The position numbers were made by a program, and so were the translations under genes. From Nitrospirota bacterium (lineage in GTDB: Bacteria > Nitrospirota > Nitrospiria > SBBL01 > JAADHI01), in the NCBI GenBank assembly GCA_029261195.1, contig JAJDBU010000066.1:1-50275 (forward strand): a stretch of DNA of 50,275 nucleotides. The letters are read 5' to 3'. A model generated the notes under the pieces. It did no database searches, was not told the origin of the DNA, and saw nothing but the letters and a program-made list of their open reading frames with translations. Positions 1-50,275 of this stretch are shown here, piece by piece. Positions within the stretch are counted from its first letter, which is position 1. Each line of letters begins with the position of its first letter.

Positions 1-26
1 TTCCCCCATTCCCCCATTCCCCTGAC
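1..26. repeat. Short C-rich tandem repeat at window edge
   Basis: The first bases hold about three copies of an 8-bp unit (tcccccat), the last one diverged. The array is cut by the window edge, so its full length is unknown. It lies just upstream of the GGDEF-EAL gene. No function can be assigned. Confidence 0.5.
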
Positions 27-43
27 GTAATGGGATAGAGGAA

Positions 44-2899
44 ATGATGTTGCGCAAAAAAGAGATAAGAGGCAGGCTATTCTTCTGGCTATTACTTTTC
101 ACTCTGATCCCTCTTTTTATCATTGCTTCCCTGAACTATGACCAACTCCGTCAGGACTATCTTTTAGGCGCACGAAATACGCTGACACTTGACGCGATTC
201 AAAACAAGGCGGCTCTTGAGGCCCTCCTTGCAAGCTACAAGCAACGTCTGAATACTTTCGGCGTGAATCAAATCCTCCAGACACTGCTCGAAGAATTTAA
301 CGATACAGAACATGAAGAGGGCGGTTTAGGCCGATTAAAGGAAAAGGCCGATCACTTTCAGGCTGTTGAACTTGAGGAGTTTTTTCAGACAGCGCATTTT
401 ATCGGCTTACGCGTTGTCGGAGTGAATGGGAAGGTCTTCATCGATACGCAGGGCCGGGAAAACGGCCAGGACCTCTCTTCAGACATCGCCTTTCAGGAAG
501 GTTTAAAGGAGGTCTTTGTCGAATATCGCTTCGACTCTCAGGGCGACTCTGTCCTCATTGTCACCGGCCCTGTCTTTCCCCATGCCATTGACCGCGGTGC
601 ATCGATCGGCGTTCTATCCCTGACAGCTGCGATTGATGAAACCAAAAGACATGTCAAAGCGGCCGAAAATACAAAACACGCCTACCTTATCGACCAACAA
701 GGCCGTGTCATTGCCAAGTCCATCCCTGAAGGCGGAAAGGCATTGCCTTCCCGGGTCCTTGAGCAGGCGAAGCAAGGGGGAGAAGGCATTTTTGAAAATA
801 GCGATGTCATTATTTCCGTTCAAAATATTGAAGAGATCGGAGGGGCCCTCTTAATATCGGCTGATCTAGAAGCATTCTTTGGCCCGATTCGCCTCATGAG
901 AAATCAGCTTCTCCTCGTCATGATCACCCTGTCCGCAGTCGGAATCTTTTTTTCCCTCCGGGTCTCCCGGTGGATCGCTATGCCGATCCAGAGTTTTAAA
1001 ACTCACCTCAATACGACGCTTGCCGAGCTTAAAAAGGGAAATCCCGGCAAACAGTTGACGCTACAGACAGGCGACGAGCTTGAGGATCTGTCCGATCGCT
1101 TTAATGACCTGATAGAGCTATTGAGACAAAAGGATCTTGGCGGTGATGCTGAAAAGAAAAAATTTGAAGAGGCGCTCGGCAGATCTTATAAGGAATTGGC
1201 GGATATCAAATACGCCCTGGATCATGCCGCCATTGTCGCGATTACCGATCAAAAAGGGATTATCCAATATGTAAACGACAAGTTTTGTGAAATCTCAAAA
1301 TATTCGAAGGAGGAAGTGATCGGTCAGAGTCACCGGATCATCAGCTCCGGATATCATGCCAAGGAATTTATCAGAAATCAGTGGCAAACCGTTGCCAACG
1401 GAAAAATCTGGAGAGGCGAATACAAAAACAGAGCGAAGGACGGCAGCTATTATTGGGTCGATACCACCATTGTTCCCTTTCTGAACAGCCAGGGGAAACC
1501 CTACCAATACCTGGCAATCCGCACCGATATTACCCGTCGAAAGCGCGGCGAGGAGCGGCTGAGCTACATGGCCCATCACGATGCCTTGACCGGTCTGCCG
1601 AATCGTACCCTGTTTTATGACCGTCTGAATCAGGCCATTGCTCAGGCGCACCCCCATAAGCGGCTGGTGGCCCTTCTCTATCTGGATCTCGATCGTTTTA
1701 AAATCGCCAATGATGCATTAGGGCATGCATTCGGGGATAAATTGCTCAAGGCGGTTGCGGAACGTCTTACGCTCTGTCTGTTTGAAGGAGACACCGTCAC
1801 ACGGGTTGGCGGGGATGAATTCATTCTTCTCTTGCCGACTGTTGCCAGAGAAGAAAATGTCACGCTGGTTGCAGAAAAGGTTCTGGAGGGTCTCAGGCCG
1901 CCTTTCCGAATTGAAGAACATGAGATGTTTATTACCGGAAGCATCGGAATCAGTCTCTATCCCAGGCACGGAGAAGAGGCGGAGATACTGGTCATTAATG
2001 CAGATACGGCCATGTACCGTGCCAAGGAAGACCGGGACGGATACGAAATTTATTCTCCTGATACTGCTTCCGCAAAAACCTCCCGCCATCTGGAGATGGA
2101 GACAAATCTGCGTCATGCCCTGGAACGCAATGAATTCTCATTACGTTATCAGCCTGAAATTGATCTCCGGGATGGAAAACTCATTGGCGGAGAGGCCCTC
2201 ATTCGTTGGAAGCAGCCTGGCGTTGGGATCATCTCACCGTCGGAATTTATCCCCATCCTGGAAGAGACCGGCATGATCATCCCGGTCGGGGAATGGATAC
2301 TGAGAACGGCCTGCGCAAAACAAAAAGCCTGGCAGGAAGCAGGCTTTTGGCCAGGGAGAATCTGGGTCAACATTTCGGCCCGTCAGTTTCGGCATGGGAA
2401 CTTCATAGAAATGCTGACACGGGTGTTGGAGGAAACCGGCCTTGAACCCGCAGCGATCGGTTTGGAACTGACAGAGGGCATCCTGATGAAAAAGACCGAA
2501 GAGGCGGTTTCGACGCTGCAAAAGATAAAAAACATGGGCATCCATCTTGCCATTGACGATTTTGGCACCGGTTATTCCTCACTAAGCTATCTAAAGCGTT
2601 TTCCAATCGATGTACTGAAAATCGACAAAAGCTTTGTCGATCATATCGGAGAAAGTCTCCAAACTGAATCCATCATTGATACTGTGATTGCATTGGCGCA
2701 CAACTTAAAATTGAAGGTGGTTGCAGAAGGGATCGAGACTCAAAAACAGCTGGACTTTTTGCGGAATCGCCAATGCGAAGAGGGACAGGGCTACCTTTTT
2801 AGCCGACCACTCACGGCGGAGGCGTTTACAGAACTGATGTCTGAAGACCGCTGTTTCATCCTTACGGAGAGAGTCAGTTATGGCAATGCAATGGGATGA
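44..2899 (+). CDS. Membrane sensor GGDEF-EAL protein (c-di-GMP synthesis and breakdown) with HAMP and PAS
   Basis: This 951-residue inner-membrane protein should make and/or degrade cyclic di-GMP. A transmembrane segment (about 12-30), a periplasmic sensor region (about 31-285) and a second segment (about 286-305) are followed by HAMP, a PAS domain (about 390-500), GGDEF (about 512-675) and EAL (about 690-935). The cyclase motif GGDEF is intact at 589-593. EAL at 717-719, ELTEG, and DDFGTGYSS starting at 838 indicate a competent phosphodiesterase. The inhibitory RxxD site before GGDEF reads FEGD, so product inhibition is probably lost. A purine-rich gaggaa precedes the start. Its last 20 nt overlap the bacteriohemerythrin gene, so the two are probably co-translated. 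Which activity dominates cannot be read from sequence. Confidence 0.93.
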   Translation: MMLRKKEIRGRLFFWLLLFTLIPLFIIASLNYDQLRQDYLLGARNTLTLDAIQNKAALEALLASYKQRLNTFGVNQILQTLLEEFNDTEHEEGGLGRLKEKADHFQAVELEEFFQTAHFIGLRVVGVNGKVFIDTQGRENGQDLSSDIAFQEGLKEVFVEYRFDSQGDSVLIVTGPVFPHAIDRGASIGVLSLTAAIDETKRHVKAAENTKHAYLIDQQGRVIAKSIPEGGKALPSRVLEQAKQGGEGIFENSDVIISVQNIEEIGGALLISADLEAFFGPIRLMRNQLLLVMITLSAVGIFFSLRVSRWIAMPIQSFKTHLNTTLAELKKGNPGKQLTLQTGDELEDLSDRFNDLIELLRQKDLGGDAEKKKFEEALGRSYKELADIKYALDHAAIVAITDQKGIIQYVNDKFCEISKYSKEEVIGQSHRIISSGYHAKEFIRNQWQTVANGKIWRGEYKNRAKDGSYYWVDTTIVPFLNSQGKPYQYLAIRTDITRRKRGEERLSYMAHHDALTGLPNRTLFYDRLNQAIAQAHPHKRLVALLYLDLDRFKIANDALGHAFGDKLLKAVAERLTLCLFEGDTVTRVGGDEFILLLPTVAREENVTLVAEKVLEGLRPPFRIEEHEMFITGSIGISLYPRHGEEAEILVINADTAMYRAKEDRDGYEIYSPDTASAKTSRHLEMETNLRHALERNEFSLRYQPEIDLRDGKLIGGEALIRWKQPGVGIISPSEFIPILEETGMIIPVGEWILRTACAKQKAWQEAGFWPGRIWVNISARQFRHGNFIEMLTRVLEETGLEPAAIGLELTEGILMKKTEEAVSTLQKIKNMGIHLAIDDFGTGYSSLSYLKRFPIDVLKIDKSFVDHIGESLQTESIIDTVIALAHNLKLKVVAEGIETQKQLDFLRNRQCEEGQGYLFSRPLTAEAFTELMSEDRCFILTERVSYGNAMG

Positions 2900-3290
2900 A
2901 TCCATGGCTTGCGGTGAAGAGGAGATCGACCGACAGCATCAGGCTCTATTCGCCGAACTGCCTCCATTACTCGAGGCCTGCAAACAAGGAAAGGAGTTGG
3001 GGGAGATCAGCAAACTCATGACCTGCCTGGAGAATTACGCGGCAAGGCATTTTTATACGGAAGAGAGGCTTCAAAAGGAATATGGCGACCCGATGCACTT
3101 GGCCCACAAGGCGGAACACGATCGATTCAAGGCACATCTGTCCAGCTTAAAAGAACTACTCATTGCGGACGGCGCCACGATTCGTTTCGTGATGCTGATC
3201 AGCTATATCGTCGAAGAATGGATCACACGGCATGCCGATACGATGGATCGATCATTCGCACAATTCGTCAGGGAAAGGAAGAAATGTTAG
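2880..3290 (+). CDS. Bacteriohemerythrin
   Basis: This 136-residue single-domain hemerythrin binds O2 at a non-haem di-iron centre. The iron ligands are visible in order: a His in IDRQH, H and E in RHFYTEE, the pair in HKAEH, and H and D in TRHADTMD. The length is normal for the family. The start lies inside the 3' end of the GGDEF-EAL gene in another frame, which suggests translational coupling. Inferred role: delivering, buffering or sensing oxygen for the upstream c-di-GMP enzyme, since hemerythrin domains are known to be fused to or paired with GGDEF proteins. A general O2 or iron store is the alternative. Confidence 0.92.
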   Translation: MAMQWDESMACGEEEIDRQHQALFAELPPLLEACKQGKELGEISKLMTCLENYAARHFYTEERLQKEYGDPMHLAHKAEHDRFKAHLSSLKELLIADGATIRFVMLISYIVEEWITRHADTMDRSFAQFVRERKKC

Positions 3291-3295
3291 CTCAT

Positions 3296-3339
3296 GCTGT
3301 CATATCTCTTCGGGTTAAAATGCGAAGAGATATGACAGC
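3296..3339. terminator. Perfect 17-bp inverted repeat between convergent genes
   Basis: The arms at 3296-3312 and 3323-3339 are exactly complementary, with a 10-nt loop. The hairpin sits between the convergent hemerythrin and amt genes and begins 6 nt after the hemerythrin stop. Neither side has a clean T-run, so a factor-independent terminator is not certain; it may instead protect the 3' end or stop transcription from both sides. Confidence 0.55.
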
Positions 3340-3389
3340 TCACAATTTAAAATAAATGCTTTTCTAAGGCGTCAATTCCTCAAATTTTC

Positions 3390-4706
3390 TTATTTGGAAG
3401 TCATCTGAAAATCGTTGTAGGCCTCAACGCCATGTTCGTGAATATCAAGTCCTTCTCTTTCTTCCTGCTCCGAGACACGAAGCCCCATTGTTTTCTTTAA
3501 AACAAAGAAAAAGAGGAAGGACATTGCAAAACAGGCCACGCCGTAGGCCAGCACACCTACGAACTGTATCCAGAGTTTATGGGCTGGATTGGTACTGAAG
3601 ATGCCGACCGCAAGGGTGCCCCAGATGCCGCAGACGAGATGGACGGAAAGCGCACCAACGGGGTCATCAATCTTAAATTTATCAAAAGCCATCACTGAAA
3701 AAACAACGATCACGCCCGAGATGAGTCCGATAAGAATAGATCCCGTCACGGTCACCGTATCCGCACTCGCTGTCACGCCGACAAGACCTGCAAGGCTGCC
3801 ATTTAAGATCATTGAAAGGTCGGGCTTGCCCTGAACTTTCCATGAAACGATCATCGAACCCATCACCCCGGCGGCCGCAGCTAAACTGGTCGTCACAAAA
3901 ACAAGAGAGACCAAGCCCGGATCTGCGGAAAGCACCGATCCGCCGTTAAAACCAAACCATCCAAGCCAAAGCAGAAAAACGCCTATCGTGGCAAGCGGCA
4001 TACTATGCGGTAAAATCGGACGAATCTGCCCATCCACAAATTTTCCAAGGCGCGGTCCTAAGAGCATAATTCCGGTCAATGCGGCCCAACCGCCAACGCT
4101 GTGCACCAGGGTCGAACCTGCAAAATCGTAGAACCCCATTTGATCCAGCCAGCCGCCGCCCCACTTCCAGGAACCGACAATCGGGTAGACAATGGCCACA
4201 TAGACGGCGGAGAAGACGAGAAAACTACTCAGTTTAACCCGTTCCGCTACTGCGCCCGAGACAATCGTCGCCGCCGTTGCGGCAAACATCGCCTGAAAAA
4301 TGAAATCGGTGTAATAGGTGTAGGCACCTTCGGCATAGCCGATCAGGCCAGCATCCCCATCCGGGCTGCTTATCCCCATACCCGCAAAGCCGATCCAGCC
4401 ATTGAAATCTCCCGGATACATCAGGTTGAAGCCCACCAGGGTGTAGGTTAAAAGCCCGATGGCGACAATGGACGTGTTTTTAAACAGGATATTGTTTGTG
4501 TTTTTTGCCCGTGTCAGGCCGACTTCGAGGGTTGCAAAACCCAGATGCATGATAAAAACGAGAAAGGTTGCGACCAGCATCCATGTGTTATTGACTGTGA
4601 ACATTTCTTGAGAGACCCCTGCGGCGAAGGCTTGCGGAACCGCAATAAAGATCAGGGCCGTCAGGATGAAAAAAATCGCTGTGCGTTTGAACGTGCTTAG
4701 AAACAT
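3390..4706 (-). CDS. amt: Ammonium transporter, Amt/MEP/Rh family
   Basis: This 438-residue inner-membrane channel conducts ammonium. An N-terminal signal-like segment ending near AVPQAFAAG is followed by about 11 membrane helices. Family hallmarks include HLGFATLEVG near the N terminus, the first twin histidine in VHSVGGWAAL and the second in SVHLVCGIWGT. The start has a good ribosome site (ggaggt, 7 nt before ATG). No PII gene (glnK/glnB) is adjacent, unlike many amt loci. A pair of near-identical direct repeats lies upstream (4764-4814) and may bind a regulator. No sigma54 promoter was found. Confidence 0.96.
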   Translation of the reverse strand: MFLSTFKRTAIFFILTALIFIAVPQAFAAGVSQEMFTVNNTWMLVATFLVFIMHLGFATLEVGLTRAKNTNNILFKNTSIVAIGLLTYTLVGFNLMYPGDFNGWIGFAGMGISSPDGDAGLIGYAEGAYTYYTDFIFQAMFAATAATIVSGAVAERVKLSSFLVFSAVYVAIVYPIVGSWKWGGGWLDQMGFYDFAGSTLVHSVGGWAALTGIMLLGPRLGKFVDGQIRPILPHSMPLATIGVFLLWLGWFGFNGGSVLSADPGLVSLVFVTTSLAAAAGVMGSMIVSWKVQGKPDLSMILNGSLAGLVGVTASADTVTVTGSILIGLISGVIVVFSVMAFDKFKIDDPVGALSVHLVCGIWGTLAVGIFSTNPAHKLWIQFVGVLAYGVACFAMSFLFFFVLKKTMGLRVSEQEEREGLDIHEHGVEAYNDFQMTSK

Positions 4707-4763
4707 CGTGTTACCTCCATGTGTTGTTGTCAGAAAAATCCGATTTTGATTTTAATTCAGGAC

Positions 4764-4814
4764 AACACCTCTTTGTGGGCCCTTTCTGGTGGGGTAACAC
4801 TTCTTTGTGATCCC
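4764..4814 (-). promoter_or_regulatory. Direct-repeat pair upstream of amt
   Basis: Two 19-bp copies at 4764-4782 and 4796-4814 differ at three positions. Both contain aacac, one variable base, then tctttgtg. Their start points are 32 bp apart, about three helical turns, so a protein could bind both on one face. They lie 58-108 bp upstream of the amt start. The regulator is unknown. Confidence 0.45.
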
Positions 4815-4825
4815 TAAAACGCTCC

Positions 4826-6181
4826 TTATAATTTTGCTAAAAGGCTATTCAGGTATTTCTCAATGCCTTCCCGGTTCTTTGCCAGGCGCACCGGGGTACT
4901 CGCTTCAAAACGCAACACCAGCGCTGCCTGTGTATTGGAGGCTCGAATCAAGCCCCAACCGTCATCAAGAAGAATTCTCACGCCATCAATGTCGATGACC
5001 TTGAAATGCCTGGAGAAAAAATCCCGGCATTTTTCTGCGATTTCAAACTTCATCTCATCAGGACAATCGATTCGAATCTCAGGCGTTGTGCAGGAATTCG
5101 GTAGATTGACAAAATGCTCTGAAAGCGGCTTCTTCCCCTTGATCAGGATTTCGATCAGGCGGCAAGCGGCGTAAGTCGCATCGTCATAACCGAAGTAGCG
5201 GTCGGCAAAAAAAACGTGACCACTCATTTCACCGGCCAGGAGCGCCCCGCTTTCTTTCATTTTTGATTTAATCAGGGAATGTCCCGTTTTCCACATGATG
5301 CCTAAGCCGCCTAAACGAGCGACTTCGTCATACAAAATCTGCGAGGCTTTCACTTCTGAAATAATCGTGGCGCCGGGATGGTCTTTTAGTATGTCGCTCG
5401 CAAAAAGGAGGGTTAAGCGGTCTCCCCAGATAATACTCCCTTTTTCATTGACGACACCGATGCGGTCTCCGTCGCCGTCAAAGGCAATACCCACATCGGC
5501 TTTTTCTCGCTTGACGGCGGCAATGAGATCGACCAGGTTTTTTTCAACGGTCGGATCCGGATGGTGGTTTGGGAAAGTGCCATCCGCTTCACAGAAGAGA
5601 GGAATCACTTCACAGCCTAAGCGCTCGAAAATTTCAGGGGCGTTTAAGGCGGCGGCCCCGTTGCCACAATCGATCACGACTTTCTTTTTTTCAAAAACAC
5701 CAAACTGATCAAGGAAGTAATCGCTGTAGACATCCAGAAAGTGTTCTTCGCTTGTCAGAAGACCCGGGTTTTCAGAAAAGTCAAAATCCTTTTGATCCAT
5801 CAGGGTTTTGATCTTTTGAATGTCCTCACCAAAAATGGTGGTCTTTCCAATACAAAGTTTAAAGCCGTTAAATTCTCCGGGGTTGTGGCTTGCCGTGATC
5901 ATCACGCCGCCATCCACTTTGAGTTGAAAAAGCGAAAAATAGAGCACGGGTGTCGGGCATTGTCCGATGTCGACCACATCAATGCCGCATGATAATAGAC
6001 CCGACAAAAGCGCTGCTTTTAATGCGGGCGTACTGAGGCGGACGTCATAGCCCAGCGAAATAATCTTTCCTCCGGATCGTCGAATCATTGTGCCGAAGGC
6101 CTTGCCAATCCCTTCAGAGATTTCCTCTGTTAAATCTTTTCCGTAAATGCCTCGAATGTCGTATTCTCGGAATATAGACAT
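4826..6181 (-). CDS. manB: Phosphomannomutase/phosphoglucomutase
   Basis: This alpha-D-phosphohexomutase (451 residues) interconverts hexose 6- and 1-phosphates. The phosphoserine loop TASHNP, the metal loop DGDGDRIG, the sugar-binding GEMSGH and a C-terminal phosphate-binding RASNTQA are all present in family order. I chose the ATG at 6181 because MSIFREYDIRG is the usual family N terminus; an ATG 18 nt upstream has no ribosome site. It lies 60 nt downstream of the GDP-mannose pyrophosphorylase gene, so both probably form one operon supplying GDP-mannose for surface polysaccharides. Preference for mannose over glucose substrates is inferred from this neighbour. Confidence 0.93.
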   Translation of the reverse strand: MSIFREYDIRGIYGKDLTEEISEGIGKAFGTMIRRSGGKIISLGYDVRLSTPALKAALLSGLLSCGIDVVDIGQCPTPVLYFSLFQLKVDGGVMITASHNPGEFNGFKLCIGKTTIFGEDIQKIKTLMDQKDFDFSENPGLLTSEEHFLDVYSDYFLDQFGVFEKKKVVIDCGNGAAALNAPEIFERLGCEVIPLFCEADGTFPNHHPDPTVEKNLVDLIAAVKREKADVGIAFDGDGDRIGVVNEKGSIIWGDRLTLLFASDILKDHPGATIISEVKASQILYDEVARLGGLGIMWKTGHSLIKSKMKESGALLAGEMSGHVFFADRYFGYDDATYAACRLIEILIKGKKPLSEHFVNLPNSCTTPEIRIDCPDEMKFEIAEKCRDFFSRHFKVIDIDGVRILLDDGWGLIRASNTQAALVLRFEASTPVRLAKNREGIEKYLNSLLAKL

Positions 6182-6241
6182 AGTTAGGCTCGTTTCCATT
6201 TCAATGGGAATGTCGAATGAACTCCGTGCGGTCGGATTTTG

Positions 6242-7651
6242 TTAAACCCGGCCATAGTCGTCCTCATAACGGGCGATGTCGTCTTCCCCAAGATAGGTGC
6301 CGTTTTGTACCTCTATGATTTGAAGTGGTGTTTCTCCCGAATTTTCCAAGCGATGTTTGACCCCGATGGGAACAAAGGTACTCTGGTTCACTTGAATGGT
6401 ATAGACGCTTTCGCCACAGGTGACCGTTGCAACCCCGGAAACCACGATCCAGTGTTCACTTCTTTTACGGTGCGATTGGAGGGAGAGTTTCGATTTTGGA
6501 TTGACGACAATGCGTTTGATTTTATAGGCCTCGCCTTCTTCCAGGATGGTGAAGCTTCCCCATGCGCGAATGACGGTTTGATGAGTGCGGTGTTCTTCCT
6601 TATTTTCTTTTTTTAAAAAAGCGACAACTTTTTTAACATCCTGAGCGCTTTCTTTTGTGCAAACGAGGGTGGCATCCGGCGTGTCGGCAATCACAATGTT
6701 TTCCAGACCGACAGCAGCAATCACTCGCTTGCCTGCGTAGATCGTGCTGTTTCTTGTGTTGATATTGACCACATTGCCGATTTGGATATTGCCGCTTGCA
6801 TCTCTTGCAAGTACTTCATCCAGGGCCGACCAGGAGCCCACATCTTCCCAGCCCATGTCGGAAGGGATGACGGCGATCTTGTCGGATTTTTCAAGTATCC
6901 CGTAGTCAATGGAGGTAGCGGGGAGTTTTTCATACACGTCACGACAAAGGCTTTCTTCCTGTTCTGTTCCGATGGCCTCTTCGATAACTTGCAGACTTCT
7001 GAAAAGTTGCGGCATGTGTTGTTCTATCTCTGACAAAATGCTCGAAATTTTCCAGACAAACATACCTGTATTCCAGAAGACCTCTTCTTTCCGAAATAGG
7101 GCCTCTGCCGTTTCGCGCTTAGGTTTTTCGATGAATCGTGCAACGCCGTAGGCTGCAGCTTCATTGATGAGCGCTTCATTCCGTTCGATGTAGCCATAGG
7201 CCGTTTCCGGACGGGTCGGTTTTGCACCGATTGTAACCAGGTATCCCTTCTCCGCAACTTGACTCGCGAGTCGGAGCATCTTGAGAAAGGCATCTGTCTT
7301 TTTAATATAGTGGTCGGCAGAAAGAACGACCATGACACCGTCTTTACACTTTTGCTTAAGCGTAATCGCTGCCAGGCCGATCGCGGCGGCTGTATTTTTT
7401 CCGAAGGGCTCGGAGATGAAATGCGGGCAGGCTGCTTTCTCTTTTGGGAACTGAAATCGAATCTGCTCGGCTTGTTTGGGATTGGTCACGATGTAGAGTT
7501 GTTTGCTCGGGATCAATTCGGAGACACGAGACACAGTGACTTGAATCAGTGTCTGATCACCGAAAATTTTTAGCAGTTGTTTCGGGTATTCCGAACGGCT
7601 TAAAGGCCAGAACCTTGTGCCGCTACCCCCTGCTAAGACAACGCCATACAT
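6242..7651 (-). CDS. manC: Mannose-1-phosphate guanylyltransferase / mannose-6-phosphate isomerase (bifunctional type II)
   Basis: The 469-residue protein makes GDP-mannose from mannose-1-phosphate and GTP. The N-terminal nucleotidyltransferase domain shows the signature LAGGSGTRFWPLSR and FIEKP; the C-terminal cupin (about 360-469), with RSEHWIVVSG and QSHRKRSEHW-type residues, corresponds to the isomerase half. The length matches AlgA/ManC proteins. The ATG at 7651 has a gggag ribosome site about 9 nt upstream; a TTG one codon earlier is less likely. It is followed by phosphomannomutase, completing the route from fructose-6-phosphate to GDP-mannose. Confidence 0.95.
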   Translation of the reverse strand: MYGVVLAGGSGTRFWPLSRSEYPKQLLKIFGDQTLIQVTVSRVSELIPSKQLYIVTNPKQAEQIRFQFPKEKAACPHFISEPFGKNTAAAIGLAAITLKQKCKDGVMVVLSADHYIKKTDAFLKMLRLASQVAEKGYLVTIGAKPTRPETAYGYIERNEALINEAAAYGVARFIEKPKRETAEALFRKEEVFWNTGMFVWKISSILSEIEQHMPQLFRSLQVIEEAIGTEQEESLCRDVYEKLPATSIDYGILEKSDKIAVIPSDMGWEDVGSWSALDEVLARDASGNIQIGNVVNINTRNSTIYAGKRVIAAVGLENIVIADTPDATLVCTKESAQDVKKVVAFLKKENKEEHRTHQTVIRAWGSFTILEEGEAYKIKRIVVNPKSKLSLQSHRKRSEHWIVVSGVATVTCGESVYTIQVNQSTFVPIGVKHRLENSGETPLQIIEVQNGTYLGEDDIARYEDDYGRV

Positions 7652-7681
7652 CAATCAGTACTCCCAGTACTCCGGAATAAT

Positions 7682-7704
7682 CGCCGCAGGTAAAGAATGC
7701 GGCG
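7682..7704 (-). terminator. GC-rich hairpin between the exported-protein gene and manC
   Basis: Arms cgccgca and tgcggcg (7682-7688 and 7698-7704) pair perfectly around a 9-nt loop. The site is about 90 nt past the end of the upstream minus-strand gene and 31 nt before the manC start. No T-run follows, so it could be a weak terminator or a leader structure of manC. Confidence 0.35.
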
Positions 7705-7795
7705 TATCAAGGGAAAAGTGCGATTTCTAAAAGTTTTTCAGCGGGAATATATCAAAGGGCCTAGAGAGAAGGCAAGAAAAAGGTGTTTGATTATC

Positions 7796-8341
7796 CTAGC
7801 GCTTAAAATAAAAATCAAGATACCAGCCCTGGCGTTGACTGCGCTCGCCGATACGAAGGCTGACAAAATTGCTGTCTGAACGATAAGTCATGAATCGCCC
7901 GGCATTGGCCCTCCCGGCATTCCTTTCGCTTGTTTCCCATCTCTCGGGCAAACATTGTCTGAGCGTTTTGTTGTAAGTTTCATAGGTTTTTGCAAGCTCT
8001 TCAGAATTCAGGCCACCAGGCGTTCGACAGTGATAGGCTTGTCCATTAAGCCAGGCGAAGCACTCTTCGAGTCCGGGGGGTGTCAGCGTTCCGAAATATT
8101 CTTCCGACACAAGGTCCAGCTTCCCATGTATAGGCTTAAAATCCACTCTCCCGTTATGAATGATCTCCTTGATCGCCTTGCAAAAATCGCCTGAGGATTC
8201 AGCGAGAGCAAACGGGACTGACAAGAAGAATAATAAGACAAAGACTGTCGTCAATAATTTCGGACTCAGGCGCTTATTTCGAGGGTCTTTTCCGGTAAAA
8301 GAATTGAAGTAGGTCTTGGATGAAGTCATGGAAAAAGCCAT
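7796..8341 (-). CDS. Exported protein of unknown function
   Basis: I do not recognise a family. The frame extends upstream to 8458, but a strong sigma70 promoter lies inside that extension (8382-8410), so translation must begin downstream of it. ATG 8341 (181 residues) is chosen; ATG 8329 is equally possible and neither has a clear ribosome site. The N terminus has a long basic region and a hydrophobic core ending in FALA-ES, a likely signal peptidase I site. The mature part of roughly 130 residues has four cysteines that could form disulfides. It is probably periplasmic. Confidence 0.6.
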   Translation of the reverse strand: MAFSMTSSKTYFNSFTGKDPRNKRLSPKLLTTVFVLLFFLSVPFALAESSGDFCKAIKEIIHNGRVDFKPIHGKLDLVSEEYFGTLTPPGLEECFAWLNGQAYHCRTPGGLNSEELAKTYETYNKTLRQCLPERWETSERNAGRANAGRFMTYRSDSNFVSLRIGERSQRQGWYLDFYFKR

Positions 8342-8381
8342 CAGGAAGGGAGCCGGTATCAATGTCGAACAGAGTTGCAGA

Positions 8382-8410
8382 GTTATAGTATAGACATTTC
8401 TCCCTGTCAA
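8382..8410 (-). promoter_or_regulatory. Sigma70-type promoter of the exported-protein gene
   Basis: On the minus strand a perfect TTGACA (8405-8410) is followed after exactly 17 nt by TATAAC (8382-8387). Transcription should begin near 8375, giving a leader of about 35 nt to ATG 8341. Confidence 0.75.
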
Positions 8411-8436
8411 GAGCGGTAAAAATGAGAGATTTCGCG

Positions 8437-8465
8437 TTGCAGTTACGCAGGTTTTCATTTATTCT
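8437..8465 (+). promoter_or_regulatory. Possible promoter of the SDR gene, leaderless spacing
   Basis: TTGCAG (8437-8442), a 17-nt spacer and TATTCT (8460-8465) precede the ATG at 8474 by 8 nt. The boxes are only moderate matches, but no Shine-Dalgarno sequence is present, so a leaderless transcript is possible. Confidence 0.4.
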
Positions 8466-8473
8466 TCACCACA

Positions 8474-9205
8474 ATGAAAGGCAGAGTGATCTTAATTACA
8501 GGGGCCGGGCGAGGGATTGGAAGAGCTGCCGTTCTCCGTTTTTTTAAGGAAGGGGCCAGGGTTGCCTTCTGTGCCAGAACGGAAGGCGAGTTGCTCTCTG
8601 TTGCGAAGGAAGTCGGATCGAGCTTAGACGGGCCATCAGACGCTGATGCCTTGTCCTTCCTTGTGGATATTGCCTCTCAGCGGGAGGTCTTCCGCATGGT
8701 GAATCAAATTATTTCAAAGTGGGGCCGGATCGACTGCTTGATCAACAATGCCGGGGTACTCGGGCCATCCAGCACGATCGCGACTTATGCGAACGAAGCC
8801 TGGGAGGAAGTTATTCGGATCAATCTGAATGGTACCTTTTTTGTGACACAGGCAGTAGTTCGAACGATGATTCCCCGGCGTTCTGGAACGATTATTTCTT
8901 TGTCCTCCTCAGTGGGTCGGCGAGGTCGGGCCAAGTGGGGGGCTTACGCCGTATCGAAATTTGCGCTGGAAGGAATGATGCAGACCCTTTCCGAGGAAGT
9001 TGCTGATTTCGGGCTTCGTGTCATCACCCTTAACCCTGAGGCGACCCGAACGCGGATGCGTGCTGCGGCCTATGCCAAGGAAGATCCAAATACGCTAAAA
9101 GATCCTGAGAAAGTGGCCGAGGCTCTTTTTGATTTGGCCTCATCGACCGATCCTTCTTTTAATGGGCGATCACTGAACTTTTCTGATTTGGGCTTGAATG
9201 CATGA
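8474..9205 (+). CDS. Short-chain dehydrogenase/reductase
   Basis: This 243-residue NAD(P)-dependent oxidoreductase has the classical SDR elements: TGAGRGIG at the N-terminal cofactor loop, NNAG, a catalytic Ser in SLSSSVG and YAVSK (catalytic Tyr and Lys). The substrate is unknown. Its stop overlaps the start of the downstream MDR gene (ATGA), so the pair is translationally coupled and may act in one pathway. No ribosome site is visible before the start; see the possible promoter at 8437-8465. Confidence 0.92.
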   Translation: MKGRVILITGAGRGIGRAAVLRFFKEGARVAFCARTEGELLSVAKEVGSSLDGPSDADALSFLVDIASQREVFRMVNQIISKWGRIDCLINNAGVLGPSSTIATYANEAWEEVIRINLNGTFFVTQAVVRTMIPRRSGTIISLSSSVGRRGRAKWGAYAVSKFALEGMMQTLSEEVADFGLRVITLNPEATRTRMRAAAYAKEDPNTLKDPEKVAEALFDLASSTDPSFNGRSLNFSDLGLNA

Positions 9206-10245
9206 GTATTCAGACGATGAAGGCCGTTCGTTTTCACGATTTCGGCGGGCCGGAGTTTCTACGCTATGAGGATGCACCTAAGCCTAGCGCCGGACCGCAG
9301 GAAGTCATCGTCCGTGTTGAGGCCTGCGCACTTAATCATCTCGATCTTTGGATCGCCTTAGGAATTCCTGCCTATCCACTTCAATTACCGCATATTCCAG
9401 GCTGCGATGTTTCCGGCGTTGTCGAGTCCTTGGGCGAGCAGGTCTCAGGGCTTGCCCTCGGGGATCGTGTGTTTATTGCGCCGGGCCTGTCCTGCTTCCG
9501 GTGCGAAAAATGTCTTTCCGGAGCGGATCACTTGTGCGAAAACTATCAAATCGTCGGTGCCGGGCCGGATGGCGGATATGCCGAATTTATAAAAGTGCCT
9601 GCACCTAATGTCTTGCCCATACCTGCCGGACTCTCTTTTGACACTGCTGCGGCCTTTCCTCTGACTTTTTTAACGGCCTGGCATATGCTGATTTCCCGGG
9701 CGGCGCTTCGTCCCGGCGAGGATCTGCTTGTTCTGGCCGGAGGGAGCGGTGTTGGCAGTGCGGCCATTCAGATTGGAAAACTCGCAGGCGCCAGGGTGTT
9801 TGCGACGGCGGGTGGACCGGAGAAACTTGAGGCAACCCGTCGAATGGGTGCGGATATGCTAATCGACCACGCAAAGGATGATTTTTCAAAGGTGATTGCC
9901 GAAATCACCGGCGGACGGGGAGTTGATGTTGTCTTCGAGCATGTCGGCCCGGCGACATTTTCGAAAAGCCTTCGGTCGCTGGCAAAACAGGGACGTTTGA
10001 TTACCTGTGGCGCCACAACGGGTCCGAAAACTGAACTCGACCTGCGTTATCTTTTTTCACGTGAACTGAGCATCATGGGTGCAAAGATGGGTACTCGTGC
10101 CGAACTGCTTCAAGTCACAGCACTGATCGGGGGGGGGAGGCTGACACCGGTGATTGATTCTGTTTTCCCGCTCTCAGAGGCCAGAGCGGCTCAAGAAAAA
10201 ATGCACTCCAGGGCGCTCGTCGGTAAGGTGCTTCTGAAACCGTGA
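9202..10245 (+). CDS. Medium-chain (zinc-type) alcohol dehydrogenase / quinone oxidoreductase
   Basis: The 347-residue MDR protein has an N-terminal GroES-like domain with four structural-zinc cysteines (in CFRCEKCLSGADHLC) and a Rossmann domain with GGSGVGSAAIQIGK. The usual catalytic-zinc position is altered: the segment reads ALNHLDLW and the usual GHE is IPGCD, so the catalytic zinc may be missing, as in quinone-reductase-like members. It overlaps the upstream SDR gene by 4 nt. The substrate is unknown. Confidence 0.9.
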   Translation: MSIQTMKAVRFHDFGGPEFLRYEDAPKPSAGPQEVIVRVEACALNHLDLWIALGIPAYPLQLPHIPGCDVSGVVESLGEQVSGLALGDRVFIAPGLSCFRCEKCLSGADHLCENYQIVGAGPDGGYAEFIKVPAPNVLPIPAGLSFDTAAAFPLTFLTAWHMLISRAALRPGEDLLVLAGGSGVGSAAIQIGKLAGARVFATAGGPEKLEATRRMGADMLIDHAKDDFSKVIAEITGGRGVDVVFEHVGPATFSKSLRSLAKQGRLITCGATTGPKTELDLRYLFSRELSIMGAKMGTRAELLQVTALIGGGRLTPVIDSVFPLSEARAAQEKMHSRALVGKVLLKP

Positions 10246-10252
10246 ATTAAAT

Positions 10253-10561
10253 CTATTCCGGCAGATCGATCAAAATCTGCTTCCCTTCCAGTTTCACGGG
10301 ATAAGTTCTGACTTTTAATCTGGGATTCAGGGGGGAGACACCGTCTTTGACATTGAAACACCATTGATGCCAGGGACACAAAATCTCTTCACCATCCAAT
10401 TTCCCGTCGGCAAGCGAAGCACCTTGGTGAGGACAGACGTTAGAGGTGGCGTAAATCGAACCCTCCACATTATAAAGGGCAATCTCAAGGCATTCTATTT
10501 CGACAAGCTTTGTCGATCCGGGAGGGAGATCATCTATGTGTGCAACAGGCAGATAAGACAT
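10253..10561 (-). CDS. Rieske [2Fe-2S] ferredoxin (NirD-like)
   Basis: A 102-residue soluble Rieske protein. The cluster ligands are in CPHQGASL and CPWHQWCF (C-x-H and C-x2-H, the latter with an extra Cys). Such small proteins pass electrons in oxygenase or nitrite reductase systems, but neither partner is adjacent. It converges on the MDR gene with 7 nt between stops. A divergent promoter region separates it from the hydrolase gene. Confidence 0.92.
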   Translation of the reverse strand: MSYLPVAHIDDLPPGSTKLVEIECLEIALYNVEGSIYATSNVCPHQGASLADGKLDGEEILCPWHQWCFNVKDGVSPLNPRLKVRTYPVKLEGKQILIDLPE

Positions 10562-10585
10562 CTTAAGTCTCTAAGTGAGCAGGGC

Positions 10586-10615
10586 ATTATAGTGGATCAT
10601 AAAAAACGAGATCAA
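10586..10615 (-). promoter_or_regulatory. Sigma70-type promoter of the Rieske gene
   Basis: On the minus strand TTGATC (10610-10615), an 18-nt spacer and a perfect TATAAT (10586-10591) predict a start of transcription near 10579, about 18 nt before the ATG. The promoter lies within 50 nt of the divergent hydrolase gene. Confidence 0.6.
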
Positions 10616-10634
10616 TAAGCAGGAGAAAAAGAAA

Positions 10635-11393
10635 ATGGAAAGAGAAGTCATCCTTGAATCAAGTCCGGGAGAACTGACCACGGTTATTGTGAGTGAGCCA
10701 AAAGAGGGGAGTGATCGTATTGTCCTGCTTTGCCACGGATTCATGTCCAGCAAGGAGAGTCAAACCAACCGTCTCTTAACAAAAAAGCTGCTGAGTGAAG
10801 ATATTGCCACCTGTCGATTTGATTTCTATGGTCATGGGGAAGACAAAGGCTCTTTTCAGGAGATTACCCTCAGTCGCTGCTTGAAACAGATTGATGCTGT
10901 GCTTTCTTGGATTGGAGATAATACGTATTCGCGGATTGGCCTCTTGGGTTCGAGCTTTGGCGGGTTGACCGCCATTCTAAGTGCGGCGAAACATCCCGAA
11001 ATTCGGACTGTCGCCTTGAAGTGTCCCGTCTCTGATTACCCCCCGATTTGGAGAGCCTTGTTGGGGGAGGCCGGAATGGCGAATTGGCAAGCAGATCACC
11101 TGCTTTCTTTTGCGACGCCCGAAGGGCGAGCGCGCTTGGATTATGCTTTTTATGAAGATCTACTCCACTACGATACCTATCAAGAGGCCACAGCCATTGA
11201 AGCGCCGGTATTGATTGTTCATGGAGATGCCGATGCGGATGTCCCCTTTAAGCAAAGCCAAAAGCTCCTTCGAACCTTGAAGTGCAAGGCAGAACTGAAC
11301 GCTATTTCGGGGGCTGACCACCAATTTACAAAACCCGAAGATTTTGATCAGATGATCACCCACTTTTTTAAGTGGTTTGTTTGTACTATTTGA
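10635..11393 (+). CDS. Alpha/beta hydrolase (serine hydrolase)
   Basis: The 252-residue protein has the alpha/beta-hydrolase nucleophile elbow GSSFGG, an acid in VHGDADADVP and a catalytic His in GADHQF. An HG oxyanion segment (CHGFMSS) is near residue 35. The start has an aggag ribosome site about 10 nt upstream. No signal peptide is seen, so it is probably cytoplasmic. It resembles esterases or acyl-peptidase-like hydrolases, but the substrate cannot be predicted. The last 8 nt overlap the convergent nucleosidase-like gene. Confidence 0.9.
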   Translation: MEREVILESSPGELTTVIVSEPKEGSDRIVLLCHGFMSSKESQTNRLLTKKLLSEDIATCRFDFYGHGEDKGSFQEITLSRCLKQIDAVLSWIGDNTYSRIGLLGSSFGGLTAILSAAKHPEIRTVALKCPVSDYPPIWRALLGEAGMANWQADHLLSFATPEGRARLDYAFYEDLLHYDTYQEATAIEAPVLIVHGDADADVPFKQSQKLLRTLKCKAELNAISGADHQFTKPEDFDQMITHFFKWFVCTI

Positions 11394-12207
11394 ATGTAAT
11401 TTTGGTATCCAAGTGATGCTTCAATGCTTTCAAGAATGATTTTGCCTCCCCATGGTCAGCCGGACTAATACGGGAAAAGAGTTTTTTCCCGTACAGGCTG
11501 CGTCCACGCCTAAGCAGTGCCTTCAATTGCAAAAGCCGGGTTTCGCTGAAATGCCATCGCTGTATGATTTCTTCTAAATCGCCGTCCTGGAGTTCAAGCT
11601 GACGGTAAGCGGTTATTTCAGTCGTCAGAATCGAAAGTATCGCGGTGATCTCGTCCATTCGGTCAAAAATCAGACGGCGAACAGCGGTCTTCGTCAAAGT
11701 TTTTATCGGATGGCTCCGGTTATCTGAAACGACCTTATAGCAATGAACCCACTCAATCGTGCTGGAGAGGAGGGCAATTTTATAGTAGCCACTGGCCTCC
11801 ATATCGTAGCCACTCCGGGCTGAATAAGCTTTTTCCGGAGCATCGACGGTGATTAAATCGCCGGAGCTTACGGGAAAAGGGAAAATGCGAGGGGGGTAGT
11901 AGGCATATCCTGTCGCTTTATCAATGATGCGGTGTGCCAGGAAGCCTTGTCCGAGCTCGAAGTGACTGTGGCCTGCGATACCGAAATTCAACCATGCGAC
12001 GGGTCCGGCATTCACTGAGAGGGCTTGCAGGTAAGCCGTTGCGGCGCCAGAAGAGACTTTTCCGAGGCCTGAAACAATGAGCGTGAATTGTGTGTTGCTG
12101 TAAATCACAAAAGGATGGCTTCCGCACATGCGACGTAGCCGATAGTGATCAATCAGGGGGCGTGCTTCATGGATGAAGGCGACAACGAGATGTATCATGG
12201 GTTTCAT
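11386..12207 (-). CDS. Purine nucleosidase/phosphorylase-like protein
   Basis: A 273-residue protein whose first ~190 residues look like the MTA/SAH nucleosidase and purine phosphorylase superfamily: VSGLGKV and NFGIAG near the N terminus, YDMEASGY in the place of DMEGAA, and VVSDN, which would carry the catalytic Asp. The C-terminal ~90 residues are helical and not recognised. It may cleave an unusual nucleoside or adenosyl derivative; exact activity is unknown. No clear ribosome site precedes the start. Confidence 0.7.
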   Translation of the reverse strand: MKPMIHLVVAFIHEARPLIDHYRLRRMCGSHPFVIYSNTQFTLIVSGLGKVSSGAATAYLQALSVNAGPVAWLNFGIAGHSHFELGQGFLAHRIIDKATGYAYYPPRIFPFPVSSGDLITVDAPEKAYSARSGYDMEASGYYKIALLSSTIEWVHCYKVVSDNRSHPIKTLTKTAVRRLIFDRMDEITAILSILTTEITAYRQLELQDGDLEEIIQRWHFSETRLLQLKALLRRGRSLYGKKLFSRISPADHGEAKSFLKALKHHLDTKITFK

Positions 12208-12283
12208 TATTTAAAAACAGGGGAGATGACTCTAATGGCGGGGTCGCCTGCAAGGCGATGTAGGTTATTTTTTAAGAAGGAGG

Positions 12284-12320
12284 TTTGACCAAGGCATCTT
12301 TTTCAAATGCCTTGGTCAAA
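12284..12320 (-). terminator. Hairpin downstream of the peroxiredoxin gene
   Basis: Arms at 12284-12297 and 12307-12320 are perfectly complementary over 14 bp with a 9-nt loop. The site begins 9 nt after the peroxiredoxin stop on the minus strand. A strict T-run is missing on that side, but placement and stability favour a terminator. Confidence 0.65.
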
Positions 12321-12329
12321 GGATATATC

Positions 12330-12911
12330 TTAAGAGGTGAAATACTCTTTCAGTCCGTCACCTGTCGGTTTCATCGATTTTTCGCCTTCTTTCCAGTTGG
12401 CGGGACAAACTTCACCGTGCTCTTCTGTAAACTGAAGGGCGTCAACCAGGCGAAGGGCCTCATCAATGCTTCGGCCCAAAGGCAGGTTGTTTACGACCTG
12501 ATGCTGGACGATGCCGGCTTTGTCGATGAGGAAAAGGCCGCGCAGTGCGATACCCACTCCTTCGAGCAGAACATCGTAGTCTTTGGAGATGGTTTTATTT
12601 AAGTCCGAAACCAAGGGATAGGTGACCCCTTCGATACCGCCCTGACCTTTTGGCTGCTGCAACCAGGCTAAGTGTGAAAACCAGGAATCAATCGAAACAC
12701 CGACTACTTCAACATTGCGTTTCTTGAATTCTTCGAGTTTCGCCTGAAAGGCATGAAGCTCGGTCGGGCAGACAAATGTGAAGTCCAGGGGATAGAAAAA
12801 AAGGACGACATATTTACCACGCAGGTCAGACAGTTTATATTCATCAATGACTTGACTTCCCTGAACCGCCTTTGCTGTAAAGTCGGGTGCTTCTTTGTTT
12901 ACGAGTACCAT
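12330..12911 (-). CDS. Typical 2-Cys peroxiredoxin (AhpC/Prx1)
   Basis: This 193-residue thiol peroxidase reduces H2O2 and organic peroxides. The peroxidatic cysteine is Cys48 in DFTFVCPTE; the resolving cysteine is in HGEVCPANW near residue 168. The frame stays open upstream to 13115, but MVLVNKEAPDF is the family N terminus and is preceded by a strong ggagga ribosome site, so ATG 12911 is used. No AhpF or thioredoxin reductase gene is nearby. The C terminus has the long tail of Prx1-type enzymes. Confidence 0.95.
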   Translation of the reverse strand: MVLVNKEAPDFTAKAVQGSQVIDEYKLSDLRGKYVVLFFYPLDFTFVCPTELHAFQAKLEEFKKRNVEVVGVSIDSWFSHLAWLQQPKGQGGIEGVTYPLVSDLNKTISKDYDVLLEGVGIALRGLFLIDKAGIVQHQVVNNLPLGRSIDEALRLVDALQFTEEHGEVCPANWKEGEKSMKPTGDGLKEYFTS

Positions 12912-12997
12912 CTTTTTATTTCCTCCCTTAAAGTATTGATTTTGATTTGCTTGGTCTTTGTACGTCTTATTATGTGGGTTGATCTTTCCAGCTACAA

Positions 12998-13027
12998 AAT
13001 TTAGCTGATCGTTCTTCCCCTTGTCAA
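12998..13027 (-). promoter_or_regulatory. Probable promoter of the peroxiredoxin gene
   Basis: On the minus strand TTGACA (13022-13027) is followed after 18 nt by TAAATT (12998-13003). This would leave a leader of about 80 nt before ATG 12911. The -10 box is a partial match. Confidence 0.45.
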
Positions 13028-13076
13028 CGAAAAATACGGAAAGAAGAAGGCTTGTCTTTTTAAGCATTTTGGGAAA

Positions 13077-13106
13077 TTGACACTGTCTTAATAATTCACT
13101 TATGAT
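13077..13106 (+). promoter_or_regulatory. Promoter of the zinc-ribbon gene, leaderless spacing
   Basis: TTGACA (13077-13082), 18 nt, then TATGAT (13101-13106). The -10 box covers two in-frame ATGs (13102, 13105), so these cannot be the start on this transcript; the next ATG, 13114, lies 7 nt after the box, just where transcription should begin. Confidence 0.6.
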
Positions 13107-13113
13107 GCCACAC

Positions 13114-13386
13114 ATGTCTAAAGAAATCGAAAAACGGCTTGACCGCCTTGAATCAGAATTGCTTCGTTTGCAGCAGGGGCATAGTATGCTTCAAAGGGAT
13201 GTCGAGCTATTTCTGAAGCGTTATCTGACTGCCTGTCCAGCCTGTAAAAAGGAGTTCGATCTGCTCGTAAATCATTACAGCATCGGTCTTTTTGACAATT
13301 TGGTCTATGTCAAATGTCCGCACTGCAACAAGTCAATGCCAGTGGTCGACAAAGAAGACGGTAGTATTTCCGTCGTCCTCGAATAG
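13114..13386 (+). CDS. Small zinc-ribbon protein with N-terminal coiled coil
   Basis: This 90-residue protein is not assigned to a named family. Residues 1-40 form a charged, probably coiled-coil helix (EKRLDRLESELLRLQQG). CPAC and CPHC pairs, 31 residues apart, make a likely four-Cys zinc site. A transcript from the promoter at 13077-13106 would begin at about the ATG 13114, which has no ribosome site, so translation may be leaderless. It is divergent from the peroxiredoxin gene and converges on recO. Confidence 0.75.
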   Translation: MSKEIEKRLDRLESELLRLQQGHSMLQRDVELFLKRYLTACPACKKEFDLLVNHYSIGLFDNLVYVKCPHCNKSMPVVDKEDGSISVVLE

Positions 13387-13403
13387 CACGCCTTCATTAC
13401 CCT

Positions 13404-14168
13404 TTACGGACATGTTGTTCCCGTTTCCAATGCGAAGTTCTGAAACCGTCTTCCTGTTATGGAAGAGATGTAGTCGTTGAACAGAGCACCCATTTCCTGC
13501 GTCATCACCGGAGAAGGTTTCAGGCGATGGGATCGAACATAGTCCATCTTCTGGGAAGCGCTTAAAAAAGCGCGGGTAGCGTGGGAAATCGGGATAAGCG
13601 GCCTGATCCCCTTGGCGCAATTTGAACAGACCGTGCCGCCGGAGATTGAAGAAAAGTAAACGGCTGCGCTTGCTCCCGCTTTGAAGGCCTGCCGACATTT
13701 TAAACAGTGGTCCCAATGAGGTTGATAGCCGCTGTAAGCCACAAGACGGTTGATAAAGAGCAGGGTTGTGAGGCGACGATCTTCGCCCACTGCCAGAAGC
13801 TCCAAGCCTTGCAATAACAACTTGAAAATTTCCATATTCGGTTCGATATCCGGGGTGATTTGAGTGACAAGGTTGACCATTTGAGAAGCCAATTCAATGC
13901 AAGTCCAGTCTTCGCGAAGGGATTGATTAGACCGAATGATATCGGCTTGATTAATGCGTCCCAGTTTGTCTCCGCCCTTCTCAAAAAGAATCAGATGACA
14001 GTGGGTAAAGGGTTCAAGGGATGCGCCGAAGCGGCTTTTCATTCTCCTGGCTCCTGCAGCAACGCCTTTGACCTTTCCCCGCTTAAGGCTGAAAAAAGTG
14101 ACCAGCTTGTCTGCCTCTCCAAGACGAATACCTCCTAAAACAATCGCTTCCGTTGTCAGCAGTGCCAT
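13404..14168 (-). CDS. recO: DNA repair protein RecO
   Basis: RecO (254 residues) loads RecA on SSB-coated DNA together with RecR and anneals complementary strands. The N-terminal OB fold is recognised from LTTEAIVLGGIRLGEADKLV and KGVAAGARRMKSRFG. A C-terminal zinc motif (CLKC ... CSNC) is present. The frame extends 16 codons upstream, but MALLTTEAIVL at 14168 is the family start and has an aggga ribosome site. Confidence 0.95.
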   Translation of the reverse strand: MALLTTEAIVLGGIRLGEADKLVTFFSLKRGKVKGVAAGARRMKSRFGASLEPFTHCHLILFEKGGDKLGRINQADIIRSNQSLREDWTCIELASQMVNLVTQITPDIEPNMEIFKLLLQGLELLAVGEDRRLTTLLFINRLVAYSGYQPHWDHCLKCRQAFKAGASAAVYFSSISGGTVCSNCAKGIRPLIPISHATRAFLSASQKMDYVRSHRLKPSPVMTQEMGALFNDYISSITGRRFQNFALETGTTCP

Positions 14169-14390
14169 TACATCGTCCCTAAGTAAAGATCCCCGACCTT
14201 CCAGACGGGCATTCAAATCCGCTCCCTCGTAAAAGTAAAGAATATAGCAGATGGCAGAGGGTTTTTATATTCTCAGGGAAAAGGGATCTCTAGGGCTATC
14301 GTGATTGACTTCAATTATGGTTTCGGCTATCTTCACTTTCAATTTTATTCACATGACTCATTCAATAAATATTTTATTTAAAGGGGACAA

Positions 14391-14810
14391 ATGCTAGAAC
14401 GGACATTATCCATTATCAAACCAGATGCGGTTTCAAAAAAACTAATCGGGTCAATTGTCAGCCGCTTTGAAACTGCCGGCCTTAAAGTCGTTGGCATCAA
14501 AATGCAGACACTGAGTAAAGAGGAGGCCGGACAATTTTACAGCGTGCATCGTGAACAGCCTTTTTTTGAAAATCTGATTTCCTTTATGTCTTCCGGTCCT
14601 ACGGTTGCGATCACGCTTGAGGGGGAAGACGCCGTTGCGAAAAATCGTGCCCTCATGGGAGCAACAGATCCCCAAAAAGCCGATCAAGGAACAATTCGGG
14701 CCGATTTTGCAGAAAGCATTGATGCCAATGCAGTTCATGGTTCCGATTCTCCTGAGAATGCAGCAATTGAAATTCCATTTTTCTTCCGTTCACTCGATCT
14801 GTGCTTTTGA
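14391..14810 (+). CDS. ndk: Nucleoside diphosphate kinase
   Basis: This 139-residue enzyme transfers the gamma phosphate between nucleoside triphosphates and diphosphates. The catalytic histidine lies in [12 protein letters not shown] near the C terminus; the N terminus [12 protein letters not shown] and the central RALMGATDP are family signatures. The length is normal. The start has an aagggg ribosome site. It is transcribed alone from an AT-rich upstream region. Confidence 0.98.
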
Positions 14811-14909
14811 TCCGGAACGAATCAGCTTGGCAACTATGGTTTTCCTCTCCGGCTTGTTGTAGATCTTACCAAGGGTCGGTGAAAGAGTAGAGAATAGATA
14901 ACTCCCGCG

Positions 14910-16340
14910 ATGGAAAATAAGCGCTACGATGCTATTTTTGTCGGCAATAGTCTAGTCGCGTTTTCCGCCGCCGCCCTCTTGGCAAAAAAAGGACGCTCTG
15001 TTCTTCTGTTTGACCCTGTCTTGTCCTCCCGCATTGATCCTGCTTTTCATTTTTCCGAGGGCCCTCTATTTTATTTCGGCTATGAGCATGGCGGTGCCGT
15101 CGAGGGTTTTTTTTCCAAGCTGGCCTACCCCATTCCCAGCCTCAAGCAAAAAGGACTCTTATATCAAAAAACCTCCCCCCAACTCCAGATTATCCAGTCC
15201 TCCCATCGCACTAACCTCTATGCAGAGCAGGAATCTTACTTTGATGAACTCAAACGGGAATTTGGAGGTCAGGCTCAAAAGTTGAAGAACCTGTTTAATC
15301 AGGTCGAAAGGGATTCAGCGCTCTATTACCCTTTTCTTGGACAATTTCAGCAACTGGAGATTGGCGGGATGGGTGAACGCTTAAGTGAATGGCGAAGGCA
15401 GATCGATTTTTCACAAGCGGTTCGAGTGCAGCAAAAAAACAGCGCTGTTGACTACCTGAGTCAATATTCATTTAGTTCCGAGCTTCGAGAATATTTCAAT
15501 CTGCTCTCTCTCTTTTCCTCCCAAAAACCGCTGACGGAGTTTTCTGCCTTTGATTTGATTCTTCTGCTTTCTTCACTTAAGAGGGGAGGAGTACGGATAT
15601 TAGGAGGCTATCAGACGATTGTCACCTTCTTCCAGAGTCTGATTAAGGGCTTCGGGGGAACCATTCAAAGTGGTGAAAGCATTGCAAAGGTTGAAAAACA
15701 AGGTAACAGGGTAACTGGCATTACCTTATCCGCTGGAAAGACGCTTTACAGCAATCAATATATCTCCTGCCAGTCTTCGGAAACACGTATCTTTCATTTT
15801 TATTTTACGATCCGAAATGATCTATTGCCATGCCCGATGAAGGAATCTCTCCTCTTGACTTGGTCCGGCAAGTGTCCATCTTACCTTGAAGATATTCTGG
15901 TGCTTCGCCTTAACCTGGAGGAAGAAAGTGAGAAGGGCAACATTGAAATTCGTAAAATCACCGCTTCAGTTTTCCTCAAAAAGCAATTTACAGTCTTGGG
16001 GGAATATAGGGGAAATCTGGAAAAGCGCATTCTTGAGCGTCTGAATAATTTAATTCCATTTTCTGAATCCGAGATCAAAGTACTTCCCAAGCCCGAGTCT
16101 AAAAAAAATAGCCTGCTTGGCGATGAGCATATTTTTACTCAGTCAAATAACAGGAGAGAAATCAATGGAAAAAAGCGGGAATTACTAAAAGGTGCAGCCG
16201 CTTATTATCAGGATAAAGAAAACAAGAATGTCATCATTCTGGAATCGGACCAGGGAAACACCCTCGGATGGGGTTCTGATTTTGTCGTCGGAGTACGCTT
16301 AGGGGAGTTGATCGACCGTTCGTTGCCGACTGAATCTTAA
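14910..16340 (+). CDS. Putative FAD/NAD(P)-dependent oxidoreductase, degenerate dinucleotide motif
   Basis: The 476-residue protein starts like phytoene-dehydrogenase or amine-oxidase-like flavoproteins: a beta strand DAIFVGN, helix AAALLAKKG and a second strand SVLLFD. The usual GxGxxG is reduced to GNSLVA, so FAD binding is uncertain. A later segment RGGVRILGGYQTIV resembles the substrate-domain region of that superfamily. The C-terminal part (GAAAYYQDKENKNVIIL) is not the usual FAD-closing motif. Its role is unknown. No good ribosome site is seen. It converges on the site-2 protease gene with 4 nt overlap. Confidence 0.6.
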   Translation: MENKRYDAIFVGNSLVAFSAAALLAKKGRSVLLFDPVLSSRIDPAFHFSEGPLFYFGYEHGGAVEGFFSKLAYPIPSLKQKGLLYQKTSPQLQIIQSSHRTNLYAEQESYFDELKREFGGQAQKLKNLFNQVERDSALYYPFLGQFQQLEIGGMGERLSEWRRQIDFSQAVRVQQKNSAVDYLSQYSFSSELREYFNLLSLFSSQKPLTEFSAFDLILLLSSLKRGGVRILGGYQTIVTFFQSLIKGFGGTIQSGESIAKVEKQGNRVTGITLSAGKTLYSNQYISCQSSETRIFHFYFTIRNDLLPCPMKESLLLTWSGKCPSYLEDILVLRLNLEEESEKGNIEIRKITASVFLKKQFTVLGEYRGNLEKRILERLNNLIPFSESEIKVLPKPESKKNSLLGDEHIFTQSNNRREINGKKRELLKGAAAYYQDKENKNVIILESDQGNTLGWGSDFVVGVRLGELIDRSLPTES

Positions 16341-17338
16341 ACCCCTGTCATGAAGGGGTTTGGCATGAAGGTCAGGATAAAAATCATCACGGATGCCAAT
16401 ACAACCAGGCGATGTTTAAAATCAAGTGCTTCGTCTTCGTCTATGACGGGGGGGTGTCGGACTCCAATCAAGGCCGTAAGGCCGGCCCAAACAAACCAGC
16501 CCTTCCAGGCGACTGACCCCATTAGGATAAGACCAAGGATTGAAGCGATCGAAATATATCTCGATTTTTTCCCGACTAGGGCATACATAATATGTCCCCC
16601 ATCCAATTGTCCGATGGGAAGCAGATTTAGGGTTGTAACAAAAAAACCGATCCATCCGGCAAATGCGACCGAGTTCAGTGCAATGTCATAACCTTCTGCT
16701 GGTGTCTTTCCGAGAAGATCGGCGATCAGAGTGAAGATGAGCGGATCACCCAGGCGCAGGAGGGCGCCGCCCGCTGTCATCTCTACAATTTGCGATGATT
16801 TTAAGCCGATAAAGACGGCAACAAGTGAAACCACAAAACCGGCAATCGGTCCTGCTGCCCCGATATTAAGCAAGGCCCTCTTCTTGAATATCGGGGATTT
16901 GATGCGAATAAATGCCCCAAATGTTCCGATACCGAAGGGAAACCACGGACCCGGAATGAAATAAGGAGGGCTGGTATCGACCCCGTATTTTTTTGATGTT
17001 AGATAGTGCCCCATCTCATGGCAAAAAAGAATGAGAAGCAGGGTAAAGGCAAAAGGAATTCCTTTTGATAGCTCAGTCGGATCTCTAAAGGGGTTGCCGC
17101 CAACCTGATAGGCCCCTGCCAGAAGTGTTGTGATTGAGGTCAGAAGGAAAAGGATAATCGGGACGAGAAGAGCCGGAATTTTTCGCTTCTTTGCCTTCCT
17201 GATGCTTCCATTATGGAAAGGCGGGGTGGCATAAGGCGAAGGCTCAAGCTCGGGGACTCCTGTTTCTATCGCATCTGCCAGATCCGGTAGATCTGAATGC
17301 GACTCCGGTTCTACCGGCCCTTCACCCTGTAATGCCAT
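16337..17338 (-). CDS. Site-2 protease family membrane metalloprotease (M50)
   Basis: This 333-residue polytopic intramembrane protease has the zinc motif HEMGH after the first helices and the third ligand in LLPIGQLDGGH, as in M50 enzymes. An N-terminal cytosolic tail of about 55 residues is rich in Pro and Glu. No PDZ domain is seen, unlike RseP, so it belongs to a simpler S2P group. It is the last gene of a three-gene operon with very short gaps (3 and 10 nt). The substrate is unknown. Confidence 0.9.
   Translation of the reverse strand: MALQGEGPVEPESHSDLPDLADAIETGVPELEPSPYATPPFHNGSIRKAKKRKIPALLVPIILFLLTSITTLLAGAYQVGGNPFRDPTELSKGIPFAFTLLLILFCHEMGHYLTSKKYGVDTSPPYFIPGPWFPFGIGTFGAFIRIKSPIFKKRALLNIGAAGPIAGFVVSLVAVFIGLKSSQIVEMTAGGALLRLGDPLIFTLIADLLGKTPAEGYDIALNSVAFAGWIGFFVTTLNLLPIGQLDGGHIMYALVGKKSRYISIASILGLILMGSVAWKGWFVWAGLTALIGVRHPPVIDEDEALDFKHRLVVLASVMIFILTFMPNPFMTGV
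16339..16361. terminator. Bidirectional hairpin across convergent gene ends
   Basis: Arms aaacccct (16339-16346) and aggggttt (16354-16361) form an 8-bp stem with a 7-nt loop. The hairpin contains the stop region of the protease gene and begins at the end of the FAD-like gene. The A and T ends give short T-runs in both directions. Confidence 0.5.
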
Positions 17339-17341
17339 TAG

Positions 17342-17530
17342 CTAGCCCTTCTTTGCTAAGGTCAAGGCTCGGATTGCCGTAATATCGGACATCATCAGCA
17401 CAACACGGCGACTGAGGGTCTGCAGGTAAATTTCTGCTTCACCCACGCCCATTAAGCTGCCTTTATAAACAAATCCCTGGTATACGATTTCGACAGTTTT
17501 CCCTTCAAGCGCATGTAACGATTGAATCAT
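17342..17530 (-). CDS. Small conserved-looking protein, possible SM-like barrel
   Basis: A 62-residue protein of unknown function, located 3 nt upstream of the site-2 protease gene and 10 nt downstream of a membrane-protein gene. Alternating hydrophobic strands (TVEIVYQG, YKGSLMGV, EIYLQTL, RVVLMM) suggest a small beta barrel of the SM/Hfq type; this is inference from pattern only. The tight spacing is the main reason to accept it as a gene. Confidence 0.6.
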   Translation of the reverse strand: MIQSLHALEGKTVEIVYQGFVYKGSLMGVGEAEIYLQTLSRRVVLMMSDITAIRALTLAKKG

Positions 17531-17540
17531 CTCGACAATG

Positions 17541-17855
17541 TTAGTTTGCTTTTATTTCAGTTCTTGATGCTAAGCGTCTTCCAGAGCGATCAGCATCAAT
17601 GACAACAGCAAGGCGAAAACCACCTAAAAATGCAAAACGAAGGTAGAGGCTGAGGTCAAGGCTGACTTCCCCGCGTACGATATCTAATATGTTCTCAGGG
17701 AGGATATCGTAGACGAATTCCAGAATAATCCAGAGGAAAAGAAAAAGGATGCCTTTCGTCCTATCACCGTTGTAGAGCTGGCCCGTTCCAGGGAAAAGCG
17801 CAGAAAGAATGATGGCCGTGGTATTCGGTTTTGATTGTGTCTTCACAGCTTTCAT
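17541..17855 (-). CDS. Small membrane protein, TM2/DUF5683-like
   Basis: This 104-residue protein has the pattern AIILSALFPGTGQLYNGD followed by KG and a hydrophobic helix, typical of small TM2-like membrane proteins. One clear membrane helix (ILFLFLWIILEF) and a possible second near LRFAFLGGF are seen. ATG 17855 is chosen because a gggg-type ribosome site lies 7 nt upstream; a TTG 21 nt earlier is less likely. It heads the operon with the small barrel protein and site-2 protease. Confidence 0.7.
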   Translation of the reverse strand: MKAVKTQSKPNTTAIILSALFPGTGQLYNGDRTKGILFLFLWIILEFVYDILPENILDIVRGEVSLDLSLYLRFAFLGGFRLAVVIDADRSGRRLASRTEIKAN

Positions 17856-17949
17856 GTTGATCCCCAAAGTCGGCAATCATAATGGAAACCTGTGTTCATG
17901 TCAAAATGAGACGATCCCCTATATCCCGTAAAAATGCTGGAAATGCGGA

Positions 17950-19422
17950 TCAAAAGAGCATTGAAATGGCGAAGGCACCTTTGACCTCCTCCGGGTAGGA
18001 TTCATCATCTAAATCAGTTTTCTTTTTTGACATAGAAGCGCCGACATCAATATTGAGCAACCACAGGTTGATCCCCAAGCCGGCAGTGTAAACCAGTCCA
18101 ATGTCATTTTCGGCGATATTTTTGTATGCTCCCCCCCTTAACATAAGGAAGTTAAAGAGACGAATCTCCAGACCGGCTCCTAGATTCTGAGACTTAGAGG
18201 CACCCTTAATAAAGGTGTCATTCTTTGTCAGGTCGGCGTCACCAGCAATGGTGATAAAGCTGAGCGGTTTATACGCAAAACCCGCCCGCACCTGCGTTTT
18301 TTCTTTGAAATCCCCGAATTTTGGATTGTTCATGTTTCTCCCGACCAGGCCGACTCGAAGATTATCTCCAAATCGGTAGAGCATCCCGAGATCGACGCCG
18401 AAGTTTGTTTCCTCGTCGTAGTCATCAAGGGCCGTATCCAAAGAATCTCCAAATTCGTCGTCAGTATCGTCATCTAAAAGCTTGATAGGGACGTTGTAAA
18501 CACGGGCCTTCATATATTTAACATTTCCGCCAATGGCGAAATCCTCACTCAAGGCTCGACCGTAGGTAATTGGAATTTCTGCAACGGCAATGCCTTTAAA
18601 GTTTATCTCACTCGTATTGTTTTTAATGAGTCCGCCAGAGGCAGTTTCGGCGGCATCAATCAAAGTAGTTGCATCCTTAATTTCATCAACACCCAGTGGC
18701 CTTGCTCCAGGCACAGATAAACTGGCGTCAACCGCATTAATAAGATCAGTTGCCTCTGTTGTGCTCCACCCAAGACCCGAGAGATGTGTAGATAACTCAT
18801 CTTTTTCCCCCTGATCCAAGGTCGTGCCTGAGCAAGTAGGGGAACAGCCCGCACTGATGTCCGATATAAACTCAGCTCTCGTTATTCCACCTGTGGTTCC
18901 TGTTCCGAGGTTTACTAAATCAACATCAGGGACTGTTGCTGCAATGTTGGCAAAAAGGACAGCGCCGATACCAAAATGACCCGACTGGATTCTCAGACCA
19001 CTATTCACCAGAATGTTCGCCGCCATGTCTTTATTTTCATCAAAGGCCTTCAATGTATCAATGAGAGAAATTAAATCAGAGACCTTGTCCGTTGAAATTG
19101 TATCGCCACTAATGCTGTCAAAATCGATCTTGTCAATTTTGTCGATCTGCTCACCTAATCCGCCAAGCACTTGCGCTCCGACACCGGCACCCAGACTGCT
19201 ACTCCACCCCCTGTTTCCATAATCGCCTCCTCCAGGATGATCAAAAAAACCAAAAGCCCCGGGATTCCAATAACTGGCAGTTGCATCATTTGCCACAGCG
19301 ACATTCGCTCCTCCCATTCCAAGCGCTCTGGGACCAACAATTTGCCATTCCCCCGCTGAGGCTTGAGAAACACCGATCAAAAGAGAAGCAAAAAAAATAA
19401 GTCCTTTATTAAAATATTTCAA
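17950..19422 (-). CDS. TraF-like / FadL-like outer-membrane beta-barrel protein
   Basis: The 490-residue exported protein has a signal peptide ending near SQASA-GEW, then GPRALGMGGANVAVANDA and ATASYWNPG, a signature of the plasmid TraF_2/OMPP1-like barrel families. Amphipathic strands continue to the final Phe, as expected for an outer-membrane barrel. The start is set at TTG 19422 because ggagg lies 8 nt before it and the signal peptide then begins normally. No conjugation genes are nearby, so a conjugal role is unlikely; transport of hydrophobic compounds is the usual alternative. It follows a lipoprotein gene. Confidence 0.75.
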   Translation of the reverse strand: MKYFNKGLIFFASLLIGVSQASAGEWQIVGPRALGMGGANVAVANDATASYWNPGAFGFFDHPGGGDYGNRGWSSSLGAGVGAQVLGGLGEQIDKIDKIDFDSISGDTISTDKVSDLISLIDTLKAFDENKDMAANILVNSGLRIQSGHFGIGAVLFANIAATVPDVDLVNLGTGTTGGITRAEFISDISAGCSPTCSGTTLDQGEKDELSTHLSGLGWSTTEATDLINAVDASLSVPGARPLGVDEIKDATTLIDAAETASGGLIKNNTSEINFKGIAVAEIPITYGRALSEDFAIGGNVKYMKARVYNVPIKLLDDDTDDEFGDSLDTALDDYDEETNFGVDLGMLYRFGDNLRVGLVGRNMNNPKFGDFKEKTQVRAGFAYKPLSFITIAGDADLTKNDTFIKGASKSQNLGAGLEIRLFNFLMLRGGAYKNIAENDIGLVYTAGLGINLWLLNIDVGASMSKKKTDLDDESYPEEVKGAFAISMLF

Positions 19423-19488
19423 TATTCCGTCCTCCCAATTATTGGCAACAAAAATTGTGATAAATACGATAAGGATATAAGACTGCAC

Positions 19489-20070
19489 TTAGTGTGGCAT
19501 TTCTTTGATAATTTTAGTGAGCAGTTCATCTGCCACATCATTCAGTGTTGGTTTGATCACCCAATAGTCTTCTATCAGCTCATGATTAGCCTTCCAAATC
19601 ACCGTCCCATTTTCGGCATCAATCAATTTTACGCCCAAGGCAACGCGACAGACCTTGTTCCCTTCTAGTCTACCATAGCCCCAGGATGTTACATCGCTTA
19701 GGAAGAAGGCATCGGCTTTTAGCGCACGACCTAATTCTCTCGAAATCTCAGGGTCTATCCGGCCGAGGCTGTTGACCTGCTCAATATAAACATGAAGCTG
19801 CTTTGATAACTCTGAGGGGTGCTGGCTTTTATTTTTAATTCTGCCTGTATCGACGATATCATCGTACCAGCCTTTTTCATTCAAGATTTTTTTGATCGTC
19901 CCTTTAACAACATCCCTGGCCGATTCATGTGTGCCAACTGTTTCAGGAAAAACCGCAATCCGTTTCGGGTGAAAGCTTGCTGCATCGGGACTTAAATGGC
20001 TGAAATCCAGGCCGGAACAGCCGGAAAGAGGCAATAGCATCATTAAAAAAAATGAGGACAATCTAAGCAC
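19489..20070 (-). CDS. Outer-membrane or periplasmic lipoprotein of unknown function
   Basis: A 193-residue lipoprotein. The signal peptide ends in the lipobox LSGC. A conserved-looking core (KRIAVFP, LGRALKADAFFLSDVTSWGYG, VKLIDAENGTVIWKA) resembles the GNA1162/LpoB-type lipoprotein fold, which suggests an envelope-assembly partner. The start is GTG 20070, with aggag 6 nt upstream, and a promoter is well placed before it. It lies 66 nt upstream of the barrel gene, so both may be co-transcribed. Confidence 0.75.
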   Translation of the reverse strand: MLRLSSFFLMMLLPLSGCSGLDFSHLSPDAASFHPKRIAVFPETVGTHESARDVVKGTIKKILNEKGWYDDIVDTGRIKNKSQHPSELSKQLHVYIEQVNSLGRIDPEISRELGRALKADAFFLSDVTSWGYGRLEGNKVCRVALGVKLIDAENGTVIWKANHELIEDYWVIKPTLNDVADELLTKIIKEMPH

Positions 20071-20111
20071 ATTTTACTCCTAAAGTATTAAAGCGAATCC
20101 ATTTCCTATAT

Positions 20112-20141
20112 CGAATACTGAAAAGAATAAGCCTTTGTCAA
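20112..20141 (-). promoter_or_regulatory. Probable promoter of the lipoprotein-barrel operon
   Basis: On the minus strand TTGACA (20136-20141), 18 nt and TATTCG (20112-20117). Transcription should begin near 20105, giving a leader of about 35 nt that contains the aggag ribosome site. Confidence 0.5.
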
Positions 20142-20364
20142 GGAAAGTTGATCCTTTATAGATAAAAAAACGATGATAACGTATTCTCTTTTGAAAATGA
20201 ATATAAAAGGATAGGGTCTTGGATAGAAAGTAATTCAGTCCTATACTTCAACGCGAATGTATCAATATATTTGAATATAGTCAACAATTTCAATAAAATA
20301 GAAAGGATGTTTGGGGCGTATTGCCTGAATCCTACAAATAGTTATATAGCCCTTCGGAGAAACG

Positions 20365-21618
20365 ATGAAATTTGAAAAATATCCCATTTCAGAAACAATC
20401 AAGAGAAATCTGTCCCAGCTGGGTCTGATTAGAGCAACCGACATTCAGTTTAAATCGATTCCCTCTATTATGGACGGGGAAGACGTTCTTGCGATTGCTG
20501 AAACAGGAACGGGTAAAACGGGCGCTTTCGCCATTCCAATTATCGACAAAATTGAAAAATTCAAGCTGAATAAACGCTCCTTTGGCATCGTGTGCATTGT
20601 CATGGTCCCGACACATGAACTGGCCCAGCAAATCGGTGATGTTTTTAAAGGAATTGCCTATAGAACCAAGGTCAAGGTCTATTCACTCTTCGGCGGCGTG
20701 GAACAAGGCCCGCAGATACAAAAATTGCAAGATGGCATCGATATCCTCGTAACCACACCCGGTCGTATGTTTGACCTGATTAATCAGGGCTATATCCGTT
20801 TACAGAGGGTCAGTACACTTGTCTTGGATGAGGCGGATCATATGCTTGATCTTGGTTTTATCGAAGACATTAAATATATTAAGAAAATGCTGCCTAAAAA
20901 TCATCAAACCCTGTTCTTTTCTGCAACCATCAATAAAGAGATCAAAAAACTGGCCTACTCTCAAGTCAAAGGCTCTGCCATCCGTATACAGATTTCTCCT
21001 GAAAACCGGGTTTCTAGAAACGTTTCCCACAAGGTGATGTTTGTTGAAATGGACGACAAACGTTTTTTTCTCGAACGCTTTATTACGGATCATCCTACAA
21101 GCAAAATCATTGTTTTTGTTAGGACAAGGGTACGCGCTGATCGCGTGGCCTTGGCAATGGGGCGTGTAGAAATTCAGGCATTGAGCATTCATGGTGAAAA
21201 GGAGCAATCCGAACGTTCGGATGTCATGTTTCTCTTCAAGGCCGGAAAGTGCAACATCCTGATTGCGACTGATGTCAGCGCAAGAGGCATTGATATCCCG
21301 GATGTAAACTATGTCATTAACTATGACTTGCCCGAAAAAACAGAGAACTATGTACATCGTGTCGGAAGAACCGGTCGAGGAATAAAGAAAGGGCTTGCAA
21401 TCTCATTTTGCAGTCGAGATGAAAAAGACCACCTTGAAGCCATTGAGACGTATTTAGGGAAAAAAATCGAAGTCATCAAGCTGGGGAAAAAAGATTATGA
21501 CGACACAGTTGAGCACCCCGACGGGGAACTGACCATGAAAGAAATGATCGAAGAAATTTCAGCTTTTGAAAGAAAAAGGAAAGTAAAAAAAAGAAAGCCG
21601 ATCAAAAAAAAGAAATAA
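20365..21618 (+). CDS. DEAD-box ATP-dependent RNA helicase
   Basis: This 417-residue helicase remodels RNA, probably in ribosome assembly or RNA turnover. Motifs appear in order: a Q motif around residue 25, AETGTGKTG (I), PTHELAQQ (Ia), TTPGR (Ib), DEAD (II), SAT (III), ARGIDIPDV (V) and HRVGRTGR (VI). The C-terminal tail is short and very basic, ending in a Lys-rich run that should bind RNA. The ribosome site ggagaaa precedes the ATG. The AT-rich upstream region (20142-20364) shows no clear gene. Confidence 0.95.
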   Translation: MKFEKYPISETIKRNLSQLGLIRATDIQFKSIPSIMDGEDVLAIAETGTGKTGAFAIPIIDKIEKFKLNKRSFGIVCIVMVPTHELAQQIGDVFKGIAYRTKVKVYSLFGGVEQGPQIQKLQDGIDILVTTPGRMFDLINQGYIRLQRVSTLVLDEADHMLDLGFIEDIKYIKKMLPKNHQTLFFSATINKEIKKLAYSQVKGSAIRIQISPENRVSRNVSHKVMFVEMDDKRFFLERFITDHPTSKIIVFVRTRVRADRVALAMGRVEIQALSIHGEKEQSERSDVMFLFKAGKCNILIATDVSARGIDIPDVNYVINYDLPEKTENYVHRVGRTGRGIKKGLAISFCSRDEKDHLEAIETYLGKKIEVIKLGKKDYDDTVEHPDGELTMKEMIEEISAFERKRKVKKRKPIKKKK

Positions 21619-21630
21619 ATCAAGGCTTAC

Positions 21631-22284
21631 TCAAAACGAGACGGTCATACCGAAACCCAGACTTTCATCATCAAGAGTCATGTAGGGGACGACCGTGTCA
21701 TTTCCTGATGAGGCACGGTAAAAATTAACGGCAGTCTGGAGCAGGGCGGCACCGAGGATGGCACTCTGAGAAAAACCTGTTTCTTGAGAAAGACCGACGG
21801 GATCATAGCTCGGATCATCGGTTTTTTGAATGTAGAAAGCCCAGACAGAATACCAGAGAAAATCGGTACCGGAAAAGAAGAGCAAGGCCTTATTGTAGGT
21901 CGAAGGTTCGGCACGATAAGCTGAGAGTGAGACGTTATAAAGATGGCTGGAAGCGACAAGGCCTGCGGCTCGAAAAGGCAAAAGTGACTCAGACTTGATC
22001 TCCCTTGCCGAGGAGAGGCCTATGAAAAAATCATCGTCTTTCTTCTGGAAAAATTCCAATTTCACATCTTTTCCTTCAACCATCTCTGCCACCACATGAT
22101 GTCCGGATTCGTGTACGGCCACCTGGGTTAAAAAGGCTGCACTCCCTTGAAGGAAATCACCAAAGCCCATCGCATGGGGTTTTGAGCTTAGAGAAAGAAG
22201 TAAGGCCAGTGAAAAAATGGTAATTTTAATCGTGATTAAAATCGGATGACGGTTTCTTTTTTTTGCTCCTTGAATTTGTAACAT
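21631..22284 (-). CDS. Exported or membrane-anchored HExxH metalloprotease-like protein
   Basis: A 217-residue protein with an N-terminal hydrophobic signal (ITIFSLALLLSLSSKPHA) and the zinc-metalloprotease motif VHESGHHVVAE. Two or more hydrophobic stretches follow (LLPFRAAGLVAS, FLWYSVWAFYI), and it ends in Phe after a beta-like segment. I do not recognise the family; the motif alone supports a peptidase fold, not activity. ATG 22284 is used since the frame's earlier TTG start has no ribosome site. It converges with the helicase gene. Confidence 0.6.
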   Translation of the reverse strand: MLQIQGAKKRNRHPILITIKITIFSLALLLSLSSKPHAMGFGDFLQGSAAFLTQVAVHESGHHVVAEMVEGKDVKLEFFQKKDDDFFIGLSSAREIKSESLLPFRAAGLVASSHLYNVSLSAYRAEPSTYNKALLFFSGTDFLWYSVWAFYIQKTDDPSYDPVGLSQETGFSQSAILGAALLQTAVNFYRASSGNDTVVPYMTLDDESLGFGMTVSF

Positions 22285-22355
22285 TTCTAGATCCCCATTA
22301 AATATGCTTGATTCTTCTATACTCAATGCTAATCTGAGAAGTGAAAAAGCACAAT

Positions 22356-22371
22356 CCCCTCAAAAGAGGGG
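22356..22371 (-). terminator. Possible hairpin downstream of the flavoprotein gene
   Basis: cccctc and gagggg pair around aaaa, in the 270-nt gap between the flavoprotein stop and the HExxH gene. A short T-run (gcttttt) follows a few bases later on the minus strand. Weak support. Confidence 0.3.
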
Positions 22372-22554
22372 GGGGCTAGTATTTATGGCAGTGGATAGTA
22401 ATTGTTAGCGGAAGAGAACACGGATCATTGAGAAGTTTAAAATACTTGATGCCTGCCAAGGCGTCGAAAGTTTAGTCCAAACAACCGGAGTCTCGAGGCT
22501 TGCTTCGGATCATTCACGGCTCTTCGGCTGGAACGATCTTGTATCCTACTCGCC

Positions 22555-24222
22555 CTAATACTTCCGCTCGGCGGGGGGGATTTTTGTGATCGTTACGTCT
22601 TTATATTCGAGGCGGAGTCCGGACGCTGTCTGGTAGGCCAGGGTATGTTTCATCCAGTCTTTATCGTTACGGTCGGGGAAGTCTGGCCGGGAGTGGGCGC
22701 CTCGTGATTCTTTTCGTACTGCCGCACCGATGGCCATGGTCTCTGCAAGATCAATGATGGATTGGAGTTGCAGGGCATCGACCAGTTCCAGGTTGAAGAC
22801 CTTGCCGTGGTCCTGAAGACCGATATTCGGAATCCGCGCCCGGATTTTCTTCAGCTTCTCAATGCCCGCATCCATTCGTTCTTGTGTTCTCAGGATGCCG
22901 AAGTGTTCCGCCATCGTTGTTCCGATGGCTTCACGGAGTACCCCGATTTTCTCGCCATTTTTAACTGACATCAAGGTCGCAATGCGTGCTTTTTCGTGAA
23001 TGAGGGTCCGACCGGAAACCTGCACAAGCGTTTTACCATCCGCATATTCAGAAGCGAATTCACCCGCACGGCGACCGTAGACAATGGTCTCCATCAGGGC
23101 ATTGCCGCCCAAACGGTTTGCGCCGTGGACGGATGCGCAGGCGCATTCCCCGGCAGCATAGAGTCCCGGCAGGGGTGTTTCACAGTTTACATTCGTCGGG
23201 ATGCCGCCCATCGAATAATGAACCCCCGGTGTCACCGGGATGGGCGCTTCAATCGGATCGACACCGGCATAGGTTATTGAAAGCTCCCAGATTTGAGGAA
23301 GCTTTTCCATAATTTTTTCTTTTCCAAGGTGCCTCAAGTCGAGCATCACACAGCCATCCACACCACGTCCCTCAAGAATTTCCTGATATTCAGCACGTGA
23401 GACGACATCTCGGCTGGCAAGTTCAAGGGCATTCGGGGCATAGACCCGCATGAAGCGTTCCCCTCGGGAGTTGAAGAGATAGCCCCCCTCTCCTCTCGCC
23501 CCTTCCGTAATCAGAATACCGGTTGATTTGAGGGTGGTTGGATGAAACTGCACAAACTCCATATCCTGCAAGGGCACACCGGCACGATAGGCCATCGCCA
23601 TCCCGTCTCCGGTATTGATCAAGCCGTTCGTCGAGGTGAGGTAGACCCGTCCGTATCCTCCAGTGGCCATGATCACGGCCTTTGCGCGAATCGTTGTGAG
23701 TTCACCTGTAAATAGGTTGAGTGCAATCACGCCGCAGCACTGTCCTTCTTCGACAATGAGTGAAGTGACATACCATTCTTCATAAACCTTGGCTTCACAT
23801 TTAACAAGCTGTTCGTAAAGCAGATGAACCAGGGCGTGGCCGGTACGATCGGAGACATAGCAGGTGCGTGGAAAGCCCAGGCCTCCGAAATTTCGTTGGG
23901 CGATCCGGCCCTCCGGGTCGCGTGAAAAGAGGGCGCCCATCCGCTCCAGAGTCATGATATCTTCGGGGGCCGATTTGCAGAGGATCTCAATGGCATCCTG
24001 ATCACCCAGCCAGTCGCTTCCCTTCACCGTGTCGTACATATGCGATTCCCAAGTATCCGCATCGTTAATCGCTGCGTTGATCCCCCCTTCCGCAGCCACC
24101 GAATGGCTGCGAACGGGGTGGACTTTTGAGATCACGCCAACATTCAGGTGTGAGGGTACGGCGACAGCAGCCCGCATTCCGGCTAGTCCTGCGCCGATAA
24201 TCAAAACATCATGTGAAAGCAT
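22555..24222 (-). CDS. sdhA: Succinate dehydrogenase / fumarate reductase flavoprotein subunit
   Basis: The 555-residue flavoprotein oxidises succinate or reduces fumarate. FAD binding is shown by VLIIGAGLAGM, the covalent-FAD histidine in HSVAAEGGINAA, and GGNALMETIVYGRRAG. Active-site segments QFHPTT, TEGARGEGG and HYSMGG are intact. The C terminus (ending ERKY) is the usual end, so it is full length. The start has a ggagaagga ribosome site. No iron-sulfur or membrane-anchor subunit is adjacent in this window, so the partners are elsewhere or it works differently. Confidence 0.93.
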   Translation of the reverse strand: MLSHDVLIIGAGLAGMRAAVAVPSHLNVGVISKVHPVRSHSVAAEGGINAAINDADTWESHMYDTVKGSDWLGDQDAIEILCKSAPEDIMTLERMGALFSRDPEGRIAQRNFGGLGFPRTCYVSDRTGHALVHLLYEQLVKCEAKVYEEWYVTSLIVEEGQCCGVIALNLFTGELTTIRAKAVIMATGGYGRVYLTSTNGLINTGDGMAMAYRAGVPLQDMEFVQFHPTTLKSTGILITEGARGEGGYLFNSRGERFMRVYAPNALELASRDVVSRAEYQEILEGRGVDGCVMLDLRHLGKEKIMEKLPQIWELSITYAGVDPIEAPIPVTPGVHYSMGGIPTNVNCETPLPGLYAAGECACASVHGANRLGGNALMETIVYGRRAGEFASEYADGKTLVQVSGRTLIHEKARIATLMSVKNGEKIGVLREAIGTTMAEHFGILRTQERMDAGIEKLKKIRARIPNIGLQDHGKVFNLELVDALQLQSIIDLAETMAIGAAVRKESRGAHSRPDFPDRNDKDWMKHTLAYQTASGLRLEYKDVTITKIPPAERKY

Positions 24223-24325
24223 TATTCCTTCTCCAAAGAGGGTTTCGAGTTCAGAACTTCAGGTTCAATCGTTCTAATGAAATACTTTAAATAATAAGCG
24301 CTAAATAATTAATTTTAAACATTTT

Positions 24326-25768
24326 TTACTCATATTTCACATCAAGCTGTCTGGCCGCCTGCACCTCATTCATACGTCCTGCGGGGCCGGAGCAGGGTGC
24401 AGACTTCAGTTTTTCCGGTTCTGCATCAATTTCATGCCGAATCTGCTTCATCGCCTCTGCAAAAGCATCAAGGGTTTCTCTGGCTTCACTTTCGGGCGCT
24501 TCGATCATTAGGGCTTCTTCGATGATGAGGGGGAAATTGACTGTTGGCGGGTAAAATCCGTAGTCGATGAGGCGTTTGGCGATATCCCAGGCATGAATGC
24601 CTTTTTTACGAAAGGCTAAGGCAGACAGGATAAATTCGTGCATGCAGGGTCCGCTCATCGGAATATTGTAGTCTTCTTCCAGACGTTTCTTCAGATAGTT
24701 CGCATTGATGATGGTATTCCGGCTGATCGCGGCAAGCCCCGCTGCCCCTAAACGGCGAATATAGGTATAGGCCCGTAGCAGGATGCCGAAGTTGCCGTAA
24801 AAACCGTGAACGCGCCCGATGGATTGAGGAAGGTCGTGATCGAATGAAAAACCGTCTTGATCCTTTTTAATCACAGGGGAGGGGAGAAAAGGCAGTAAGT
24901 TTGCGCCGATTCCAACGGGTCCCGCACCCGGACCGCCTCCGCCGTGCGGGGTTGAAAAGGTTTTGTGGATGTTGAAATGGACAATATCAAAACCCATGTC
25001 GCCTGGTCGAGTCAGTCCGAGCAAGGCGTTGAGGTTGGCTCCGTCAAAATATAAAAGCGCCCCGGCGGCATGGACAATTTCAGCAATCGCTTCAATTTGT
25101 GTTTCAAACAGCCCAAGAGTATTCGGGTTGGTCAGCATCAGGGCGGCGGTATCACGATCAACGATTTTGGCGAGATCATCCAGGTCAATGAGTCCCTCTG
25201 CATTGGAGTGGACGGTTTTAATGGTATAACCGGCAAGGTGGGCGGAGGCGGGGTTTGTCCCGTGCGCCGAATCGGGAATGACGACAACCTGCCGTGCATG
25301 ACCTTGGCTTTCATGATAGGCCCGCGCCATCATCATGCCGACCATCTCCCCCTGTGCCCCTGCAACCGGTTGCAGAGAAATCGCTGCCATGCCCGAAATT
25401 TCGCACAACATCTGCTCAAGTTCATAAAGGACCGTCAGCGCTCCCTGAGCGCTTTGCACCTCCTGCATCGGGTGGACTTGCGAAAATCCGGGGAAACGGG
25501 CAACATCTTCGTTGATCTTGGGATTGTATTTCATCGTGCAGGAGCCGAGCGGATAAAAACCGTTGTCGACACCGTAGCTCTCCTGGGAAAGACGAGTGTA
25601 ATGACGCATCAGTTCATTTTCGCTGACTTCGGGCAGATCCAGAGGCATCTCCCGTAAGCAGGCTTTAGGTAGCGCTTGTTCCGGCGAAAAATCACCCAGT
25701 TGTTCGATGGGAAAGCTTTGGCCGCGTCGTCCTTCGACACTTTTTTCAAAAATTGTTTTTTCCGGCAT
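24326..25768 (-). CDS. gcvPB: Glycine dehydrogenase (decarboxylating) subunit 2, PLP-binding
   Basis: The 480-residue subunit 2 of split P-protein decarboxylates glycine using PLP. YPLGSCTMKYNPK near residue 70 and the PLP lysine in NIHKTFSTPHGGGGPG are diagnostic. Subunit 1 (gcvPA), gcvH and gcvT are not in the window. It has an aaagga ribosome site and lies 11 nt downstream of the Nudix gene, apparently at the end of a long minus-strand operon. Confidence 0.95.
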   Translation of the reverse strand: MPEKTIFEKSVEGRRGQSFPIEQLGDFSPEQALPKACLREMPLDLPEVSENELMRHYTRLSQESYGVDNGFYPLGSCTMKYNPKINEDVARFPGFSQVHPMQEVQSAQGALTVLYELEQMLCEISGMAAISLQPVAGAQGEMVGMMMARAYHESQGHARQVVVIPDSAHGTNPASAHLAGYTIKTVHSNAEGLIDLDDLAKIVDRDTAALMLTNPNTLGLFETQIEAIAEIVHAAGALLYFDGANLNALLGLTRPGDMGFDIVHFNIHKTFSTPHGGGGPGAGPVGIGANLLPFLPSPVIKKDQDGFSFDHDLPQSIGRVHGFYGNFGILLRAYTYIRRLGAAGLAAISRNTIINANYLKKRLEEDYNIPMSGPCMHEFILSALAFRKKGIHAWDIAKRLIDYGFYPPTVNFPLIIEEALMIEAPESEARETLDAFAEAMKQIRHEIDAEPEKLKSAPCSGPAGRMNEVQAARQLDVKYE

Positions 25769-25779
25769 GGAAGTCCTTT

Positions 25780-26304
25780 TTAAATGAGTCCTCTTTCCAA
25801 GGCCTCTGCATGAGCAAGTTGTAAACCAACAATACTTTTTGCGTCACGGATCACTTGATCCGTGATCATTTGCATCACTTTTGCAAAGGGGAGCTTGACG
25901 ATTTCAATCACCTCATCGTCATCCAATTGTTGTTTGCTGAGAATCAAATCGGTGCCGAGATAAAGGTGAATGACCTCGTCACAAAAACCCGGGACGGTAA
26001 AAATTGATGTCAGTTTTCTGAGATCGCCGACATGGTAGCCGATCTCTTCTTCGACTTCCCGGACGGCACAGTCTTCGGGTGATTCTCCGGGGGAGAGTTT
26101 TCCCGCAGGGATTTCGTAGATGTAGCCCCCGGCCGCATGTCGATATTGATGAATGAGTACGACTGTCCCATCACTTAAAAGCGGGACGACTGCTGAGGCG
26201 CCCGGATGACGTACAACCTCTAAATCAACAGCTTTGCCGTTCGGAAGGACGACGGATTCAATGAAAAGGTGAACGGGGTCACCCTGATAGATCTCTTTTT
26301 TCAC
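25780..26304 (-). CDS. Nudix hydrolase, ADP-ribose pyrophosphatase-like
   Basis: This 174-residue hydrolase cleaves nucleoside diphosphates linked to another group. The Nudix box is complete, from GKLSPGESPEDCA to REVEEEIGY, preceded by EIPAG as in ADP-ribose pyrophosphatases. The start is GTG and shares a GTGA overlap with the stop of the upstream M28 peptidase gene, so the two are coupled. Exact substrate unknown. Confidence 0.92.
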   Translation of the reverse strand: MKKEIYQGDPVHLFIESVVLPNGKAVDLEVVRHPGASAVVPLLSDGTVVLIHQYRHAAGGYIYEIPAGKLSPGESPEDCAVREVEEEIGYHVGDLRKLTSIFTVPGFCDEVIHLYLGTDLILSKQQLDDDEVIEIVKLPFAKVMQMITDQVIRDAKSIVGLQLAHAEALERGLI

Positions 26305-27197
26305 GATCTCAGCCCCGCCAGACGGATGATGGTTTCGGCAAGGGTCTGCGTGAGTGATGTCATAAAGGCTAAGTCCAGAGCCTCCAAAACGTCTCCCGGC
26401 TGGTGGTAGTTTGGATTTCTAAAATCTGCGGTGTCGGTCAACATCACCGCTCGAAGATCTCGATCCCAAAAAGGCACATGGTCGGAACGACGCGAGTCGG
26501 GTAGCAATTCCCCGCGTCCCGGGACGGTCAGGCCGATGTAAGGCAACTTAGGTGTGACTTCGTCAATAACCGATTCAAAATAATATTTAATCGGGAGTGC
26601 CGCTTCATTTCCGACCAGGCCGATAAAGTCCCCTTGATCGGGCAGTTTAATCGGGAGGCCCGGAATTGTTTTTTGTGAACCGGGGCGGTGATCCGTATAC
26701 CCCACACATTCGAGTACGATTGCCCCCCAGATCTTTGTTCGGCTTTCTTCGGCATGTTGAAGAAAGGCCTCACTGCCGATATAACCACCCTCCTCAAGCG
26801 AAAAAGCAACAAATTGCACATCAAAAATTCCCTGCATTCCAGAAAGAAGTCGCGCGGTTTCCAAGAGGACAGCCAGCCCGCTGGCATTGTCATCGGCCCC
26901 CGGTGACCCGGTCACAGTGTCATAATGCGCCCCGACCACTAGGACCTCTTTTTCAGAGAAATCATTCACTTGTAAGGTGTTTATTAAACGTCCAATGATG
27001 TTCGGATAGCCTGATCGAAATGATTGAACTCCCTGCTCGGATAAGGCCTGTTCACTGACCTCAAGTCCGTAAGCAGACATTTTTGTGGCGATGTAATGCG
27101 CCGCCGATTGAAGAGCCAGTGGAGATGAGTCAGGATGCCGTTCTCCAATCAATGCTTGAAGATGCTTTGAAATATGCGTCTGCGATGCCTTGATCAC
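26301..27197 (-). CDS. M28 family zinc aminopeptidase
   Basis: A 298-residue exopeptidase of the M28 family. Zinc ligands and catalytic residues are visible: GAHYDT, PGADDNASG and the glutamates in FSLEEGGYIGS; a later acid is in DTADF, and the last His could be in NYHQPGD. No signal peptide is evident, so it may be cytoplasmic. The GTG start touches the stop of the ABC ATPase gene, with no gap, and its end overlaps the Nudix gene. Confidence 0.9.
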   Translation of the reverse strand: MIKASQTHISKHLQALIGERHPDSSPLALQSAAHYIATKMSAYGLEVSEQALSEQGVQSFRSGYPNIIGRLINTLQVNDFSEKEVLVVGAHYDTVTGSPGADDNASGLAVLLETARLLSGMQGIFDVQFVAFSLEEGGYIGSEAFLQHAEESRTKIWGAIVLECVGYTDHRPGSQKTIPGLPIKLPDQGDFIGLVGNEAALPIKYYFESVIDEVTPKLPYIGLTVPGRGELLPDSRRSDHVPFWDRDLRAVMLTDTADFRNPNYHQPGDVLEALDLAFMTSLTQTLAETIIRLAGLRS

Positions 27198-27926
27198 TTA
27201 TAAGTCCTGCTTGATGTCTTGATTCATGTAGTGAAGAAAACATTGATGAAAGTCGTCTTCTAAAGCCTCTTTTTTCAGGTCCGCCGGTCGGCCTTTTCCA
27301 ACTACCTTTCCCTTTTTTAAGATCACAACACGATGGCAGAGACGGTCGATGTAGTTCATGAGGTGGCTTGAGATCAAGACCGTTGTACCTGCCTGATGTC
27401 GAGCTACGATCATTTTGCTTAGCCCTTCCATTGTCGCGACATCCAGCCCGTTAAAGGGTTCATCCAGGATCAGAAGAGGAGGACTTCCTAGAAAAGCCGA
27501 TGAAATTGAGATCTTCTTCTTCATGCCGAAAGAAAGATCACCTAGGAGAGCATTGCGTTTTTCAGCGAGTCCGAAAAAATTCAACCAATGCTCAATTTCA
27601 TCAGAGGCATCATTCAAACCCCGGATCTCCGCGACATAGCGTAGCAGCTCTTCCGGGGTCAGTTTCGGGTAGAGCAGCGGTGATTCAGGTAAATAGCCGA
27701 TCAGGCTTTTGACTTCTTCCGGCGATTCCCGGACATCCAAATCGCCGAGACGAACTTTCCCTTTTCCGCTTGCAAGTAATCCGACGATCATTTTTAGCAG
27801 GGTGGATTTCCCCGCCCCGTTGTTTCCGATGATGCCGAAAATCTCGTCTTCGATCTTTAATTGAATCGGATGAAGGGCGATGAATTCACCATAGCGTTTT
27901 GTAGCGTTTGAAATAGTCAGCAGCAA
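27198..27926 (-). CDS. ABC transporter ATP-binding protein
   Basis: The 242-residue ATPase has Walker A (GNNGAGKST), a signature LSFGMKKK (degenerate from LSGGQ, as in ABC-2-type exporters), Walker B (LLILDEP) and a switch His (SSHLM). It follows directly on the permease-like gene with no gap; its start is TTG 27926 with no clear ribosome site, so it depends on coupling. Together with the permease it likely forms a drug/antimicrobial or lipid exporter. Confidence 0.9.
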   Translation of the reverse strand: MLLTISNATKRYGEFIALHPIQLKIEDEIFGIIGNNGAGKSTLLKMIVGLLASGKGKVRLGDLDVRESPEEVKSLIGYLPESPLLYPKLTPEELLRYVAEIRGLNDASDEIEHWLNFFGLAEKRNALLGDLSFGMKKKISISSAFLGSPPLLILDEPFNGLDVATMEGLSKMIVARHQAGTTVLISSHLMNYIDRLCHRVVILKKGKVVGKGRPADLKKEALEDDFHQCFLHYMNQDIKQDL

Positions 27927-29261
27927 CTAAGAGACGACCCCCTCTCCTGCCAGGCGCGTAATTGCGGAGCCTTTCAGGTGTGACAACACAGGAAAAAGCA
28001 TCAGAATCAGTCCCGGATGAAAGATGATGATAAAGACAGCGGCCAGTACAGACATCATAGCCGCAACGATGTATTGCAGGACAGGACGTTGATCGCCTTC
28101 GCAGATTGAGCCGCCGACAATGGAGGAAATCGCAAAGCTGACAAGCACAAGCTTCATCAATAGATAGAGGGAAGCTTCGAGCGGAAGCGGTCGCATAAAG
28201 AGTTCTATGCCCCAAACCATGAAGGGCAGGGGAAGTGAAAGCAGTCGGGCATAAAACAGCTTTGATCTCCAGATCTCTGCAACATTGAGCGGTAGGACAA
28301 TATCCATCGGGCGATAGGGACGCTGAAGGGAAAAAAGAGGAGAAACGGTCGAGGCAAGGACAAAAACGGCGACGGCGCAGAACAGCTCCGGTGCAAACGA
28401 GCCTCTCGTCACCACAGCGGAAACAATGAGCAGTGACAAGCCGAGATTACGCCAGAAATGCGGGACGAAATTCCGGGCCGTCAAAATCAGATCCCGTCTA
28501 AGGAGGGGACGCACTTGTTTTGGCATCACTTTACAGAGACTTTCCAGGATGGCCGTTATCTTGTTTCTTTTTTCATGACTGTGATCACTCAAAAATTTTT
28601 CAACCCGCCCGATATCCCGATATCGCCACAGTTTGAAGCCCTTGTAATAACCGAGCGGCACAAAAATAAAGGTGACTGCGTCCGCCCACCAGCTAAACTG
28701 CGCAACGGGAATCAGCCAGAGCATAAAAAGCATAACGAGGAAAGCTCCGCCTAGCTCCTTTCGGTCGGGAGATTTAACATGAATCCACGTCAAGGTAAAG
28801 CCGATTTCGACACCGGGGAAAAAGAGCCAGATCACAAAAGGCCAGGCGATCAGGTCCATGCTCCCGAGAAAACGCATTAAAATAGCGGCGAAGAGAAAAA
28901 AGGGCAGATCGCGAAGGAGTTGTTCGATGTAGAACACTTTGTATCGGGTGCTAAAATCGATCGGTAGCAGGTCTTCGATGGTGAGCCTGTTTTCAGTCGG
29001 ATAAAGCCGTTTTGCCAGAGGAAGAAAGTTAAAGTAGACCTTAAGAAAAAGAAAGAAAAAGCCCAGACGAACAACCGTTTCTTCTCCGAGGGAGACTTGC
29101 TTGAGACGCCCGATATCAAAGGCGAAATCATTGAAAACTCTTCGTCCAAGCAGAAAAACCACAGCAAACATCACCGGACCCAGGATAAAGTAGGTCGGCC
29201 ACTCCTCGGACAACTCGCGAGTGAATGCGCGTGATTTTGCTTTTAGTATGGTTGTGAACAT
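27927..29261 (-). CDS. ABC-2-type permease-like membrane protein
   Basis: A 444-residue polytopic membrane protein with several hydrophobic helices in both halves, encoded directly upstream of the ABC ATPase, hence its likely permease. I see no family signature beyond this. The frame reaches a TTG at 29282, but ATG 29261 is preferred; neither has a convincing ribosome site. Substrate unknown. Confidence 0.75.
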   Translation of the reverse strand: MFTTILKAKSRAFTRELSEEWPTYFILGPVMFAVVFLLGRRVFNDFAFDIGRLKQVSLGEETVVRLGFFFLFLKVYFNFLPLAKRLYPTENRLTIEDLLPIDFSTRYKVFYIEQLLRDLPFFLFAAILMRFLGSMDLIAWPFVIWLFFPGVEIGFTLTWIHVKSPDRKELGGAFLVMLFMLWLIPVAQFSWWADAVTFIFVPLGYYKGFKLWRYRDIGRVEKFLSDHSHEKRNKITAILESLCKVMPKQVRPLLRRDLILTARNFVPHFWRNLGLSLLIVSAVVTRGSFAPELFCAVAVFVLASTVSPLFSLQRPYRPMDIVLPLNVAEIWRSKLFYARLLSLPLPFMVWGIELFMRPLPLEASLYLLMKLVLVSFAISSIVGGSICEGDQRPVLQYIVAAMMSVLAAVFIIIFHPGLILMLFPVLSHLKGSAITRLAGEGVVS

Positions 29262-29314
29262 GGGTCTAGGTTTTGAACTCAAAGTATTCTAAGAAGGGTT
29301 TCTTCGTCATGTAA

Positions 29315-29623
29315 TTATGAGTCAAATTGATCGATATTTAATTCAATGTCCATGCTTTCGTATAGTACTCTGATGATTTCTATCAGGTCTTTTTGGTCTT
29401 GTTTGTAGAAAATAATGTGGCTGCCTTGAGGAAATTTACGATAGCCTAAAGCAATAAAATCACAGGCCACGCCAAGTTTTGGACTCTCAGAGAGTTGCGA
29501 AAAACAACGATCCAATTGTTTCAGGTAAGTGTTCCGTTGAGGGATTCCCCATTCTTTTGCTGTAAACCACCCAATTGCAATCAGGTCAGCTTGAGCTTTC
29601 CTCGTGACCCGATAGGAGGGCAT
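29315..29623 (-). CDS. parE: ParE-family toxin (type II toxin-antitoxin)
   Basis: This 102-residue RelE/ParE-fold toxin has the typical N terminus YRVTRKAQADL and the C-terminal IIRVLYESMD. ParE toxins inhibit DNA gyrase. Its ATG overlaps the antitoxin stop by 1 nt (TAATG), a standard arrangement. The pair is wedged between selO and the permease gene, suggesting insertion. Confidence 0.92.
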   Translation of the reverse strand: MPSYRVTRKAQADLIAIGWFTAKEWGIPQRNTYLKQLDRCFSQLSESPKLGVACDFIALGYRKFPQGSHIIFYKQDQKDLIEIIRVLYESMDIELNIDQFDS

Positions 29624-29862
29624 TAATGCGCCTCATGATCAAGCTCTTGAATTAATTTATCGTAAGAGTAATCTGAAAACCCGCTACGTTCTCCCTCGGC
29701 AAGCATGGCACGGAGCGCTTCGACCTTGGTTTCTGTAGTTTCAAGAAGTCGTAATCCAGCTCGAACCACTTCACTGGCAGAGCCATAACGACCATTTTGC
29801 ACTCGTTCGGAAACAAAGGCATCAAAGTGAGATCCTAAAGAAATACTTGTATCCTTGGACAT
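29623..29862 (-). CDS. parD: ParD-family antitoxin
   Basis: A 79-residue ribbon-helix-helix antitoxin. SISLGSHFDAFVSERV and GRYGSASEVVRAGLRLLE are ParD signatures; the C-terminal part binds the toxin. A near-perfect aaggaggt ribosome site lies just upstream, consistent with high antitoxin synthesis. It lies 15 nt downstream of selO on the same strand, so read-through from selO is possible. Confidence 0.93.
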   Translation of the reverse strand: MSKDTSISLGSHFDAFVSERVQNGRYGSASEVVRAGLRLLETTETKVEALRAMLAEGERSGFSDYSYDKLIQELDHEAH

Positions 29863-29877
29863 CTAAACCTCCTTTCA

Positions 29878-31497
29878 TCAAGAGCTGCACGACAACATGG
29901 AGCAGCCTGCACGGTGCCGTGCCCAGTCCGGGCGTTTTTTGGCATAGCTTTCTTTTCCGGCTTGCTCGTCGTAAGGGTGTTTCAGTAAGTCTAATAATTC
30001 CTTGACCATCGAATGGTCGCCCTGTTCCGATTTGTCGATGGCAAGCTGAGCCAGATAGTTTCGCAAGACATATAAAGGATTCACGGCGTTCATTCGCTCG
30101 CGTCGCAGTTTGTCGGGCTGGCCATCTCGTTTCAGGCGCCGGATGTAAGTGCGTAGCCAGTCTGCGGTGCGAGCGGAAACTGCGTCGCTGAGTCGCTCCG
30201 GTTCGTAATAGGCGTCCATCAAGGGCTTCAAAAGTTGTACGTTGTCGATCGTATTCAAATCGTCAATATCAGTCTGGACCTTGGCGAGATTTCGGTAGAA
30301 AAGGCTCATGTCGGTCTCGGCGATTTGTAGGACTTCTAACAATTCTTCGATCAAGGCTTCGTCTGTTTCCGGATCGAAGCCTTCCAATCCCAACTTTTGC
30401 GCCATCATGGATTGCTGACTTTGCTCGTAAATTTTTAAATAATCTCCTAGAATTTTTTCTAAAGCGGGCACATCTTCAATCAGGGGATGTATAGCATTTG
30501 CCAGTTGATAGAGGTTCCAGTGGGCGATGGCGGGCTGATTCCCGAAGCGGTAGCGACGACCATTAGCATCCGTGGTGTTTGGAGTCCAGTCGGGGTCATA
30601 ATCTTCGAGCCAGCCGTAAGGGCCGTAGTCAATCGTCAATCCCAGTATTGACATATTGTCGGTATTCATCACGCCGTGAACAAATCCAACGCGCATCCAG
30701 TGGACCACCATTTCAGCCGTGAGGCGACAGACTTCTGCGAACCAGATTAAATAGGTCTCTTTCGAGGGTTTGCCCAAGTGTGGAAAATCGGTACGGATTG
30801 TAAAATCGAGCAACTGTCTAAGTACATCCACTTCACCTCGGGATGCAGGGAGTTGAAAATTCCCGAAACGGGTAAAAGAGGGCGCAACGCGGCAAACAAC
30901 AGCCCCCGCTTCCTGCTTCGGATGGCCGTCGTAAAACATATCGCGGACAACCTGCTCCCCCGTGAGGATCAGACTCAAAGCCCGAGTAGTGGGCACTCCC
31001 AGATGATACATCGCCTCGCTGCAAAGAAATTCTCTAATAGAGGAGCGCAAAACGGCCAAACCGTCTGCGGTACGAGAATAGGGCGTCGGTCCCGCACCTT
31101 TTAGCTGCAAAGCCCAGCGTTTACCCGCTTCATTAACAATTTCACCCAGGTTAATGGCCCGGCCGTCTCCAAGCTGTCCAGCCCAGTTGCCGAACTGATG
31201 ACCTCCGTAGCACATGGCGTAGGGTGACATGCCGGGCAAGAGGCGATTTCCGCTGAAAACCTGTGCAAAATCCGCCGTTTTGCAAGCCTCGGGGGAGAGC
31301 CCAAGCGCTTCCGCAAGCTCGGGTGAATAGGCGATGAGTTCCGGCCTGGTGACCTGTTTCGGTTGAACAGGGGAGTAACAAGAGCGCATGACCTGTCGGC
31401 GGGTGTTTGTCGTTTCCGGATCGCCCGGCAATTCAGAGATAAAGCGGTTGTCGAAGTTCAGCGACTCAAACAGTTTTGGTTTTGATAGAAAATACAT
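29878..31497 (-). CDS. selO: SelO-family protein AMPylase (YdiU)
   Basis: This 539-residue pseudokinase-fold enzyme transfers AMP from ATP to protein hydroxyl groups and is linked to redox stress. Family segments seen: MCYGGHQFGNWAGQLGDGRA, MNTDNMSILG with the metal-binding Asp/Asn, TIDYGPYGW and RYRFGNQPAIAHWNL. It ends in CSMLSCSS, with Cys where some homologues use selenocysteine. The ATG at 31497 lacks a ribosome site, and the promoter's -10 box is 7 nt upstream, so it may be leaderless. Confidence 0.95.
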   Translation of the reverse strand: MYFLSKPKLFESLNFDNRFISELPGDPETTNTRRQVMRSCYSPVQPKQVTRPELIAYSPELAEALGLSPEACKTADFAQVFSGNRLLPGMSPYAMCYGGHQFGNWAGQLGDGRAINLGEIVNEAGKRWALQLKGAGPTPYSRTADGLAVLRSSIREFLCSEAMYHLGVPTTRALSLILTGEQVVRDMFYDGHPKQEAGAVVCRVAPSFTRFGNFQLPASRGEVDVLRQLLDFTIRTDFPHLGKPSKETYLIWFAEVCRLTAEMVVHWMRVGFVHGVMNTDNMSILGLTIDYGPYGWLEDYDPDWTPNTTDANGRRYRFGNQPAIAHWNLYQLANAIHPLIEDVPALEKILGDYLKIYEQSQQSMMAQKLGLEGFDPETDEALIEELLEVLQIAETDMSLFYRNLAKVQTDIDDLNTIDNVQLLKPLMDAYYEPERLSDAVSARTADWLRTYIRRLKRDGQPDKLRRERMNAVNPLYVLRNYLAQLAIDKSEQGDHSMVKELLDLLKHPYDEQAGKESYAKKRPDWARHRAGCSMLSCSS

Positions 31498-31504
31498 GGT
31501 TCAT

Positions 31505-31533
31505 ATTCTAGCTGCTATGGCGTGGATGTTCAA
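31505..31533 (-). promoter_or_regulatory. Promoter of selO, leaderless spacing
   Basis: On the minus strand TTGAAC (31528-31533), exactly 17 nt and TAGAAT (31505-31510). The ATG begins 7 nt after the -10 box, about where transcription should start. Confidence 0.6.
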
Positions 31534-31762
31534 TGTCGCTGTTGATGTTGGGTCGTGAGGTTCAGCCTCGTATCTCTAGACAGGCCAAGTTGGTAAATTG
31601 AGTATGGCAAGAGTATGGAACATTAAATCTTTCGGAGGGTAGTAAGGTTAACAGGAGAAATCCGTCTTATTGAATGGCAGTTTGGCATTGACATCGCCTA
31701 ATCAGAAAGATTACAGGTCACAAATCTCACCACTACATTTTTTTGTAAGGGAGTAATATCAA

Positions 31763-31791
31763 TTGTGTAGTGCTTCATGGGGGAGTATAGT
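31763..31791 (+). promoter_or_regulatory. Probable promoter of the EF-G gene
   Basis: TTGTGT (31763-31768), 17 nt and TATAGT (31786-31791). Transcription should begin near 31798, leaving a leader of about 38 nt with an aaggag ribosome site. Confidence 0.55.
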
Positions 31792-31835
31792 GTCTGTCTC
31801 TATTTTGTATTTAAAATTAATCAAGGAGCAAGTGC

Positions 31836-33932
31836 ATGGCGATCATCACTCAAGTTAGAAATATTGGTATCTCAGCCCACATTGATTCCGGCAAAACGAC
31901 CCTGACGGAACGGGCATTGTTTTACACGGGAAAAATCCACAAAATCGAAGAGGTCCGCGGAAAATCAGGAGTGGGCGCGACGATGGATTCGATGGACTTG
32001 GAGCGGGAAAAAGGAATCACGATCCAATCTGCCGCGACCTATTGTGAATGGAAAGACTCCATCATCAACATTATCGATACCCCCGGCCACGTCGATTTCA
32101 CCATTGAGGTGGAACGGGCTCTCCGTGTCCTGGACGCCGCCATCCTCGTCCTCTGTGGTGTCTCCGGTGTCCAGAGCCAATCAATCACGGTTGATCGCCA
32201 GATGCGCCGCTACAAGGTGCCTCGGATTGCCTTCATCAACAAATTGGATAGAACGGGAGCCGACCCCTTCCGGGTCATCAAGCAGCTCCGGGAAAAATTA
32301 GGCCACAACGCGCACGCCATCGCCATGCCCATCGGCGCGGAAATGGATCTCCAGGGCACGATTGATCTCACCAATATGCGCGCCTACTACTTTGACGGCG
32401 ACAACGGGGAGAATGTTCGAGAGGAAGAGATTCCAACTGAGTTAAAGGAGCAGGCCGAGAACCTCCGCCATGATCTGCTCGAAGCGATCAGTGACTTCGA
32501 CGATAACATCGCCGAGAAATTTCTAGAAGACGAAGCCGTTTCAACCGACGAGCTTCGCCAGGGAATCCGCAAGGCGACAGTCTCCCTTCAATTCATCCCT
32601 GTGATGATGGGATCAGCCTTCAAGAACAAAGGTGTTCAACTTCTTCTTGATGCTGTTGGCTACTATCTCCCTAATCCGACTGAGATCACCAATGAGGCAC
32701 ACGATCAGAACAACGACGAAGCCAAAGTCATCCTGGAAAGCACTTCCAATAAACCGCTAGTCATGCTCGCCTTCAAATTGGAAGATGGCCGCTACGGTCA
32801 GCTGACCTATATGCGCGTATATCAGGGAAAAGTCAGCAAAGGAGACACCATTCACAATGCGGCAACGGGGAAGAAGGTCCGCGTTTCTCGGTTGGTCCGG
32901 ATGCACTCCGACGAGATGCACGATATCGACGCTGCCGAAGCGGGAGATATTGCGGCAATCTTTGGTGTTGACTGCGCTTCCGGAGACACCTTCACCGATG
33001 GAAAGCTCAGCTACACCATGACTTCAATGTATGTCCCTGACGCCGTTATCTCTCTGGCCGTCTGGCCGAAAGAGAAGGGAGACGCCGGAAATTTTTCTAA
33101 AGCGCTCAATCGCTTTATGAGAGAAGATCCCACTTTTCGGGTTCACCGCGACGATGAAAGTAACCAGACCATCATTTCCGGTATGGGAGAGCTTCACCTT
33201 CAAATTTATATCGAACGAATAAAACGGGAATACAAATGTGAGATCGAGTCGGGAGAACCGCAGGTTGCCTACCGGGAAACAATCTCTAAGAAGGCCGAGT
33301 TCAGCTATACCCATAAAAAGCAGACCGGGGGTTCCGGTCAATACGCCAAAATTGAAGGATATATCGAGCCGCTCCCATCCGATGCGATTGAGACCTTTGA
33401 GTTTGTCGAAGACATCAAGGGAGGCGCAATCCCGAAAGAATATATTCCTGCCTGTGAGAAGGGATTTCGTGAACAAATCAAGAGCGGTTCGCTCATCGGC
33501 TTTCCTGTGGTGGGTGTTCGCGTTGTCCTCAACGACGGATCCTTCCATCCGGTCGACTCTTCCGAAATGGCCTTCAAAGCCTGCGCGATGGCCGCTTTTA
33601 GGGAGTTCTATCCTCAGGGTAAACCAATCATCCTGGAGCCGATCATGAAATTGGGATGCGAAGCGCCCGTCGAATTCCAAGGGGGCGTGATTGGACTAGT
33701 CAATCAGAGAAGAGGTGTCATTCTCGGAACCCAAAACAACGAGACCTTCGTTCAAATCGAGGCCGAGGTTCCGCTTTCCGAAATGTTCGGGTTTTCCACT
33801 GAACTCCGAAGTGGTACGCAGGGAAAAGGAGAATTCTCGATGGAATTTCTCAAATATGCCCCGGTTCCAAAACAAATCTCCGCAGACTTGATCAAGACCT
33901 ACCAGGAAGAAAAAGCCGCAGAGAAGAAATAA
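31836..33932 (+). CDS. fusA: Elongation factor G, spdEFG1/mitochondrial-like type
   Basis: This 698-residue GTPase drives tRNA-mRNA translocation on the ribosome. G1 AHIDSGKT, G3 DTPGHVDF and G4 NKLD are intact; domains II-V follow at normal length. Many segments match mitochondrial EF-G1, for example [20 protein letters not shown] and [13 protein letters not shown]. It stands alone with its own promoter and terminator, outside a str operon (no rpsL, rpsG or tuf). By family knowledge, spdEFG1 performs translocation but not ribosome recycling, which a second factor would do. The ribosome site caaggagcaa is clear. Confidence 0.95.
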
Positions 33933-33951
33933 AACTTTGGCTTGAATTAAG

Positions 33952-33988
33952 TGCTCCCTCTGGGATAGTCCAGCGGGGGCATTTTTTT
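33952..33988 (+). terminator. Factor-independent terminator of the EF-G gene
   Basis: Arms 33952-33963 and 33970-33981 pair over nearly 12 bp (one T-G wobble and one mismatch) and are followed by seven T (33982-33988). Confidence 0.85.
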
Positions 33989-34298
33989 AAATATCAGCTT
34001 GTTTCAAATGCCATTGTCCTCAAATAACCCAAGTCAGTGTGATACCGTTTGCTGTTATTGAACGTTTCAATGTAATCGACAGTGTACTCACTTTTATCTC
34101 GTATTCCTCAGAATATCCCATCCACCAGGTTATTTTTTTGTAGATAGTGTTGAGAAACAAAATACCTCTGGAGCTGAGGATTTCGAGTAGTAAGCTTCAA
34201 TATTTTAACAAAATTTTGATATGAAGAGTTCAGGAAGCCTTTGAGGGTGGAGTGAATTTTTTTCTGCCAGAAACACCCTCAAACGAGATCAGCAATTC
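33989..34298. other. AT-rich intergenic region downstream of the EF-G gene
   Basis: No coding frame or RNA is recognised here. A 10-bp inverted repeat (34240-34249 with 34274-34283; tttgagggtg and its complement) around a 24-nt loop lies just past the HAD gene stop and could serve as its terminator on the minus strand. Confidence 0.4.
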
Positions 34299-35063
34299 CT
34301 AAAGTATCTCTGAAAGTTCTGCGAGGTCACCCATGTCGTAATCGGTCTGCGGGCCATCTGTCGGTGGCATGCCTCGGTCGGTATTGATCCAGGCGGTGTC
34401 CATTCCGACTGCTTTTGCCCCGACAATGTCAGCCTCCCAACTGTCTCCGACAAAGAGACATTCGTTTGGAGTACTCTCCAAGGCTTCACATGCGGCTAAA
34501 AAAATCTCTTTTCCGGGTTTTCGAATGCCGAAGCTGGCCGAAATGATCACTGTTCCAAACAACTCAGTCAGTTTCTCGCGATCAAGGACATGCTGAACCG
34601 TTAAGGCATCATCGAAATTTGTAACCAGCCCGATGGCATATTGATCCTTCCACTCACGCAGCAAGATCTCATGATGGGGCAGGAGTTCGAGACAGGTCGC
34701 AACGCGGTTCAAGTGAATGTCCATGAGCAATCTTTGAATCTCATCACGTCGCGGGCCGAGGTCGGCATCCAGGCGTTCCAGGAAAAGTCTGAATCGTGTT
34801 GATGACAGGATTTCTTTTCCATTTTGTTTCCGCTCACGAAAGACGGCTTCGCTTGTCGCCATAAACTCAGCATGGAACCTTTCAAAGGAAACCGCGCCAC
34901 GGTCAAATTCCAGGAAACAGGCATAGAGCAGGGGGCTTGTGCTTTGAATAGATTCACCTTTGATTTCAATTTGAGGAAGTCGGTCAAGGCGATACTGCAT
35001 GATTGTACCGCAGAGATCAAACAGAACTGTTTTATAGCGTTTCATTTGTTTTGATGAATTCAT
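34299..35063 (-). CDS. HAD-superfamily hydrolase-like protein, altered motif I
   Basis: The 254-residue protein has HAD folds: motif I LFDLCGT, motif II LVTNFDD, and motifs III/IV in FVGDSWEADIVGAKAVGM. The second acid of motif I (DxD), which acts as general acid/base in phosphatases, is Cys here; the first nucleophile Asp remains. Dehalogenases and a few other HADs also lack it, so substrate is unclear. It has an agga ribosome site. It lies 14 nt downstream of queG, so the two may be co-transcribed. Confidence 0.85.
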   Translation of the reverse strand: MNSSKQMKRYKTVLFDLCGTIMQYRLDRLPQIEIKGESIQSTSPLLYACFLEFDRGAVSFERFHAEFMATSEAVFRERKQNGKEILSSTRFRLFLERLDADLGPRRDEIQRLLMDIHLNRVATCLELLPHHEILLREWKDQYAIGLVTNFDDALTVQHVLDREKLTELFGTVIISASFGIRKPGKEIFLAACEALESTPNECLFVGDSWEADIVGAKAVGMDTAWINTDRGMPPTDGPQTDYDMGDLAELSEIL

Positions 35064-35077
35064 GGGCTGTCCTAGGT

Positions 35078-36019
35078 TTATTGTTGGAGCGTGTCAAGGT
35101 TACGAATGAGTCCGGATCGTTTGGCACGGAGTAGGGGAGTCGCTTTGAAATGCTGCTTAAATGTTCTGTTGTCAGGAATATCCTTAAGATTGTTTTTCGA
35201 AAGCACCGGACCAATGCCTCTGGATTGAGAAAAGCCCGGCTCCTCTGTCGGAAGGGGTTTCCAGTTATAGGGGCAAACTTCCTGGCAGAGGTCGCAGCCA
35301 AAAACCCATCCATCCATTTTGTCAGTGAATTCATCCGGGATCGGTCCTTTATTCTCAATGGTGAGATAGGAGATACAGCGGCGGGCATCAAGGCGATAGG
35401 GTTCACGCAAGGCATCAGTCGGGCAGGCATCAATGCAAGATCTGCAGGTCCCGCAGTTTCTTATAGCGGCTTGATCTTCAATCAGTTTCAGGTCGGTGAT
35501 CACCTCGGCCAGAAAAACCCAGGAACCGTAATCGGCTGTGATCAGGTTGGTATTCTTCCCGATAAATCCAAGCCCGGATCGTTCGGCAAAGGCTCGTTCC
35601 AATAGAGGGCCATGATCAACATAACCTTTCCAGCACTTTCCCCCGAGGGATTCAATCCCTTCGATCAATGCAAGCAGCTTTTTTTCGATGATGAGATGAT
35701 AGTCTTCTCCCCAGGCATAGCGGGAGACTTTTCCAGTCGGGTAGGGGGCTTGTCTTTCGGAAATTGGGGGCTCTGCTTCCTGATAATAATTCAGGGCCAG
35801 ACAGATAATTGATTTCGCCTCCTGGAAGCGGCGTTTCGGGTCGAAACGAATTTCAGGCGTTTTGTTTAGGTAGGCCATTTCACCGGAAAAACCGGACGAT
35901 AGCCAGGACAGAAGGTGTGTGCCAGCTTCAGTGGCGGGTTCGGCGGTAGTGATGCGGACATCATCAAATCCGGCTGAGCGTGCGAGGGCTTTAATTTTAT
36001 CCGTTTTTATCTTAGACAC
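35078..36019 (-). CDS. queG: Epoxyqueuosine reductase QueG
   Basis: This 313-residue cobalamin-dependent enzyme reduces epoxyqueuosine to queuosine in tRNA. Two [4Fe-4S] motifs are present: CGTCRSCIDACP and CDLCQEVCPYN. SRYAWGEDYH and YVDHGPLLERAFAERSG are further family segments. The start is GTG 36019 with no strong ribosome site. No other queuosine genes are adjacent. Confidence 0.95.
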   Translation of the reverse strand: MSKIKTDKIKALARSAGFDDVRITTAEPATEAGTHLLSWLSSGFSGEMAYLNKTPEIRFDPKRRFQEAKSIICLALNYYQEAEPPISERQAPYPTGKVSRYAWGEDYHLIIEKKLLALIEGIESLGGKCWKGYVDHGPLLERAFAERSGLGFIGKNTNLITADYGSWVFLAEVITDLKLIEDQAAIRNCGTCRSCIDACPTDALREPYRLDARRCISYLTIENKGPIPDEFTDKMDGWVFGCDLCQEVCPYNWKPLPTEEPGFSQSRGIGPVLSKNNLKDIPDNRTFKQHFKATPLLRAKRSGLIRNLDTLQQ

Positions 36020-36046
36020 TAGGGATGAATGCTTAATTTTCCCAGC

Positions 36047-36460
36047 CTATTTCATTCGCTTTTTTACGAGCGTCGCATCGCAACGCCAACCGCTTCCTTT
36101 CATTACATCAACAGCCGCTGCCATATCGCTTGGGCTGCCTTTGGCGCCATCGTAATGAACCAGGATGTAATCTCTCCCGCTAAAGGCCTCAATATGGAGA
36201 ACCCCTTTGAGTTTCATAAGTCCAGCCGTAATTTCTTCCGGGTGCTTGGAGCAGAAAGGGCCACTGAGATTGATTTTCGCTTCCTTTGTTCCCGGCGGAA
36301 GCTCGGGGCCTTTTTTGGATGAAGGGCTATGGTGGTGCATTTCCATCTTTTTTTCCGGGTGAGCATGGTTTCCGTCCGCCCATACGGTATTAGCATTCAG
36401 CGCAAGACCGAGCACTGTGATCAAAGTAAATTGTAAAAAGATACCTCGTAACTGTCCCAT
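36047..36460 (-). CDS. Exported His-rich HMA-like metal-binding protein
   Basis: The 137-residue protein has a signal peptide ending near NTVWA-DGN, then a His/Met-rich linker (HAHP, MEMHHHSP) and a heavy-metal-associated-like fold. The metal loop reads GPFCSKHPEEI, with one Cys and a His instead of CxxC. It is divergent from the metal-export cluster. ATG 36460 is chosen since the frame's earlier TTG sits only 1 nt past the aaggagg ribosome site; ATG has normal spacing. Role in periplasmic metal binding is inferred. Confidence 0.7.
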   Translation of the reverse strand: MGQLRGIFLQFTLITVLGLALNANTVWADGNHAHPEKKMEMHHHSPSSKKGPELPPGTKEAKINLSGPFCSKHPEEITAGLMKLKGVLHIEAFSGRDYILVHYDGAKGSPSDMAAAVDVMKGSGWRCDATLVKKRMK

Positions 36461-36616
36461 TTGTTGCAATCCTCCTTCACTGAAGTTATGAACAGGGCAT
36501 TATCTGCAAGATTCGACCAGATATCAAGAATTATTTCAGTTCGGTTTTCAAGCAGAATTTGTTTTTTCACTAAGCTTGTGCTAAAAGATCAGCCTTACCA
36601 AAGGTGATTTTCTAAA

Positions 36617-37096
36617 GTGATGATCTTGAAAGAGGTTTTAACCATAAGAGGTGTTGGGAAACGTGCCGGTATTTTTGCACTGCTCTTTTCCGTGCTGCTT
36701 CTGCCGATGCTGCATCGTCACCCGGGAATCGATCACGTGCATGGAAAAACGGAGGGGCATCAGCATCAAGCGGCTATTCATGCCGATTTCTTCCCCGATG
36801 CCACACACCGACATCATCACGATGATCATGAGCAACATGCAGGAGATCTAGATTTTTCAATCAATCCCTCTCACCATACGCTTTCGCAGATTGACTTTCA
36901 TTCCCTGCATGTCGGTCAATCTTTTCAATTTTCTTCATTCTTCAAAAAACAACTGATTGCCTTGGCTCAGGATTCGCCTGAGTTTTCTATCTTTCCAGAT
37001 TTTCAAAGGGGGACTTCTCTGCCTCAACATGCCCCCGCTCCACAAACATCCCGATTTTCACCGCCTTCACTGCGCGCGCCTCCATATTTCGCATAA
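36617..37096 (+). CDS. Exported His-rich protein at the head of the metal-export operon
   Basis: A 159-residue protein with an N-terminal hydrophobic segment (AGIFALLFSVLLLPML) followed by many histidines, for example HRHHHDDHEQH. The C terminus (SLRAPPYFA) resembles short proteins found beside Cus/Cnr-type efflux genes. Likely a periplasmic metal sponge or sensor. The GTG start at 36617 has an aaggtg ribosome site 10 nt upstream; an ATG is 3 nt later. It precedes the outer-membrane channel gene by 92 nt. Confidence 0.7.
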   Translation: MMILKEVLTIRGVGKRAGIFALLFSVLLLPMLHRHPGIDHVHGKTEGHQHQAAIHADFFPDATHRHHHDDHEQHAGDLDFSINPSHHTLSQIDFHSLHVGQSFQFSSFFKKQLIALAQDSPEFSIFPDFQRGTSLPQHAPAPQTSRFSPPSLRAPPYFA

Positions 37097-37188
37097 GTTC
37101 CTAAGACCTAAAAATCTTTAATCTTTAGAAAATTCTGCCTTTTTTTGTCAAAAGAGGTGCGTTTTTTGTAACGCTACGGAGGAATTGT

Positions 37189-38592
37189 ATGCGTTTTAAT
37201 TCCATAATCGTTCTCGGCATTGTTCTGGCGACAGGAATTGCCGGGTGTATCACTCAGCATAAAAATATTGCGGCCCAAGACACCCCGACTTTTCGACCAC
37301 AGGCAAGACCGGAAGCGATGGTGGAAACACGGCCGTCATTTGAGGAATCCAGAGAGGAAGCCAGCGGCGAGATGACTTTAAAAAAAGCTGTCGCTCTGGC
37401 GCTACGCCACAACCCGGAACTAAAGTCTTTTTCATGGGCGGTGCGCGCCCGTGAGGCAGGCACACTTCAATCCAGTCTAAGACCAAATCCGGAATTTGGA
37501 ATCAACATCGAAAATGTCGCGGGATCAGGTGCCTTTAGCGGCGCAGATCAGGCGGAAACAACCATCGCATTGAGTCAGGTGATAGAGCTTGACGCAAAGC
37601 GTAAGGCCAGAACACAGGTTGCGACCATGCAGCAGGACCTGAGCGCCTGGGATCAAGAGATCAAACGGATGGAAGTGCTCACCCGGGTTTCAAAGGCCTT
37701 CACCGCCGTCTTAAGTGCGCAAGAAGGCCTGAACTTGATTGAAGACCTTCTTGATATCGGGAGGCAAGTTGTCGAAACCGTCTCTGCAAGAGTCAAGGCC
37801 GGAAAGGCTTCTCCGGTTGAGGAAATTAAAGTCAAAGTCGCCCTGGCATCCACGCAAATTAAAGTTGAACGTGCCAAGCGGGCCTTAAAGATTTCCCGTA
37901 AAAATCTGGCAGCAACATGGGGAGATGCCAAAGCGCGATTTGAGCGGGTCCTAGGTCAGCTCGCTTCCGTTTCTGAACTCCCCTCTCAAGACAAATTGCT
38001 GCGAGGTCTGGCACAAAATCCGGAACTCGCCCGCTGGGCGGTTGAAATTTCCAGCCGTCAGGCGGTCATCGCAGTGGAGAAAAGTAAAGCCATTCCAAAC
38101 CTGACCCTCAGTGGCGGACTACGAAGTTTAAGCGGGCCGGACGACAATGTTTTTGTTGTGGGGCTTTCTTTCCCTTTGAGCTTGATGAACCGGAATCAGG
38201 GCGGGATTTTGGAAGCGCGTTATGAACTTGCAGAAGTGGAAGAAAAGCGCCGCGCAGCAGAAATACGAATGAATACAGCGCTTGCAGATGCCTATAACAC
38301 TCTGGCGACGGCACATGACGCGCTGACTGCGCTACAGCTCAAGGTCTTGCCCGGAGCACAAGGTACTTTTGATGCGGTCAATGCGGGCTATCGTTTAGGG
38401 AAATTCAGCCTGATTGATGTGCTGGATGCACAGCGGACGATTTCTGATGCAAAAGTGCAACATCTGGAAGCGCTGACAGATTATCATCTGGCCATTGCCG
38501 ATTTGGAACGATTGATCGGAGGGTCGATTTCGCCTGAACCGATAGGCGCTGACCTGGATATCACGAATGAGCTTAAAGGGGGAATGCAATGA
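37189..38592 (+). CDS. Outer-membrane efflux channel, TolC/CzcC family
   Basis: The 467-residue protein begins with a lipoprotein signal (GIAGC lipobox, Cys near residue 19). Two TolC-like repeats are seen, with LALRHNPEL in the first and the end LIDVLDAQRTISDAKVQHLE in the second. It forms the outer-membrane duct of a tripartite metal exporter. Its stop overlaps the start of the adaptor gene (ATGA). Ribosome site acggaggaa is strong. Confidence 0.93.
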   Translation: MRFNSIIVLGIVLATGIAGCITQHKNIAAQDTPTFRPQARPEAMVETRPSFEESREEASGEMTLKKAVALALRHNPELKSFSWAVRAREAGTLQSSLRPNPEFGINIENVAGSGAFSGADQAETTIALSQVIELDAKRKARTQVATMQQDLSAWDQEIKRMEVLTRVSKAFTAVLSAQEGLNLIEDLLDIGRQVVETVSARVKAGKASPVEEIKVKVALASTQIKVERAKRALKISRKNLAATWGDAKARFERVLGQLASVSELPSQDKLLRGLAQNPELARWAVEISSRQAVIAVEKSKAIPNLTLSGGLRSLSGPDDNVFVVGLSFPLSLMNRNQGGILEARYELAEVEEKRRAAEIRMNTALADAYNTLATAHDALTALQLKVLPGAQGTFDAVNAGYRLGKFSLIDVLDAQRTISDAKVQHLEALTDYHLAIADLERLIGGSISPEPIGADLDITNELKGGMQ

Positions 38593-39806
38593 ACAATAAG
38601 CAAAAGATTATTTTAACTGGTTTATTCTCGCTGTTTATTGTTTCAGTGGGTACAGCCGATCCGGTCAAAAGCGCCGAGCCGCCTCTGGTCATGACCCTGA
38701 CAGACGCAGTGATTTCAAATGCGCAAATCACGCTTGAAGTTGCAGGTGCGCTTCAAATACAAAGTGGCTTAAGTTTTCCGGGACAGGTGAAGCTGAACAT
38801 CGAAAAGGTGGCGCAGGTTGTGCCCAGGCTTTCCGGTGTGGTAACGGAGATCCGCAAAAAACTCGGGGATAAGGTCAAAAAGAATGAAGTCATTGTCATC
38901 ATTGAAAGCCGTGAGTTGGCCAATGCAAAAAGTGACTATATCGAAGCCGTGAACCGGCTTAAGTTCGCCCAGGTTGCTTTTGCGAGAGAAGAAGCACTGC
39001 AAAAGCAGAAAATCTCTGCAAAAGAGGACTATCTCGCCAGCCGCCGCGCTTTACAAGAAGCGGAACTGGAACAATTCGTCACTGAGCATAATTTGCTCGC
39101 GCTGGGTCTGAATGCCAAGGAACTGGCAAAGCTCGTGACGACGTCGAAGGGGGAAAAAGGTCGCATCATCGTTTCCGGTCAGTCCTTAACACGATATGAG
39201 GTGCGTGCCCCGGTTGATGGCATTGTGATTGAGAAGGATGTCATGCTGGGTAAGGCCGTGGATGGAAAAATGCCACTTTTTGTCTTGGCCGATATGTCTT
39301 CGGTCTGGGTGGATGCCAAGGTACAGGCCAAGGATTTGAGTCGGCTCAAGACGGGTCAAAAGGCAAGAGTGACATCAAAAAACGCAGGCTTGGGGGCACA
39401 GGGCGAGGTGATCCATGTCGGATCACGCTTCGACGAAACAACCCAGATGGGGATGGTTCGCCTGGAGATTCAAAACCCGCTTGAAAGCCCGAAGGGACAA
39501 TGGCGACCCGGGCTCTTTGCCACGGTCGATCTAAGCCAACAAGCGGTTGCAGCCGATGTGGCTGTCTCTGTGGATGCGATACAGCTCATCGGGGATCGCA
39601 GCGTGCTCTTTGTTCAAATTGGAAAGCGTTTTGAACTGCGTCCCGTCACACTGGGTCTTTCCGACGGGCGTATGGTCGAAATTCTGGAAGGTCTTTCCGG
39701 TGGAGAACAGGTTGTAACCCAAAACAGTTTTGTTATCAAAGCCGAGTGGCTGAACCAGGGCGGTGAACTGCCGGGAACTGATGCAGCAGAAGGAGGCCCG
39801 CAATGA
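38589..39806 (+). CDS. RND efflux periplasmic adaptor, CzcB/CusB family
   Basis: A 405-residue membrane-fusion protein with a signal peptide ending near VKSAE. The lipoyl-like half (RLSGVVTEIRKKLGDKV) and a coiled-coil hairpin (about 105-170) are followed by barrel domains (RYEVRAPVDGIVIEKDV). It links pump and channel in the periplasm. Overlaps both neighbours by 4 nt. Confidence 0.93.
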   Translation: MNNKQKIILTGLFSLFIVSVGTADPVKSAEPPLVMTLTDAVISNAQITLEVAGALQIQSGLSFPGQVKLNIEKVAQVVPRLSGVVTEIRKKLGDKVKKNEVIVIIESRELANAKSDYIEAVNRLKFAQVAFAREEALQKQKISAKEDYLASRRALQEAELEQFVTEHNLLALGLNAKELAKLVTTSKGEKGRIIVSGQSLTRYEVRAPVDGIVIEKDVMLGKAVDGKMPLFVLADMSSVWVDAKVQAKDLSRLKTGQKARVTSKNAGLGAQGEVIHVGSRFDETTQMGMVRLEIQNPLESPKGQWRPGLFATVDLSQQAVAADVAVSVDAIQLIGDRSVLFVQIGKRFELRPVTLGLSDGRMVEILEGLSGGEQVVTQNSFVIKAEWLNQGGELPGTDAAEGGPQ

Positions 39807-42800
39807 TTGCCAATCTCATTCGTTTTGTTTTAACGCAGCGGCTGATGGTGCTGGTGACGGCTTTAGGGCTTTCAGGCGCAGGAGCCTGGGCATTTTTTCA
39901 GTTGCCCATCGATGCTTTTCCTGATGTTTCATCACCTCAAGTGGTCGTCATTGTGAAAGCGCCCGGCATGGCCCCCTTGGAAGTGGAGCGACGGATTACC
40001 CGCTTAATTGAGGTCGAGGTGAATGGCATCCCGAAACAAACGGTGCTGCGATCCCTGACCAAGTATGCACTTTCTTCCATCACTATTGATTTTGAAGAAG
40101 GGACCGACATCTATTGGGCACGGCAGCAGGTTTCTGAACGACTGAATCAAGTTTGGAGCAGTCTGCCTGCCGGAGTGGAGGCCGGACTTGCACCGATTAC
40201 CACACCTCTGGGTGAAGCCTATATGTTCATGGTCGAGGGGGAGGGGCATTCCAATATTGAACTCCGTGGTTTGCTCGATTGGGTGATCCGCCCTCGACTG
40301 CTCTCTGTAGAAGGCGTGGCCGATGTGAATGCCCTGGGCGGTGAAGTCAGAAGTTATCACGTCACACCGGACCCGGAAGCCTTATTGGCGATGGATCTGA
40401 ATATCGGTGATCTGGAAAAAGCCCTGGAGAACAACAACCGCAATGCCGGTGGAGACCGGGTGGTCAGAAATAATGAGGTCTTACTGGTGCGCACAGTCGG
40501 CCAACTCACCTCTGGCAAGGACATCAAAAATATCACGGTCACAACACGGGATGGCCAGCCCATCCATATCAAAGATCTTGCGACGGTTAAGATCGGAGCG
40601 CTCACCCGTTATGGTGGCGTAACCAAGAACGGTGAAGGGGAATTTGTAGAAGGCATCGTCCTAAACCGGATGGGGGCCAATGCCAGCAAGACCGTCGAAG
40701 GAATTAAAACGGCTCTGAAGGAAATCGAAAAGAGCCTGCCCGCCGGTGTGAAAATTGTCCCTTTTTATGACCGAACCGACTTAGTCAATACCGCAATCGG
40801 GACGGTACAGAATGCCCTGGGTGCGGCCTTTGTTCTGGTGGTCATCGTGCTAATTGTTTTTCTAGGGTACATGCGCGGGGCCATTACGGTTGCAACGATC
40901 CTGCCCTTGAGCATCTTGTTGACTTTTATCCCGATGTATCTTGGTGGAGTCTCGGCCAACCTGATGTCACTGGGGGGGCTGGCCATTGCCATCGGGGTGC
41001 TGGTCGATCCTGCAGTCGTTGTCGTGGAAAACATCCAAACCCACCTCGCACGCCGTTTAAAGGGGGTTGATCCGCTGCACATTGTTTACCGTGCGGTGCT
41101 TGAAGTAGCACAGCCTGTTGTTTCCGGGACGCTGATTATCATCGTGGTTTTTCTCCCTCTGCTCAGTTTGAGCGGTCTTGAAGGAAAACTCTTCACGCCG
41201 CTTGCGCTCACCATCACCTTGGCTTTAGCCGTTTCGATGTTGATCGCACTCACGGTCATCCCCGTTCTGGCCAGTTTTTTGATGAAGCGCGGCCCCGCAA
41301 AAGAAAATGGCTTGATCGAAAGTTTGAAAGGCATTCATCGTCCAATAGTCGCCTTTTCACTCAAACATCGCTTACTGGCGGTGGGCTTTTCCGTCTTGCT
41401 TTTAGCTGGAGCCCTCGCCCTTTATCCTAAGATCGGCAAGGAATTCATGCCGGTTTTGGATGAAGGCCTGACGGTCGTCATTGTCGAAAAGCTGCCAAGT
41501 ATTTCGCTCGAACGCTCCCTCGAAATAGACGGAGATATCCAGAAGGCCTTAATGACCCTGCCTGAAGTCGAAGGCGTGGCCGCCCGGATGGGCTCTGACG
41601 AACTGCGTTTAGATCCGATGGGCCTTTATCAAACGGATAACTTCCTCCTGACCAAGCCCCGCTCTGAGTGGACGGTAGATGGTCCGGCGGAGCTTGAAGT
41701 GAAAATACGGGAGATCCTTGATCAGTTTCCGGGGATTGTTTATGCCTTTACGCAACCGATTGACATGCGTGTTTCGGAGATGTTGACGGGTGTGCGGGCT
41801 GCCCTTGCCGTGAAACTCTACGGGGAAGATCTGGCTTTGCTTGAGGAAACCGCAAAACAGATCGAAGCCATTGTGGCTGAAATTCCCGGCAGTGTTGATC
41901 TTTTCCGGACAGACATTACCGGTCAGCGCTACCTGGAAGTGCGACTGCGCTCGGAAGTCATGAGCCGTTTCGGCATCAACACCGAGGACATCAACACACT
42001 GATCAGCACCGCCGTGGGCGGCACGGTGGTGACTGAGGTGCAGGAAGGTGTCCGGCGAACGCCCGTCTTGCTGAGATATCCTGAAACCATGCGGAACAGC
42101 GCAGAGGCCATCGGCAATATCCTGGTGGAAACACCCACAGGGAACAAAGTCCCGATCAGTCTCCTGGCGGATATTGTGGATGTGGATGGCCCGGTTCAGG
42201 TCGTTCATGAAGGGGTATTGCGGCAGGTTGTGATTCAGACGAACCTCGAAGGCAGGGATATTGTCGGTTTTGTTGATGAAATCAGGGCGGCCATTGATGA
42301 AAAAATAACGCTTCCGCCCGGATTTTTTGTGGAATTTGGAGGCCAGTTTGAAAATCAGCAGCGCGCGGCAAAGCGTTTGGCAATTGTCGTTCCCATCGCC
42401 ATTGCGCTCATTTTTCTCTTTTTATTCACCACCTTCAATTCCATTCGGCAAGCAGGGCTCATCATCCTGAATATTCCCTTCGCCATGATCGGCGGGATCG
42501 TTGCCTTGTATCTCTCGGGTTTCTATCTTTCGGTACCGGCCTCTGTGGGTTTTATTGCACTCTTTGGCATGGCGATTATGAACGGCATTGTGATGGTCAG
42601 CTATTTTAATCAGCTTAGAGAGGAAGGACGGACGCTTCATCAAGCCGTGCTTCAGGGTGCAGAACGGCGACTGCGACCCGTGCTCATGACGGCGATTACA
42701 ACCGGTCTGGGCTTGATCCCCTTGCTGCTTGCGACGGGACCGGGTTCTGAACTGCAAAAACCCCTGGCGATTGTGGTGATCGGAGGCCTTTTGACCTCTA

Positions 42801-42979
42801 CACTTTTAACATTGGTATTGCTGCCGACACTATACGCCTGGTTTGAAGCAGGTAGCGAAGTCACAAGAACGGCAAAGAAGACAAAAAGCGTAAAAAGAGA
42901 GGCAATAAAGGAAGTCGAAATGGAGGAAATGGCTGATGAAATGTTTGACGCTGATCGTCGCAGCATCCGCGAAGCGTGA
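39803..42979 (+). CDS. Heavy-metal RND efflux pump (CzcA/CusA-type)
   Basis: This 1058-residue proton-driven pump exports divalent or monovalent metal ions. Twelve membrane helices and two large periplasmic loops are present; the TM4 motif reads AIGVLVDPAVVVVEN. CzcA-type pumps have DFG at the start of this motif, which is absent; CusA-like Met residues are only partly present (a Met in SEMLTG, none at GGTVVTE). The metal therefore cannot be named. The final ~50 residues are charged. It overlaps the DUF3240 gene by 44 nt. Confidence 0.93.
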   Translation: MIANLIRFVLTQRLMVLVTALGLSGAGAWAFFQLPIDAFPDVSSPQVVVIVKAPGMAPLEVERRITRLIEVEVNGIPKQTVLRSLTKYALSSITIDFEEGTDIYWARQQVSERLNQVWSSLPAGVEAGLAPITTPLGEAYMFMVEGEGHSNIELRGLLDWVIRPRLLSVEGVADVNALGGEVRSYHVTPDPEALLAMDLNIGDLEKALENNNRNAGGDRVVRNNEVLLVRTVGQLTSGKDIKNITVTTRDGQPIHIKDLATVKIGALTRYGGVTKNGEGEFVEGIVLNRMGANASKTVEGIKTALKEIEKSLPAGVKIVPFYDRTDLVNTAIGTVQNALGAAFVLVVIVLIVFLGYMRGAITVATILPLSILLTFIPMYLGGVSANLMSLGGLAIAIGVLVDPAVVVVENIQTHLARRLKGVDPLHIVYRAVLEVAQPVVSGTLIIIVVFLPLLSLSGLEGKLFTPLALTITLALAVSMLIALTVIPVLASFLMKRGPAKENGLIESLKGIHRPIVAFSLKHRLLAVGFSVLLLAGALALYPKIGKEFMPVLDEGLTVVIVEKLPSISLERSLEIDGDIQKALMTLPEVEGVAARMGSDELRLDPMGLYQTDNFLLTKPRSEWTVDGPAELEVKIREILDQFPGIVYAFTQPIDMRVSEMLTGVRAALAVKLYGEDLALLEETAKQIEAIVAEIPGSVDLFRTDITGQRYLEVRLRSEVMSRFGINTEDINTLISTAVGGTVVTEVQEGVRRTPVLLRYPETMRNSAEAIGNILVETPTGNKVPISLLADIVDVDGPVQVVHEGVLRQVVIQTNLEGRDIVGFVDEIRAAIDEKITLPPGFFVEFGGQFENQQRAAKRLAIVVPIAIALIFLFLFTTFNSIRQAGLIILNIPFAMIGGIVALYLSGFYLSVPASVGFIALFGMAIMNGIVMVSYFNQLREEGRTLHQAVLQGAERRLRPVLMTAITTGLGLIPLLLATGPGSELQKPLAIVVIGGLLTSTLLTLVLLPTLYAWFEAGSEVTRTAKKTKSVKREAIKEVEMEEMADEMFDADRRSIREA

Positions 42980-43256
42980 CTTAGCGGATAAGCTCAGAAA
43001 TATTGAGGAAGTCGAAGGTTTTACGATTCTTCCCTGTGAAGGACATTCCACCGAGACCCGGCATGATGTCTTTCAAAGCGTTCGGGACCGGGTGGTCGGT
43101 TATGTTCCCCGGGTGCGTGTGGATATCATTCTGGAGGATGTGCATGCCAACTGCGTTATTGAAGCGCTCAAGGAAAGCTTCCTTACAGATGATGCGGATC
43201 GCGCCCGAATCGGGATCTGGTTTGTGACAGACATTCAGGCGTCTGGCGAAATATAA
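42936..43256 (+). CDS. PII/CutA-like protein, DUF3240 type
   Basis: The 106-residue protein has the ferredoxin-like PII pattern (MKCLTLIVA at start, GFTILPCEGHST, VRVDIILEDV, ARIGIWFVTDI). Small proteins of this kind accompany heavy-metal RND genes and may sense metal or nucleotide and regulate the pump. It begins inside the pump gene in another frame, with ggagg about 9 nt upstream, so translation is likely coupled. Partner contact with the pump is inference. Confidence 0.8.
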   Translation: MKCLTLIVAASAKRDLADKLRNIEEVEGFTILPCEGHSTETRHDVFQSVRDRVVGYVPRVRVDIILEDVHANCVIEALKESFLTDDADRARIGIWFVTDIQASGEI

Positions 43257-43269
43257 TATGGAGATTAGA

Positions 43270-44061
43270 ATGAAGTTTAAGAACTTGAAAATCACGGCAG
43301 GCATGTTTGTCCTGCTACTCATCCCCGGCATCGCATTAGCACACGGTATTTCTGAATCGGATAAAGCGGCTCTCTTGAGCGGGGGCTATCTTCAGTATCT
43401 CTGGCTGGGTGCGAGCCACATGCTCACCGGATATGATCACCTGCTTTTTATCTTTGGTGTCATTTTCTTTTTGACTGGCTTCCGGGATATTGTTAAATAC
43501 ATCACCATCTTTACGGTAGGGCACAGTTTGACGCTCGTCTTTGCCACAATATTGGGCATCACGGCCAATTATTTTTTGGTCGATGCCGTGATTGCACTGA
43601 GTGTCTGTTACAAGGGATTTGATAATCTGGACGGCTTCAGGAAATATCTAAAAATGCCTTCGCCCAATCTCTTGTGGGTTATTTTTGGTTTCGGCTTGAT
43701 TCACGGCTTTGGCCTTTCCACAAGACTTCAGCAATTGCCTTTGGGAGAAACGGGTCTGATCATGCGCATCCTTTCTTTTAATGTCGGCGTCGAATTAGGG
43801 CAGGTTACGGCTCTGAGTGTCATGCTGATTTTGATTGCGGGTTGGAGACGCACCCGGTCATTTGTTCAATTCAGCACGGTTTCCAATGCCGGACTGATTG
43901 CAGCGGGGGCATTTTTATTTTTGATGCAAATGCACGGATATGTCCACACGACCGATCCGGATGGTTTCGGGTTTAGTGCGGACAATCATTTTCATGAACA
44001 TATCAAGATGGAAGAAAAAATCTTAGAGGATCAAAGAAGCCAGCACGACTCAATTTTTTGA
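43270..44061 (+). CDS. HupE/UreJ-family membrane protein
   Basis: A 263-residue membrane protein with a signal peptide (ends ALA-HG), then GYDHLLFIFGVIFF and GHSLTL, which are HupE/UreJ_2 hallmarks, and several helices. HupE/UreJ proteins move nickel or cobalt across membranes; here, beside a metal exporter, direction is unclear. The C terminus is His-rich (DNHFHEH). ATG 43270 is chosen over ATG 43258 because ggag lies 6 nt before it. Confidence 0.9.
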   Translation: MKFKNLKITAGMFVLLLIPGIALAHGISESDKAALLSGGYLQYLWLGASHMLTGYDHLLFIFGVIFFLTGFRDIVKYITIFTVGHSLTLVFATILGITANYFLVDAVIALSVCYKGFDNLDGFRKYLKMPSPNLLWVIFGFGLIHGFGLSTRLQQLPLGETGLIMRILSFNVGVELGQVTALSVMLILIAGWRRTRSFVQFSTVSNAGLIAAGAFLFLMQMHGYVHTTDPDGFGFSADNHFHEHIKMEEKILEDQRSQHDSIF

Positions 44062-44084
44062 GTCACTATTTCAAGGAGAATACA

Positions 44085-44432
44085 ATGAAAAAGTTATCGA
44101 TCTGTTTGCTGATTTTATTTTCACTTTCGACCCCATTGGCCTATGGCGACGAGGGACACGACCACGGTAATGCGCCTTCTGAACCCATTTCAAAGATTAA
44201 GGCAGGGGAAAAAGCCGCTGAGTTTGTGAAGAACTTTAGCAAAAAAGGAAAGCTGGAGGAATCCTGGGCAACGCTTCAAGCGGCCACCGTTGAACAAAAG
44301 ACCTTTAAAAAAGGCCCGGAATGGGTGGTCACCTTTAATAATCCCCAGGTGGAAAACAAAGACAAGCAGACTTTGTACGTCTTCCTCTCCCTGTCGGGAA
44401 ATTTTTTGGGCGCGAACTTTTCAGGGAATTAG
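44085..44432 (+). CDS. Small exported protein, DUF6488-like
   Basis: The 115-residue protein has a signal peptide (ends YGDEG) and a short His-rich start DEGHDHGN, followed by a compact domain (PEWVVTFNNPQ, TLYVFLSLSGNFLGANFSG). It resembles small proteins found next to metal RND operons. The frame runs upstream to 44058, but ATG 44085 has an aaggag ribosome site. A periplasmic metal-linked role is likely but unproved. Confidence 0.75.
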   Translation: MKKLSICLLILFSLSTPLAYGDEGHDHGNAPSEPISKIKAGEKAAEFVKNFSKKGKLEESWATLQAATVEQKTFKKGPEWVVTFNNPQVENKDKQTLYVFLSLSGNFLGANFSGN

Positions 44433-44561
44433 GCGGATTCTGAGATAGAACGGACTTTTGTTTAAACAGGCCTGTCCGGCCACGATATATTGGACTGATG
44501 GCCCTGCAGGTACGGGTAAACGTAAGTCAATTCCTATATGCATTTTATTCAAGTTATGGAT

Positions 44562-44590
44562 TTGACATAAAATCGACCCGCGCATATAAG
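44562..44590 (+). promoter_or_regulatory. Strong sigma70 promoter with leaderless spacing
   Basis: A perfect TTGACA (44562-44567), 17 nt and TATAAG (44585-44590). The ATG of the next gene begins 6 nt after the -10 box, so transcription would begin at or beside the start codon. Confidence 0.75.
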
Positions 44591-44596
44591 TAGGGT

Positions 44597-44944
44597 ATGT
44601 CCCTTATTCAATTCGCAGATAAAAAGTTTGTTCTGCCTGCACTTGTGGCCTCGATTGTACTGTTGCTTTGTCCCGTCGATCATCTCATCCCGAGGGCCGA
44701 AGTCTCTGCACACAGCGAAACCGCTTTAGCCGAATGTATGCCGGATGTTTGCGTAACGCTCGGATCTAAAAAAACTGTATCACAGGAAAGAAGCCCTCAG
44801 GCGAAGCTTTTACCCCTGCCTGCCTCTCCTTTCATCCCTTTTAGTTTGCAAACCGAAGCCTTCCGTTTTACGACTATTGGTGATAGTGCTCCGCCACCGA
44901 CCTTGAGCAAGCTTTACCAAGTTCATGCAACATATCTGATCTGA
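44597..44944 (+). CDS. Small exported protein of the metal cluster
   Basis: A 115-residue protein with a hydrophobic N-terminal segment (ALVASIVLLLCPV) and a C terminus (PPPTLSKLYQVHATYLI) like that of short proteins beside copper and other metal operons. No known domain is seen. The ATG is at the expected transcription start of the promoter at 44562-44590. Confidence 0.6.
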   Translation: MSLIQFADKKFVLPALVASIVLLLCPVDHLIPRAEVSAHSETALAECMPDVCVTLGSKKTVSQERSPQAKLLPLPASPFIPFSLQTEAFRFTTIGDSAPPPTLSKLYQVHATYLI

Positions 44945-45064
44945 TTTCTTCGCCTGAAAATGTCCCAGCGAAAGAGGCAATGAGCCTTTCTCCCCTTTTG
45001 CTCCGAAGCTGTTTTTATTATTACGAGACGGATATCGATTAGGGTCTCGAATGCGGAGAACATC

Positions 45065-46495
45065 ATGTCAATGAAACAATCAGGAAACCTGTTTGAATTT
45101 TATTTAAAAATCGTCACTCTTTTCTTTCTAGTCGGCTTGATCACTCTCCTTAGCTCATTTCCCGCAGAGGCGATTCCGGCTTTTTCCCGGAAATACGACA
45201 TGAGCTGTACCTCCTGCCACACCAAGCCGCCAAGGCTGAATGCCTTTGGGGAAGCCTTTCATATGTCGGGATATCAAATTCCTCAAACAACGGAAGGCGA
45301 GCTTCGAAAGAAACGCCAAATCGGACGGATCCATTCCGAGATCGAAGTGCTGAATATCTTTGCACTCCGGGCGACGGGTAATTTCGCCGAGTCTTTCTCC
45401 GGTGGTAATCCTGTCGAAACGAACCTGGCCTTGCCGCGAGAAATTGAACTCTATTTTGGCGGCACCTTTACCGATGACATTAGCTATTTTTTCAACCTGG
45501 CCCACGAGACAAAGGTGATTGAAGGGAGCGACCCCACTGATACTCATCGCTATGGTCATTTCAAGGAGAAGTCTGAATTCGGACTCGGCAAGGAATTTTT
45601 CCTCATGTTTGATCTAAATGCTTCTCTCTTCGGGACGCCGTCCGGAGCAATGAGCAAGGCCATGATTATGGGACCGATGCTTATGGTCGGTAAGGTTGAC
45701 CCTTCGACTAATTTTTCTTATTCGACCAACAGGCAATTTGTCATCAATGCCCCGGGACGCCTTGACAAAGACACAGGGCATATTCAGCGATTTACCCTTA
45801 CTCCCTATGCCTTTGCCTCAAAATTTTTTGGACTGACGAAGGGCGACGGCAAGTCACTCGAAGTCACACGATCGGTTCTTTACAATTCGGCCGGAGATTT
45901 TGGACTTGATATCCATGCCATGATTGCAGGGAAATATATGATTCAAACAGGCATTATGCAGGGTATTGAAGCAGGGACTTCAGATGTCAATGAAAAAAAA
46001 GACCCCTATGTAATGGCACGAATAAATTTTGGAGGCACGCACTATTTTTCCGGCTCTGTCTCAGGATTACTTAACTGGGGAAACGATACGGCGATGTTGG
46101 ATAAGCACTTAATCGACTGGTTCCGCTATGGATTTGCAGGCAACCTGAAATACAAATTACTCGACATTTACGGAGCGATTATCTGGGATAAACTCAGCGG
46201 CCTGCCTTCAAACACTGCCGCGACTTTTGATGATACTGCGATGGGTTTCACGATCGAAGGTGATTTGCTTGTTACTGATCAACACCTTCTATCCCTTCGC
46301 TATGACCATATGATATCGGGAGGCAGGATTAGGGACAAAGCGGACGGTAAAGTCCTGACCTTCCAGCTGAGAAAATACTATCGGGACAACTTTGCCATTT
46401 TTATCCGCGATAGTGTGAATGTCGAAAGAGTCAGCGATAATCCACTTCAGAATTTCCGGAATTTGATCGCAGTCGGCATTGATATCGACTTTTGA
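45065..46495 (+). CDS. Fused monohaem cytochrome c - outer-membrane barrel (Cyc2-like architecture)
   Basis: The 476-residue protein has a signal peptide (ends AEA-IPAF), then one haem site CTSCH in the segment PAFSRKYDMSCTSCH followed by PRLNAFGEAFHMSGY. The remaining ~400 residues have alternating strands with aromatic ends typical of a porin, ending in IDF. This matches Cyc2-like proteins, in which an N-terminal haem is tucked into an outer-membrane barrel for extracellular electron transfer, for example Fe(II) oxidation. Which substrate is used here is unknown. Ribosome site gcggagaa is seen. It lies 12 nt upstream of a dihaem cytochrome gene. Confidence 0.8.
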   Translation: MSMKQSGNLFEFYLKIVTLFFLVGLITLLSSFPAEAIPAFSRKYDMSCTSCHTKPPRLNAFGEAFHMSGYQIPQTTEGELRKKRQIGRIHSEIEVLNIFALRATGNFAESFSGGNPVETNLALPREIELYFGGTFTDDISYFFNLAHETKVIEGSDPTDTHRYGHFKEKSEFGLGKEFFLMFDLNASLFGTPSGAMSKAMIMGPMLMVGKVDPSTNFSYSTNRQFVINAPGRLDKDTGHIQRFTLTPYAFASKFFGLTKGDGKSLEVTRSVLYNSAGDFGLDIHAMIAGKYMIQTGIMQGIEAGTSDVNEKKDPYVMARINFGGTHYFSGSVSGLLNWGNDTAMLDKHLIDWFRYGFAGNLKYKLLDIYGAIIWDKLSGLPSNTAATFDDTAMGFTIEGDLLVTDQHLLSLRYDHMISGGRIRDKADGKVLTFQLRKYYRDNFAIFIRDSVNVERVSDNPLQNFRNLIAVGIDIDF

Positions 46496-46507
46496 AAGGA
46501 GAACGAC

Positions 46508-47368
46508 ATGGATGATACAAAAAGTCTCTTTAAACAAACCGGCCTTTTGATTTTCGGTATTCTGTTTCTTTCCTCAAGTCCGGTTCAATCACAAGTGATG
46601 GATCATTCCTCTATGAATATGGAGGAGAATGAAATGAAGGACAGGGACAAAACAGATCGCATGAAAGACATACAGAATATGGGAGACATGAAGCATACTG
46701 ACACGATGGCTGTCATGAAAGGAAAGATGATTTTCCAGATGAGTTGTTTTTTATGTCACGGCAGAAAGGGAGAAGGGGATGGCCCTGTTTCGATGTTTAT
46801 CGGCCCTTATTCCCACCCGAGACCCAACAACTTCACTTCCGGCATCTTTAAGTTCCGTTCGACCGAGTCGGGTGACCTCCCCATGTTGACAGACCTGATG
46901 CGAACCATTCGTGAAGGCATTCCCGGCTACATGCCCTCTTTCCGGAATCTAGGTGAAGACGGCATCAAGTCCGTGGCGATGTACATCGCAAAAGAATTCA
47001 TCCAGGAAGAGTTGCCAACCACGACAACGATCAAGTATGTCAAACATCATGGGCCCTATACCTATTCGGCCAAAAGTGCCTGGCGAGGCAGTCTGCTTTT
47101 TAAAATCATGAAGTGCAATGAATGCCATGGAAATGACGGTAAGGCCGGACGCATGGACCTGAAGGATGAACGAAGTCTCATGATTCACCCGGTTGATCTC
47201 ACCCGCCAGGAAACCTTCGGAAATGGAACCTCTCACGAAGATATCTACCGAACGATCATGACCGGACTTGATGGGACCCCCATGCCCGGTTACAACGATT
47301 CCTTTGCAGGAGAAGAAGAGAGCGCCTGGGATTTAGTGCACTTTATCCTTTCGCTCCAAGGGCGATAG
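46508..47368 (+). CDS. Exported dihaem cytochrome c with Met-rich N terminus
   Basis: The 286-residue protein has a signal peptide (ends near SSPVQS), a Met/His-rich region (about residues 30-75, including MDHSSMNMEENEM) that could bind Cu(I) or Ag, and two haem sites, CFLCHG (GRKGEGDGP) and CNECHG (NDGKAGRMD). Each domain looks like a class I cytochrome c. It probably carries electrons in the periplasm to or from the haem-barrel encoded immediately upstream. aaagga ribosome site is clear. Confidence 0.88.
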   Translation: MDDTKSLFKQTGLLIFGILFLSSSPVQSQVMDHSSMNMEENEMKDRDKTDRMKDIQNMGDMKHTDTMAVMKGKMIFQMSCFLCHGRKGEGDGPVSMFIGPYSHPRPNNFTSGIFKFRSTESGDLPMLTDLMRTIREGIPGYMPSFRNLGEDGIKSVAMYIAKEFIQEELPTTTTIKYVKHHGPYTYSAKSAWRGSLLFKIMKCNECHGNDGKAGRMDLKDERSLMIHPVDLTRQETFGNGTSHEDIYRTIMTGLDGTPMPGYNDSFAGEEESAWDLVHFILSLQGR

Positions 47369-47377
47369 GATAGGTAA

Positions 47378-48016
47378 ATGAGTTTAATGCGACAGGAAAA
47401 TGATTTCCTTCAGGCGAAATACGGCATCACCGCCTGGTGTTACGACATCCTGGACTACCCCTGGGAGCGACAGTATCGAAGGTGGCGACCCGAATTACTG
47501 AAGGACATCCGTGGTGAAGTCCTTGAAGCGGGGGTCGGAACCGGAAGGAATCTGAAGTACTATCGCCCGGATGTCCATTTGACCGGGATTGATTTAAGTC
47601 CTGCCATGTTGAAGCGAGCGAAAAAGCGCGCCGGAGATGCCCAATGTCAGGTCAGTCTTAAGCAGGAAGATGCGACGCTGTTGTCCTCAATTCCGTCGAA
47701 TCAGTTCGATTGGATCTTCTCAACCTTCATCTGCTGCGTCATGCCCGACCCCTTGCAGCCGATGGCGATAGCGCAGTTCGGCCGGGTGCTGAAGCCGGGA
47801 GGGCGTTTTCGATTACTCGAAATGATCTATTCACAAAATCCGAAAGAACGGAAAAAACAGGAACTTTTTGCTCCTTTTGTTGAAAAGGTTTTTGGTGCCC
47901 GTTTTGACCGGAACACCCTGAGCTACCTACATGAATCAGACAGGCTGAAAGTCACCAACACGACTTTTTTAAAAAAAGATATCTACCTGCTTATGGAGGG
48001 TGTCTGTGAAAAGTAG
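47378..48016 (+). CDS. Class I SAM-dependent methyltransferase
   Basis: The 212-residue enzyme has motif I EAGVGTGRNL, acidic strand GIDLSPAML and motif IV-like DWIFSTFICCVM, of the UbiE/COQ5-like fold. The substrate is unknown: quinone, small molecule or metalloid are possible. It lies 9 nt after the dihaem cytochrome gene, so probably the last gene of that unit. Confidence 0.85.
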   Translation: MSLMRQENDFLQAKYGITAWCYDILDYPWERQYRRWRPELLKDIRGEVLEAGVGTGRNLKYYRPDVHLTGIDLSPAMLKRAKKRAGDAQCQVSLKQEDATLLSSIPSNQFDWIFSTFICCVMPDPLQPMAIAQFGRVLKPGGRFRLLEMIYSQNPKERKKQELFAPFVEKVFGARFDRNTLSYLHESDRLKVTNTTFLKKDIYLLMEGVCEK

Positions 48017-48071
48017 GCCGATTGTGGAAATGAGATGCCGATTGAATTCAAGATGAAGGACTCATGCAGTC

Positions 48072-48395
48072 TCAAATCGAACGATCCGGAAAGAGCAAGG
48101 TGAGCGATTTTGCGAGAACGTCGTTGATGACTCTTGGTGACACTTCACTCTTTTTCTTTGCATCACGTGCTTTCCAGTCCAGACTTTTCACTTGATCCGC
48201 TAAGACAACGCCATCAATGCCATTAAGAAGATCGTCTAAACTGTATTCCACTGCAACGTGTGGCAGGAGGACGATTTTGCCACCTTCGACATTCATCTCA
48301 AGCACGTCATTTGATTCTACCCCGACCTGTTCTGCAATGTTCTTAGGAACACGCACCGCCAAGCTATTTCCCCACTTCTGAATTTTTGCTTTCAC
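48072..48395 (-). CDS. Orphan MazE/AbrB-family antitoxin
   Basis: A 107-residue protein with the MazE N terminus KIQKWGNSLAVRVPK. The start is set at GTG 48395 because a strong aggaggag ribosome site precedes it. The last ~40 residues do not look like normal MazE ends, and no MazF toxin gene follows, so the module seems incomplete. It stands next to a truncated methyltransferase. Confidence 0.75.
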   Translation of the reverse strand: MKAKIQKWGNSLAVRVPKNIAEQVGVESNDVLEMNVEGGKIVLLPHVAVEYSLDDLLNGIDGVVLADQVKSLDWKARDAKKKSEVSPRVINDVLAKSLTLLFPDRSI

Positions 48396-48470
48396 CGTTC
48401 TCCTCCTCATGCAACTATGTAGACACATTGTTTATACTGGCAAGGCCCATATGGAGTGTCAACTTTTTAG

Positions 48471-49151
48471 ATACACGCGACCTTAGACGAATCGGATGAA
48501 AATGAGTCCAACAGGCGATATAAAACCTATGGCGATTTTTCTAAACTCAACGCTCGATGGAACAATACACATTCCAGAAAAACTCAAAAACGCTTAGCCG
48601 AACATCCAGAAGAATGGTGTTTTTACCATACAAGATTATTAGAGCAGGAAAAAACATGGCAGGTTGTCCCACGGAATCAATGCGTAAAACACCTTCAAGA
48701 AAATCTGCCCAGAGGATCGGTTGTCGCAGATTTTGGCTGTGGGCAGGGAAAGCTCGCAGAAGAACTGAAAGAGTTTCATATCGTGCATTCATTTGATCAT
48801 CTTGCGATTCACCCCGGTATTGTTACAGGTGATATGTCCCATACTCCGCTTGATGACGGAAGTATCGACGCAGCAGTGTTCAGCCTATCGCTTATGGGGA
48901 CGAATATCGGAGATTACATTTCTGAAGCATATCGAGTCTTGAAACTGGGAGGACAACTGATCATTTGGCATCCAGCAAAACATAGCAACAGGAGTCAATT
49001 CGTAGAAGACCTGAAGAAAAATGGTTTTGCTATTGTCGAGGAAGGGCAAATCTACAAGTGGCATCGCATCTGGGCCATTAAGCAAGCCAGAAGAACGAAT
49101 GATATTGTAGATGCCAAACTGGATTTCAGAAATCAAACGAATGACATTTGA
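48471..49151 (+). pseudogene. 5'-truncated Rrp8-like rRNA methyltransferase
   Basis: An open frame from 48471 encodes about 226 residues but has no usable start codon until GTG 48780; an in-frame stop is just upstream (48468). The product strongly resembles the C-terminal methyltransferase of eukaryotic Rrp8 (m1A in large-subunit rRNA): YKTYGDFSKLNARW, FYHTRLLEQEKTW, VADFGCGQGKLAEEL, HSFDHLAI, GDMSHTPLDDGSIDAAVF and SLSLMGTNIGDYI. It looks as if the gene's 5' part was lost, perhaps from a larger protein. Translation from ATG 48783 would lack the SAM motif. Confidence 0.75.
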
Positions 49152-49224
49152 AATTCTTTGCCATTTTCCAATTTCTTTATTATCGACTTCAGGAAGGAAG
49201 AGAGCGGTGAGGGAGTATCCTACG

Positions 49225-49244
49225 CACTCATTTCATGATGAGTG
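49225..49244. promoter_or_regulatory. Inverted repeat overlapping the cspA promoter
   Basis: cactcat and atgagtg (49225-49231 and 49238-49244) form a perfect 7-bp stem with a 6-nt loop. It overlaps the -35 box of the next promoter, so it may be an operator, or the terminator of the preceding gene. Confidence 0.4.
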
Positions 49245-49271
49245 ACAGGACAAGCGCGTTTATGGTATAGT
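49242..49271 (+). promoter_or_regulatory. Probable promoter of the cold-shock gene
   Basis: GTGACA (49242-49247), 18 nt, TATAGT (49266-49271). Transcription near 49278 would give a leader of about 138 nt before the GTG at 49416, the kind of long leader seen in cold-inducible csp mRNAs. The leader has long T-runs. Confidence 0.5.
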
Positions 49272-49415
49272 CACCTCAGGTTCAGAGTTGGAAAGTGAAT
49301 AGGAAAAATAATTTGCTGGAGTTTTTTTTTAATTGGCAACATTTTTTTTGTTTATTTAGAGAACTTTGAACATTTCGTCAGCAAAATACTAATAACAAAA
49401 CAGGAGAAATAAACA

Positions 49416-49619
49416 GTGAGTACAGGAACAGTAAAATGGTTTAACGGCAGCAAAGGCTTTGGATTTATCACGCCCGAGGATGGAGATGATGTCTTCGTCC
49501 ACTTTTCAGCTATTACCGGTGACGGTTACAAATCCCTTGATGAGGGCGATAAAGTCGAATTCGATATCACACAAGGCCAGAAAGGTCCGCAAGCCGAAAA
49601 TGTAAGTATAGTTTCCTAA
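49416..49619 (+). CDS. csp: Cold-shock protein (CspA family)
   Basis: A 67-residue nucleic-acid chaperone. RNP1 KGFGFI and RNP2 VFVHF are intact ([15 protein letters not shown]). The start is GTG, with caggag 9 nt upstream. It is transcribed alone and closed by a strong terminator. It melts RNA structure, at low temperature or generally. Confidence 0.97.
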
Positions 49620-49638
49620 CAAGGATTTTATTGAATTG

Positions 49639-49681
49639 AAAAAGCCCCACCGGAATATTATTCCGGTGGGGCTTTTTTTTA
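49639..49681 (+). terminator. Strong factor-independent terminator after csp
   Basis: A stem of about 17 bp (aaaagccccaccggaat and its complement) around att, followed by eight T. Effective in both directions. Confidence 0.95.
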
Positions 49682-49703
49682 CCCATTATAGAAAAAATGA
49701 GAG

Positions 49704-50138
49704 TGATCCTCCCCTAAAAAAGTGGACTTGGAGTAAAGTCGTTGGTATTAAAACGACTGGAGGTTCAGATGAGTGTTCAAGGCAGAAGAAAATACGATCC
49801 GGAATTTAAAAGAAACGCAGTTCGCCTGAGTGAAGAAGCAGGCCGAACAGTTCACAAGGTTGCGGAGAACTTAGGTGTAGGCAGTGCGTTGATCTATCGT
49901 TGGCGGCAGCAAGAGCGAGAGCATTCTGAACTTGCCTTTCCTGGAGCTGGGAAAATGGCGTTGACTCAAGATCAAAAACGGATTCGAGCATTAGAAAAGC
50001 AACTGAAAGATACGGAAATGGAAAGAGATGTATTAAAAAAGCCCTGACCATCTTCAGCAGGATATCGAAATGAGATACAAGTTTATTGAGAAGCACCGCT
50101 CCTCATTTCCGATAAAGAAGATGTGCCGCGCCTTTAAA
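49704..50138 (+). mobile_element. IS3-family insertion sequence, 5' part only
   Basis: The left end begins about 49704 with tgatcctcccctaaaaaagt, typical of IS3 family terminal repeats. orfA and the start of orfB follow. The element appears to be interrupted near 50138 by another IS end. Confidence 0.8.
49769..50047 (+). pseudogene. IS3-family transposase OrfA, frameshifted near its end
   Basis: A 92-residue protein with HTH (KYDPEFKRNAVRL, VAENLGVGSALIYRW) and a leucine-rich coiled coil (ALEKQLKDTEMERDVLKK). ATG 49769 has ggagg upstream. It stops after LKKP, but one extra A in the six-A run would give LKKALTIFSRISK and end at 50071-50073, overlapping the ATG of orfB as usual. So a 1-nt loss, or a programmed slip, is implied. 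Confidence 0.8.
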
Positions 50139-50141
50139 TAG
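50070..50141 (+). pseudogene. IS3-family transposase OrfB remnant
   Basis: From ATG 50070 only 23 codons remain (MRYKFIEKHRSSF ... MCRAF) before a stop at 50139. In intact elements MCR is followed by the VSRSGYY-type region and DDE domain; these are replaced by a different sequence. Confidence 0.75.
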
Positions 50142-50275
50142 GGCTTGCTGAAAAAACAATAAGTTTTTGATTTTAAAAGGTTTTAATCTGTAGTATCCTG
50201 CTCCAAGTGCAAAGAAAAAGACCTTTAGCCCCTAAAAAGCGTGCACCAGGAGCCTCCATGTATCGAAAAAGTAAC
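50139..50275 (+). mobile_element. Second insertion sequence, left end, runs off window
   Basis: From about 50139 the sequence tagggcttgctgaaaaaac resembles the termini of IS5/IS1182-like elements. A ribosome site (caggag) and the first codons of a transposase (MYRKSN, ATG 50258) follow; the rest is outside the window. Confidence 0.55.
50258..50275 (+). CDS. Start of a transposase (partial, cut by window end)
   Basis: Only six codons (MYRKSN) are visible. The start is chosen by the caggag site 5 nt upstream. IS1182/IS5-type transposases often begin this way, but identity is uncertain. Confidence 0.4.

Follow-up and report, generated by a model that had tools for sequence, protein, structure and literature searches.

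Pairs of a heme-plugged pore and an electron carrier are known mainly from iron oxidation, and homologues of the cytochrome-porin Cyc2 are widely used as iron-oxidation markers (FeGenie). The Cyc2 proteins that have been biochemically characterized oxidize Fe(II) (PMC8406198). The family is defined by the motif AXPXFAR[Q/K][T/Y] preceding a single CXXCH site, a PXL motif about four residues downstream of that site, a length of at least 365 amino acids and a 16-strand porin, for which OprO and OprP are the named templates (Keffer 2021, PMC8406198). In Acidithiobacillus, cyc2 is followed by a diheme cytochrome gene at the start of the rus operon (PMC10654088). A role of Cyc2 together with PCC in Mn(II) oxidation has been proposed for Troglogloeales/Ca. 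Manganitrophaceae (PMC9040806), and Cyc2 was also reported, and tied to Mn(II), in SBBL01 metagenome-assembled genomes (MAGs) from a tunnel (PMC11442690). Copper resistance has been discussed for a different architecture, i.e., the porin-multicopper oxidase system PcoAB/CopAB (PMC5566968). Text searches of open-access papers returned five in which Cyc2 and copper resistance both occur, but no description of a linkage of Cyc2-like genes to copper export.

The window, i.e., the whole stretch of 50,275 nucleotides analyzed here, is contig C63 of the 3.04-Mb, 99%-complete genome of an uncultured Nitrospirota bacterium, whose order also includes records named Ca. Troglogloeales. The genomes used for comparison include MAGs and were taken with their given statistics for contamination and binning. 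The pair of interest consists of a gene for a fused cytochrome-porin and, beginning 13 bp after it, a gene for a diheme cytochrome c; both are found in the list of open reading frames (ORFs), at 45065-46495 and 46508-47368, within the positions given by the first-pass annotation (45065-47368). The relevant features of the window, all on the forward (+) strand, are the following:

37189-38592, +, TolC-like outer-membrane factor (OEP) of an HME-RND exporter, IhpA-like, below the cut-off of that model (profile search)
38589-39806, +, periplasmic adaptor (MFP), CzcB/IhpB-like (profile search)
39803-42979, +, CusA/CzcA-family heavy-metal RND permease (TIGR00914, alignment with CusA)
42936-43256, +, P-II-like DUF3240 protein of the RND operon (Pfam; same neighbor in L090)
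43258-44061, +, HupE/UreJ_2 family membrane protein of the RND operon (Pfam; same neighbor in L090)
44076-44432, +, DUF6488 small secreted protein (Pfam)
44597-44944, +, 115-aa secreted or membrane small protein, conserved immediate upstream neighbor of the pair (alignment A4)
45065-46495, +, Cyc2-like fused monoheme cytochrome-porin, 476 aa, predicted outer-membrane electron-transfer pore (ORF, Cyc2 motif, alignment A1, tree, models and porin matches)
45170-45238, +, Cyc2 signature and heme site AIPAFSRKY-DMS-CTSCH-TKP-PRL, residues 36-58 (direct reading; motif definition from PMC8406198)
45677-45685, +, clade-specific Met pair M205/M207 in the barrel (comparison with Cyc2-like relatives)
46508-47368, +, CcoP-like diheme cytochrome c, 286 aa, predicted to accept electrons from the cytochrome-porin in the periplasm (ORF, domain matches, conserved adjacency)
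46595-46723, +, Met/His-rich N-terminal segment of the diheme protein (MDHSSMNM...), candidate Cu(I)/Ag(I)-binding tail (sequence, orthologues)
47378-48016, +, class I methyltransferase, 10 bp 3' of the pair, not a conserved neighbor (domain match, comparison of loci)

A promoter and terminator scan at the pair gave no more than expected by chance. Close to the end of the contig an IS3-type TnpA-like ORF (49742-50047) is cut, which suggests a mobile element at the assembly break.

The product of the first gene begins with a signal peptide, followed by AIPAFSRKYDMSCTSCHTKPPRL, which holds the single CxxCH, and then by the β-barrel. Upstream of the heme site the sequence AIPAFSRKY is the Cyc2 motif with one A to S change; members of the clade mostly have AIPAFARKY exactly, and the orthologues carry AIPAFARKY/H or one-residue variants. 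The PXL motif follows in CTSCH-TKP-PRL, where P56, R57 and L58 are invariant in alignment A1, and the length of 476 aa, including the heme site, lies above the 365 aa of the definition. Two AlphaFold2 models, based on alignments of 11-12 sequences, display about 16 strands at low confidence (pLDDT 53, pTM 0.57-0.59), and their top fold matches are all porins: Foldseek points to OmpC/OmpF types, and VIA yields Z values of 19.4 to Omp32, 18.8 to OprO (4rjw) and 18.4 to OprP (2o4v). Searches by sequence gave 0 matches in Pfam, NCBIfam or the PDB, as expected because the Cyc2 family has no such models. The assignment of the first gene to Cyc2-type fused cytochrome-porins is confirmed, for the motifs by sequence and for the predicted barrel by the low-confidence model.

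The second gene product contains two CxxCH sites within two Cytochrome_CBB3/Cytochrom_C stretches (Pfam). Its first heme is preceded by the Met/His-rich segment QVMDHSSMNMEENEM..., and MDHSxM opens the mature protein in 6/6 orthologues of family f1; other members of the clade have shorter Met/His tails, which are absent in Nitrospira. Met/His motifs of the MDHSxM type occur in CopA/PcoA and CopB. Both gene assignments of the first-pass annotation, i.e., a Cyc2 layout with one CxxCH directly before a porin-like barrel and a diheme cytochrome c with a Met/His-rich N terminus, therefore stand, and the structure prediction that it had proposed as a check of the barrel agrees at the low confidence of the model. 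The window genome also encodes an orphan one-heme relative of the diheme cytochrome (G000:C50:1109-1798, L086), with 67% identity over half of the protein.

Two rather different functions may be considered at this point. The first is that of an ordinary Cyc2-like Fe or Mn oxidase with its periplasmic diheme carrier, where the metal-export genes nearby merely mark a metal-rich island. The Cyc2 motif and barrel of the window protein fit this chief rival to our own reading, as does the order of cyc2 and a diheme cytochrome gene in Acidithiobacillus (PMC10654088) and the Mn(II) oxidation proposed for Cyc2 with PCC in Troglogloeales (PMC9040806), with Cyc2 reported in the tunnel SBBL01 MAGs (PMC11442690). 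The second is a respiratory electron route, with copper-protein carriers and cbb3-type oxidases, where copper ATPases would supply copper to these enzymes rather than serve detoxification. The diheme protein is indeed CcoP-like; its match in Sinorhizobium falls at the C-terminal end of a cbb3 subunit II protein, whose gene cluster also contains genes for SCO and a P-type ATPase.

Essentially all orthologues with sufficient flanking sequence retain the two-gene order, the diheme gene following the cytochrome-porin gene in each locus that is long enough, i.e., the order is more than chance. Orthologues with 50-79% identity are found in the Nitrospiria families f1, f3, f4, f5, f7 and f10, and in a draw of 400 genomes of the phylum no match at E 1e-60 came from outside the class. 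OFTM MAGs, probably from the tunnel study (PMC11442690), account for three of the orthologous loci. Both genes are also present in a sister clade in Nitrospira, at 28-34% and 36-45% identity. In a tree of Nitrospirota-internal sequences, the two pair clades (each 100/100) group together and are separated from the remaining Cyc2-like paralogues, among them those in the larger f2 genomes; the deep order is uncertain because several branches are long. Relatives of the pair on plasmids amounted to weak, partial matches only. The search in relatives suggested by the earlier annotation has thus revealed that the module is conserved in Nitrospirota of the Ca. Troglogloeales type and that Nitrospira has a more distant version of it. 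In the 4-5 Mb genomes of family f2, which belong to the same order, only distant Cyc2-like paralogues are found and the pair is absent, which argues against an ordinary Fe or Mn oxidase.

Several observations concern the surroundings of the pair. The 115-aa protein, which has an invariant C(x4)C and a C-terminal LYxLH (alignment A4) and no Pfam or NCBIfam match, is encoded directly upstream of the cytochrome-porin in the window (44597-44944) and at L003:3228-3590, L007:9465-9821 and L057:8762-9124; it is possibly a leader or regulator. One genome (G034) harbors a second complete pair (G034:C40, L054/L089). In Nitrospira (L059-L070, e.g., L060:7121-13058), the pair forms a conserved cluster with a CarboxypepD_reg/cupredoxin-like gene, present near the pair in 11/11 loci and most often followed by genes for large hybrid histidine kinases; this arrangement recalls cyc2-cyc1-cup of the rus operon.

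A complete HME-RND operon (37189-44432) precedes the pair in the window. It encodes OEP, MFP, RND, P-II-like DUF3240, HupE and DUF6488 proteins, and its permease (39803-42979) scores 1027 bits to TIGR00914 (cut-off 701). The pair had been described as directly following this export cluster. The cluster is indeed upstream, separated from the pair by the DUF6488 gene and the 115-aa ORF (44597-44944), but it is not a conserved partner: orthologues of the permease are located on contigs other than that of the pair in G034, G032, G008 and G027 (88-91%), and also on a contig without the pair in G002 (67%). A conserved RND-pair operon is thereby ruled out, and the adjacency is specific to the window genome. 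The permease has V, Q and E in the columns of the CusA Met triad (M573/M623/M672) in an alignment with CusA, and it displays neither this triad nor the DFG motif of CzcA; a CusA-like metal specificity was rejected for lack of the triad. The same RND operon, with a small leader gene of its own, is found in L090-L092. In every orthologous copy seen, a His-rich secreted protein of 150-165 aa that resembles CzcI-type leader proteins is encoded ahead of the operon (window 36617-37096; L090:10665-11126; L091:4417-4914; L092:4730-5191). At L074:6548-14064 (G006:C3), the gene for an RND permease with 52% identity to that of the window is found about 3 kb away from a different, distantly related Cyc2-like gene.

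It might be argued that the module acts on a divalent metal (e.g., Zn, Co, Ni, Cd) that the neighboring RND system handles, and is unrelated to copper, given that this system directly adjoins the pair in the window and that its adaptor and outer-membrane subunits score best, below cut-off, to the divalent-metal exporters IhpB/IhpA. The location of the RND orthologues on other contigs speaks against such a link, and Zn, Cd and Ni have no redox activity under these conditions, which would leave an electron-transfer module without a substrate. We consider this idea barely credible.

Instead, the relatives share a Cu(+)-type P1B ATPase as the conserved export partner, with a CusA-like RND in addition in one locus (L004). 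A Cu-type P1B ATPase is located within 4 kb of the pair in 7/14 genomes (G008, G013, G027, G034, G002, G023, G039) and at 14-19 kb in two more, with only about 1-4 copies of such ATPases per genome. In a simple placement model that assumes random positions, 0.13 genomes would be expected against the 7 observed (P ~1e-11), and the count by family, 4/6, gives P ~1e-6. Because the linked ATPases are of three distinct types (YHS/HMBD, YHS-YHS and HMA), the association is not that of one inherited synteny block. The four linked ATPases that were scanned (L003, L009, L013, L057) exceed the TIGR01511 cut-off and have CPC and MxxSS motifs. In the stretches fetched, mostly ±5-8 kb, a Cu-type ATPase was found near 0/11 Nitrospira pairs and 0/~22 other Cyc2-like loci, and in the window genome none is linked to the pair. 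In L003 and L005, the genes of the pair share one strand, with short gaps, with those for a MerR regulator, a His-rich cytochrome and the ATPase; L004 has the CusA-like RND upstream of the pair and the ATPase downstream. Regulation of the CueR type was rejected, as the MerR neighbor in the relatives scores above none of the cut-offs and resembles the MerR/ZntR models more than that of CueR.

The earlier idea that metal export is combined with outer-membrane electron transfer consequently finds its counterpart in the Cu-type ATPases near the pair in relatives, though not in the adjacent RND system, which is not part of the module. Metal-resistance genes cluster in islands, so neighbors need not share a pathway. 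Still, an ordinary Fe or Mn oxidase does not predict linkage to three types of Cu-ATPase with none at other Cyc2-like loci. As to copper supply for respiratory enzymes, it accords with the cupredoxin-like genes that follow the pair in L004 and L006 and with the CarboxypepD_reg/cupredoxin-like gene at the Nitrospira pairs; however, the domains of the linked ATPases (YHS/HMBD or HMA) are those typical of exporters, their best-scoring match is CopA, L004 also contains the CusA-like RND, and supply leaves Met residues in an outer-membrane pore unexplained. A role in copper supply thus appears improbable.

These Met residues are a distinctive trait of the clade. The Met content of the cytochrome-porin is 3.6% (range 2.7-4.6) in the clade, compared to 1.5% in the Nitrospira pairs and 1.4% in other paralogues, and the number of highly conserved Met residues is 7 compared to 1 and 0, respectively. 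In the core of the diheme protein, the Met content is 3.3-5.6% in the clade versus 0.9-2.8%, the other genes of the loci averaging about 2.3-3.0%. Enrichment in both proteins is limited to the Troglogloeales-type pair clade. Residue M207 stands where nearly all other Cyc2-like relatives have Lys or Arg, M286 where Nitrospira has Arg, and M205 is found within a small insertion; further conserved Met and His residues are H66, M67, M181, H284, M286, M298 and M317. The charged residues at the places of M207 and M286 in relatives suggest a position in the lumen, which is deduced from this replacement pattern only because the barrel model is of low confidence (pLDDT 53). A high Met content is not proof of copper binding. 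Nevertheless, an ordinary Fe or Mn oxidase predicts neither Met in place of Arg/Lys in the pore nor that both proteins are rich in Met solely in the clade linked to Cu-ATPases, and we regard that reading as a serious contender, though not the favored one.

Classical copper-oxidation proteins were rarely detected in the genomes that were compared. The outer-membrane protein CopB/PcoB (PF05275) was found in 0/13 genomes and a multicopper oxidase of CueO/PcoA size in 1/13 (G047); the others have forms of about 300-340 aa or about 1650 aa, sizes being taken from open frames. Because the Cyc2 fusion layout and motif, the conserved pairing with a diheme acceptor, the recurrent Cu-ATPase linkage and the clade-specific Met enrichment are all seen at the level of sequence, the simplest account is that of an electron-transfer pair of the outer membrane that responds to Cu(I)/Ag(I). 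We give a probability of roughly 45% to the reading that the pair is a Cyc2-family variant for a soft metal, probably engaged in respiratory Cu(I) oxidation or detoxification. The metals originally listed, i.e., Cu, Ag, Fe or Mn, are by inference only narrowed to Cu and Ag.

In this proposed mechanism, a 16-strand porin would be plugged from the periplasm by its monoheme cytochrome, and the pair of the Troglogloeales-type clade would be specialized for a soft metal, Cu(I) (or Ag(I)) being the most likely one. Copper would be exported by the P1B ATPase, while in the window genome the metal may possibly be reached via the RND system. The exported copper would bind to Met and His residues of the pore and the diheme tail, the plug heme would oxidize Cu(I) to Cu(II), which is less toxic, and the electron would be passed by the CcoP-like diheme cytochrome c toward a terminal oxidase (cbb3-type) and respired. 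The pair would then do with heme what the PcoAB/CueO multicopper oxidases do with copper. The metal, its oxidation, the passage of electrons in the direction of a cbb3-type oxidase, detoxification and the benefit to the cell are all parts that we infer. A more far-reaching version, where a respiratory Cu(I)-oxidizing cytochrome-porin, a Met-retooled Cyc2 pore, detoxifies or even gains energy from Cu(I) and replaces multicopper oxidases in Troglogloeales-type Nitrospirota, is doubtful.

If the soft-metal reading is true, in these genomes a Cyc2 match would be no evidence of lithotrophy on Fe or Mn, and a heme protein would do a job so far assigned to multicopper oxidases. The case is testable, and the residues M205, M207 and M286 as well as the MDHSxM tail offer precise targets.

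A comparison with known systems places the pair closest to the Cyc2 family (Cyt572 of Leptospirillum, Cyc2 of Acidithiobacillus, Mariprofundus), with which the cytochrome-porin shares the signal peptide, the single CxxCH, AxPxFAR[QK][TY], PxL and the porin of about 16 strands, and the gene of a diheme carrier follows as in cyc2-cyc1. Unlike in known Cyc2 proteins, Met and His replace Arg and Lys in the barrel of this clade, the diheme partner is Met-enriched with an MDHSxM tail, and the pair is linked to Cu-type P1B ATPases rather than to cox/rus genes. The Cyc2 homologues of Ca. Manganitrophaceae/SBBL01 are Cyc2-like monoheme porins from the same bacterial order (PMC9040806, PMC11442690), but they are proposed to act on Mn(II), and the family f2 genomes studied here hold other, distant Cyc2-like paralogues. 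With CusCBA/CzcCBA/Ihp, the RND permease of the window shares a score above the TIGR00914 cut-off but neither the CusA Met triad nor the CzcA DFG motif, and its operon adds genes for P-II-like, HupE and DUF6488 accessory proteins. The MtrAB/MtoAB/PCC conduits also transfer electrons across the outer membrane via a barrel, but in these a separate multiheme cytochrome is inserted in a 26-strand barrel, while the window protein has one heme fused to a small barrel. The logic proposed here, i.e., an outer-membrane barrel combined with Cu(I) oxidation, is shared with PcoAB/CopAB (outer-membrane CopB and multicopper oxidase CopA), where a multicopper oxidase is used in the place that heme would take in the cytochrome-porin pair.

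Follow-up and report, generated by a model that had tools for sequence, protein, structure and literature searches.

A start-less Rrp8-like methyltransferase frame in a Nitrospirota genome as a probable remnant of a bacterial helicase-methyltransferase fusion

Why does a bacterial genome carry an open frame that resembles Rrp8, a protein regarded as a ribosome enzyme of eukaryotes, and why does that frame have no start codon? The question arises from a contig of a Nitrospirota bacterium (JAJDBU010000066.1; its entire 50,275 nucleotides are referred to here as the window). The original prediction had described a bacterial copy of a eukaryote-type gene that was transferred and decayed, perhaps from a larger fusion. 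The features relevant to our analysis are:

48072-48428, minus strand: in-frame deletion fusion of MazE and MazF, with the native GTG start at about 48395
48429-48475, no strand assigned: mazEF upstream region, recognisable in three same-family genomes and holding the TAG at 48468-48470
48471-49151, plus strand: Rrp8-like methyltransferase frame without a start codon, the probable 3' remnant of a helicase-methyltransferase gene
48476-48483, no strand assigned: join at which mazEF upstream DNA meets inner sequence of a helicase-methyltransferase gene, placed by sequence comparison
About 48729-48743, plus strand: SAM-binding motif I, DFGCG, residues 87-91
48828-48830, plus strand: codon 120, Gly here and Cys in the three nearest relatives, in more than 90% of the family and in human RRP8
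About 48882-48905, plus strand: Rrp8 signature SLSLMGTN, residues 138-145
49128-49151, plus strand: seven-codon extension past LDF, where the nearest relatives end [LIV]xF-stop
49257-49640, plus strand: cold-shock (cspA) region native to the host family, on the right flank, with the gene at 49416-49619

The frame comprises 226 codons (48471-49148) followed by a TGA stop (49149-49151). The Rrp8 segments named in the original prediction (DFGCG, DMSHTPLDDGSID and SLSLMGTN) are all confirmed, as is the absence of a start before them: the in-frame TAG at 48468-48470 directly precedes the frame, and the first ATG, GTG or TTG is the GTG at 48783, already within the domain. Pfam assigns residues 21-207 to PF05148 far above chance (133.6 bits, E=1.2e-38, for a curated cut-off of 27 bits); no generic methyltransferase model reaches 39 bits, and PHROGs provides weak methyltransferase matches at most. 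The best solved relative by sequence is human RRP8/nucleomethylin (2zfu, E=7e-29). A structure model built on the window frame together with 34 relatives, with two plasmid-record rows left out (mean pLDDT 89.7), retrieves 2zfu first in Foldseek (E 1e-18; next family 2e-8), and a second structural aligner gives 2zfu a Z score of 28.8 (202 residues, rmsd 1.9 A) and every other family 16.6 or less. Since 2zfu is far ahead of every other family, the domain is assigned, by sequence and predicted structure, to the Rrp8 family (PF05148) and not to the generic SAM methyltransferases; a common bacterial methyltransferase family, which would have spoken against the prediction, was not found, the next structural families being 12 Z units behind. 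The likeness to Rrp8/nucleomethylin extends to the methyltransferase fold, motif I, the SLMGTN signature and the N-terminal helical part. Rrp8/nucleomethylin, however, is a eukaryotic m1A methyltransferase of large-subunit rRNA, whereas the intact relatives found here are bacterial and contain an SNF2 motor and zinc or HTH modules; the window copy, unlike eukaryotic Rrp8, is truncated.

The full-length bacterial homologues whose N-terminal domains the original prediction proposed to look for do exist, and the suspected larger fusion is borne out, as the complete members of the clade are helicase-methyltransferase fusions. These proteins are 1,000-1,800 residues long, with the Rrp8-like domain forming the C-terminal 215 or so residues. 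Pfam places either HTH-like segments or as many as seven treble-clef zinc fingers (DUF4379) at the N-terminus, DEAD/ResIII/SNF2 plus Helicase_C domains in the middle and PF05148 at the C-terminal end. In 56 of the 76 strong loci a single open reading frame encodes both the methyltransferase and a Walker A motif (51 frames that meet a stricter pattern and five further long frames with Walker A); in the others the helicase is in split frames (5/76), the locus is cut by a contig end (7/76) or the form is short (8/76). An alignment of 38 full-length proteins shows no variation in Walker A, in the motif II DE or in the Q, R and R of motif VI. The full-length member L053 was also modelled (pLDDT 80); the model resembles SWI2/SNF2 remodellers, and its C-terminal end matches 2zfu. 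The SNF2-type motor and the N-terminal modules, present in these relatives, are missing in the window copy.

The closest relatives of the window frame are all bacterial: L038 from Binatota (72% identity over 209 residues), L039 (60%) and L040 (59%). When seven relatives were compared with the window by tblastn, all alignments started at base 48471, and nothing corresponding to their preceding residues (about 1,000) was found in the window. The N-terminal 1,189 residues of L040 had no match in the whole source genome, although the same query detected members in four other genomes at 39-57% identity; PF14311 was not found in the source genome either, and neither the helicase nor the treble-clef part survives there. 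DNA upstream of mazE in three same-family genomes corresponds to the window as far as about 48475, DNA homology to L038-L040 begins at about 48483, and protein homology resumes at TLDE, at about 48480. The end of one match and the onset of the other place the join at 48476-48483, and the TAG stop and opening codons of the frame accordingly belong to the region upstream of mazEF. These comparisons show a window copy that has lost about 1,000 codons, through an illegitimate join that put the remainder behind the mazEF upstream region. The missing start is thus structural and is not explained by a sequencing error. The join gave no RNA structure signal (z 0.34), and a promoter scan revealed no clear excess. 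A programmed frameshift from a 33-codon open reading frame at 48497 was also considered and rejected, as the conserved YGDFSKLNARWN is already encoded alongside it in the methyltransferase frame.

How far the remnant has decayed is less simple. The window copy retains every residue that at least 98% of the family share, and its codon positions still diverge in the manner of a constrained gene, which suggests that truncation and decay are recent or that the domain may still be used. A branch-specific codon model was set aside, as synonymous sites were saturated and branch lengths implausibly large. The decay that had been proposed is nevertheless supported: codon 120 has changed from Cys to Gly, the old stop appears to have been lost, judging from the extended C-terminus, and the terminal branch is twice that of L038 (0.34 versus 0.16). 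The main alternative is a shortened but functional enzyme: translation from a non-AUG start would still produce the domain, which would work by itself as a bacterial Rrp8-like methyltransferase. The 226 codons free of frameshifts and stops, the retention of every strictly conserved residue, the visible codon constraint and the few bacterial loci with short forms that have their own start (L047, L077) agree with such an enzyme, but the sole near-cognate start of the ATN/CTG kind ahead of the domain, the ATA at 48471, lies in mazEF upstream DNA and has no recognisable ribosome-binding site, and neither the C120G change nor the lost stop favors continued use; we regard this alternative as improbable. 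The window copy is dead or nearly so, and with good confidence we consider the frame a recent 5'-truncated remnant of a horizontally acquired fusion gene, most likely untranslated.

The surroundings of the remnant bear on whether the join is real. The original prediction placed the frame between an orphan MazE and IS elements. The first of these is really a MazE/MazF fusion, in which the N-terminal part of MazE is joined to the C-terminal part of MazF; about 258 bp of the relatives' mazEF are missing at 48216-48223, and G006 (L141) and G003 (L143) contain separate genes for MazE (79-80 residues) and MazF (113-119 residues). The mazEF gap and the frame join are therefore two deletion-type scars less than 300 bp apart. 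On the other side an IS3-type transposase fragment (49742-50047) is indeed present, but the cold-shock gene separates it from the frame. The contig end (50135-50275) is an IS terminus of which the genome holds about twenty further copies (96-100% identity), most of them at contig ends, so a single IS breaks up the assembly. A draft of 77 contigs, many of them ending in this IS, and a locus 1.1 kb from the contig end could point to an assembly chimera with the complete gene elsewhere. Against this, no helicase or treble-clef part occurs anywhere in the 99% complete genome, in which the L040 search was backed by a working positive control, and, with both flanks native to the host family, two separate false joins would have to be assumed. 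We consider a chimera very improbable and the join most likely genuine. The region directly upstream of the mazEF remnant (47378-48016) encodes another class I SAM methyltransferase, unrelated to the Rrp8-like one; its homologues in G005 and G007 occupy different contigs from mazEF wherever mazEF was also found.

The distribution of the family argues for transfer, as had been proposed, since no further copy was detected in 396 genomes drawn from the Nitrospirota phylum. Our pattern-based scan, which covered 84,980 species genomes, revealed 71 loci, of which some 62 count as strong. Three clear family members are on plasmids, and viral contigs contributed 14 matches with the methyltransferase query and 18 with the whole-protein query, the contigs with the fusion including ones of 362 and 379 kb; the viral scan returned nothing with the window protein as sole query. 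In a tree whose bootstrap is not fully settled, the window copy groups with L038 (support 96/95), and this pair is joined by the full-length L039 and L040 (97/100). The window methyltransferase domain is, as judged from this tree, a member of the bacterial fusion clade. That the gene is a copy of a eukaryote-type gene therefore does not hold, since the frame sits in the bacterial clade with identities of 59-72%, versus about 33% to human RRP8, which formed a long branch without a resolved position when its placement was attempted. Movement of a eukaryotic RRP8 gene into the bacterium, to which the eukaryotic occurrence of the family and the human protein as best solved match had pointed, is extremely unlikely given the bacterial nearest relatives at 59-72% identity, the strongly supported clade and the SNF2 motor and treble clefs to which these relatives are joined.

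The local copy is a remnant, and it is the family of intact relatives that is of interest. Within one Myxococcota/Acidobacteriota clade, the fusion gene has a same-strand partner of about 1,060 codons at 12 loci; the end of the partner lies close to the start of the fusion gene or runs into it. Three of these 12 partners were scanned and proved to be MmeI-like type IIG or DrmMI-like proteins with the methyltransferase, spacer and target-recognition domains of MmeI; a simple pattern found no consistent D...ExK nuclease motif. The partner is confined to one clade and so counts as one evolutionary association. Outside this clade no other convincing neighbour recurs in at least three loci, shared phage genes excepted, and no further gene recurs beside the pair of fusion and partner. 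The plasmid and viral locations, together with the MmeI/DrmMI-like neighbour, suggest a role in restriction or counter-restriction. In the intact parent, the N-terminal treble-clef zinc fingers or HTH segments would bind DNA, the SNF2 motor would translocate on it and the C-terminal Rrp8-like domain would methylate a base. By analogy, we give roughly even chances to the parent being such a DNA-binding, translocating and base-methylating methylase-helicase dyad of restriction or counter-restriction. Since eukaryotic Rrp8 acts on rRNA (PMC6085284), RNA is also a possible substrate of the intact fusion.

Several known systems resemble this arrangement. DarB-type polyvalent proteins couple an SNF2-type motor to a methyltransferase, and translocation with methylation has been proposed for them (PMC5512222). 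The likeness lies in the methyltransferase and SWI2/SNF2-type motor within one protein, on phages and plasmids (PMC5512222). DarB, however, contains an N6-adenine methyltransferase and LPD36 ahead of the motor, whereas the methyltransferase described here is of the Rrp8 type and C-terminal; the scanned fusions gave no Pfam match to an adenine methyltransferase domain, which places them outside the DarB type. In DISARM and ARMADA, PglX-like methyltransferases are paired with BrxHII/RapA-like helicases (PMC12458937). Class 1 DISARM, type 3 BREX and ARMADA share with our family the SNF2-like motor and, in one clade, the adjacent MmeI/DrmMI-like methyltransferase (PMC12458937, PMC12839542), but the motor of the fusions, unlike theirs, carries an Rrp8-like domain. 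The PADLOC DrmD/BrxHII helicase models match the fusions over about 60-150 residues only, and with no full-length helicase match and no core set among the recurrent neighbours, the fusions do not belong to DISARM, BREX or ARMADA. We regard the intact family as one form of the methylase-helicase dyad already known, with the window copy as its remnant.

The treble-clef/SNF2/Rrp8 fusion family is apparently undescribed. No PADLOC, NCBIfam or PHROGs model describes the whole protein, and Rrp8 is not mentioned in PMC12839542, PMC5512222 or PMC12458937. In the open-access literature we found no paper naming bacterial Rrp8-like proteins, which is weak evidence as subscription papers were outside the scope of the search. 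A bolder reading is that the fusions form an undescribed class of DNA-modifying methylase-helicases in prokaryotes, serving defence beside the MmeI-like gene and counter-defence on phages and plasmids, and that eukaryotic Rrp8 descended from that pool of prokaryotic conflict proteins; we hold this as tentative and rather doubtful. An Rrp8-type methyltransferase on a DNA motor would, if true, bring a new methyl chemistry to phage-host conflict, and a bacterial, plasmid and viral family would offer a possible prokaryotic source of a conserved rRNA enzyme.

The scans also brought up some unusual members of the family. Two Planctomycetaceae MAGs contain short stand-alone Rrp8-like frames with their own starts (L047:9962-10612 and L077:2444-3082), the former having the top PF05148 score in this analysis (176.6 bits). 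L093, in a Prochlorococcus genome, is very divergent, with a terminal branch of 2.08. In Trichocoleus FACHB-40, contig52 carries a full-length member (L078), and a second 5'-truncated copy (L045:9566-10639) consists of the end of the motor and the methyltransferase.
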